The position numbers were made by a program, and so were the translations under genes. DNA of 40,757 nt. Origin: an uncultured Pelagibacteraceae bacterium. GTDB lineage: Bacteria; Pseudomonadota; Alphaproteobacteria; Pelagibacterales; Pelagibacteraceae. Where the stretch lies: positions 1 through 40,757 of the forward strand of contig CACPNO010000007.1 in NCBI GenBank assembly GCA_902635335.1, written 5' to 3'. Below, one piece after another: positions 1 through 40,757 of the stretch (positions within the stretch are counted from its first letter, which is position 1; the number at the start of each line of letters is the position of its first letter). The notes beneath the pieces are model-generated. The model worked only from the letters and a program-made list of their open reading frames with translations. It searched no databases and was not told the origin of the DNA.

Positions 1-1010
1 GAAGAGTAATGAGAACATTAAAAAGATTTAACTCTGCCATCGAAGTATATTCTATCGATGAAGCATTTCTAGATTTGTCAAATTTTTCAGATGATGAAGT
101 TGAAAAAGTCGGAAGAGAAATCAGAGAGACAGTTTTAAAGTGGACAGGTATTCCAACTAGTATTGGTATTGCTAAAACAAAGACCCTAAGTAAAGTTGCA
201 AATCATATTGCGAAGAAAAAGAAATCAGGCGTAACAAGTTTAATAGGAATTGAAAATATTGACCCTATATTAGAAAAAGTTGAAATTAATGATGTATGGG
301 GTGTAGGAAGACAATTAACTAAGTTTTATCACAAAAATGGAATTTATAACGCTAAGCAACTAAAAAATAAATCAAATACGTGGATTAAGAAAAACTCAAA
401 TGTTTTAGGATCAAGAACTGCAATGGAATTAAGAGGAATTCCTTGTATTGATTTAGAGACAACTCAATCAAAAAGAAAAAGTTGTGTTGTATCTCGTTCC
501 TTTGGTCAAAGAATTGAAAAATATCAAGAATTAAAAGAAGCAGTAGCAAATTATTGTTTGAATGCGTCTGAAAAAATAAGATCTGAGTCTTTAATTGCAA
601 AGTCAATTACAGTTTTTGTAAGAACAAGTCCTTTTCAAAGTAGATTTGGATATTATTCAAACTCGAAAACAATAGATTTTGCAATTTCTACAAATAATAG
701 TATTGAAATAGTTAAGACTGCTTTAGTTGCTTTAGACTCTATTTTTAAAAATGGCTACCGTTATCAAAAAGCAGGTGTGATGCTTACTGGTTTATCTAAT
801 GAAGATCGTAGTAAGAACCTATTTTATTCTGAAAAAGATGAGAAAATTAAGGGTTTAATGAAATCTATTGATAATACTAACTACCGGTACGGAAGATCTA
901 CGTTAAGTCTTGCTAGCGCTGGTGTTCAAAAAAGATGGAACATGAGAAGAGAGCATTCTTCTAAAATAGATACAGCTGATTTCTACCTACTACCAACAAT
1001 CAGGACTTAA
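1..1010 (+). CDS. umuC: DNA polymerase V catalytic subunit UmuC, 5'-truncated by window edge
   Basis: Y-family translesion DNA polymerase, the catalytic part of Pol V, which copies past damaged bases during the SOS response. The reading frame is open to the left window edge (the codon before the first ATG at 9 reads Val, preceded by Arg), so the true start lies outside and about 335 C-terminal residues are present; the family is usually about 420. The first visible block contains the palm motif YSIDEAFLDL, whose Asp-Glu pair binds catalytic metal. It is followed by the TSIGIAKTKTLSKVANHIAKK stretch and the helix-hairpin-helix-like segment VWGVGRQL, then the little-finger and C-terminal UmuC regions. 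The partner umuD would be upstream and is not visible. The stop overlaps convergently, by 4 bases, the last gene of the glycan locus. Identification is firm. Confidence 0.93.
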   Translation, partial: RVMRTLKRFNSAIEVYSIDEAFLDLSNFSDDEVEKVGREIRETVLKWTGIPTSIGIAKTKTLSKVANHIAKKKKSGVTSLIGIENIDPILEKVEINDVWGVGRQLTKFYHKNGIYNAKQLKNKSNTWIKKNSNVLGSRTAMELRGIPCIDLETTQSKRKSCVVSRSFGQRIEKYQELKEAVANYCLNASEKIRSESLIAKSITVFVRTSPFQSRFGYYSNSKTIDFAISTNNSIEIVKTALVALDSIFKNGYRYQKAGVMLTGLSNEDRSKNLFYSEKDEKIKGLMKSIDNTNYRYGRSTLSLASAGVQKRWNMRREHSSKIDTADFYLLPTIRT

Positions 1011-1642
1011 TTTAAAGGTGCTAAAACAATCTTAATATTCTCTACTTTTTTATCGGAACTGTCAAATATCCCCATACCCTCAAATAAACCGCCATTAGCT
1101 TTTAAAATAATGGTAACATGCGAAGTATCATCGGTATCTAAATCTAATTTTCCATCAATTACTATTAAATCATCTCTACGTTGTTGAATTTTAATTTTTT
1201 TGCGGTGCTTGTCAGATATAATATTACTAAGTCCAACTTTATCATAAAAATATTTACCTTTTTCAAAGTTTATTAAATCAGAAACTATGAATTGATCACT
1301 TATAATTTTATTTGTTTTTTTTTCAATATTTAACCAGTACCAACTAAGTAAATATTTTCCTTCAATCTTAAGTTCATATGAAGGTAAATTATTGCAATCA
1401 TGCCACAATGCAGTTTTTTTACATGTCAAACCTCTCTTAAAAGAATCGTAATAAAGTACTTGGGGCTTAATAGGATCAAATCTATTCCCATTATAAATTC
1501 CAAATCTAAAAGCAACGCCAGGATTTTTACCCTTATGAGCTACGGGTATTGAAGAATTAATTCCTTTATGTTCATATAATTTGTCTTCGTTTACCCACAA
1601 ATTTATAAACCCATCTTTCTCAAATGACCAATTAACATGCAT
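1007..1642 (-). CDS. Polysaccharide-lyase-like protein, C-terminal half of a frameshifted gene
   Basis: This 211-residue frame carries the C-terminal half of a heparin-lyase-I-like (Pfam Polysacc_lyase, PF14099-type) jelly-roll protein and has no signal peptide. It begins at the strand HVNWSFEKDGFINLWVN, which in the paralogues at 3464 and 4384 is an internal segment (NTNWHPDPKKGFMRVWIDG and NIKWAEKGFMHLWIDG). It then has the family block RFGIYNGN and a YYDSFKRGLTC segment, and about 100 further residues not clearly matched in the paralogues. Inserting one A in the A10 run at 1662-1671 joins it in frame to the upstream half, adding residues NNWLDFL just before its ATG. That ATG overlaps the upstream stop as TAATG, so separate translation by reinitiation is also possible. 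I favour one broken or slippage-restored gene of about 438 residues. Confidence 0.8.
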   Translation of the reverse strand: MHVNWSFEKDGFINLWVNEDKLYEHKGINSSIPVAHKGKNPGVAFRFGIYNGNRFDPIKPQVLYYDSFKRGLTCKKTALWHDCNNLPSYELKIEGKYLLSWYWLNIEKKTNKIISDQFIVSDLINFEKGKYFYDKVGLSNIISDKHRKKIKIQQRRDDLIVIDGKLDLDTDDTSHVTIILKANGGLFEGMGIFDSSDKKVENIKIVLAPLN

Positions 1643-2322
1643 TAAAAAATCAAGCCAATTATTTTTTTTTTATTTAATTCAATAGCAGGTATAATAATTT
1701 GTTCTTCAACACTGTATTCTGGAACTTTACCGTTTTCTCTTATATAACAAGTTTCTCTAAATAATGTTAAGCCCTCCTCTTTAATTCTAAATCCTAATCT
1801 AAGACCAACTTCTTCACCAGGATCTGTACATGAAGGATATTTTTTATTTCTATATTTAGAACCTCCTAATTCTTTGAATTGACCAGTTAGGGTCCATGCT
1901 TCGTCAATATGATTTGTATCTTTAGGCAAATACATTGACCATGCATACCAAACCTCTCCATGATCTCCTTTATATTTTTTATTTAAAGGTTTAAAAAAAC
2001 CTACCTCAGATCTTCCCATAGATCCTATCTTTTTTCCTCTCAGACAATCCTCTTTTGAACAATCTCCGTCTCTCATTTCAAATCTCAGTGAATATTTACC
2101 ATCCCGTACGATTTTATTCTCGTATCTTAAATTCCAAGGATTTTGTGAAATTAGGCCATGGGTTTCTGGCTTTCCCCAATTGCCTGTTTTTTCAAGCCAT
2201 TTTAATTTTTTTTCATGCTTAAAAACGTAATTCTTTTCAAGATATTTTTTTGGAATATCACTTGAGTACCCATAGTTAACAAATACTAAAAATAAAAATA
2301 TAAAAGTTAGGATTATCTTCAT
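1642..2322 (-). CDS. Secreted polysaccharide-lyase-like protein, N-terminal half of a frameshifted gene
   Basis: 226 residues. The N-terminus has a Sec signal peptide (MKIILTFIFLFLVFVNYGYSS). The body carries the N-terminal half of the PF14099-type lyase fold: SLRFEMRDGDC, then GRSEVGFF, then a WYAWSMYLPKD strand that is typical of the family (compare RFELNDGEC, RTELYY and WYQFYIFLPKD in the gene at 3464). The frame runs into an A10 run and ends with an unrelated tail, IIGLIF. The start is the ATG at 2322, which overlaps the upstream stop as ATGA; an in-frame TTG four codons earlier is less likely. Its expected role is export to the periplasm or cell surface and cleavage of, or binding to, an acidic polysaccharide. 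As encoded it lacks the C-terminal strands of the fold and would probably be inactive unless slippage restores the frame. Confidence 0.8.
   Translation of the reverse strand: MKIILTFIFLFLVFVNYGYSSDIPKKYLEKNYVFKHEKKLKWLEKTGNWGKPETHGLISQNPWNLRYENKIVRDGKYSLRFEMRDGDCSKEDCLRGKKIGSMGRSEVGFFKPLNKKYKGDHGEVWYAWSMYLPKDTNHIDEAWTLTGQFKELGGSKYRNKKYPSCTDPGEEVGLRLGFRIKEEGLTLFRETCYIRENGKVPEYSVEEQIIIPAIELNKKKIIGLIF
1662..1671 (-). other. A10 homopolymer at the frameshift joining the two lyase halves
   Basis: Ten consecutive A on the coding (minus) strand. With ten, the frame ends at TAA 13 bases further on; with eleven (or eight), it continues through NNWLDFL into the downstream frame, whose family motifs then follow without interruption. 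It may be a sequencing or assembly indel, a true inactivating mutation, or a transcriptional slippage site of the kind described in AT-rich genomes. The sequence alone cannot decide. Confidence 0.85.
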
Positions 2323-3467
2323 TTTTTTAAACAATTCGGATTAAAACCAATAAGATCATCGATGCCATCTTTTAGCTCCTTTTTTCTTTTTTGTAGATAC
2401 ACAGGATCGTTTTCTAATTTAATTCCTGTAACAATCTCCATTAAAGTATCAATTCCAAAAGCATTTTGATGAGTATGTTTTCTTGCATTTAGAGGATCAG
2501 AAATCACATTACTTTTCTTTCCATCAAATTTTCTTTTTCTGAATTTATCCCAATCTTTAATTGCTAAATTAGCAACTTTTGAGGAGTTTATTAGTTTTTT
2601 TTTGAGCTTTCTTGGTATCTTTGCACCCCATAAATCAGCTATATATACGTATCCTAAAACTATGTTTAACCCATAAGTGTGATACCATTGAGCTCTATAT
2701 CCTCTAAATGAGTTATTATTAATATATCCATCTTTAAAAATTAATTTATTAAATTCTTTAAATCTAAAATTAATTTCATTTGCAGCTAAATTTTTATCAT
2801 TAATCCAAGAGGAATAAACTAATACTGAAGTTCCTCCATTTGCCATTTGATATATTCCTGACTGCTCCTCTTGAAATTCAATGGGTTTTAAAAATTTTTC
2901 ATACATTTTTATTATATATTTATTCACAATTTTAAATTCCTCACTATTCAATTCTGATTTTAACCATACAGCTGCAATCATATAGTTTGAAAATACTCCT
3001 CGGGCAAATTCATATTGATGGAACCAGCATGGAGAATTTGGATCATTGTTTACCCAACATTTAGGTTTATTTTTTAAACCCTCAATACTTATACTGTTAT
3101 ATAATGTGTCCTCTTTTGCTAAATTAACTAATAATTTCTTAGACACATTAATACTTTCTATATCATTTTTGCTTATTGCATTGTGTATGGCCGCTAAAAA
3201 TATTTTAATTGGTCCAGTAATTTTTTCATGTTTTACTGTCATGGAATTACTATTTGCCTTCCAATCAGCTGGCCAATCATAACCAATGAGGCTCTCGACC
3301 TTTTTGACATAAAAACTCAAATCAAAAGATATATAGGGCATTAAAGGGCAAGATTCAATTTGATTTGTATAAAAATATTTTGGAAAAATAATATCTTTAG
3401 ATTTGACTTTTGCTTGTGCTGGCAAAATTAAAAACAGACCTAAAAAAATAGATAAAATTTTTTTCAC
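2319..3467 (-). CDS. Secreted alginate-lyase-like (alpha/alpha toroid) protein
   Basis: 382 residues with a Sec signal peptide (MKKILSIFLGLFLILPAQA). The mature part is mostly helical. Its segment FRGYRAQWYHTYGLN, followed by VYIADLWG, resembles the catalytic RxxxALxYHNxAL region of PL5 alginate lyases (PF05426), which supplies the catalytic Tyr/His. An earlier block, QMANGGTSVLVYSSW, sits where PL5 enzymes carry an NNHxYW-type motif; here the Asn is kept but the following residues differ. The likely role is beta-elimination of uronic-acid-rich polysaccharide in the periplasm, either catabolic or, as for AlgL, clearing mis-exported polymer. Translation appears to start at GTG overlapping the previous stop as GTGA. 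It lies between two lyase-like genes, which supports the reading. The fold is likely, the substrate unknown. Confidence 0.6.
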   Translation of the reverse strand: MKKILSIFLGLFLILPAQAKVKSKDIIFPKYFYTNQIESCPLMPYISFDLSFYVKKVESLIGYDWPADWKANSNSMTVKHEKITGPIKIFLAAIHNAISKNDIESINVSKKLLVNLAKEDTLYNSISIEGLKNKPKCWVNNDPNSPCWFHQYEFARGVFSNYMIAAVWLKSELNSEEFKIVNKYIIKMYEKFLKPIEFQEEQSGIYQMANGGTSVLVYSSWINDKNLAANEINFRFKEFNKLIFKDGYINNNSFRGYRAQWYHTYGLNIVLGYVYIADLWGAKIPRKLKKKLINSSKVANLAIKDWDKFRKRKFDGKKSNVISDPLNARKHTHQNAFGIDTLMEIVTGIKLENDPVYLQKRKKELKDGIDDLIGFNPNCLKK

Positions 3468-4384
3468 TTCAAAAATGATTTTGAAACTTCAAGTATGTGA
3501 TTAGGATTTAATTTTTTATTATTTTTTCTATATGAATAAACTTCATACTTTTCTACAGTCTGAGTTTCAAGTTTTTGACACTCAGATTTATTAAATAATT
3601 TTTCGCATTTTTTTTCAGATCTTACGCCGTCAAAAAAGACAATTCTTTGGGGCATTTTGTTTGTTTCAAATATATTTTTATATCTAGACATAAAGCTATT
3701 ATATAATCCATATCTTAAACTTTGCTCCTTACCTTTAGTTGGATGATTTGAAATACCCTTAAAATCGATCTTTAATTGTCCATCTATCCAAACTCTCATA
3801 AAACCCTTCTTGGGATCTGGATGCCAATTAGTATTAAAAATAATTTGAGTCCAATTTCCTAATAAATCCTCATTTTTTTTTAACAATACATAAGAGTCTA
3901 TAAATGTATCTCCATTTCTATTAAAAGTTAAACCGGCATGCATATGCTGAAACATTACTAATACTTTAGAAGGTTTGTGCCTTTTCCATTGTATTAAAGA
4001 CATCTTAGATGGTGCAACAGAATTGTAATCTTTTGGTAAGAAAATATAAAATTGATACCATCGCTCAGCTTTTGATGAGTATCTTTTGTAGTATAGCTCA
4101 GTTCTTTCTCTGTCATTTTCACAATCACTCCATTTTGGTTCGTAACCACATTCACCATCATTTAGTTCAAATCTAACTGATTTTTCTCCAACAATAGAAA
4201 AATCAGATACAGAAACAGGATTAATTGCATGTCTTGCGTTTAGAAAATGAAATTGTTCGGGAATAGCTCTTCCATATTTATCTTCTTTTAAAGCTTTTTT
4301 GACTTGCGAAAATTTTGTTTTAGCAAATGCAGCCCCATTGATCATAGAAAATATCATTAAAAATAATAAAAATTTTTTTATCAT
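3464..4384 (-). CDS. Secreted polysaccharide-lyase-like protein (heparin lyase I-like), subtype A
   Basis: 306 residues, with Sec signal peptide ending AAFA. The PF14099-type jelly-roll order is visible: RFELNDGEC and RTELYY (about 70-100), WYQFYIFLPKDY (about 108-120), the metal/substrate-cleft-like strand FQHMHAGL (about 145), NTNWHPDPKKGFMRVWIDG (about 190), LRYGLYN (about 220), then FFDGVRSEKKC. Family members are polysaccharide lyases that split uronate-containing glycans, but catalytic residues vary and I cannot assign them with certainty. It is closest within this window to the frameshifted gene at 1007-2322, sharing the RFE..DG.C and R[ST]E[LV] blocks. The start ATG overlaps the stop of the upstream paralogue as TAATG, implying translational coupling. 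Substrate and activity are not shown by the sequence. Confidence 0.72.
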   Translation of the reverse strand: MIKKFLLFLMIFSMINGAAFAKTKFSQVKKALKEDKYGRAIPEQFHFLNARHAINPVSVSDFSIVGEKSVRFELNDGECGYEPKWSDCENDRERTELYYKRYSSKAERWYQFYIFLPKDYNSVAPSKMSLIQWKRHKPSKVLVMFQHMHAGLTFNRNGDTFIDSYVLLKKNEDLLGNWTQIIFNTNWHPDPKKGFMRVWIDGQLKIDFKGISNHPTKGKEQSLRYGLYNSFMSRYKNIFETNKMPQRIVFFDGVRSEKKCEKLFNKSECQKLETQTVEKYEVYSYRKNNKKLNPNHILEVSKSFLK

Positions 4385-5388
4385 TAAAAAGGTCTTGGGT
4401 TTTTTGGATAACCTAAATTTTTACAAGTTGCAGATTGTGTAGCAGTTTTACACAATACAACAACCCTAACTCCTTTAAGTTGTGATTGATCTGATAGTTG
4501 ACTTATAATTTCATTGCATCCACTCCATAAATCTTCACATTTGTCAGCTTTACCAACGTTAGAATATCTAATTTTAAGATCTGGAACTTCTAAACCTTCA
4601 TTAGTTGCCTGATGCATATGGTGTCTGTATGGTCCAAATTTAAATCTAACACTTGACGCCCCTGCTAAAGTATCCCCGAAATAACTAGATCTTAAAGTGC
4701 CATCAATCCATAAATGCATAAAACCTTTTTCAGCCCATTTAATATTTAATAAAACATTAACCCACTTACCTTTTAATGGAGAAAAGTTAGGATCAAGATT
4801 AACAACATAATGTTCTGGATAAAAGTATTCAGCACCCATTTCATTTTTATACGCTGTATAGTTTGGAGAGTTAAAGTTCCATGTAAATCTATTATTTACA
4901 ATATTAAACGCTCCATCATGGGTTTTTTCTCCTTTACCGTAAAGTTTTTTAAAATCAAATAAAGATATTGTATGATTGTCAGTTCTTATATCCACTGGAA
5001 CGAAATAACCAACCCTATACCATTTTGTTTTATTTTTTTTTGTAGTTTCTTTATAAGGTTCCATGATTTGGAATCTTTGAGCATGACCTTCAATGCCAAA
5101 TCTTTTCCAATCGAGTTTATGCCCCTTATATGAATACTTTAAATCGAATTCTATTCCTTTTTCGGCAACACCCAGTCTATCCTCAAGATTGTCAAAAAAT
5201 TTATAAATATTTGGATTTTTAATATTTCTTAAAGTAAAAACCATTTTATTATCTGATTGAGCTTTTAGTACATAATGAGCAAAATCTTTTTTCTCTTTTT
5301 TATTCATATTGATATGCTTCTTTTCAGCATAAGTATTTGATGATATTAAAAATAAGATTATAAAAAATATTAAATTGATTTTTTTCAT
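4384..5388 (-). CDS. Secreted polysaccharide-lyase-like protein, subtype B
   Basis: 334 residues with Sec signal peptide (MKKINLIFFIILFLISSNTYA). It shares the C-terminal half of the fold with its neighbours: GKWVNVLLNIKWAEKGFMHLW, RFKFGPYRHH, then KIRYSNVGKADKCEDLW. The N-terminal half differs from subtype A: a KGHKLDWKRFG segment followed by QRFQIMEPY, matched in the next gene upstream by KGHPEDWDLSD and QRWEFVTKR. It therefore pairs with the 392-residue gene as a tandem duplicate. A proline-rich tail (YPKNPRPF) ends the protein, and four or more Cys near the C-terminus could form disulfides in the periplasm. The role is probably binding or cleavage of an acidic glycan, without certainty that it is an active enzyme. 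Nine bases separate it from the upstream stop. Confidence 0.65.
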   Translation of the reverse strand: MKKINLIFFIILFLISSNTYAEKKHINMNKKEKKDFAHYVLKAQSDNKMVFTLRNIKNPNIYKFFDNLEDRLGVAEKGIEFDLKYSYKGHKLDWKRFGIEGHAQRFQIMEPYKETTKKNKTKWYRVGYFVPVDIRTDNHTISLFDFKKLYGKGEKTHDGAFNIVNNRFTWNFNSPNYTAYKNEMGAEYFYPEHYVVNLDPNFSPLKGKWVNVLLNIKWAEKGFMHLWIDGTLRSSYFGDTLAGASSVRFKFGPYRHHMHQATNEGLEVPDLKIRYSNVGKADKCEDLWSGCNEIISQLSDQSQLKGVRVVVLCKTATQSATCKNLGYPKNPRPF

Positions 5389-5400
5389 TTATGTATTTTA
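5366..5400 (-). repeat. Duplicated leader, copy 1 (start of the 334-residue lyase-like gene)
   Basis: About 35 bases covering the ribosome-loading region and first codons of the gene at 4384-5388 closely match the equivalent bases at 6554-6590. The copies share AAAATA before the start and GAAAAAAATCA after it, followed by TTTAATATT. It marks the 5' end of a tandem gene duplication. Confidence 0.6.
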
Positions 5401-6576
5401 AAATTTTCCAACTTTACTTTCATAGTGGACATAGCATGCATTATTCTCTTGGTCAGAAAAATTAGTGAATTTTTCCATACACTTAGTCAAACCCTCTTTA
5501 GCTGCACCAGCTTTACTATATCCTATAAACTTTAAAAGATATTTATCGTCATTTTTATTTTTAATAATCGCTAAAAAGTTACCTTTCATTTCCTCAAATT
5601 TTATTTCTTCAGGAACAACTTTAGAAGTAATTCTCTTTATTTTTTTTGCCCCCTCAGGCATATATTCTGAATCACGGATTTTATATTTATATTTTGATCT
5701 TGCTATTTTATCTTTAGATTTGTAATCACATTTTTCTTTATCCATAATTTTTTCACAATTTTTACTTATTACATACTCTTTGATAGATAGAGTTGATGGT
5801 TCAATTAAGTCCGGGTCATAAGCTGTACTCCAATATCTATACAGACCAATTTTAAAAGCTATACCCCCAGTTTTGTCTAAAATCATGTTTGGTCCGTAAA
5901 ACTCAATTACTCTTTCATCATTTAACCACATTATAAATTCTCCATCCTCTTTTTTGGATGGTTTTATTTTAAAATAAGCGGTGCTAAATTCTTTTTTATA
6001 AGCGCTTAAACTCCCTAAATCAAATTTATACAACTTTTGTTTAAATCTATTTGCTACTGGGTCAATATCCGTCCAATAAACCTCTTCTATTTGTTTGTAA
6101 AAAAATTCCATTCTATTTGGAAGATCGTCTTCGTCGGTAGTGTACCTAATTTGCATCGAGGGATAAATTATCTCTCCTCCTTTTTTAGTTCCAACTACTT
6201 GCCAAATATTGGCACTATGATTTTGTCCCGCATTTAATTTAAAAGTATATTTTAAGTAAACTTCCTTACCAAGTTTATGATAATTTTTCCTTTTAGTAAC
6301 AAATTCCCATCTTTGAGCTTGATCATCTGAGAGATCCCAGTCTTCAGGATGCCCCTTCATACTATAATCAAGCGTAATCTCTACAGCTTCCTCATCTTCA
6401 TTGTAATTAAGTATTTTTTTATGTTTTGTCAAAGAGTCATATGCAAGACTCATTTTTTTCTTTGCTTCTTCACCAAGAATTTCTTTTTTAAATTTTTTCA
6501 AAGCATCAATTTTTTCTGCAAAAACATTTGCGTTTAAGAAAAATATTAAAGGAAATATTAAACTGATTTTTTTCAA
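5398..6576 (-). CDS. Secreted polysaccharide-lyase-like protein, subtype B, TTG start
   Basis: 392 residues with signal peptide (MKKISLIFPLIFFLNANVFA) nearly identical in its first residues to that of the next gene downstream. Matching blocks are KGHPEDWDLSD, QRWEFVTKR, FIMWLNDERVIEFYG (the GF..W.DG strand of the paralogues), AFKIGLYRY, then KEYVISKNCEKIM. A C-terminal extension of about 90 residues (from about 305, rich in Lys, Glu and containing FLAIIKNKNDDKYLLKFIGYSKAG) is absent from the other members and may be a small extra domain. No ATG fits the signal peptide; the start is TTG, aligned with the ATG of its tandem partner in a duplicated leader. Its family role is cleavage or binding of uronate glycans. 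Confidence 0.65.
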   Translation of the reverse strand: MKKISLIFPLIFFLNANVFAEKIDALKKFKKEILGEEAKKKMSLAYDSLTKHKKILNYNEDEEAVEITLDYSMKGHPEDWDLSDDQAQRWEFVTKRKNYHKLGKEVYLKYTFKLNAGQNHSANIWQVVGTKKGGEIIYPSMQIRYTTDEDDLPNRMEFFYKQIEEVYWTDIDPVANRFKQKLYKFDLGSLSAYKKEFSTAYFKIKPSKKEDGEFIMWLNDERVIEFYGPNMILDKTGGIAFKIGLYRYWSTAYDPDLIEPSTLSIKEYVISKNCEKIMDKEKCDYKSKDKIARSKYKYKIRDSEYMPEGAKKIKRITSKVVPEEIKFEEMKGNFLAIIKNKNDDKYLLKFIGYSKAGAAKEGLTKCMEKFTNFSDQENNACYVHYESKVGKF

Positions 6577-6590
6577 TTGTATATTTTAGT
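6554..6590 (-). repeat. Duplicated leader, copy 2 (start of the 392-residue lyase-like gene)
   Basis: Second copy of the leader described at 5366-5400. Here the initiation codon is TTG instead of ATG at the aligned position, and the upstream bases overlap the end of the glycosidase gene. Confidence 0.6.
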
Positions 6591-7596
6591 TAATTTTTAA
6601 ATTTTTTGTAGAACCATCTTTATAAGTAAATTCTACTTCTTCATTTGAAATAGATTTTATTGATGTAAAACCATCATATTCACTAATAAATTCGTTTAAT
6701 TTTTTTCTATTTTTCTTCGACATTTTTTTTCCTGGTGCGTTTACACCTACATCAATGATTAATTCAGCACCATTTAGAAAAGCATTTACATAAGCTTTTA
6801 TCGGAGGACCACAGGTCATGGCCTCTGTCATCCAAATTGGTTTATCAACATCAACACTTTTTAATAAATCAGCAAATTCATCTACCCATAGCTCTTTATC
6901 ACACTGTCCATCTGGACCGCTTATATGGTGAATATTTGCAATATCAAAATGGTCCTTAATTTTTGGCAAAGCTGATTTCCAATATTTTTTATTTTCTGGA
7001 AACATTCCTGCAGCTCCAGCCATAACGATAACTGCATCTGGTTGCTGTTCTTTAATTACTTTTGAAGAAAAATTAAAAATTTCAACAAAATCTTCCTCAC
7101 TTCCTTTAAAAAACATATCAAACTCAGGTTCATTCATCACATCCCAATATGTAATTGGTTTTGTTAATCCAGGCATATCATTTGAACCATCTCCATCATA
7201 TCTATCCACCAATTTTATAAGAAACGTTTTATAATCCTCCATTGAACATGGTTTGCTTAAATATTTTGTAAAACGTTTTCCAAATGGACTTCTGGCTTTT
7301 TTTCTTTTACAAGATTTTTGGTCCCAATTTGTATGAGGCCAGATGGTTGCTAAAATTGTTTGATTGTGTTCCTGTGCATATACAACGTATTTATCTACAT
7401 CTTCCCAAAAAAATTTACCTTTTTCACTTTCTATATGATTCCAAACGAAAGGTCCTGGATGAGGTCTTACCCATTGACCATCTTTGCCACGCATTTTTTT
7501 GTCTCTCATTTCAGTTAATTCACCAAATCTAGATTGAGAATTTGCAAAATTTGTTAACAATAAAAATGATAATAAAATTGTAAATATTCTTTTCAT
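6586..7596 (-). CDS. Secreted clan GH-A glycoside hydrolase (TIM barrel)
   Basis: 336 residues with Sec signal peptide (MKRIFTILLSFLLLTNFANS). The beta/alpha-barrel of clan GH-A is recognisable. GPFVWNHIESEKGKFFWEDVD is the typical early segment of GH39/GH42/GH10-like enzymes. YWDVMNEPE carries the acid/base Glu (about 156) after an Asn, and PIWMTEAMT carries the nucleophile Glu (about 258). The Asn-Glu-Pro plus Thr-Glu pair, about 100 residues apart, implies a retaining mechanism. The exact GH family and linkage cut cannot be told from the sequence. It is short for GH42 or GH39, so it is a catalytic-domain-only protein. The start is the ATG overlapping the DUF1501 stop as TGATG; a TTG one codon earlier is less likely. 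It would act on the same exported glycan as the lyase-like neighbours. Confidence 0.78.
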   Translation of the reverse strand: MKRIFTILLSFLLLTNFANSQSRFGELTEMRDKKMRGKDGQWVRPHPGPFVWNHIESEKGKFFWEDVDKYVVYAQEHNQTILATIWPHTNWDQKSCKRKKARSPFGKRFTKYLSKPCSMEDYKTFLIKLVDRYDGDGSNDMPGLTKPITYWDVMNEPEFDMFFKGSEEDFVEIFNFSSKVIKEQQPDAVIVMAGAAGMFPENKKYWKSALPKIKDHFDIANIHHISGPDGQCDKELWVDEFADLLKSVDVDKPIWMTEAMTCGPPIKAYVNAFLNGAELIIDVGVNAPGKKMSKKNRKKLNEFISEYDGFTSIKSISNEEVEFTYKDGSTKNLKIN

Positions 7597-8753
7597 CAAA
7601 CTTTGAATAATTTGTCAGACAAATTTACTAATTTATCTCCCCAGAAAACTTCTTTATTAATTCTTTTGAAATCAATATCAAACACAGTTGACATAGCTGA
7701 TGCATATACAGATCTAGCATCAATTGTTGAATTTAAGTCTCTTCCCTCAAATAATTCTTTTCTCTTAAGTCCTGGCCAATCGGTATAAACTTGAGTTTTT
7801 TTTAATAAACCACCTGCCATAAAAATTGCAGACCCATAGCCATGTTCTGTGCCACGTCCTCCATTTTGTTCTATAGTTCTACCAAACTCAGTTAGAGTTA
7901 AAACTAAAGTATTTTCAATCTCATTTCCTAGACCCTTCTCCAAACTTTTAAAAATAGAGTCCATTTCAATTAAACTATCTGAATGAGAACCATTCACTCC
8001 TCCTTGTGCAGCATGGGTATCAAAACCATCAACTTCAAAAACAGCAACTCTTGGACCATTTATTTTTTTTAATTCCAAACCTGCTTTTAATGCTAAAGAT
8101 GAATTCTTTCTAGACATTGATGTCCCACCACTACTCATCATTGACCTATTAGCTATTATTTCCATCATGTTAGCTAGTTCATGTTCAGATTTTTCTGCAT
8201 AAATTGATTTTAAAAGTTTTAAAAGTTCTGTTCTTGGAAGTCTTTTCTTTGATGGATAAAAATTATCATTACTTGGAATGCCTCTAAGTAGTAAAGGCAT
8301 CGGTAAAGCTAATGCAAGACCATCACCTTTTAATTCTGCCAACTTCATTCCTCTTCCTAACCAACCTGTTTTGACAGCGTAAGGAATATGACCACCTGTC
8401 TCCATTAGATTTTGTCCGTCAAAATGTGATCTTTTAGTGTATGGAATATTTGTTGCGTGAACAACTGCTCCAAGATTCTTTTGCCATAAATTATGAAAAT
8501 TTTTTAATTTAGGATGTAGAGCAAAATCAGAATCTAGTTTAATTGTTTGATCTAAAATTAAATCTTTTCTTCTTTTTTCGAAATTTTTGTCACCAATTAT
8601 TGGGACAGCGCACAAACCATCCATTCCACCTCTTAACATTATAACTACAAGGTTTTTTTTCTTGTCTGTATTTGCTAAAACTGGAAAATTAAAACCAGCC
8701 AAAAATAACGTAGTGGCTGACCCTTTTAAAAAATTTCTTCTTGATATCTTCAT
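7596..8753 (-). CDS. DUF1501 family protein, Tat-exported
   Basis: 385 residues. The N-terminus MKISRRNFLKGSATTLFLAG is a twin-arginine signal, so the protein is exported folded, probably with a bound cofactor or metal. Family landmarks are VVIMLRGGMDGLCAVPI near 35, FALHPKLKNFHNLW near 75, HFDGQNLMETG near 110, FEVDGFDTHAAQGG near 240, and LTEFGRTIEQNGGRGTEHGYGS near 290. These match DUF1501 (PF07394), which I recall as belonging to the alkaline-phosphatase/sulfatase clan; the conserved Asp and His are consistent with metal binding. Its biochemical function is not established. The ATGA overlap with the DUF1800 gene upstream repeats a pairing common across bacteria. Here the pair is embedded among glycan enzymes, so sulfate or phosphate removal from a glycan is a reasonable but unproven guess. 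Confidence 0.88.
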   Translation of the reverse strand: MKISRRNFLKGSATTLFLAGFNFPVLANTDKKKNLVVIMLRGGMDGLCAVPIIGDKNFEKRRKDLILDQTIKLDSDFALHPKLKNFHNLWQKNLGAVVHATNIPYTKRSHFDGQNLMETGGHIPYAVKTGWLGRGMKLAELKGDGLALALPMPLLLRGIPSNDNFYPSKKRLPRTELLKLLKSIYAEKSEHELANMMEIIANRSMMSSGGTSMSRKNSSLALKAGLELKKINGPRVAVFEVDGFDTHAAQGGVNGSHSDSLIEMDSIFKSLEKGLGNEIENTLVLTLTEFGRTIEQNGGRGTEHGYGSAIFMAGGLLKKTQVYTDWPGLKRKELFEGRDLNSTIDARSVYASAMSTVFDIDFKRINKEVFWGDKLVNLSDKLFKV

Positions 8754-10177
8754 GATTTAAGTGTCTCCGGTAAATTAAATAAAATAACATGTTTATGAAC
8801 AAGCTCTTTATGCTGATTTATAATTTGTAAAATTTCACTTGGATTATCATAATTTTTTTCAATCATTTCTTCATAAAATTCAGTTGTCTGTGACTTCCCT
8901 GACTTTTTGTAATAAGCCTCTCTTGCATAAACCAGCCTTCTAATTAGTAACTCTGGTGACATCCAATCCTCTGAAATATCTGACCATCCATTTGGTTGTT
9001 TTGCTAAATAAGGATGTTGTCCAAGCTCATCCATCAATCTTTCTAAGGCTCTTTGATCTTTAATCGGTTTATTTCCAAGTTGATAAAGATCCATAAATGA
9101 AGGAGATGGGATTAAATCAACATCAGCCATTTTGCTCATTTGCAATAGCCAGTTTTCTGGATTCTGAAATTTATTATATTTATCAGAATAATTAAAAGCA
9201 ACCTCTATAGCAGCTTTGTGAACCTCTGGTAAAAAACCATCTGATTTTTCCCAAGCTTTTATAATTGGTTCCATCATTTCTTCAGTCGGGTTATCTGTGA
9301 TTAAATATCTACAGAGTTTCATTGCAATAAACTTTCTGCAGGAAGGGTTGTTAACAAGATCTGTGATTGCAACTGATAAACTTTTTCTACCTCTTTTATA
9401 TTTTTTACCTAAAACCATTTTAGTACCAGGCTCATGAGCATCAGGGTTAAAATGAACATCTCCTGTCTCTAATCTTTTCTTTCCCCACTTAGGTCTCCAA
9501 CCACTCATTATATATGCCATTTGGATTACATCTTCTTGTGTATATCCACAATCTGGCGATACAGTATGAAGTTCAAGAAGCTCCCTTGCATGATTTTCAT
9601 TTACACCTTTTGTCTTCCCTTTTTCTCTTGCCCATTTAGCTTCTTGACTCTTAGGTCCTATGTTCTGTTCATTATCTAAGTGATGTATCATCGACCAACC
9701 AATAGTTGCCTCTTGGGCCATTTTTTCAAAGTTTTGGTTCATGTTAGCTCTAATAATCTCTCTTTGGTAAGCACCTGTTGTATACTGTGCTAAAAAATCT
9801 TTTTCACTGATTGCGAAATGATTTCCCCAGAAGTACCAAAGTTTTGCTAAAACTGGTGTTTCACTTTTTAATGCTTCTGAATACCTTATACAAAGTTCAA
9901 GGTTCCACCAAAATTTTTGACCAGTTAGGTGCCTTAACTTATTTTTTTCCCTTTTGTAGCCTTCTTTGTCATTTTTAAATTTTTTTCTTAGAACTTTTCT
10001 ATCCCCATAAACGTAATCTCGATAATAATTTCTAAGTTCTTTCTCTGGTAAAATTTTTCCTTTCCAAGAAAATTCGGGAATATCGTTCAATTGGTTTTTT
10101 GCCCATTCTAATGGATCTGATGGTGCCTTTTCATTAGGTCCTAAACCAAAAGCAACTTTACGATAAAAATTTTTCAT
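8750..10177 (-). CDS. DUF1800 family protein
   Basis: 475 residues and no clear signal peptide. The N-terminal FYRKVAFGLGPNEK corresponds to the RRAAFGPTP-type opening of DUF1800 (PF08811). Further family blocks are LAKLWYFWGNHFAISEKD near 125, GKTKGVNENHARELLELHTV near 190, GYTQEDVIQMAYIMSGW near 215, FNPDAHEPGTKMVLGKKY near 245, and the C-terminal LAKQPNGWSDISEDWMSPELL near 395. The function is unknown. DUF1800 genes are very often directly followed by DUF1501 genes, as here, suggesting one complex or maturation partner. No enzyme motif is obvious; the conserved NENHARE block is the best candidate for a functional site. An 18-base gap separates it from the GT2 gene upstream. Confidence 0.88.
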   Translation of the reverse strand: MKNFYRKVAFGLGPNEKAPSDPLEWAKNQLNDIPEFSWKGKILPEKELRNYYRDYVYGDRKVLRKKFKNDKEGYKREKNKLRHLTGQKFWWNLELCIRYSEALKSETPVLAKLWYFWGNHFAISEKDFLAQYTTGAYQREIIRANMNQNFEKMAQEATIGWSMIHHLDNEQNIGPKSQEAKWAREKGKTKGVNENHARELLELHTVSPDCGYTQEDVIQMAYIMSGWRPKWGKKRLETGDVHFNPDAHEPGTKMVLGKKYKRGRKSLSVAITDLVNNPSCRKFIAMKLCRYLITDNPTEEMMEPIIKAWEKSDGFLPEVHKAAIEVAFNYSDKYNKFQNPENWLLQMSKMADVDLIPSPSFMDLYQLGNKPIKDQRALERLMDELGQHPYLAKQPNGWSDISEDWMSPELLIRRLVYAREAYYKKSGKSQTTEFYEEMIEKNYDNPSEILQIINQHKELVHKHVILFNLPETLKS

Positions 10178-10195
10178 TTGATTATTTAAAATAAC

Positions 10196-11065
10196 TTATT
10201 TTATGATGTCAATATCTGAAATATTTGTTAAAGAATTATTAAACGCAGCCATATTTTCTCTTCCTGATATTTTTAAAATAACTAGACCAAAAATAATGAT
10301 TAGCACTAAAGGTATAGCTGTAATTACACTTATATATTCAGCAATAATTATTAAATATATTGCATAAAATGCTATCGATCTAAAGATTACCCCAGTTTTA
10401 AACACAGCAATAATTGCCAAAGAATGATTTATTAAATTGAAAAAACTCATCTTTGAATGACCAAAGTATCTTGAGCCTCTTATTGATGGAGATTTAATTA
10501 AATTATTTTCAGTTTTTGCCAAAGAACCAGAAAAACTACTCCAAGTTGCTTTCTCTTCAATTAATTTTTTAACAGTTTCCTTTGTAAGGCAAGTGAAATT
10601 TCCAAATTTTATAAATTTTCCAGTAAAAGTGAAAGTAATAATTTTATGTAAAAAGTAACAAATTTTAAAAATAAAACTTTCTGATCTTTTAACTCTTTCT
10701 CCAACAATAGTACTACTTGGATAATTTTTAATCTTTTCTACAAAATTTTTTATTTCTTCTGGTCTATCTTCTCCATCACCATCCATTGGAATAACATAAT
10801 CAAATTCCTCATTTTCTGAGATATGTTTTAGTCCTGATGCAATACATCTTGCGTGACCTCTATTATTTCGCATATTTATTAATTTTAGTGATTTAATATT
10901 TTTTAAATTTTTAGTTTCTAACGTTTTTTCGTCTGTTGATGCATCGTTAACTACAATTACTGAAAATGAACCATTTAAATTAGAAATATTGCTATCAATT
11001 TCTTCAATTAATTTTGATACAGATTTAAAGTCATTAAAGACTGGGATTAGAATTACTATTTTCAT
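10196..11065 (-). CDS. GT2 glycosyltransferase, polyprenyl-phosphate-sugar-synthase-like
   Basis: 289 residues. The GT-A domain opens with IVILIPVFNDFKSV and has VVNDASTD (about 40) and the metal-binding motif PMDGDGEDRPEEI (about 93), typical of GT2 enzymes of the DPM1/ArnC type that move a sugar from a nucleotide donor to polyprenyl phosphate. Two hydrophobic segments at about 218-262 should anchor it in the inner membrane. That architecture, together with a GT-C transferase two genes upstream, suggests it makes the lipid-linked sugar which the GT-C enzyme uses on the periplasmic side. The sugar is not predictable. The start ATG overlaps the stop of the 41-residue membrane protein gene as TAATG. 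Confidence 0.85.
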   Translation of the reverse strand: MKIVILIPVFNDFKSVSKLIEEIDSNISNLNGSFSVIVVNDASTDEKTLETKNLKNIKSLKLINMRNNRGHARCIASGLKHISENEEFDYVIPMDGDGEDRPEEIKNFVEKIKNYPSSTIVGERVKRSESFIFKICYFLHKIITFTFTGKFIKFGNFTCLTKETVKKLIEEKATWSSFSGSLAKTENNLIKSPSIRGSRYFGHSKMSFFNLINHSLAIIAVFKTGVIFRSIAFYAIYLIIIAEYISVITAIPLVLIIIFGLVILKISGRENMAAFNNSLTNISDIDIIK

Positions 11066-11190
11066 TAACTTACTGAGCCTATCAGTCTAAATAAAGAAGC
11101 AAAAAAACCATATCCTGAGAGTTCAATTAAAACAACAATTCCGATAATGAAAAAAAGTTTCTTGTTTTTTTGGTTTAATTGAAATTTCAT
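11065..11190 (-). CDS. Small single-span membrane protein, 41 residues
   Basis: An unrecognised small gene. After a basic N-terminus (MKFQLNQKNKKLFF) comes one hydrophobic stretch from about residue 12 to 38 (IIGIVVLIELSGYGFFASL) and a short polar tail. Its ATG overlaps the stop of the GT-C gene as ATGA, and its TAA overlaps the ATG of the GT2 gene as TAATG, so it exactly fills the space between the two glycosyltransferase genes. That double coupling is strong evidence for translation. A role as a subunit, stabiliser or flippase helper for the glycosyltransferases is inferred from position only. It is too short to be a GtrA or ArnE/ArnF protein. Confidence 0.72.
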   Translation of the reverse strand: MKFQLNQKNKKLFFIIGIVVLIELSGYGFFASLFRLIGSVS

Positions 11191-12482
11191 TTATATATTA
11201 AGCATTTCATATCTTTGTTGCACAATTGGACTTCGTTTGAACTATAAATCCATTTTGGTCTTTCTGGAAGATGGTAAGATATATTTCCTGCAATCCATTC
11301 ATTACCCTTAATGTATTCCATTTTTCCAAGGTTCTTGCCCTCAGTATCATAAAATGCTTTAGCCTGTTGAGCTAACTTTTTACCATCAAAATCAGTTCTT
11401 TTATCAGTTTGAGAGATTGAAACATAAGAATACAGAATTGGAGATAATAAGAATAATATCAAAAAGATTGAAGAAAAAGCTCTCATTTTTTCAAAATTGA
11501 TTTGTGATTTTAAAATATAAACAAATAATAAGCCAAAGCTTATATAAAAAGGCGTCATCCACATAGTTCTTATTTTTACGCCCATCGTAAATGATGTAAG
11601 AAAAATAAACAAAATTGGAATTAAATTAATTGACACTAAAAACAAAAACTTTTCATCATTTAAGCTAATATTGATTTTAAATTTTTTTATTAAAACAAAA
11701 ATCATTATTAAAAATGGTAATAATAATGCAATTTGCTTTACTAAAAATATTAAAGGATGTTTAATATGGGTAAAAAAACTTGCTTCTTCTGATCCAGTTC
11801 TAATAAGTCCATAAGCAATAGTTACATAATCATTCTCGGTTAACCAAATAATGTGTGGCAATAAAATTATAATAAATGGAACAAAAGAAACTACACACTT
11901 AAAATTCAATCTTTTTGTATAAATCATGTAAATTAAAAGAACATCTATTGCTAAACCTAAATAGACAAATAAATATTTAGATAGAAACCCAAATCCAGCG
12001 AATAGACCAAGTAATAACCAATCTAAAATTTTATTGTTCTTAATTCCTCTCCATAAATAAAAAACTGAAAGAGACCAAAAAGGAATTAAACAAACATTTA
12101 CATTAAATTCAGGTGTAGTGAAGTTATAAAAATATATTCCCTCTAATAATAAGACTGATATTAAACAATATATTTTGTTTTCGAAAAAATCTTCAGCTAA
12201 CTTAAAAATTACAATGAATGAGACTATAATACAAATTTGACTTAACAAATAATAAGCCCAGTCTTGAGGTCCAAAAATTTGGTAAAAAATTTCTGGCAGT
12301 AATGCGCTCATTGGAGGATGCTTATTAAATCCCCAGTCTAAGTTACTGCCCCAAGCCAATGCCTCGATTGTATCAAGGGGCAAATTATGATTTGTTAAAC
12401 TTGGAACTAATGTCCAGATTAATAAGTGCGCTGTAATAAAAATAAAAAACAGATTTGTAATATTCTTTTTATAAATGGCCAT
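11187..12482 (-). CDS. GT-C (GT39/ArnT-like) membrane glycosyltransferase
   Basis: 431 residues with roughly ten to twelve membrane spans. The first periplasmic loop has DTIEALAWGSNLDWGFNKHP (about 40-60), with the acidic residues and His-Pro-Pro typical of PMT/ArnT-type transferases that use a polyprenyl-phosphate sugar and act on the outer face of the inner membrane. A short soluble C-terminal tail carries MEYIKGNEWIAGNISYHLPERPKW in pieces. The acceptor could be a glycan, lipid A, or protein. I start it at ATG 12482; an in-frame TTG six codons upstream lacks support. It heads the minus-strand glycan operon, with the dksA promoter region lying divergently upstream. The small membrane protein gene overlaps its end as ATGA. 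Confidence 0.82.
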   Translation of the reverse strand: MAIYKKNITNLFFIFITAHLLIWTLVPSLTNHNLPLDTIEALAWGSNLDWGFNKHPPMSALLPEIFYQIFGPQDWAYYLLSQICIIVSFIVIFKLAEDFFENKIYCLISVLLLEGIYFYNFTTPEFNVNVCLIPFWSLSVFYLWRGIKNNKILDWLLLGLFAGFGFLSKYLFVYLGLAIDVLLIYMIYTKRLNFKCVVSFVPFIIILLPHIIWLTENDYVTIAYGLIRTGSEEASFFTHIKHPLIFLVKQIALLLPFLIMIFVLIKKFKINISLNDEKFLFLVSINLIPILFIFLTSFTMGVKIRTMWMTPFYISFGLLFVYILKSQINFEKMRAFSSIFLILFLLSPILYSYVSISQTDKRTDFDGKKLAQQAKAFYDTEGKNLGKMEYIKGNEWIAGNISYHLPERPKWIYSSNEVQLCNKDMKCLIYK

Positions 12483-12511
12483 TTTTACTAATTTATACAA
12501 TTAATCCATTC

Positions 12512-12539
12512 TTGACACTGAATAAATGATGAATATATT
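12512..12539 (+). promoter_or_regulatory. Sigma-70-type promoter of dksA
   Basis: A perfect -35 box TTGACA at 12512-12517 is followed after 16 bases by TATATT at 12534-12539 (five of six matches to TATAAT). Transcription would start near 12546, giving a leader of about 16 bases before the ATG at 12562. This rules out the in-frame ATG codons at 12526 and 12529, which lie upstream of the expected start of the RNA. Confidence 0.7.
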
Positions 12540-12561
12540 CACCAAATTCATAAATTTGAGT

Positions 12562-12978
12562 ATGGTGAAGATCTCTAAAAAATATATTCCAAAAGAAACT
12601 GAAAAGTACATGTGTGCAAAACATCTTGCATATTTCAAACAAAAATTAATGGACTGGAAAAAAGATCTTAAAAGGACAAATAACGAAGCAATATTTAATG
12701 CATCCATGGATGACAATAGTGCTTCAGCAGACATAGTCGATCAAGCAAGTTCATATACTGAAAAAAATGTTGAGATGAGATCAATAAATAGACAGATTAA
12801 ATTAATTTCTAAAATTGATGGAGCTTTGAAAAAGATACAAGATGGAACTTATGGCTTCTGTGAGGAAACCGCAGAACCAATAGGTCTTAAAAGATTAATG
12901 GCGAGACCAGTTGCAACTTTATGTATAGCAGCACAAGAAAAGCACGAAAAAGAAGAAAAAGTTTACGCTGACATTTAA
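12562..12978 (+). CDS. dksA: DksA/TraR family RNA polymerase-binding regulator
   Basis: 138 residues. DksA binds the RNA polymerase secondary channel and with ppGpp adjusts rRNA and biosynthetic promoters. The coiled-coil tip motif DxxDxA is present (DIVDQA, residues 57-62). The globular part reads GFCEETAEPIGLKRLMARP and TLCIAAQEK: of the four zinc-finger Cys of the E. coli protein, positions one and three remain (C100, C121) and positions two and four are Thr and Ala, a pattern I recall from alphaproteobacterial DksA. The start is set by the promoter at 12512-12539 and a GAG-type ribosome site just before the ATG. The stop overlaps the convergent GST gene by 4 bases. Confidence 0.9.
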   Translation: MVKISKKYIPKETEKYMCAKHLAYFKQKLMDWKKDLKRTNNEAIFNASMDDNSASADIVDQASSYTEKNVEMRSINRQIKLISKIDGALKKIQDGTYGFCEETAEPIGLKRLMARPVATLCIAAQEKHEKEEKVYADI

Positions 12979-13601
12979 GGGTAATCTATCTCAGCATCTT
13001 TATTTAATACTTTAAATCCTTTAATGACAGCAGGGCGTTTAGCTATATCAACATACCATCTAGATAAACCTTTAAAATTTTCTAATCCAATATCATGTCT
13101 TTTATGTCTTGCAATCCAAGACCATGTGGCAATGTCTGCAATAGAATACTCTTTACCAGCTAAATATTCACTTTGTGAGAGTCTTGCATCTAAATCTTCA
13201 TAAAGTTTTCTTGTAATCTTAAAATATCTTTCTTCTCCCCATTCACTTTTGCCTTGATGGTAATAATGAAACTGATGATGTTGTCCTATCATTGGACCAA
13301 TCAAACCCATTTGGGCCATTAACCATTGATTTATCTCTAGTCTGTTCTCTTCAGGATAAAACATTTTACTTTTTTCGCCCAAATAAATCAAAATCGCACC
13401 TGATTCGAAGACTGATTTATTATTTTCGTGATCTGTAATTACTGGAATTTTATTAAAAGGACTAATTTTTTTGAATTCTGGTTTATGTTGTTCACCTTCA
13501 CTTAGGTTGACTTTTGTTATTTTATATTCAAGATTTATCTCCTCAAGCATTATACTAATTTTCCAACCATTTGGTGTATCAGCTGTAAATAGCTCAATCA
13601 C
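12975..13601 (-). CDS. Glutathione S-transferase family protein (YfcG/YghU-like)
   Basis: 208 residues. N-terminal thioredoxin-fold domain with FTADTPNGWKISIMLEE and SPFNKIPVI, then FESGAILIYLGEK, followed by an all-helical C-terminal domain with YSIADIATWSWIARH. The Thr-Pro-Asn-Gly entry motif is that of nu-class GSTs such as YfcG, which act as glutathione-dependent disulfide-bond reductases or peroxidases rather than classical conjugating enzymes. It is the third gene of a ferredoxin-reductase-GST set and starts at GTG within a TAGTG overlap with the reductase stop. This suggests coupled expression and a shared redox role. The physiological substrate is unknown. Confidence 0.85.
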   Translation of the reverse strand: MIELFTADTPNGWKISIMLEEINLEYKITKVNLSEGEQHKPEFKKISPFNKIPVITDHENNKSVFESGAILIYLGEKSKMFYPEENRLEINQWLMAQMGLIGPMIGQHHQFHYYHQGKSEWGEERYFKITRKLYEDLDARLSQSEYLAGKEYSIADIATWSWIARHKRHDIGLENFKGLSRWYVDIAKRPAVIKGFKVLNKDAEIDYP

Positions 13602-14613
13602 TATTTTACGCCCAATCTGTCTTTAATAGTATTAGATGCCGTTGTAAATTCAAATCTATATTTTTCGTTCGGTCTTGCGTACTTGAAACAGCCTCTGGCA
13701 GCTAAAGCACCTTCATGAAAACCTGATAAAATTAATTTAAGTTTTCCTGGGTAAGTACATATATCACCGATAGCAAATATACCTTTCTTATTAGTTTCAA
13801 AGTTTTCAGTATTAACTGGGATTGCTTTTTTATCTAAATTAAGGCCCCATTCTGCTATTGGTCCAAGTTGCATTATCAAACCAAAAAAACCTAAAACATA
13901 ATCTGCTTTCAATATTTTACTCTCTCCTTCTTCATTTTTAATTTCTACTTCTTCTAAAGATCCATTTCCTTTGACATCCTTAATTGAGTATTTAGTAAAT
14001 AAATTAATTATATTTTTTTTACTGAGTTCTTTAATTTTTTGAACACTTGCAGGTGCGCCTCTAAACTCATCTCTTCTGTGTATTAGCGAGACCTTAGAAA
14101 TGTTAGAAAGCTCTATCGCCCAATCAAGAGCACTATCTCCACCGCCAAATATAGCTACAAATTTGTCTTTAAAAATTGTTTTGTCTTTAATTGAATACAA
14201 AACTGAGGTTCCATCAAACTTTTCTGCACTTTTTGTAGGAAACTTTCTAGGTTCAAATGACCCAACACCTCCAGCAATTACAACATTTGGTGTTTTAAAT
14301 TTTTTTCCGTTAGTTGTTTTAACAATCCAATTACCGTTTTCATTGATAATTTCTTGTACTCTGTCATTTAAATGAAAATTAAATTTGAATGGTTTAATTT
14401 GTTCTATTAAATTATTTGTAAGTTCTTCTCCGGTACACTTTGGAACTGCGGGAATATCATAAATTGGTTTATCTGGATAAAGTTCTATACATTGACCACC
14501 AATTTTATCTAAGTTATCAACTATTTCACACGTTAATCCAATAATACCAAGTTGATGCGCACAAAATAATCCTGTGGGACCTGCACCAACTATAACAGCA
14601 TCAGTTTTGATCA

Positions 14614-14614
<1 letters not shown>
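13601..14614 (-). CDS. Ferredoxin-NADP reductase, thioredoxin-reductase-like type
   Basis: 337 residues. The FAD-binding GAGPTG is at about 11-16, GGQCIELYPDKPIYDIP near 40-55, the NADPH-binding GGGDSALDWA near 155, HRRDEFRGAP near 178, and the second FAD motif GIFAIGDICTYPGK near 280. The CxxC active site of thioredoxin reductase is absent, as in the YumC-type ferredoxin/flavodoxin-NADP reductases. It would transfer electrons between NADPH and a ferredoxin; the adjacent 2Fe-2S ferredoxin gene, overlapping as TAATG, is the obvious partner. The downstream GST joins the same transcript. It could alternatively be annotated simply as a thioredoxin-reductase-like protein. Confidence 0.87.
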
Positions 14615-14990
<376 letters not shown>

Positions 14991-15011
14991 ATATTTCGTA
15001 ACTAATTGTTA

Positions 15012-15776
15012 CTACGCTCTTCTTGTAGAGTTAGATACTGCACAAGACCAGATAATTAAACCAAATGCGATTTTATTAACAAAGTCTGCTAAGTTATAGA
15101 TAACGTTTAACGCGTTACCATCTATTCCACCTGTTAGGTAACCAAAAATGTAACCTAGTGGGTAAATAGCCCAACCTACAGTAACAATCATTCTTAAAGC
15201 TCCAAATGCAGTTACTAAAGATTTATTTCCAGATTTAGCAGCAACTTTTCCTGCTTCTCCTGAAAAGATTTCATAAAGAATGTAAATCCATCCAGCCATA
15301 CCGATTATGAAACCTAGTGTAGCGTTGATGAATCCAGCTTCTCCAAGATATCCACCTATTAACATAACTAGTGAACCGATTAAGATTCTCCAGAATATGT
15401 TTGTGTCAACTTTTCTTACTGCTGAAAGAATTAAGTAAAATTCTACTAGCTGTAGTGGTACAGTAATTAACCAGTCAATGTATCTGTAAACAGTTGGAGT
15501 ATCACCTGTTTCGATCCAAACCGCTCTCATATACATATAGTGAATAAATGCTATACCTGTTACTAATCCAGCTACGTTTACTGATTTTCTCCATTGTGAA
15601 CTGACATTAGCCTGTTCCATAAAGAAAAACGCTGTAGCTGCTAACATACCCATTGATATTAACCAAAACGAAATACCTACGAAATCGTCTGTAGCTAAAA
15701 AGGCTGTTGCTGCGTTAGCTGCTGTAGTTGCTCCGAAAAGCACTGCCGCTAATGCTAACATTTTCATTGTCTTCAT
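15012..15776 (-). CDS. Proteorhodopsin, blue-light-tuned proton pump
   Basis: 254 residues, seven membrane helices after a cleavable-looking leader (to about ATA, residue 24). Key residues in this numbering, which runs 4 ahead of the reference green proteorhodopsin: His79, Arg98, proton acceptor Asp101 (RYIDW), proton donor Glu112, and retinal Schiff-base Lys235 (ADFVNKIAFG). The spectral tuning site, reference position 105, is Gln109 in TVPLQLVEF, which indicates blue absorption. All residues for outward proton pumping are present. The start is ATG 15776, preceded by GAGGGAG with 6 bases of spacing; the ATG at 15791 overlaps that ribosome site and is rejected. No retinal-synthesis genes are nearby. 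A strong terminator follows. Confidence 0.97.
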   Translation of the reverse strand: MKTMKMLALAAVLFGATTAANAATAFLATDDFVGISFWLISMGMLAATAFFFMEQANVSSQWRKSVNVAGLVTGIAFIHYMYMRAVWIETGDTPTVYRYIDWLITVPLQLVEFYLILSAVRKVDTNIFWRILIGSLVMLIGGYLGEAGFINATLGFIIGMAGWIYILYEIFSGEAGKVAAKSGNKSLVTAFGALRMIVTVGWAIYPLGYIFGYLTGGIDGNALNVIYNLADFVNKIAFGLIIWSCAVSNSTRRA

Positions 15777-15782
15777 AAAAAA

Positions 15783-15789
15783 CTCCCTC
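15783..15789 (-). promoter_or_regulatory. Ribosome binding site of proteorhodopsin
   Basis: GAGGGAG on the minus strand, 6 bases before the ATG at 15776. It is the strongest Shine-Dalgarno sequence noticed in the window, where most genes rely on stop/start overlaps or AT-rich leaders, and it fits a highly expressed gene. It decides the start codon. Confidence 0.85.
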
Positions 15790-15806
15790 ATAGTTAGTTT
15801 TTTTAT

Positions 15807-15824
15807 TAGTTTAAATTTAAACTA
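15807..15824. promoter_or_regulatory. 18-base perfect palindrome in the proteorhodopsin leader
   Basis: TAGTTTAAATTTAAACTA is a perfect palindrome 30 to 48 bases upstream of the proteorhodopsin ATG. It may be an operator for a dimeric regulator. As RNA it could only form a hairpin of A-U pairs with a very tight loop, so DNA binding is the more likely use. AT-rich palindromes also arise by chance. Confidence 0.4.
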
Positions 15825-15844
15825 CAGACTAATCTAATGATTAG

Positions 15845-15856
15845 CCTAAAGTTAGG
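15845..15856. promoter_or_regulatory. Short inverted repeat in the proteorhodopsin promoter spacer
   Basis: CCTAAAGTTAGG: two 5-base arms around a 2-base centre, lying between the proposed -35 and -10 boxes of the proteorhodopsin promoter. It is a possible repressor or activator site, but short. Confidence 0.3.
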
Positions 15857-15990
15857 GTTAGATAGCAAAAAAATTTACTTTATTGAAGAGTTTTTGACCT
15901 CTAAAAAGTATTGATTTTACTTACTTTGTAAAATTAAATACAACCTGTTACATAAAATCATTATAAAAGTGAGTCAAAAAACAAATCACT

Positions 15991-17889
15991 ATGAAAAATA
16001 GTTTTAACAAAATTTATCAAGAATCTATTCAAAATCCCGAGGAATTTTGGAAAAATGTATCTGATGATGTCTTCTGGTTTAAAAAACCTACTAATATTTT
16101 AAACAAATCTAATCCTCCATTTTATAAATGGTTTGAAGATGGCGTTACAAACACCTGTTACAACGCTATTGATGTTCATATTGATAAAGGTAACGGTGAG
16201 AAGGCTGCTTTAATTTATGATAGCCCTATAACTAATAGTAAAGCAAAGTATACATACAATCAATTAAGAGAAAAAATATCAAAATTCGCTGGAGCACTTG
16301 ATAATCAAGGTATTAAAAAAGGTGACAGAGTAATAATTTATATGCCTATGATACCTGAGGCAGTTATTGCAATGCTTGCTTGTGGGAGGATTGGTGCAAT
16401 ACACTCGGTTGTCTTTGGTGGATTTGCTTCAAATGAATTAGCAAGCAGAATTGACGATAGTAAAGCTAAAATTTTAATTACCGCATCCTGTGGGTTTGAA
16501 CCTGGACGAACTGTTGAATATAGACCTTTAGTTGATAGAGCATTAAAGCTTTCAAAACATAAAGTTGAAAAAGTAATTTTCTTTCAAAGGAAAGATAACG
16601 AAGTAAAACTCAACTCTCCACTTGAAATCAGCTGGGATGAAGCACTTGTTAATGCCAAAAATAAAGATTGTGTTGAGATTGGAGCAAATGAATTTGCTTA
16701 CATTTTATACACTTCAGGAACAACAGGAATACCGAAAGGAATAGTTAGAGATATAGGAGGTCATATAGTTGCTCTTAAATGGACTATGAAAAATATTTAT
16801 AATATTGACGAGAATGATGTTTGGTGGTCAGCAAGTGATATTGGTTGGATCGTAGGGCATTCATACATTGTTTATGCTCCATTGTTCAAAGGATGTACTA
16901 CAGTTCTATTTGAAGGAAAACCAGTGGGAACTCCTGATGCAGGAGTTTTTTGGAGAATAATTTCTGAATATAAAATTAAATCTTTATTCACTGCTCCAAC
17001 AGCATTTAGAGCGATCAAAAAAGAGGACCCTGATGGAAAGTTTTTTTCAAAGTATGATTTGAGTTCATTCGAGTCTTTATTTTTAGCTGGAGAAAGAGCT
17101 GATCCTGATACAATAAAATGGGCTGAAAATCTTTTAAATGTTCCAGTTATAGATCACTGGTGGCAAACAGAAACTAGTTGGGCGATTAGTTCAAATTGTA
17201 CTGGGATAGAAATGCAAAAAACTAAGTATGGTTCAGCATGTAAAGCAGTTCCAGGTTATGATGTAAAAATAATTAAACCAGATCATTCAATTGCAGAACC
17301 TAATGAGATGGGAGATATAGTTGTAAAATTACCATTACCACCAGGAACATTTCCAACACTTTGGAATGCTGATAAGAGATACAAAGAAAATTATATGACT
17401 AATTATGAGGGTTACTATCAAACCTATGATGCAGGTCACATAGATGAAGATGGATACATATGGATTATGTCACGGACAGATGACATAATTAATGTTGCTG
17501 GTCATAGATTATCGACAGGTGCAATTGAGGAAGTTTTATCTGAACATCAATCAGTTGCTGAGTGTGCCGTTCTTGGAATTGCGGATAAATTAAAAGGACA
17601 ATTGCCAATTGGTTTAGTTGTTTTAAAATCTGGAGTTGAAAAAGATAATGAAACAATTTCAAAAGAATGTATTCAAATGGTTAGAAATAAAATTGGACCA
17701 GTGGCTGCGTTTAAAGTTGTTATAGTTATTAAAAGATTACCTAAAACAAGATCAGGAAAAATATTGAGAGGAACTATTAGAAAAATTGCTGACAAGGAAG
17801 ATTACAAAATGCCAGCAACAATCGATGATCCAGCAATTTTAGATGAGATCACACAAAGTTTAATAGATAACAATATTCTCACCAGATAG
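15991..17889 (+). CDS. prpE: Propionyl-CoA synthetase (acyl-CoA synthetase family)
   Basis: 632 residues. ATP-dependent acyl-CoA ligase forming propionyl-CoA or acetyl-CoA through an acyl-adenylate. The AMP-binding P-loop is YTSGTTGIPKGIVRD followed by GGHIVALKW, and that Arg-Asp-x-Gly-Gly-His tail is the mark of the PrpE/ACSS3 branch rather than acetyl-CoA synthetase. Further motifs are SVVFGGFAS, WWSASDIGWIVGHSY, HWWQTETSWAI, SRTDDIINVAGHRLSTG, and the C-terminal TRSGKILRGTIRK, whose Lys is the catalytic and acetylation-regulated residue. The length is normal. It is monocistronic, divergent from proteorhodopsin and convergent with dihydroorotase, with 6 bases between stops. Distinguishing propionate from acetate preference needs biochemistry. 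Confidence 0.88.
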   Translation: MKNSFNKIYQESIQNPEEFWKNVSDDVFWFKKPTNILNKSNPPFYKWFEDGVTNTCYNAIDVHIDKGNGEKAALIYDSPITNSKAKYTYNQLREKISKFAGALDNQGIKKGDRVIIYMPMIPEAVIAMLACGRIGAIHSVVFGGFASNELASRIDDSKAKILITASCGFEPGRTVEYRPLVDRALKLSKHKVEKVIFFQRKDNEVKLNSPLEISWDEALVNAKNKDCVEIGANEFAYILYTSGTTGIPKGIVRDIGGHIVALKWTMKNIYNIDENDVWWSASDIGWIVGHSYIVYAPLFKGCTTVLFEGKPVGTPDAGVFWRIISEYKIKSLFTAPTAFRAIKKEDPDGKFFSKYDLSSFESLFLAGERADPDTIKWAENLLNVPVIDHWWQTETSWAISSNCTGIEMQKTKYGSACKAVPGYDVKIIKPDHSIAEPNEMGDIVVKLPLPPGTFPTLWNADKRYKENYMTNYEGYYQTYDAGHIDEDGYIWIMSRTDDIINVAGHRLSTGAIEEVLSEHQSVAECAVLGIADKLKGQLPIGLVVLKSGVEKDNETISKECIQMVRNKIGPVAAFKVVIVIKRLPKTRSGKILRGTIRKIADKEDYKMPATIDDPAILDEITQSLIDNNILTR

Positions 17890-17895
17890 ATTAGA

Positions 17896-19206
17896 TTAAT
17901 TATCAAACTTCAAGGGCTTGCCTGACGCTTCACCAAGGATTTTTCCATCTTTCATTTTAATCTCTCCATTTATGATTGTATAAACTGGAGTTCCCTTAAA
18001 CTTGTGTCCATCGAAAGGTGACCATCCACACTTACTCTCAATTTTTTCATTTTTTATTTCTATAATTTTGTTCATATCCACAATTGTAAAATCTGCATCA
18101 TAGTCTTCCTTTATATATCCCTTGCCTATAATACCAAAAATTTTCACTGGATTTTCACAAACAAGATTCATAAGCTGAACTAAAGTTAGTTTTCCTTCAT
18201 TTACATGGTTCAACATCACAGGTAATAAGGTCTGAACCCCAGGCATTCCGGAGGGGGTATCCGGATATTCTTTATCTTTATTGACTTTAAGATGAGGAGC
18301 GTGATCTGAACCAATAGTATCATTATAATTATTTCTTACCGCATACCACAGCCTATCGTAATGACTTTTTTCTCTAATTGGTGGATTCATCTGAGCATAA
18401 GTTCCAAGTTTATCGTAACAATCTGGTGCATACATTGTTAAATGCTGTGGAGTTATTTCAAAAGTTATATCCCCTTTATTCTGAGATAAAAAATCAATCT
18501 CCTGTTTCGTTGTAATATGAAGTATATGGGCTTTTTTACCTAATCTTTTTGCTATTTTAACAATCTTCCTTGTAGAAGAAATTGCACATTCTTCGTCCCT
18601 CCATATTGGATGAGAATGAACGTTGCCTTTTTCTCTTAACTTTTTTCTAAGATTTAAAATATCTTCATCTTCTGAGTGTACTGCAACGATTTTAGAAGTA
18701 CTTTCAAATACTTTTTCAATATCCTCTTCTTTATGAACTAATAAAGTTCCAGTGGAAGAACCTGCAAATAGTTTTACTCCACAACATCCATCTAAACCCT
18801 TAAGATCAGCTAATTCGTTTTGATTAGTAGGAGTTGCACCAAAATAAAACGCATGATTACAAAACATTCTATTTTTTGCTAAATCTATTTTTCTTTTAAA
18901 TTCTGCTTTGTTTGTAGTTGCAGGATTGGTATTTGGCATTTCAAACACTGAGGTAATGCCTCCAACAATTGCCGCTCTACTTCCTGAAGCTAAATCCTCT
19001 GTATCTGTTGAGCCTGGTTCTCTAAAATGTGTTTGAGTATCAATGCAACCGGGAAGAACAGTAAGTCCGCTTGCATCTATTGATTGACTTGATTCTTCTT
19101 CTAACTTACCAATTTTTACAATCTTGCTATTTTTAATACCTATATCAACATCTTTAAGATCTTTATCAATATAACATTTACCATTTTTGATTATTAGGTC
19201 TAACAT
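17896..19206 (-). CDS. pyrC: Dihydroorotase-type amidohydrolase
   Basis: 436 residues. Cyclic amidohydrolase closing carbamoyl-aspartate to dihydroorotate in pyrimidine synthesis. The metal-site features are the N-terminal DTQTHFREPG (Gln58, His60), GVKLFAGSSTG with the carboxylated Lys145, AVHSED with His177, HILHIT (about 227-230), and IGSDHAPH with Asp301. The first His of the usual HxH pair is Gln here. I recall the DTQxHFREPG form from a group of alphaproteobacterial proteins validated as dihydroorotase, so the substitution does not by itself exclude activity. Alternatives are allantoinase or a non-catalytic PyrC-like subunit. It is divergent from ygfZ across 42 bases. Confidence 0.8.
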   Translation of the reverse strand: MLDLIIKNGKCYIDKDLKDVDIGIKNSKIVKIGKLEEESSQSIDASGLTVLPGCIDTQTHFREPGSTDTEDLASGSRAAIVGGITSVFEMPNTNPATTNKAEFKRKIDLAKNRMFCNHAFYFGATPTNQNELADLKGLDGCCGVKLFAGSSTGTLLVHKEEDIEKVFESTSKIVAVHSEDEDILNLRKKLREKGNVHSHPIWRDEECAISSTRKIVKIAKRLGKKAHILHITTKQEIDFLSQNKGDITFEITPQHLTMYAPDCYDKLGTYAQMNPPIREKSHYDRLWYAVRNNYNDTIGSDHAPHLKVNKDKEYPDTPSGMPGVQTLLPVMLNHVNEGKLTLVQLMNLVCENPVKIFGIIGKGYIKEDYDADFTIVDMNKIIEIKNEKIESKCGWSPFDGHKFKGTPVYTIINGEIKMKDGKILGEASGKPLKFDN

Positions 19207-19248
19207 TTATAAAAAAAGTACTTATATCATTTGTTATAGTATTACAAT

Positions 19249-20130
19249 ATGAATAGAAATAGTATTTACATTCTCGAGAATAGAGGTCTCCTTTATATAA
19301 ATGGAGATGATGCTAAAGAATTTTTACAAAATATAATTACAAACAATATAGAAAGTGTATCAGAAGTTAGAAGTTGTTTTTCAGCTCTTTTAACTCCTCA
19401 AGGCAAATATCTTTACGATTTTATAATTATTAAACACAAATCTGGTTATTTTTTAGATTGTGAAAAAAAGATTATAGAAAGTTTATATAAACAGTTAAAT
19501 TTATATAAGTTGAGATCTAAAGTAGAGATCATCAATCTAAGCAATGAGTTTGTTGTTGCTAACTTAACAAAAGAAAAATTTTTAGAATTAGAAAATTCAA
19601 AGGATGAGATAGGTTTTACAATTAAATTTAGAGAAGATCCTATTTTCTTAGATCCAAGGTCTGATAAATTAGGAGCTCGATTAGTGATTAATTTAGAAAA
19701 ATTGTATCTTTCTATAAAAAAATTGGGATTAAAAGTCTCTGATGTTAATGAATATTATAATTATAGTCATGAATTAGGAATTGCTCAAGTTGATACAAAC
19801 AAACTTCAGGATAAAATATTTGGAATCGAATGTAATTTTGAAGAATTAAATGCAATTGACTTTAAAAAAGGATGTTATGTAGGACAAGAAAATACAGCAA
19901 GAATAAAACTTAAAGATAAACTTAATAAAAGACTATTCGCAATTAAAGTTTTAGATGGAGAAATCAATAGTGACGAAATTACTTCTGAAAATAAAAATAT
20001 TGGAAAGTTATTAATCAATAATATAAATCCATTTGCTTTACTAAAACTGGAGGATAAAAGCTTTAATTTTGACAAAGACCTTAGATGTGGAGATGCAAAA
20101 ATAAAGGTGTTAAAACCATATTGGTTTTAG
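19249..20130 (+). CDS. ygfZ: Folate-binding Fe-S cluster protein YgfZ (CAF17-like)
   Basis: 293 residues, a GcvT-fold protein that uses tetrahydrofolate and helps maintain or repair certain 4Fe-4S enzymes in the cytoplasm. The diagnostic motif KGCYVGQE is at residues 207-214, with the conserved Cys209, followed by NTARIK. N-terminal matches include LYINGDDAKEFLQNIITNNI and CFSALLTPQGKYLYDF, also typical. It lacks the extended aminomethyltransferase C-terminus. It may support the many Fe-S enzymes of SAR11 metabolism. Its stop lies 1 base from the convergent MazG-like gene. Confidence 0.88.
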   Translation: MNRNSIYILENRGLLYINGDDAKEFLQNIITNNIESVSEVRSCFSALLTPQGKYLYDFIIIKHKSGYFLDCEKKIIESLYKQLNLYKLRSKVEIINLSNEFVVANLTKEKFLELENSKDEIGFTIKFREDPIFLDPRSDKLGARLVINLEKLYLSIKKLGLKVSDVNEYYNYSHELGIAQVDTNKLQDKIFGIECNFEELNAIDFKKGCYVGQENTARIKLKDKLNKRLFAIKVLDGEINSDEITSENKNIGKLLINNINPFALLKLEDKSFNFDKDLRCGDAKIKVLKPYWF

Positions 20131-20131
20131 A

Positions 20132-20503
20132 TTATTTAATAAATTTTGATAAATCTGGTTTGAAATAATCTGGTCCTTTCATAACTTTTCCAAATTCATT
20201 ATATATTGGTTTTCCATCTTTTCCTAATTTGCTCATATTGGACTTTTGAACTTCCTCAAAGCATTTGTCTAAATTAATTCCAAAAGCGTGTCCGGCACCA
20301 TAAGTAACATATAAAATATCTGTTAATGCATCTGCAACTTCAGTTAAATTTTTTTCTGATATTGCTTGCTTTAGCTCTTCTAACTCCTCATTAATTAATG
20401 AAATTCTTAATGAATTAATTTTATCTGTGCTTAAACTTGAAGAATCTTTAACATCTTGATTAAAGGTTTTCATGAAGACACCAACTTTTTCGAAATTTGT
20501 CAT
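20132..20503 (-). CDS. MazG/PRA-PH-like nucleotide pyrophosphohydrolase
   Basis: 123 residues, all-helical. The metal-binding signature of the all-alpha NTP pyrophosphatase superfamily is visible as INEELEELKQA (ExxE) and VADALTDILYVTYGAG (DxxxD), about 20 residues apart. A C-terminal segment, KLGKDGKPIYNEFGKVMKGP, is characteristic of a phage- and bacteria-borne subgroup annotated as phosphoribosyl-ATP-diphosphatase-like or NTP-PPase. The likely role is hydrolysis of non-canonical or surplus NTPs to NMP and pyrophosphate. It is a single-domain form, half the size of MazG proper. Divergent from fumC across 67 bases. Confidence 0.82.
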   Translation of the reverse strand: MTNFEKVGVFMKTFNQDVKDSSSLSTDKINSLRISLINEELEELKQAISEKNLTEVADALTDILYVTYGAGHAFGINLDKCFEEVQKSNMSKLGKDGKPIYNEFGKVMKGPDYFKPDLSKFIK

Positions 20504-20570
20504 TATACTCCTATATGATTTTATTATTATTTAATATATAAGTGTTAAAATATACTCTCAAAAGTAAAAT

Positions 20571-21959
20571 ATGAAATTCAGAAAAGAATATGACAGTATT
20601 GGTTCTATAAATGTGCCTGTGGATAAGTATTGGGGTGCATCCACACAAAGATCAAAAAAATACTTTGATATTGGAGATATATTAGTCAGACCAAAGTTAA
20701 TAAAATCCATAGCTATTATAAAAAAGGCAGCAGCTATTACAAATTATAAAAATAAAGATATTAGTTCAAAAGTTTATAAATCGATTGTACGTGCATCTAA
20801 TGAAGTAATTAATGGGAAATTAGATAATCATTTCCCCCTTAAAGTTTGGCAGACTGGTTCTGGCACACAAACAAATATGAACGTGAATGAGGTTATTTCT
20901 AATAGAGCAATTGAAATACTAAAAGGTAAAAAGGGTACAAAAAAACCTGTACATCCCAATGATCACGTAAATAAATCCCAGTCTACTAATGATGTATTTC
21001 CGACTGCAATGCATATTGCAATAGCAATGGAAACTAGAGAAAAACTATTACCAAGCTTAGTATTATTAAATAAAGAATTAAAAAAAAAGGTAAGTGAATT
21101 TAATAAAATAGTTAAAATAGGTAGAACACACCTGCAAGATGCTACTCCTTTATCATTAGGTCAAGAATTTTCTGGCTATCAATCTCAACTAGAAGAATGC
21201 ATTAAAAGAATAAAAAATTCATTGAATGAAATTTATTATTTAGCGCAAGGTGGGACGGCAGTAGGTACAGGTATTAATACCAAAAAAAATTTTGATAAGA
21301 AAATAGTTAATGAAATTAAAAAAATTACCAAGTTACCTTTTAAGCCTGCTAAAAATAAGTTTGCTGCACTTGCCGCTCATGATGCAATAGTAAATTATTC
21401 GGGCACATTAAATACAACTGCAGTATGTTTAATGAAAATAGCAAATGATATTAGATTTTTAGGCTCAGGACCAAGAGCTGGATATGGAGAGTTGATATTG
21501 CCAGAGAATGAACCAGGATCATCAATTATGCCTGGTAAAGTAAATCCTACTCAATGTGAGGCTGTAACAATGGTATGTGTGAAAGTAATTGGTAACCACA
21601 ATGGAATTACAATGGCTGGTTCACATGGTCATTTTGAGCTTAATGTTTTTAAACCTTTAATAATTCACAATGTACTTCAATCAATACAAATTCTCTCAGA
21701 TAGTACAAAAAGTTTTGCAAATTTTTGTATCTCTGGACTAAAAGCTGATAAAAATAGAATTAAACACTTAGTAGAGAACTCTTTAATGCTAGTGACTGCC
21801 TTATCTCCAAAGATTGGCTACGATAATGCTGCAAAGATTGCAAAGAATGCATTAAAAAATAAAACTACTCTAAAAGCTGAAGCACTTAAATCAGGATTAA
21901 TAAATGAGAGAGATTATAATAAAATTGTTAATCCTAATAAAATGATAAAACCAGACTAA
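20571..21959 (+). CDS. fumC: Class II fumarate hydratase
   Basis: 462 residues. Reversible hydration of fumarate to malate in the TCA cycle; an oxygen-stable, iron-free homotetramer. Signatures are WGASTQRS at the N-terminus, [18 protein letters not shown] (about 96-113), [19 protein letters not shown] (about 184), and the superfamily signature [16 protein letters not shown] (about 316-331), which holds the catalytic Ser loop. The length matches FumC (about 463-467). A possible -10 box TATACT at 20551-20556 precedes the start, with no clear -35. It overlaps the convergent AsmA-like gene by 4 bases. Confidence 0.96.
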
Positions 21960-23329
21960 CTATTTATAATATTTTTAACTAAAGACTTAAGTTCTTGGGA
22001 ATTTCTAATATTATATCTAGAATTACTATTTTTTTTGTCTTGATTGATATCTTCATTAATTTTTATATCAAATATTGATATTAATCCGGAGTTTATATTT
22101 TTTTCAATTTTAAAATTGATGACATTAATATTCTTAACTTTGTCTAATTTTAGCTGAAATTTTTTGGCAAACTGATTTTTATTTTTTATTGATAAAGAAT
22201 TTGATGAACTAAATATTGTATCACCACTTTCCTCACTATATTTTATTTCAGTTTTAATTGTGCCAATATCACCAATATTGAATAAAAGTTCTGTTAAATT
22301 GATAGTTTTTTGTCTTATATTAAAATTTATACTTCCATTTCTTATAAGTTCATGCTCAATATTAGTTAAAATTAGTTTAACATCTCCATTTAAATTTCCT
22401 AATAAATCAGGCTTTAAACTTGCAATAGAAAATAATAATTTATCAATCAAAAAATTTAAATTTGGTTTGTTTAAGGTAATATTCGAATTAAGATAAAACG
22501 GTGATAACTCTATTTTTGTGTCAAATTTAATATTGTTAGTATTATCAGGTGAATTTAAAGTAATTAGATTATTTGTAAGGATATAATCTACTTCAATATT
22601 TTGATTTAAGAAATTTATTATTGTTGATCCTTTAAATTCAGAACTATTACTATAATTTAACCTATTTTTTAGTAAAATATTAGGGTCTTCAAAATTTACT
22701 TCTATTTGTGAATTCATTTGAGAATTAAATTTTTTTTTCCAAAATGATTTAAAGTTTAAATCAAACAAATTTCCTTTGATATTTAATTTTTTAAAATCAT
22801 CTGATTTAGAGGTAGTAAAATTAATTTTTTCTATTGGAGATATAATTAAAGTTTCATTATTATCATCAATTATAAATACCTTACTTTTTTTTATATAAAA
22901 AGGTTTACTTTTACTATTGTGAAAAAAATTTCTGAGAATTTTGTATTCTTTTTTTTTTAATAGAAAATTTATATTTTGTATCTCAAATTTTTCAAAATTA
23001 ATTTTAGATTTTGGATATAAACTGTTAGATAACAAATAGATCTTAAGATTCTTAATATCTATTAACATATCTTGATCATTATTTTCATTTATTGATAACG
23101 ATGAGTCACTAATTAATAAATGAGGTTTTGGAAGTAATTGATACTTTATGTCACCATTTATGTTCAGGTTAATATCAAAATCAGAATAAAATTTACTCTC
23201 GATGATGTTTTCTATACTTTTATAATTAAATAAAACTGGTATTGATAAATAAATGCCAAATATAAAAAACAACGCTATTAATATGAAAATGCCTTTGATA
23301 AATACTGGTATTTTCTTAATTTTATTCAT
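21956..23329 (-). CDS. AsmA-like inner-membrane protein
   Basis: 457 residues. One N-terminal membrane span (about 10-34, [21 protein letters not shown]), then a long beta-rich periplasmic domain rich in Asn, Ile and Lys. The segment after the anchor, [20 protein letters not shown] (about 57-76), has the G-x-I-x-(W/Y)-x-x-x-P-x-P pattern of AsmA-family proteins. That family includes bridge-like lipid-transfer or outer-membrane-maintenance proteins such as AsmA, TamB and YhdP. It is shorter than AsmA (617 residues) and highly divergent, so the function is inferred: envelope lipid transport or outer-membrane assembly. It stands alone on the minus strand, divergent from uvrD across 33 bases. Confidence 0.62.
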
Positions 23330-23362
23330 TAATTTAATATCGCTTAAATTAAAAAAAAATAA

Positions 23363-25393
23363 ATGATGAATTTAGATTATTTAACAAATCTTAATAGAAG
23401 TCAGGAAGAGGCTGTTCAGCATTTAAACGGACCTCTTTTGATTGTTGCAGGAGCTGGGTCAGGAAAAACAAGGGTTCTTACTGCTAGAATTGCTCATATT
23501 GTTAAACAACATAAAGCATTTCCTAATCAAGTATTGGCAGTAACATTTACAAATAAAGCTGCGAAAGAAATGCAATTAAGGGTGTCAAAATTCTTAAGAA
23601 AAGAAGCAACTGGTCTCCCTTGGTTAGGGACCTTCCATTCAATTAGTGCAAAAATATTAAGAAAACATGCAGAAGCAGCTGGATTAAAATCAAACTTTTC
23701 AATTATTGATCAAGATGACCAAGTAAGATTAATAAAAAATATTTGTAAATCTGAGAACATAGATACAAAAAAAATATCTCCAAAATATATATTGGCAGTA
23801 ATTGATAAGTGGAAAAATAAAGGCTTTTACCCAGACGAAGTTGTACTCAAGCGTAAACACATATTAGAAAAAAACTTTCTTGGGATATATAAAATATATC
23901 AACAAAAACTAATAGATTTAAACACTGCTGATTTCAGTGACTTAATACTTCACACTGTAAAAATTTTTGAAAAACACAGTGATATATCAAAAATGTATTC
24001 TAAAAAATTTAAGTATATTTTAGTCGATGAATATCAAGATACAAACTTTATTCAAAGCGAGTGGCTGAAACATTTAGCAGAATATAATCAAAATATTTGC
24101 TGTGTTGGAGATGATGACCAGTCAATATATAGTTGGAGAGGAGCAGAAATTAAAAATTTTCTTCAATTTGAAAATATTTATGAAAATACAAAAATAATAA
24201 GATTAGAAAAAAATTACAGATCAACCCAAAATATTTTAAATGTTGCATCTAATATAATTGAAAACAATCAAAATAGAGTTGGAAAAAAACTTTTTACAGA
24301 TCAAGAAGACGGAGAGCTTGTGACATTAAATTGTTTTAGAAATGTAAAAGACGAGGCAACTGAAATAGCTACTAATATTGAAGATTTCAAAAATAAATTT
24401 TCATTAAATGAAGTTGCAATTCTTGTTAGAGCTATTTTTCAAACTAGAGAATTTGAAGAAAGGTTTTTAAAAATTGGTATTCCATACCGAATTATTGGAG
24501 GTATTAAATTTTATGAAAGAGCAGAAGTAAAGGATTGTGTTGCGTACCTAAAAACAGTTTTTCAACCTCAAGACGACTTGGCCTTTGAGAGAATCTTAAA
24601 TGTACCAAAAAGATCTATAGGAGATACAACAGTAAAAGCTATAAATCATTTTGCTAAATTAAATAAATGTTCACTGGAAGTTGCTTCAAGACATTTAATT
24701 GAACAGAACAAAATTAAACCTAAAACAAAAATAGGTTTAAATTCTCTCCTAAATCTTTTAGTCAAATGGAGACATGATTTAAAGAATAAAGTGAGTCATA
24801 ATAAATTATTACAAACAATTCTTGATGAGTCTGGATATAGTGAAATGCTTAAAAATAAGAAAGACTTAGAAAATGAAAATAGATTAGAAAATATTAAAGA
24901 ATTATTAAGTGCGATGAAAGAATTTGATAATTTGGAGAGTTTTTTAGAGCATGTTGCTCTCGCAACATCATTAGATCAAGATTGGCAAAGTGAAAAAGTT
25001 AATTTAATGACAATACACGCTTCCAAAGGACTGGAATTTGATGTCGTATTCTTACCTGGGTGGGAGGAAGGTTTATTTCCACATCAGAAAAGCATTGAGG
25101 AAAAAGGTGAGAGCGGATTAGAGGAAGAAAGAAGACTAGCTTATGTTGCAATTACCAGGGCAAAAAAGCTAGCAAAAATATCATTTTCTATGAACAGATT
25201 TTACCAAGGAGATTGGATTGACAGCATGGCTTCAAGATTTGTAGATGAGCTACCAGATGAATATATTAAAAAAAATAATAACTTTATTGATGAAAAAGAG
25301 GAAGATTTTGAATTCAACCAAGATATAGATTTTGATACTGATAGTGAAATTAGAAGTCCTGGTTGGATACGTTATCAAAAAAAATTAAAATGA
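23363..25393 (+). CDS. uvrD: DNA helicase II, UvrD/PcrA
   Basis: 676 residues (675 if the second of two adjacent ATG codons is used). SF1A 3'-5' helicase acting in nucleotide excision and mismatch repair and in dismantling protein-DNA complexes. Motifs in order are Q-motif LNRSQEEAV, Walker A GAGSGKT, TFTNKAAKEM (Ia), Walker B VDEYQDTN, GDDDQSIYSWRGA (III), RLEKNYRS (IV), TIHASKGLEFDVVFLPG (V) and RRLAYVAITRAKK (VI). The C-terminal Tudor-like region that ends E. coli UvrD is replaced by a short acidic linker and the terminal SPGWIRYQKKLK. The stop overlaps the pepP-like start as ATGA. Confidence 0.95.
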   Translation: MMNLDYLTNLNRSQEEAVQHLNGPLLIVAGAGSGKTRVLTARIAHIVKQHKAFPNQVLAVTFTNKAAKEMQLRVSKFLRKEATGLPWLGTFHSISAKILRKHAEAAGLKSNFSIIDQDDQVRLIKNICKSENIDTKKISPKYILAVIDKWKNKGFYPDEVVLKRKHILEKNFLGIYKIYQQKLIDLNTADFSDLILHTVKIFEKHSDISKMYSKKFKYILVDEYQDTNFIQSEWLKHLAEYNQNICCVGDDDQSIYSWRGAEIKNFLQFENIYENTKIIRLEKNYRSTQNILNVASNIIENNQNRVGKKLFTDQEDGELVTLNCFRNVKDEATEIATNIEDFKNKFSLNEVAILVRAIFQTREFEERFLKIGIPYRIIGGIKFYERAEVKDCVAYLKTVFQPQDDLAFERILNVPKRSIGDTTVKAINHFAKLNKCSLEVASRHLIEQNKIKPKTKIGLNSLLNLLVKWRHDLKNKVSHNKLLQTILDESGYSEMLKNKKDLENENRLENIKELLSAMKEFDNLESFLEHVALATSLDQDWQSEKVNLMTIHASKGLEFDVVFLPGWEEGLFPHQKSIEEKGESGLEEERRLAYVAITRAKKLAKISFSMNRFYQGDWIDSMASRFVDELPDEYIKKNNNFIDEKEEDFEFNQDIDFDTDSEIRSPGWIRYQKKLK

Positions 25394-27069
25394 GTGTTGA
25401 AATAAATAATATTATTTTATCAAATAATTTAGATGGATATATTTTACCAAAAAATGATAATTATTTCACTGAGTATTCTAAAATAAATAATCTTCAATCA
25501 ATTACGAATTTTTCTGGGTCGGCGGGGTTTGCTATTTTTTTAAAAAATAAGAAATACTTATTTGTTGATGGAAGATATACTATTCAAGCAGAAAAAGAAG
25601 TTGGAAAAAATTATAAAATTTGTGAAATTCCTTATGTATGGCCTAAAGATATTTTGGATAAAAAAATTAAAATTGGATTTGATCCAAACCTTTTCACTTG
25701 GGAAACCCTTTATAAATATTTTGGAGTTGAATACTCATTAGTACCTTTAAATATTAAATTTCAAAAAAAAATTAATGAAAAAAAAAGTTATCCTTTCTTT
25801 AGTCTTACGAAAGCTATAGCAGGTGAAAGTGTAACAAGTAAAATAAGCAGACTAATCAAAATAATGAAAAAAAAGAAAATTGATTACAATTTTATAAGCT
25901 CAAGTGAAAATATTTGCTGGCTTCTTAATATAAGGGGTAAAGATCTCCCAAATTCTCCAATTGCAAATTGTAAAATGATATTAACAAAAGATAGAAAAAT
26001 TTATTTTTTTTCAAGAAAAGAACAAATAAAAAAAATAAAGTTAAGTCATAAAAAATTTAAAATGCATTTTTTAAAAGAAGATGATATTTTGAAATGCTTA
26101 ACAGAACTTAAAAATGGAAATTTTTGTATTGATAGTAAAACTTGTTCAGTATTTGAAGAAAGCCTAATTGGCTATAAATTTAAAATTGTTGACAAAGAAG
26201 ACTCTCTTTATATTTTTAAATCATTAAAAAATAAAACTGAGATTAAAAATATGGTAAACGCACATATTGAAGACGGCGTTGCTTTAACTAAATTTTTATA
26301 TTGGATTAAAAATGTAAAAATAAATAAGCTTACAGAAAAAAAAATTGAGAGGAAGTTAGAAAGTTTTAGAAAAAGAAATAAAAATTACCTATATCCAAGC
26401 TTTGACACAATTGCTGGATCTGGACCAAATGGAGCAGTTATACATTATAGATCCGATAAATTTTCAAACAGAAAATTAAAAAAAGATGATTTATTATTAC
26501 TTGACTCTGGTGGTCAATATAAATGGGGAACTACAGATGTAACAAGGACTGTGTGTTTTTCTGAAGTTTCAAACAAAATTAAGGAAATATTTACTAGGGT
26601 TCTGAAAGGTCATATTGGTGTTGCCTTATCAAATGTAAAAAAAGAGAAAAATGGCCATAATATTGATAAAATTGCTAGAAAAAGTCTCATTTCTATTGGT
26701 CTTGATTATCGCCACGGAACTGGTCATGGAGTTGGGGCATTTCTAAATGTTCATGAGGGCCCACAAGGAATTTCAAAAAATAATTATGTGCAGCTAAAAG
26801 AGGGAATGGTTTTAAGCAATGAACCCGGTTTTTATAAAAAGAATGATTTTGGAATAAGAATTGAAAATTTGGTTTTTATTAAAAAGATTAACTCTAACCT
26901 TTTATTTAAAAATCTAACAATGGCACCAATCGATACTGACCTGATTAATCTTAAAATGCTCAATAAAAAGGAAAAAGATTATTTATTCAAATATCACTTT
27001 GAAGTTTACAATAATATTTCACCATTTTTAAATAAAAATGAAAAAAAATGGTTAGCTAGCCTAATCTAA
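25390..27069 (+). CDS. pepP: Xaa-Pro aminopeptidase (three-domain M24B family)
   Basis: 559 residues. Removes an N-terminal residue preceding proline; useful for recycling peptides in the cytosol. Two creatinase-N-like domains come first (start to about 300, including FSGSAGFAIFL and FVDGRYTIQA). Then comes the pita-bread catalytic domain with all five metal ligands: Asp in LLLLDSGGQY and in TTDVTRTV, His in HGTGHGVGAFLNVHEGPQG, Glu in NEPGFY, and Glu in GIRIENLV. A C-terminal extension ends KNEKKWLASLI, as in eukaryote-like and alphaproteobacterial enzymes of about 600 residues. The start is the ATG overlapping the uvrD stop. The 3' end overlaps ligA convergently by 9 bases. Confidence 0.88.
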   Translation: MSVEINNIILSNNLDGYILPKNDNYFTEYSKINNLQSITNFSGSAGFAIFLKNKKYLFVDGRYTIQAEKEVGKNYKICEIPYVWPKDILDKKIKIGFDPNLFTWETLYKYFGVEYSLVPLNIKFQKKINEKKSYPFFSLTKAIAGESVTSKISRLIKIMKKKKIDYNFISSSENICWLLNIRGKDLPNSPIANCKMILTKDRKIYFFSRKEQIKKIKLSHKKFKMHFLKEDDILKCLTELKNGNFCIDSKTCSVFEESLIGYKFKIVDKEDSLYIFKSLKNKTEIKNMVNAHIEDGVALTKFLYWIKNVKINKLTEKKIERKLESFRKRNKNYLYPSFDTIAGSGPNGAVIHYRSDKFSNRKLKKDDLLLLDSGGQYKWGTTDVTRTVCFSEVSNKIKEIFTRVLKGHIGVALSNVKKEKNGHNIDKIARKSLISIGLDYRHGTGHGVGAFLNVHEGPQGISKNNYVQLKEGMVLSNEPGFYKKNDFGIRIENLVFIKKINSNLLFKNLTMAPIDTDLINLKMLNKKEKDYLFKYHFEVYNNISPFLNKNEKKWLASLI

Positions 27070-29073
27070 TAAACTAATCCATTCTTTTTGAGATAATATT
27101 TTTATTCCTAATTCTTTAGCTTGTTGAACTTTTCGGTTAGTTGGTTTTTCACCAATAATTAGATATTTTAGTTTTTTATTTACTGAGCTCACAACAGACC
27201 CTGAATTTTCTTCAATTAAAGATTTTGCTTCAGCTCTACTCATATTTAACAATTTTCCGGTAAACATAAATGTACAATTACGAAGTTTCCCATCTTTGTT
27301 CAATTTTAGATCAGAAATATTTAATATTTTAGATAATTTTTCGATTACAACGTAATTAATTTTATTATCAAAAAATTTTTTTAAGGAATTAATTTGAGTT
27401 TCTCCAATTCCATCTATATTCAAAAAATCGTTTAACTTATTTTTATTAACAAAACTCATAAAATTTTTAATTGACTTCGTATATTCTGATAAAAGTCTAG
27501 CATTTTCCACTCCTATATGTCTAATACCAATTGCATATAAAAATCTTTCTAAAGAGACTTTTTTTGATTGGTCGATTGAATATTTTAAATTTGATACTGA
27601 AAGTTCTCCCCAGCCTTCTAAATTTAAAATTTTATTGTAGTCTAAATTATATATATCTTGTGGGAATCTTATAAAATTTAAATCCCAAAAATTTTCCACT
27701 ACTTTTTTACCAAGTCCATCAATATTCATTGCTTCTTTAGATATAAAATGTTTAATTTTTTCAATTGCGATTTTTTCACAGTCATAACCTTCATTTACAC
27801 ACCTTCTTACTGCATCGTATTTTTTTGTTATTCTGTTGAACTCTTTAATTGTATCAGATCCACAAGAAGGACAATTATTAGGAAAAACAAATTTTTTTGA
27901 TTTTTTTTTTCTTTTTTTAATATCAACAAGTATGACGTGCGGTATCACATCTCCTGCTCTCTCAATTTTTACGGTATCACCAATTCTAATATCTTTTCTA
28001 ATGATTTCATCTTCATTATGAAGTGTTGCGTTAGAAACTACTACACCTCCAATATTGACCGGTTTTATTCTTGCTACTGGGGTTAAAGCACCAGTTCTAC
28101 CTACTTGAATATTTATGTCTGTAATTTGTGAAAATGCACTATTAGCTGAAAATTTATGAGCTATTGCCCATCTTGGAGAATTGGCAGTAAAACCCAATCT
28201 TTTTTGAAGATCAAGACTGTTAATTTTATAAACCAAACCATCAATATCATACTTTAAATTAAATCTATCATTTTCAAATTTTTTGTGAAAACTTTCTAAA
28301 TCTTTTATAGTTTTTAAAACTTTATTATACTCGTTTATTTTAAAACCCCATTTTTTCAAATAACTTAAAAAATCAGATTGCTTCTTTATTTTATCATTTT
28401 GAAAGTAACCATAAGTGTATGCTATAAAGTTAAGTGGAATTTTTTTTGTTTCTGATGGATTTTTTTGTCTAAGTGAACCTGATGCTGCATTTCTAGGATT
28501 AGCAAAATCATTTTTTAGGTTATAAAAATCATCTTTTTTTATAAAAACCTCGCCTCTGATATCTATATCTTTAGGGAAATCTAGATCAGTTATTTTGTGC
28601 GGTATGTCTTTAATAGTCTTTAAATTTTCAGTTATTACTTCACCTGTGGTTCCATCTCCTCTTGAAGTGCCCATGACCAATAATCCATTTTTATAAGTTA
28701 ATGAAGCTGAAATCCCATCAATTTTTGGTTCTACACTATATTCAATATCGATTTTATTATTAAGATAATTAAATATTTTTTTTTCGAAATTTTCCAGATC
28801 CTCAACACCAAAAGCGTTTGATAGGGACAACATTCTCACTCTATGTTGAGATTTTGTAAAATTTTTTGAAGGTGTGTAACCTAAAGTCTCAGACGGAGAA
28901 GATGGACTTTTTAAATAAGAGTATTTATTTTCTAAGTCAAAAATTTCCTTTTTAATTTGGTCATATTGTTGATCGGATATTTTTGGCGAGTTATCTTGAA
29001 AATATAATTTATTATGTTTTTTAATTTCATCAATTTTTTTTTTATAATATTTCTTAATTTCACTATTTTTCAT
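27061..29073 (-). CDS. ligA: NAD-dependent DNA ligase LigA
   Basis: 670 residues, the full length for the family. Seals nicks during replication and repair using NAD. Domains in order are the Ia NAD-binding region (about 1-70), the adenylation domain with nucleophile Lys117 in VEPKIDGISA, SRGDGTTGEVITEN and FANPRNAASGSLRQ, the OB fold with VGRTGALTPVA, a Cys4 zinc finger (CPSCGSD and, after a gap, RRCVNEGYDCEK), helix-hairpin-helix repeats (IDGLGKKVVENF, LEGWGELS, IDGIGETQ), and a BRCT domain (FMFTGKLLNMSRAEAKSLIE). It is last in the minus-strand division/wall run; 5 bases separate it from bamD. Confidence 0.97.
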   Translation of the reverse strand: MKNSEIKKYYKKKIDEIKKHNKLYFQDNSPKISDQQYDQIKKEIFDLENKYSYLKSPSSPSETLGYTPSKNFTKSQHRVRMLSLSNAFGVEDLENFEKKIFNYLNNKIDIEYSVEPKIDGISASLTYKNGLLVMGTSRGDGTTGEVITENLKTIKDIPHKITDLDFPKDIDIRGEVFIKKDDFYNLKNDFANPRNAASGSLRQKNPSETKKIPLNFIAYTYGYFQNDKIKKQSDFLSYLKKWGFKINEYNKVLKTIKDLESFHKKFENDRFNLKYDIDGLVYKINSLDLQKRLGFTANSPRWAIAHKFSANSAFSQITDINIQVGRTGALTPVARIKPVNIGGVVVSNATLHNEDEIIRKDIRIGDTVKIERAGDVIPHVILVDIKKRKKKSKKFVFPNNCPSCGSDTIKEFNRITKKYDAVRRCVNEGYDCEKIAIEKIKHFISKEAMNIDGLGKKVVENFWDLNFIRFPQDIYNLDYNKILNLEGWGELSVSNLKYSIDQSKKVSLERFLYAIGIRHIGVENARLLSEYTKSIKNFMSFVNKNKLNDFLNIDGIGETQINSLKKFFDNKINYVVIEKLSKILNISDLKLNKDGKLRNCTFMFTGKLLNMSRAEAKSLIEENSGSVVSSVNKKLKYLIIGEKPTNRKVQQAKELGIKILSQKEWISLLD

Positions 29074-29078
29074 TTTTT

Positions 29079-29918
29079 TTATTGAAATAGTTTTTTGAAA
29101 TTATTTAGTAAAGATTTTTGTTTTTTAAGGTCTTGTTTAATTTTAGGATTTTTATAATTCATATTTAATATTTTATAAGATCTTTCATACCATTCACTGG
29201 ATTGGTAGTTATAACCTAGTAAAGCAGTATATTTTTTTGCTTCCTTTGTAAGACCTAATTTATAGTTTAATTCAACAAGTCTGAATAATGCCTCCTCTAC
29301 AAAAATAGTAGTATCATATTTATTGACAATTTTTTTATATCTATTTAAAGCAGGAATCCATTTTTCTCTATCGAGGTAATAGTTTGCTAGATATAATTCT
29401 TTAGAGGCAAGAACTTCCTCGATTAACTGAAGTTTAAATTTTGCATCCTCTGCAAAATCTGTATTTGGAAATTTATCTACTAATATTGTGAAATAATCTT
29501 TTGCTTTTATTATTTCACCAAGATCTTTTTTTTCATCTACAATTTGATTATAATGGCAAATTGCTAATAAATAATATACATAATCTGTGTTTGGATGATT
29601 TTGATATTTTTCCAAAAACCTTTCTAATTCAATTATTGCATCGGTAAAATAGAGTTGTGAATAATACACATATGCCGCCATTAAAGTTGATCTTGGTGCC
29701 CATAATGATTGGGGATATAATAGCTCCACCTCATTAAATTTTTTTGCAGCAAAAAAAATATCTCCCTTTTTAAACTCTTCAAGACCTTCATTATAAGCTT
29801 CTATCATTTGCATTTCTAAATTATCTTCTTTTATTAATGAGACTTTATCTTTTTTTTCTGAACAAGATATAAATCCCAATATAAAAATAAAACTTATAAA
29901 AAATATATGAAATCTCAT
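29079..29918 (-). CDS. bamD: Outer membrane assembly lipoprotein BamD
   Basis: 279 residues. Lipoprotein of the BAM complex that inserts beta-barrel proteins into the outer membrane. The signal peptide ends in the lipobox GFISC, with acylated Cys19. It is followed by about five TPR-like helical repeats (YNEGLEEFKKGDIFFAAKKF, then LYPQSLWAPRSTLMAAYVYY and FLEKYQNHPNTDYVYYL), the standard BamD layout. It is slightly longer than the E. coli protein (245). Placement right after lpxC is typical of alphaproteobacteria. In that group recN usually intervenes before ligA, which is not the case here. Confidence 0.92.
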   Translation of the reverse strand: MRFHIFFISFIFILGFISCSEKKDKVSLIKEDNLEMQMIEAYNEGLEEFKKGDIFFAAKKFNEVELLYPQSLWAPRSTLMAAYVYYSQLYFTDAIIELERFLEKYQNHPNTDYVYYLLAICHYNQIVDEKKDLGEIIKAKDYFTILVDKFPNTDFAEDAKFKLQLIEEVLASKELYLANYYLDREKWIPALNRYKKIVNKYDTTIFVEEALFRLVELNYKLGLTKEAKKYTALLGYNYQSSEWYERSYKILNMNYKNPKIKQDLKKQKSLLNNFKKLFQ

Positions 29919-29956
29919 TAAAGAATTTTAACAGAATATTTTTAAAATTCTAATTT

Positions 29957-30880
29957 TTAAGCTATTGATTTAAAGTTGTGTCGATTATTGATTAATGAAT
30001 GAGGTAAATTCTTGCCTTTAATTTCAATTAATGAATAATTTCTTTGATCAGCAAATACTTTTCTTAACAATTTATTTGTTAAACTGTGGCCCCCATGTCT
30101 GCAAATAAGTGACCCTATCAACCTAAAACCAACTAAATACAAATCTCCCATACAATCAAGAATCTTATGATTTACAAACTCTTTGTCATTTCTCAATCCA
30201 TTATCATTAAGGATTTTATCATCTTTGACAACAATAGCATTTTCAAGAGATCCTCCTTTTCCGAGACCTAATGCTTTAAGCTTTTCAATATCTTCATAAA
30301 GACAAAAGGTTCTAGAGTTATAAATATCTTCTAATTTATCCTCAAAAATATTTACTTTATTTTTTTGATTTCTAATAAGCTTATTTTTATAATTAATTTC
30401 AAATTCTATATCCAATGTAGTGTTAGATTTATCAAGAGAGATGTATTTGTCTCCTTCCTGAAACTCAACATGATTATTAATTTTAATTATTTTGATTGGA
30501 ACATCGCTATACTTTAGTCCAACTTCTTTTAAAATTTTTACAAAATTTTTTGCAGAACCATCTAAAATTGGGATTTCTTGAGAGTCAACTTCTACTATTG
30601 CATTGTCAATACCCAGACCTAAAAAACTAGCCATTAGGTGTTCGATTGTAGAAACTTTTACTCCATAATTGTTAGATATAGTTGTACAAAGTGTAGCTTC
30701 GCTCACATTTTCAAAATTTGGAACAACAATATTATTAAATTTTAAATCTATTCTTTTAAAAATTATTCCTGAATTTGGAGATGATGGTAAAATGTTAAGG
30801 TTCACTGTTTTACCTGTATGAATACCAACTCCAGATATAGACACTTTATTTGCTAATGTGGACTGTGATAACAGGGACAT
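29957..30880 (-). CDS. lpxC: UDP-3-O-acyl-N-acetylglucosamine deacetylase LpxC
   Basis: 307 residues. Zinc enzyme for the committed step of lipid A synthesis in the cytoplasm. Conserved blocks are VSISGVGIHTGKTVNLNI at the N-terminus, VSTIEHLMASFLGLGIDNA with a zinc His, EIPILDGSA, RTFCLYEDIEKL, GGSLENAIVV, FVNHKILDCMGDLYLVG with the second His and the zinc Asp, and RHGGHSLTNKLL with the catalytic His. The length is close to E. coli LpxC (305). It follows ftsA after a 63-base gap in which ftsZ would be expected, and it may have its own promoter there. Its presence shows that this organism makes lipid A. Confidence 0.96.
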   Translation of the reverse strand: MSLLSQSTLANKVSISGVGIHTGKTVNLNILPSSPNSGIIFKRIDLKFNNIVVPNFENVSEATLCTTISNNYGVKVSTIEHLMASFLGLGIDNAIVEVDSQEIPILDGSAKNFVKILKEVGLKYSDVPIKIIKINNHVEFQEGDKYISLDKSNTTLDIEFEINYKNKLIRNQKNKVNIFEDKLEDIYNSRTFCLYEDIEKLKALGLGKGGSLENAIVVKDDKILNDNGLRNDKEFVNHKILDCMGDLYLVGFRLIGSLICRHGGHSLTNKLLRKVFADQRNYSLIEIKGKNLPHSLINNRHNFKSIA

Positions 30881-30943
30881 AATGAAATTTATATTAAAAT
30901 TAAAGAAATTTTAATATTCAAGTAATATTACAAGAAAATACGA
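30881..30943 (-). promoter_or_regulatory. Gap between ftsA and lpxC, possible lpxC promoter
   Basis: 63 bases without coding capacity, the largest gap in the division/wall cluster. On the minus strand TTGAAT, 17 bases, then TTTAAT could be a promoter (4 and 5 matches of 6). In AT-rich DNA such matches are common, so support is weak. No trace of ftsZ is visible here. Confidence 0.3.
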
Positions 30944-32110
30944 TTATTTTGAAAATAGATTAAAAAAATTTTCAAAAAAGCCTGATTTCTTATGCTTTTT
31001 TTGATTATGTGTAAGAAATCTTTCATCACTTCTATGATAATTTATTCCTGCATCACAAATTTTGGAGTCATCTTCCTCAAAAAAAATTAATTCTGAAAAA
31101 TATTTTTTTGAATTAAGATCATTAACATTTGGTAACAACTTTGATCCACTTCCTATAAAAATTATTAATGGTTTTTCTTTAGAATTGATGTTTCTAAAGT
31201 AATTATTTTGTGTTACGGACATATTAATAATTTCGTTTACTCTTGCTTCAATAATTTGTTTCAATAGATCAGTCGAGATACTTTTTTCCACTATTTCTTG
31301 GTATAGATTTCTATCATTTACAGAATTTTTATTAAAAGATATTTCATTCTCATCTTTATTAAATTTTATTTTTAAATCTTCAGAGTAATTAATATCTAAT
31401 TTTAGAACTTTCGAAATATCCTTAGTTATATTATTTCCACCAATAGGTACAGAATTAAAAAATTGAAATTTATTATTATTAAAAAATAAAGCACTAGTTC
31501 TTTGGTAGCCAATATCTAAAAAAATAAAATTATTTTTAGTAGCTATATTTTTTTTATAGAAAATTGATTTAACATAGCTTGAGCAATATATGTTTAAGAT
31601 ATTTAAATTATTTTCTTTAAATTTATTTGACAAATTATTTATTAATGATTTTTTTAAACAAATAAACTTTAAATCTAATATTAAAGATTTAATTTTTAAA
31701 TTCTCTGATATAGTTTCTAATTTTCTGTTTTGGTCCACAATCATATTATTTATTACAATGTGTATGACCTGATCTTTAAAATTATTTTCTGAAATAATAA
31801 ATTTAGCTTCTTCAACTAGACTTTTATAATACTTTGATATCAAAGTAGGTTGATCAAAGTTTTTTTTTATTGAAATGTCTATAAAATTAAATTTTGAAGT
31901 ATCGTACAATACATTCACATCAACTAAGTGAGTTGATAATTTCTTTTCTGCATCTCTTATTAAATTGTTTAGAGATTTATCTAAATTTTCACTTTCTAAA
32001 AATTCGGTAATTTTAATGTTTGAAGAATAAATTATCTTAGATGATTGATCAAATACGCCTAATCTTAAATTTTGAGATCCAAAATCTATTACTGTATCTA
32101 AATTACTCAT
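30944..32110 (-). CDS. ftsA: Cell division protein FtsA
   Basis: 388 residues. Actin-like ATPase that tethers FtsZ to the membrane and recruits late division proteins. The phosphate-1 loop is DFGSQNLRLGVFD at the N-terminus, phosphate-2 FLDIGYQRTSALFF (about 197), VPIGGNNITKDISKVL (about 217), and the adenosine motif IFIGSGSKLLPNV (about 322). The C-terminal KKSGFFENFFNLFSK is an amphipathic helix matching the membrane-targeting sequence. It is highly divergent and Asn/Lys-rich compared with E. coli FtsA, so similarity is best in the nucleotide motifs. The start overlaps ftsQ by 8 bases. ftsZ does not follow it. Confidence 0.85.
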   Translation of the reverse strand: MSNLDTVIDFGSQNLRLGVFDQSSKIIYSSNIKITEFLESENLDKSLNNLIRDAEKKLSTHLVDVNVLYDTSKFNFIDISIKKNFDQPTLISKYYKSLVEEAKFIISENNFKDQVIHIVINNMIVDQNRKLETISENLKIKSLILDLKFICLKKSLINNLSNKFKENNLNILNIYCSSYVKSIFYKKNIATKNNFIFLDIGYQRTSALFFNNNKFQFFNSVPIGGNNITKDISKVLKLDINYSEDLKIKFNKDENEISFNKNSVNDRNLYQEIVEKSISTDLLKQIIEARVNEIINMSVTQNNYFRNINSKEKPLIIFIGSGSKLLPNVNDLNSKKYFSELIFFEEDDSKICDAGINYHRSDERFLTHNQKKHKKSGFFENFFNLFSK

Positions 32111-32798
32111 TCTTATTTGTAATTATAATTTGATTAGATACTCTAAGATCAACAATTTTTGTATTTATTAAATTATTATTATGGATCAATTGTTTAAAAA
32201 TTTTAATTGAGTCACTTTTATTTTTAGAAGGTAGCTTCAGTACTAAATTATTAGAAAATACCAAATCCCATCTTTTATTTTTAAAATAGTAATACTTCTC
32301 TATATTTCCAATTTCTAACTGGTGATTATTTAAAATATTATGTAAATTTAAAAATTCTTTTATTTCAAATTCTCCAAATACTGTTGCGGTTTTAAAATTT
32401 TTAAAAATTTGATCAGAATTTATATATTTTCCATTTTTTCCAATAAAGAATTCCTCTCCATTTATAAAAGTTTTTGCGAGGATAGATGTTTTTGATAAAT
32501 TTATATTTAGTGAGGAAGGTAAAATTTTCTTAACATATATACTTTCTATAATATTAAATTTAATTAAAATTTCTATAACATTACTTTTTTTTATATCGAA
32601 AATACTTTTATTTTTTAGCTTATCTAATTCCTCTTTAATATATTCTTTTTCTTTATCATATACTCCATTAATATTAATACTCTTTAATCTAAACTTATCT
32701 TGATAATTTTCTAAAAATTTAAAATTAAATATTGAACTTAAAAAAATTAGAAAAAATAAATAAAGATATAATTTATATTTACTTATTGATTGTAGCAT
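32103..32798 (-). CDS. ftsQ: Cell division protein FtsQ
   Basis: 231 residues. Bitopic inner-membrane protein linking early and late divisome components. Short cytoplasmic N-terminus, one membrane span (about 8-26, LYLYLFFLIFLSSIFNF), then a POTRA domain (LKSININGVYDKEKEYIKEE, with IESIYVKKILPSSLNINLS) and the FtsQ beta domain (AKTFINGEEFFIGKNGKYI, then WDLVFSNNLVLKLPS). The family architecture is complete. It overlaps ddl by 20 bases and ftsA by 8, as in other compact dcw clusters. The low sequence conservation is normal for FtsQ; position between ddl and ftsA adds strong support. Confidence 0.88.
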   Translation of the reverse strand: MLQSISKYKLYLYLFFLIFLSSIFNFKFLENYQDKFRLKSININGVYDKEKEYIKEELDKLKNKSIFDIKKSNVIEILIKFNIIESIYVKKILPSSLNINLSKTSILAKTFINGEEFFIGKNGKYINSDQIFKNFKTATVFGEFEIKEFLNLHNILNNHQLEIGNIEKYYYFKNKRWDLVFSNNLVLKLPSKNKSDSIKIFKQLIHNNNLINTKIVDLRVSNQIIITNKNE

Positions 32799-33699
32799 CT
32801 CTCATTATTTCTTCTATAAGTTGTATAAAACTAATATTTTTATACCTCGCTATTTCAGGAACTAAAGAAAGTGAAGTCATACCTGGCTGAGTATTAAGTT
32901 CTAATAAATAAAATTTGTTTTTATAAAATCTAAAATCTGACCTGGAAACACCTCTACATTTTAAAAGCCTATGTGCTTTCATTGCTATTGAATTGATTTT
33001 ATTAAAATTTCTTGAACTTAAGTTGACTGGAATTATATGCTCAGTTTTTGCACTAGCGCTATACTTGGCTTTATAATCATAAAATTTCCTTTTAGGTTTT
33101 AGCTCGATTATTCCTAGTTTTTTTTTACCTAAAATAGCAGCTTGAATTTCTCTTCCAGGTATATATTTCTCAATTAAAATATCTTTAAATTTTTCTAATT
33201 TCATTAAACATCTAATAAAATTTTTTTTGTTACAAATATATACACCTACGCTAGAGCCTTCATTAATAGGTTTTAAAACTACAGGAAATTTTAAATTTTT
33301 ATCAATTTTTTTAATTGTATTTTTAATATCAATATTATTTTTAAAGGAAAATTTAATATATGAAGGTGTTAGAATATTATTTTTAATAAAAATTTTTTTT
33401 GATAATTCCTTATCAATTGCTAAAGATGATGATAGAACTCCAGAATGCGAATACTTTACCTTTTCAGACTCCAATACTGACTGAATATAACCATCCTCTC
33501 CATACCTCCCATGCAAAAGGTTTAAAACCAATTTTGGCTTAAATTTTCTTAGTTTTTTTACAAAACTTCCATCTGGTTCAATTAATAAAAGCTTGTACTT
33601 TTTATTTTTTTTTAGTTCATGTATTACACTTTTGGCAGTTATTAAACTAATCTCTCGTTCATTGGAATATCCTCCAGCTAATATTAAAATTCTATCCAT
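32779..33699 (-). CDS. ddl: D-alanine-D-alanine ligase
   Basis: 306 residues, ATP-grasp enzyme joining two D-Ala for the peptidoglycan stem peptide. Seen are LAGGYSNEREISLITAKSV at the N-terminus, LNLLHGRYGEDGYIQSVLE (about 59), PVVLKPINEGSSVGVYI (about 144), LIEKYIPGREIQAAIL (about 175), and the C-terminal metal/D-Ala site RSDFRFYKNKFYLLELNTQPG with MTSLSL after it. The length is standard. Its ATG overlaps the murB stop as TAATG, so the two are probably translationally coupled. Confidence 0.95.
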   Translation of the reverse strand: MDRILILAGGYSNEREISLITAKSVIHELKKNKKYKLLLIEPDGSFVKKLRKFKPKLVLNLLHGRYGEDGYIQSVLESEKVKYSHSGVLSSSLAIDKELSKKIFIKNNILTPSYIKFSFKNNIDIKNTIKKIDKNLKFPVVLKPINEGSSVGVYICNKKNFIRCLMKLEKFKDILIEKYIPGREIQAAILGKKKLGIIELKPKRKFYDYKAKYSASAKTEHIIPVNLSSRNFNKINSIAMKAHRLLKCRGVSRSDFRFYKNKFYLLELNTQPGMTSLSLVPEIARYKNISFIQLIEEIMRDATINK

Positions 33700-34607
33700 T
33701 ATTCAACCACCACAATTTCTAATTCTAATTTTACTCCTGTCTGATCTTTTACTTTTTTTTTAACATAACTAATTAAAGACTTCATATCTGCAGATTTTGC
33801 ATTTTTTTTATTAACAAAAAAATTGGCATGCTTCTCAGAGATAGTCGCATCCCCATAACTTACTTCATTAAGAACACTAGATCTAATTAGTTCCCAAACC
33901 TTTTTGTCTGTTTGATTAATTGGATTTTTAAATGTACTACCACTTGTTTTAATTTTAGTTGGCTGAGCAGCGTTTTTAATTATATTTAGTTCATTCATAT
34001 AGTTACTTATTTCTTCACTATTTTTTTCTTTTCCTTTAAATGTTGCACTTAAAAATATTAAATCTTTTGGTAATTCTATCGATCTATAATTAAAGACAAT
34101 TTTATTTGCAGGTATACTTCTTACAACACCTTTAAAATCAACTAATTGAATAGAAATTAGAATATCTTTGAATTCTTTTTTAAAGCATCCAGAATTCATC
34201 CTAATACCACCTCCTATGGAACCTGGTATACATGACATAAACTCTAATCCAGAAATTTTACTATCCTTTGCAAATTCTGAAACCTTTTTTTGGGTAGCTG
34301 CAGTTCCAGCAATAATTGTTTCATTGTCTAGCAGAGAAATTTTTGAGAAACTTTTGCCTAACTTTATTACTGTACCTTGGTATGTATTATCATCAAACAA
34401 TACATTTGACCCATTTCCTAAAACAAATATTTTGCCTCTTGATGCATAAAGTTTTAGATAATCTCTTAAACCCTTAAGAGAGTTTGGTTTAAAAAAAATT
34501 TTAGTTTTTCCTCCAATATTAAACCAATTAAGATTTTTAATGCTCAGATCGAAAAAAATATCTCCGTCTATTAGTAATTTTGATTTCTTAATATCCTCAA
34601 TTTCCAT
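33699..34607 (-). CDS. murB: UDP-N-acetylenolpyruvoylglucosamine reductase MurB
   Basis: 302 residues. FAD enzyme reducing UDP-GlcNAc-enolpyruvate to UDP-MurNAc with NADPH. Motifs are FNIGGKTKIFFKP (FAD domain entry), VLGNGSNVLFDD, GLEFMSCIPGSIGGGIRMNS, FNYRSIELPKDLI, SGSTFKNP with the proton-donating Ser, and EKHANFFVNKKNA with the active-site Glu. The start is ATG 34607, which overlaps the murC stop as TAATG, like several other junctions here; a longer frame to 34637 would extend into murC without reason. It is the short type II form, without the extra C-terminal loop of E. coli MurB. Confidence 0.93.
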   Translation of the reverse strand: MEIEDIKKSKLLIDGDIFFDLSIKNLNWFNIGGKTKIFFKPNSLKGLRDYLKLYASRGKIFVLGNGSNVLFDDNTYQGTVIKLGKSFSKISLLDNETIIAGTAATQKKVSEFAKDSKISGLEFMSCIPGSIGGGIRMNSGCFKKEFKDILISIQLVDFKGVVRSIPANKIVFNYRSIELPKDLIFLSATFKGKEKNSEEISNYMNELNIIKNAAQPTKIKTSGSTFKNPINQTDKKVWELIRSSVLNEVSYGDATISEKHANFFVNKKNAKSADMKSLISYVKKKVKDQTGVKLELEIVVVE

Positions 34608-35998
34608 TAAAATATATTTTTCAAATTTTTCATCCAATTTGATATGGATCCTGCACCCATACCTATATAAATTTTTTCACCAAACACATTCTGTTTTATA
34701 AATTTTCGTAATTGTAATTCATCATTAACTAGTATTATCTTAACATTTGAATTTTTTATTATTAGTTTTGCAAAAGAATCATATGTGAAATTAAGTCTTA
34801 GTTTTTCATTAGCAGTGTAAATAGGACACAATAAAACTATATCTGCCATTTTAAAACATTTTGAAAATTCTTTTTTCAAGCTTGCTACTCTTGAAATTCT
34901 GTGAGGTTGAAAAACACATATAACTTCTTTATTTTTGTAGACATTTTTAACACCGGTTAAAACTGAACTTATTTCAGTAGGATGATGTGCATAATCATCA
35001 TAAAAACTAATTTTGTTATGAGTAAATAAATAAGAAAACCTTCTCTCAACTCCTTTAAAATTATATAATCCAAATTTAATATATTTTTCAGGCAACCCAA
35101 TTGTAAATGCTAAAGAAACAGCTGCAGTTGCATTTTGAATATTATGTATTCCAATCATTGGAATCTTAATTCCTTTGATTATTTTTTTTTTACTTGGAAT
35201 ATTAATTTTAATATCAAAGCTAGAAAAATTGGTGGTTTGATTTATATTTATTATTTGGAAATTTGAATTTTTATTTTCACCATATGTATAAAAATTCTTG
35301 TTTTTTGATTTTTTTAGAACTTTTTTAAGATTTTGATCATCGTTACATATAAAACCTTTACCTACTGATGGTATTTTTTCAATAAATTTCAGAAAACTTT
35401 TTTTAAGGTTATTGATATTTTTATAAAAGTCCAAATGTTCAGAATCTAGATTAGTAGTTATTGAATAAGTAAAAGGAATTTTTAAAAAACTACCATCTGA
35501 CTCATCAGACTCGGTTACACACCAGTTACTTTTACCCAATTTCGCAGAATTACCAAATGAATTTAATACACCACCATTAATTATAGTTGGGTCTAATTTT
35601 CCTGCAGTAAAGATACTTGATACTAATGATGTTGTTGTAGTTTTTCCGTGCGAACCAGTTACTACAACATTTCTCATGAAAGATACTATATGACCTAACA
35701 TATCTCCTCTTGTATAAACTGGTAAATTTTTTTTGATAGCTTCAACTAATTCTGGGTTATTTTTTTTTATTGCTGAAGAGATCACAAGAACAGTTGTTTT
35801 TTTTATATTTTCTTTTTTATGATTTAAAAATACTTTTATTTTTTTTTCATTTAATCTTTCAATATTTCGGTTATCAGCAATATCACTTCCTTGAACTTTG
35901 TAACCTAATCCATTCATAATCAAAGCTAAACCACTCATGCCTATCCCACCAATACCAACAAAGTGAATAAGTTCATTTTTTCCTAAATCAATTTTCAT
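34607..35998 (-). CDS. murC: UDP-N-acetylmuramate-L-alanine ligase MurC
   Basis: 463 residues. ATP-dependent addition of L-Ala to UDP-MurNAc. The Rossmann-type N-domain has HFVGIGGIGMSGLALIMNGL and VQGSDIADN. The central domain has the P-loop VTGSHGKTTTTSLVSSIF and ESDESDGSFLKI. The region IGIHNIQNATAAVSLAF precedes the C-domain, which has YDDYAHHPTEISSVL and VFQPHRISR, all family hallmarks. The length is normal. The start overlaps murG by 11 bases, and the stop overlaps murB as TAATG. Confidence 0.97.
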   Translation of the reverse strand: MKIDLGKNELIHFVGIGGIGMSGLALIMNGLGYKVQGSDIADNRNIERLNEKKIKVFLNHKKENIKKTTVLVISSAIKKNNPELVEAIKKNLPVYTRGDMLGHIVSFMRNVVVTGSHGKTTTTSLVSSIFTAGKLDPTIINGGVLNSFGNSAKLGKSNWCVTESDESDGSFLKIPFTYSITTNLDSEHLDFYKNINNLKKSFLKFIEKIPSVGKGFICNDDQNLKKVLKKSKNKNFYTYGENKNSNFQIININQTTNFSSFDIKINIPSKKKIIKGIKIPMIGIHNIQNATAAVSLAFTIGLPEKYIKFGLYNFKGVERRFSYLFTHNKISFYDDYAHHPTEISSVLTGVKNVYKNKEVICVFQPHRISRVASLKKEFSKCFKMADIVLLCPIYTANEKLRLNFTYDSFAKLIIKNSNVKIILVNDELQLRKFIKQNVFGEKIYIGMGAGSISNWMKNLKNIF

Positions 35999-37064
35999 TA
36001 ATAAGCTCTATTAGTTTAGATTTATTTTTTTCCCAAGTATTTTCTTTATTTAGTTCAATTAAATTGTTTTTTTTTAAAATATACTCATTTTGATCTTCAA
36101 ATATTTTTATCATCAAGTCTTGAAAACTTTTTTCATCTATATCTTTTTGCATTATTAACCAACATGATTTTTTTTGTTTATAAAATTCTGCATTGTAATA
36201 TTGATGATCATCTTTAGCATACGGAAATGGAATTGCCACAAATGGAATATTTAAATAACCTAATTCTGAAATTGTAGATGCGCCAGACCTTGTAATAGCT
36301 AGATCATAATTAGCCGCTTTAATTAATAATTTATCATCAAATTCAAATAATTCATGTTCTATATGATTTTTTTGATAAAACTCTTTGATATTATCTTTTG
36401 AATTTAGATTAATTACTTGTTGTAAAACTTGAATTTTGTAATTTTTTGAGAGTTTTATTATATTTTTAGTAATAAATTCATCAAAGAACTTTGCGCCCTG
36501 ACTTCCTCCAATAATTAATAATTTTTTCGTTTCGGCAATTACAGTGTTATGGTTTTTTTGATACTTATAGATTTCTTTCCTAAGTAATGGCTTAATCAAA
36601 TAAATCTTTTTTAAGTATTTTTTTGAAATGCCCTTTAAATTTTTATCATAACAAATAATTTTTTTTGCAAAACTGAGTATTAATTTATTAGCTCTTCCTA
36701 AAACAGAATTTGGTTCAAAAATATAAATTTTTATATTAAATAAATTTGCCACTATACATAAAGGTAGCGACATATATCCACCAGTACTAATTAGTACATT
36801 GAAATTATTTGATTTTAAGTATTTATAAGATTTAATTATTGAGACACATAATTTTATTAAATTGTACGGAAGTAATAAAAAATTTGAGAATAAATTAGGT
36901 ACATCTATTAATGAACAATTATAATTATCATTATTAATATACTTTGATCCTCTTAAATCTGTTGATATTTGTACTTCATAGTCATCCTTTAAGGCATCAT
37001 ATATACTTAATGATGGGATCACATGTCCACCTGAACCACCTGTTGTAATAAGAATTTTTTTCAT
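35988..37064 (-). CDS. murG: Lipid II synthase glycosyltransferase MurG
   Basis: 358 residues, GT28 (GT-B fold). Adds GlcNAc to lipid I on the inner face of the membrane. Glycine-rich loops are TTGGSGGHVIPSLSI near the N-terminus, LISTGGYMSLPL (about 90), and LLIGGSQGAKFFDE (about 186). The UDP-GlcNAc-binding segment DLAITRSGASTISELGYLN (about 255) and PFPYAKDDHQYYNAEF (about 278) complete the signature. It sits between ftsW and murC, with 4 bases to the ftsW stop, the classical dcw order. Confidence 0.96.
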   Translation of the reverse strand: MKKILITTGGSGGHVIPSLSIYDALKDDYEVQISTDLRGSKYINNDNYNCSLIDVPNLFSNFLLLPYNLIKLCVSIIKSYKYLKSNNFNVLISTGGYMSLPLCIVANLFNIKIYIFEPNSVLGRANKLILSFAKKIICYDKNLKGISKKYLKKIYLIKPLLRKEIYKYQKNHNTVIAETKKLLIIGGSQGAKFFDEFITKNIIKLSKNYKIQVLQQVINLNSKDNIKEFYQKNHIEHELFEFDDKLLIKAANYDLAITRSGASTISELGYLNIPFVAIPFPYAKDDHQYYNAEFYKQKKSCWLIMQKDIDEKSFQDLMIKIFEDQNEYILKKNNLIELNKENTWEKNKSKLIELINEN

Positions 37065-37068
37065 CAGT

Positions 37069-38178
37069 TTAATCTAATTTTCTTTTTGTTAAATTTAAAA
37101 TTAATCCTGATAGAATTGCTGTACTAACTATAGATGACCCTCCATAACTTAAGAAAGGCAAAGTCATTCCTGTAGTTGGAAGTATTCTTATATTTACACC
37201 AATGTGAATAAAAGTTTGTAACAAAATTAAAGAAATACATCCAATCAAAATAAGTTTTGATAAGTCTTCGTTTATTAAATTAATTTTTTGAATTACTCTA
37301 TATGAAAAAATGAGATATAAGAATAATATTGCAATGACTATTATTGCACCAAACTCTTCGGATATCACTGAAACTATGTAATCTGTATGTGCTTCAGGGA
37401 CCCTGGAATTCAGTGTGCCCTCTCCAATACCTTTTCCAAAAAAACCACCATTTATAATTGCATCACTTGCTTTTTCTGCCTGATAATTGTTCCCGGAACT
37501 TGAGTCTAAAAAAGCTAAGAGCCTAATTTTAATATATTCAAATTTTGGAACGAATAAAACTAAATAACTTACAGTTGAACCAACAATGAAAAAAAATATA
37601 AAAAAGATAAAAATGTTAATACCTGATATAAATATTAAAGATAACCAAACCATTGATATCAGAATGGTTTGCCCAATATCAGGTTGATAAATAAGCAACA
37701 TTAATATCGGAAGTATCAATAAAGTGCTTAAGAAATATTTAAAATATAATCTTCTATTTTGAATAGTTAACATTAATGATAATGATACAATAAAAAAGGG
37801 TTTAACAATCTCAACAGGCTGAAATCTTGGTAAAAATAATAAATCTAGCCATCTTTTTGAGCCCTTTACCTCAATCCCTATAAAAGGAACTAACAGCAAA
37901 CTTAGAAATGCAACTAAAAATAAAATTAATGAAAGTCTTGATAAAATTTTTTGATTTAAAAATGAGAATATAATTAAAACCCCTATTGCTATAACTATAT
38001 AAGCAGAATGTTTTAAAAAAAAATAATATGATTTTGTATCTAATTTGTCTGAGGCTATGAGAGAAGTAGAGACTAATGAAAAGAAGAGACCTAATAAAAA
38101 TAAACCCAAAATTAAGAATAAGAGAAATTTATCTATATTTTTCCACCAATCATAAAAGCTATCTAAATATTTATTCAT
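37069..38178 (-). CDS. ftsW: Cell division SEDS glycosyltransferase FtsW
   Basis: 369 residues, about ten membrane spans. SEDS peptidoglycan polymerase of the division septum. Family blocks are GSKRWLDLLFLPRFQPVEIVK (about 107), LLIYQPDIGQTILIS (about 162), EGTLNSRVPEAHTDYIVSVI with the conserved His-Thr-Asp in an external loop (about 260), and RILPTTGMTLPFLSYGGSSI near the C-terminus. Placement between murD and murG separates it from RodA, which usually sits with mrdA/mreB. Its partner transpeptidase ftsI is not in the window and is probably beyond murF. It overlaps the murD stop by 8 bases. Confidence 0.94.
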   Translation of the reverse strand: MNKYLDSFYDWWKNIDKFLLFLILGLFLLGLFFSLVSTSLIASDKLDTKSYYFFLKHSAYIVIAIGVLIIFSFLNQKILSRLSLILFLVAFLSLLLVPFIGIEVKGSKRWLDLLFLPRFQPVEIVKPFFIVSLSLMLTIQNRRLYFKYFLSTLLILPILMLLIYQPDIGQTILISMVWLSLIFISGINIFIFFIFFFIVGSTVSYLVLFVPKFEYIKIRLLAFLDSSSGNNYQAEKASDAIINGGFFGKGIGEGTLNSRVPEAHTDYIVSVISEEFGAIIVIAILFLYLIFSYRVIQKINLINEDLSKLILIGCISLILLQTFIHIGVNIRILPTTGMTLPFLSYGGSSIVSTAILSGLILNLTKRKLD

Positions 38179-39478
38179 GTTTTAATTTTTTGAGCATGAC
38201 TCCAATAATGTTATTAAAAAATTTTCCTCTTTCCTCAAAGTTTTTAAATTGATCGAAAGAGGCAGCGCATGGACTAAAAAGAATTACTTTTTTAGTATTA
38301 TCGTTTTTGATATTATTGATCAAACTTTTCATGATCTTTTTAAGTGTTGATGAAGACTTATAAGAAATTTGATTTGGAAGTGAATTAATAAAGAAATTTT
38401 TATCTTTTCCATAAATATAAGCTCGAACATTTGGAATATATTTTTTTTTTAATTTGAGTTTATCCCCCTTTTTAGCAAGTCCTCCTAATATCCAATAAAT
38501 ATTTTTATAACTTTCAAGTAAAGGGACTGTTGATGAAAAACTTGTAGATTTTGAATCATTAATAATTAATAATTTTTTTGATCTATGAATTATTTGTTGT
38601 CTATAATCCAAACCCTTAAATTTGTTAGCAGTATCTATAACTGTTCTTAAATTGAGTTTTAATACCTTTGCAATACTAACAACAAAACTAAGATTTTTTT
38701 TGTTACTAGAATTATCAAAGTAAATATTATCTATCTGTTCAAAGGATTTTTTATTTTTTAAATAGTCAATTTTTATTATTTTTGATTTAATTTTGTTTAT
38801 TTTAACTAATTCATTTAGAAAATTATTTTCATTTTCTATAAAGGTAAAATCTTTGTTACTTTGAGATTTTACTATTTTAAATTTTGCTTCAGCGTAATTT
38901 TTGAAAGATCCATGTCTTTCTAAATGATCTGGATTTAAATTAAGGATAATTGAATACTTAGACCTAAAGTATTTGCTATAATCAAGTTGATAAGATGATG
39001 CTTCAATTACAAAAATCGTGTTATTTTTAATTTTTTTTTCCTTTAATATCGGATATCCAATATTACCCGTTAATCTCACGTCTTTTTTACTATTTTTAAG
39101 AACCTCGTAGAGCAGTTTCGAAGTAGTCGATTTACCATTTGTTCCCGTTATTGTGATTTTATTTATATTTGGATAGCTAATTGCAAATATATCAAGCTCT
39201 GTAATAATTTTAGATCTGTTCCTTCTCAAAAAATTTGAAAGTTTACATTTCTTAATATCTATCCCTGGGCTTAAAACAATAAAATCAAAGTTTGCCGATG
39301 ATAATTTACGAATATTTATTAACTTTTTTTTAAAATTAGCTGGGATATTTTTTTTGTTATCATCAAAAATTTTGCAAATATTTTTTTTTTTTAAAAAATT
39401 AAAACAAGCAATTCCTGACTTGCCAAAACCATAAATTAAAACTTTTTTATTTATAAAATTAATTTGTTTTTCATTCAT
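38171..39478 (-). CDS. murD: UDP-N-acetylmuramoylalanine-D-glutamate ligase MurD
   Basis: 435 residues. ATP-dependent addition of D-Glu to UDP-MurNAc-L-Ala. The N-domain has KVLIYGFGKSGIACFNFL and FIVLSPGID. The central domain has the P-loop ITGTNGKSTTSKLLYEV, LTGNIGYPIL, VIEASSYQLD, and ILNLNPDHLERHGSFKNYAEAK. The C-domain has NDSKSTSFSSTVPLL, WILGGLAKKGD, and a terminal LFSPCAASFDQFKNFEERG. The start at ATG 39478 overlaps the mraY stop as TAATG; an upstream ATG would lie within mraY and add 19 residues with no family counterpart. Confidence 0.96.
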   Translation of the reverse strand: MNEKQINFINKKVLIYGFGKSGIACFNFLKKKNICKIFDDNKKNIPANFKKKLINIRKLSSANFDFIVLSPGIDIKKCKLSNFLRRNRSKIITELDIFAISYPNINKITITGTNGKSTTSKLLYEVLKNSKKDVRLTGNIGYPILKEKKIKNNTIFVIEASSYQLDYSKYFRSKYSIILNLNPDHLERHGSFKNYAEAKFKIVKSQSNKDFTFIENENNFLNELVKINKIKSKIIKIDYLKNKKSFEQIDNIYFDNSSNKKNLSFVVSIAKVLKLNLRTVIDTANKFKGLDYRQQIIHRSKKLLIINDSKSTSFSSTVPLLESYKNIYWILGGLAKKGDKLKLKKKYIPNVRAYIYGKDKNFFINSLPNQISYKSSSTLKKIMKSLINNIKNDNTKKVILFSPCAASFDQFKNFEERGKFFNNIIGVMLKKLKHE

Positions 39479-40563
39479 TATCTTAGTTTTAATGTTGCTA
39501 GTCCTATCATTGCCAAGATAATTGAGATGATCCAAAATCTAACAACCACAGTAGACTCTGGCCACCCTTTTTTTTCAAAATGGTGGTGTATTGGTGCCAT
39601 TTTAAATATCCTTTTGCCAGTAAGTTTGAATGATATCACTTGAGCAATCACCGAAACTGCTTCTAAGACAAATAATCCTCCCGTAATCGCAAGAACAATT
39701 TCATGTTTTGTAATTATACCAACTGCCCCTAATGACCCTCCTAATGCTAAGGAACCTGTATCACCCATAAATATCTTAGCTGGTGGTGCATTAAACCACA
39801 AAAAACCTAAACAAGATCCTATTATTGCTCCACAAAAAATTGATGCTTCTCCTACTCCCTCAATATATGTAATTTGTAAATAACCGGAAAAAACTATATT
39901 TCCTGTTACATAGCTAATAAAAGCAAAACATGCTGCAACTAATATTACTGGCACTGTAGCTAGACCATCTAGTCCATCAGTCAAGTTAACTGCATTAGAT
40001 GATCCTACAATAACAAATAAATAAAATGGAATGAAAAACCAACCTAAATTAATTATTAGATTTTTAAAAAATGGAAAATATAGATTTTGAAGTTCGTTAG
40101 ACCCACTATAAAAATAAAGTATAAATATTCCAAATAATGCTAAAATTATTTGAATTATTATCTTATTTTTTGAACTTATTCCATTTGAATTATTTTTTTT
40201 AATTTTTTGATAGTCATCGTAAAGTCCTAGCAATCCAAAAGATCCAGCAATATAAAGTAAGAACCAATTATATGGATTTGAAAAGTCACCCCACATGAAA
40301 ACACCTGAGAAAATACCTAGTAAAATCATAAGACCTCCCATTGTAGGTGTACCTATTTTTTTAACTATATGATCACTTGGTCCATCTTCTCTAATTGGAT
40401 TGTGAATTTGATTTGATGAAAAATAATTAATAAGTGGACCTCCAACTAAAAAGACTACTATCATCGATGTAAACATTGATAGACCAGTTCTTACAGTTAA
40501 ATATTTAAAAACATTAAGAAAACTAAAAATTTCAACTAGATTAGAAAACAAACTAAAAAGCAT
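39478..40563 (-). CDS. mraY: Phospho-N-acetylmuramoyl-pentapeptide transferase MraY
   Basis: 361 residues, ten membrane spans. Transfers phospho-MurNAc-pentapeptide to undecaprenyl phosphate to make lipid I. Family landmarks are IGTPTMGGLMIL (about 92), LLGLYDDYQKIKK with catalytic-region Asp pair (about 113), SSNAVNLTDGLDGLA (about 187), AKIFMGDTGSLALGGSLG (about 262) and the cytoplasmic APIHHHFEKKGWPE (about 326). The length matches E. coli MraY (360). The start lies 11 bases inside the end of murF, so the two overlap. Confidence 0.97.
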   Translation of the reverse strand: MLFSLFSNLVEIFSFLNVFKYLTVRTGLSMFTSMIVVFLVGGPLINYFSSNQIHNPIREDGPSDHIVKKIGTPTMGGLMILLGIFSGVFMWGDFSNPYNWFLLYIAGSFGLLGLYDDYQKIKKNNSNGISSKNKIIIQIILALFGIFILYFYSGSNELQNLYFPFFKNLIINLGWFFIPFYLFVIVGSSNAVNLTDGLDGLATVPVILVAACFAFISYVTGNIVFSGYLQITYIEGVGEASIFCGAIIGSCLGFLWFNAPPAKIFMGDTGSLALGGSLGAVGIITKHEIVLAITGGLFVLEAVSVIAQVISFKLTGKRIFKMAPIHHHFEKKGWPESTVVVRFWIISIILAMIGLATLKLR

Positions 40564-40757
40564 GAATTTTACCTGCTTTTAAGCTTTGACTTATTTTATT
40601 AAGGCCTGTTGAGTTGGAACCTTTAATCATTAAATAATCTCCATTCTTAATATCATTTATTATAAAATTTAAGACATCTTTTTTTGAATTAAGTATTTTT
40701 CCTCTTTTTTGTGGTTTAATTTTGTTAAATGTTTCAATAACATCTTTGCCATATACA
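40553..40757 (-). CDS. murF: UDP-MurNAc-tripeptide D-alanyl-D-alanine ligase MurF, C-terminal end
   Basis: Only the last 67 residues are in the window; the gene continues past the right edge. The visible frame ends in KNGDYLMIKGSNSTGLNKIS followed by QSLKAGKIHAF and a TAG. The GD-x-(V/L)-(L/M)-(V/I)-KGS-x-S pattern near the end of a Mur ligase C-domain is typical of MurF (GDVVLVKGSRS-like), and the position upstream of mraY is the standard one. It overlaps mraY by 11 bases. Confidence 0.88.
   Translation of the reverse strand, partial: VYGKDVIETFNKIKPQKRGKILNSKKDVLNFIINDIKNGDYLMIKGSNSTGLNKISQSLKAGKIHAF

Follow-up and report, generated by a model that had tools for sequence, protein, structure and literature searches.

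Gene arrangement around ORF-B

The window analyzed here, a stretch of 40,757 nucleotides from an uncultured Pelagibacteraceae bacterium whose genome is 64% complete, carries a short frame, ORF-B, wedged between two glycosyltransferase genes on the minus strand. Upstream lies the gene for a GT-C type glycosyltransferase (11187..12500; PMT_2, PF13231, E 4.9e-31), and downstream that for a GT2 polyprenyl-phosphate glycosyltransferase resembling ArnC and GtrB (10196..11065; Glycos_transf_2, PF00535, E 5e-15). ORF-B itself (11065..11190) is read from 11190 to 11065, from ATG AAA to TAA, and encodes a protein of 41 residues, MKFQLNQKNKKLFFIIGIVVLIELSGYGFFASLFRLIGSVS. At the start of ORF-B, ATG overlaps the GT-C stop codon TGA as ATGA, and its TAA has one base in common with the ATG of GT2, forming TAATG. 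The frame thus exactly fills the gap with no spare bases, as the initial annotation had noted, and the basic N terminus and single hydrophobic span described there are likewise present in the sequence. No terminator-like site was found in window 10000-12700, where promoter-like sites are no more frequent than in shuffled sequences.

Divergently from GT-C, a gene for a DksA/TraR-type protein (12526..12978, plus strand) converges on a glutathione S-transferase-like (GST) gene (12975..13601, minus strand), followed by genes for a pyridine-nucleotide oxidoreductase (FNR), a ferredoxin, and a rhodopsin (PF01036). The dksA/GST junction is closed in the window, with neither ORF-B nor its companion small protein ORF-A (described below) inside. 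This locus, from rhodopsin through to dksA, spans window 12526-15791, about 4 kb from ORF-B, and the examined loci of six genera preserve, in varying form, the cluster of FNR, GST, dksA, GT-C, and GT2. On the opposite side, GT2 is followed by two adjoining genes (window 7596-10177), one for a DUF1800 protein and the other for a DUF1501 protein that weakly matches a Tat signal; this pair occurs near GT2 in some relatives and is absent there in others. Still further away, three consecutive frames (window 3464-6576) match the polysaccharide lyase model PF14099, one of them slightly under the cut-off; three in a row seems unusual in a streamlined genome.

ORF-B encodes a conserved small membrane protein

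Taken by itself, the frame is weak evidence for a gene, because a stop-free run of 40 codons has a probability of about 3% at the local base composition, and a fortuitous frame, or a spacer that is not translated, could be this long. However, the same protein recurs across many genomic contexts, and over its 27 core codons dN/dS is 0.074 among 11 window-clade sequences, 0.144 among 51 sequences from glycosyltransferase (GT) clusters, and 0.125 among 78 from dksA/GST junctions, compared with 0.5 to 4.6 in the other two frames over the same bases. Frame +1 is interrupted by stops in every row of these three sets, and frame +2 in 10 of 11, 30 of 51, and 61 of 78 rows, respectively. Conservation across genomes and low dN/dS together settle the coding status; sequence comparison therefore confirms ORF-B as a genuine protein-coding gene under strong purifying selection, and a chance frame, which this conservation contradicts, is rejected as exceedingly improbable.

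Family members are 31-42 residues long, with I22, E23, S25, G26, and G28 invariant in an alignment of 30 chosen rows. An AlphaFold2 model (mean pLDDT 77.5, pTM 0.38) predicts a helix at residues 7-24, a break at 25-27, and a second helix at 28-40. Profile searches with the 30 rows gave best E values of 0.04 in Pfam and 0.016 in NCBIfam, with any one family matched by at most three rows; we judged these weak, scattered matches to be due to chance, and the window protein itself has no Pfam match. A sequence search of the PDB returned xanthan lyases alone (E 0.98, an 11-residue match also judged chance), and Foldseek found no match to the model, although little would be expected from one short broken helix. 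No homolog was confirmed in viral contigs or found in a phage collection or, with a consensus-like query, in a plasmid collection, and PHROGs gave only weak matches (best E 0.0035, to a family matched by 5 of 30 rows). We consequently rejected a phage- or plasmid-borne origin. No report on the family was found in the open-access literature searched.

At fewer than 50 residues and with one hydrophobic helix, ORF-B fits the small single-pass membrane protein class in length and helix number. This class includes YohP and CydX, which act as small membrane protein subunits or regulators. TatA-like peptides consist of a helix, a hinge, and an amphipathic helix, a layout that the predicted helix, glycine-containing break, and second short helix of ORF-B resemble, but no TatA model is among the Pfam and NCBIfam matches listed. 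By a published account (PMC12719787), members of the class such as AcrZ and MgtS are, like ORF-B, shorter than 50 residues, with one membrane helix, a positively charged flank, and no catalytic motif. ORF-B differs from all these proteins in having no convincing Pfam or NCBIfam match, in its changing gene place, and in the recurrence of a second tiny protein, ORF-A. Our verdict is that ORF-B defines a new orphan family within a kind already established, the small membrane proteins.

Distribution and genomic position of ORF-B

The ORF-B profile matched 136 of 201 genomes of the window genus, each once, in a survey that, as for ORF-A, covered mostly incomplete genomes; of the 29 with a completeness of 90% or more, 22 carry it. 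Across the order (197 genomes, 10 genera), 106 genomes have ORF-B, comprising 94 of the window genus (g1) and 12 of a sister genus (g8), and when 385 genomes were drawn from across the class (276 genera), only two matched, both of them in the window genus. As far as searched, the family thus appears to be confined to two marine Pelagibacteraceae genera.

To compare positions, we used the regions fetched for 135 genomes (the 136 with a match, minus the window's own), classed by the nearest tblastn matches of window proteins. ORF-B lies in the GT cluster in 51 loci, at the dksA/GST junction in 78, and elsewhere in 6. A set of the 80 most window-like loci was kept out of these counts. In one analysis of gene order in 80 loci, 13 left unlabeled by the automatic procedure were assigned by hand, five to the GT cluster near contig ends and eight to dksA/GST. 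Names such as agmatinase-, adenosine-deaminase-, SelO-, PhyH-, NnrU-, MOSC-, CcdA-, and thioredoxin-reductase-like, and TRAP, were given to neighboring genes by eye from sequence.

Within the 51 GT-cluster loci, ORF-B adjoins GT2 in 48 and in the other three follows GT-C but is separated from GT2 by other genes. In 22 loci, an ATGA overlap joins its start to the GT-C stop, and the GT2 start falls -3 to +9 bases from its stop in 48. Unrelated genes intervene among GT-C, ORF-B, and GT2 in four genomes; in loci L174, L210, L213, and L224, the intervening frames include adenosine-deaminase-like, SelO-like, SDR, PhyH-like, and NnrU-like ones, all named by eye. At the dksA/GST junction, ORF-B adjoins GST in 69 of the 78 loci and dksA in nine, where GST was not seen beside it; in another 9 of the 78, further genes lie between dksA and ORF-B, with dksA 1-7 kb away.

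The sister genus presents a different picture. Nine loci were fetched there, and none has a GT-C, GT2, or dksA match within the 5 kb flanks of ORF-B, which in seven of them (L337, L339-L343, and L345) lies directly downstream of a tRNA-Leu gene. There, ORF-B starts just after tRNA-Leu(gag) on the same strand and may hence be co-transcribed with the tRNA. In three regions examined in this genus (L355, L363, and L364), ORF-B lies about 8 kb from GT-C.

We built trees from five neighboring proteins, one with 96 rows and a second with 66 rows that included extra loci; both come from quick searches in which SH-aLRT was the only measure of support, and some branches fall under 95%. In these trees, several basal branches of the genus carry the GT-cluster arrangement; the dksA/GST arrangement belongs to a single derived clade, inside which ORF-B is absent several separate times. 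From this placement, the GT cluster is probably the older place of ORF-B within the genus, later left. The data support a tight coupling of ORF-B to its two glycosyltransferase neighbors in the window, and a slightly varied form of it on several of the genus's deep branches.

Repeated absence marks ORF-B as dispensable, a feature that, along with its shortness, its one helix, and the positive charges on its flanks, would suit a membrane-active stress or dormancy peptide of the class covered in PMC12719787, like YohP or the type I toxins, perhaps acting with ORF-A. Yet the invariant buried Glu and SG-x-G motif, combined with strong purifying selection, indicate specific contacts. ORF-B is also found as a single match per genome, and Rfam, by which alone antisense RNA was covered, gave no family at gathering score in window 8700-16000. 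We regard such a peptide as improbable.

ORF-B and the glycosyltransferase pair

The initial annotation proposed that the small protein is a subunit coupling the polyprenyl-phosphate-sugar synthase to the transferase. The real small membrane protein gene and its coupling in the window and on deep branches bear out one part of this proposal; the dedicated subunit does not hold up. Such a subunit should be present wherever both enzymes are and be encoded with them, but ORF-B lies outside the GT cluster in 84 of 135 loci, and many genomes conserve both neighbors and lack the frame, the very observation that had been named as telling against the idea.

GT-C occurs in 130 of the 197 order genomes, from six genera, which amounts to 130 of 144 family members. 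An ORF-B match is missing in 25 of these 130, of which eight are single-contig assemblies and three (G274, G323, and G347) are uninformative because the contig ends inside GT-C. GT-C and GT2 without ORF-B are found in genera g5, g6, g7, and g9 and in 14 genomes of the window genus. In L303-L307 and L351-L353, GT-C and GT2 are intact with ORF-B absent from the region; L356-L359, L361, and L362 likewise have both enzymes without ORF-B, and dksA is present in all of these loci. A single 12.7-bit ORF-B match in L356, antisense to GST, was judged chance. Among the 63 dksA/GST-type loci with both enzymes, GT2 starts at most 60 bases from the GT-C stop, with no ORF-B, in 59, and about 1 kb separates the two genes in the remaining four.

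The GT2 model (pLDDT 83.6) matches structures of ArnC, GtrB, and DPMS (best PDB match 9asc, E 3.6e-15, TM-score 0.60 by query length) and includes two C-terminal membrane helices of its own, at residues 223-244 and 247-268, so the enzyme would need no membrane anchor. For GT-C, phmmer found no PDB match at E 0.01. Since the enzymes are kept without ORF-B and GT2 brings its own membrane helices, the pair does not appear to need ORF-B, and a dedicated subunit of GT2 and GT-C is not supported by these comparisons.

Known small components of related systems offer a comparison. The neighbors in the window, an ArnC/GtrB-like GT2 and a PMT_2 GT-C, recall the ArnC/ArnT and GtrA/GtrB/GtrC systems, whose third component, GtrA or ArnE/F, is a small flippase with four helices and more than 100 residues. 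ORF-B, at 41 residues with one membrane span and no Pfam match, was rejected as such a flippase. DPM3 and OST4 are tiny subunits of eukaryotic dolichol-sugar enzymes and constant partners of these, and ORF-B resembles them in its tiny size, its helical structure, and its GT2 or GT-C enzyme neighbors; unlike them, it is missing in 25 of 130 GT-C genomes and often located elsewhere. A DPM3-like anchoring role was discarded, given the membrane helices of GT2 itself.

We also dropped the joint absence of GT-C and ORF-B as evidence for a glycosyltransferase role, as it looks like assembly loss. Thirteen of the 14 family members without GT-C also lack ORF-B, but in nine of the 14 FNR is unmatched as well, indicating that the whole region is missing, and in the other five the contig ends here (G004, G338, and G249 in L347, L360, and L365; G331 and G306 with a partial FNR at the contig end).

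A looser role, as an accessory subunit or activator aiding the predicted handover of polyprenyl-phosphate-sugar from synthase to transferase, must still be weighed. The apparently older place of ORF-B in the GT cluster leaves room for it, as do the overlapping or near-overlapping junctions on several branches and the distance of about 8 kb to GT-C in the three sister-genus regions. GT-C is further present in 105 of 106 ORF-B genomes, the exception being G338, where the contig stops at dksA, but this argument is weakened by the prevalence of GT-C itself across the family. Set against the location of ORF-B outside the cluster in most relatives, the GT-C genomes that lack it, the unrelated genes inserted in four genomes, the self-sufficient membrane attachment of GT2, and the coupling of ORF-B to ORF-A in most loci outside the cluster, we consider an accessory role of this kind unlikely, though worth keeping in mind.

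ORF-A, a recurring companion of ORF-B

ORF-A is a basic, Tyr/Trp-rich hydrophobic protein of about 36-50 residues (about 38-50 at dksA/GST), for which Pfam/NCBIfam-type profile searches gave a best E of 0.041, judged chance. It is encoded directly upstream of ORF-B in 75 of 78 dksA/GST loci, 4 of 6 other loci, and none of the 51 GT-cluster loci; of the 84 loci that lie outside the GT cluster, 79 therefore have it within a few bases upstream. The pair occurs near a thioredoxin-reductase-like gene in G232 and four other genomes, and three of these five, placed on the tree, fall on two separate branches. On the tree, the pair has two distinct locations, one of which recurs on a second, separate branch.

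A narrow profile detected ORF-A in 111 of 201 genomes of the genus, namely 101 of the 136 with ORF-B and 10 of the 65 without, leaving 35 with ORF-B but not ORF-A. Five of the genomes with ORF-A alone (G008, G083, G158, G165, and G207) have very similar GT2 scores, which suggested that they are one lineage. Several ORF-A sequences are short and diverged and are recognized only by a broad profile. Applied to 35 hand-picked genomes, three of which (G165, G232, and G301) also contributed rows to it, this profile found ORF-A in 18 of 20 genomes with ORF-B and in 1 of 15 without (G165), a co-occurrence with a Fisher p of 7e-7 when relatedness is ignored. The two ORF-B genomes without a hit are the incomplete window genome and G061, and three more genomes without ORF-B gave weak hits (E 0.03-0.09).

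In 16 of the 18 genomes with both, the two genes are not adjacent. ORF-A of the window clade has diverged and is seen by the broad profile only, with E values of 1e-5 to 1e-7 to a profile that includes similar rows; in three of its six loci, the gene directly after it is the agmatinase-like one that it also precedes in better-scoring genomes. Among ten fetched loci of ORF-A without adjoining ORF-B, five (L327-L330 and L335) likewise lie directly before an agmatinase-like gene. More generally, ORF-A changes place (L168-L302 junctions, L327-L336, and L381-L399), appearing before the agmatinase-like gene, beside a CcdA-like gene, or coupled to ORF-B, with contexts named by eye, and between rhodopsin and ferredoxin genes in two genomes of the sister genus.

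The nearness of the two genes could alternatively be incidental, arising from insertion hotspots that they share within a streamlined genome, with ORF-B serving an independent housekeeping partner. The accessible part of a 2007 study describes two insertions/deletions of genes located in the ferredoxin/GST/DksA region, downstream of the proteorhodopsin gene, and does not name the small ORF-A and ORF-B genes (PMC2217521). Such indels would favor a hotspot, as would the other genes taken up by the dksA/GST and GT junctions and the ten genomes with ORF-A alone. Nevertheless, the tight spacing in 79 of 84 loci and the co-occurrence of the two proteins even when their genes are apart count against it, and we think this explanation rather unlikely. 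On these genomic patterns, ORF-A is a better candidate partner for ORF-B than the GT2/GT-C pair.

Discussion

Four properties of ORF-B are established here: coding selection, single copy, a changing genomic place, and a recurring companion, ORF-A. We tentatively favor a reading in which ORF-B is one half of a two-peptide accessory module, with ORF-A as the other half, serving a larger membrane complex. We infer this function from sequence patterns and give it somewhat less than an even chance. Against it stand the ten genomes with ORF-A but not ORF-B and the 35 with the reverse under the narrow profile, and where the two genes adjoin, their joint loss may represent a single deletion.

In the proposed model, ORF-A and ORF-B would be two parts of one small inner-membrane module. 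ORF-B would cross the membrane once with its N terminus inside and break at the invariant E-x-S-G-x-G, with the short helix then running along the membrane surface. Its buried Glu and small residues could pack against ORF-A, against a larger membrane complex, or against both. That complex, respiratory or transport in nature, would be encoded elsewhere and be stabilized or tuned by the pair. Such behavior would be like that of known small membrane proteins, which, according to PMC12719787, often act through binding other membrane proteins. ORF-B in the window would then ride in the glycosyltransferase operon for coupled translation or expression, rather than to serve those enzymes.

A fuller version of this scenario is more speculative, and we offer it as a possibility that is more doubtful than probable: a two-peptide membrane complex specific to the Pelagibacteraceae, gained before the split of the two genera, with its genes apart at the base and later paired on separate branches, that tunes a core energy or transport complex.

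The case also advises caution in inferring function from a single overlapping operon, as the overlap is real but the link to the neighbors fails across relatives. What draws attention to the ORF-B family is that its position changes and that it pairs with ORF-A. In the streamlined genomes of SAR11, a gene without a use ought to disappear, yet ORF-B is kept under selection while its position shifts by lineage. ORF-A and ORF-B therefore provide a concrete pair for asking what role tiny membrane proteins have in oligotrophs, and, if the fuller scenario is true, the module would tune a core complex of the ocean's most abundant heterotrophs.
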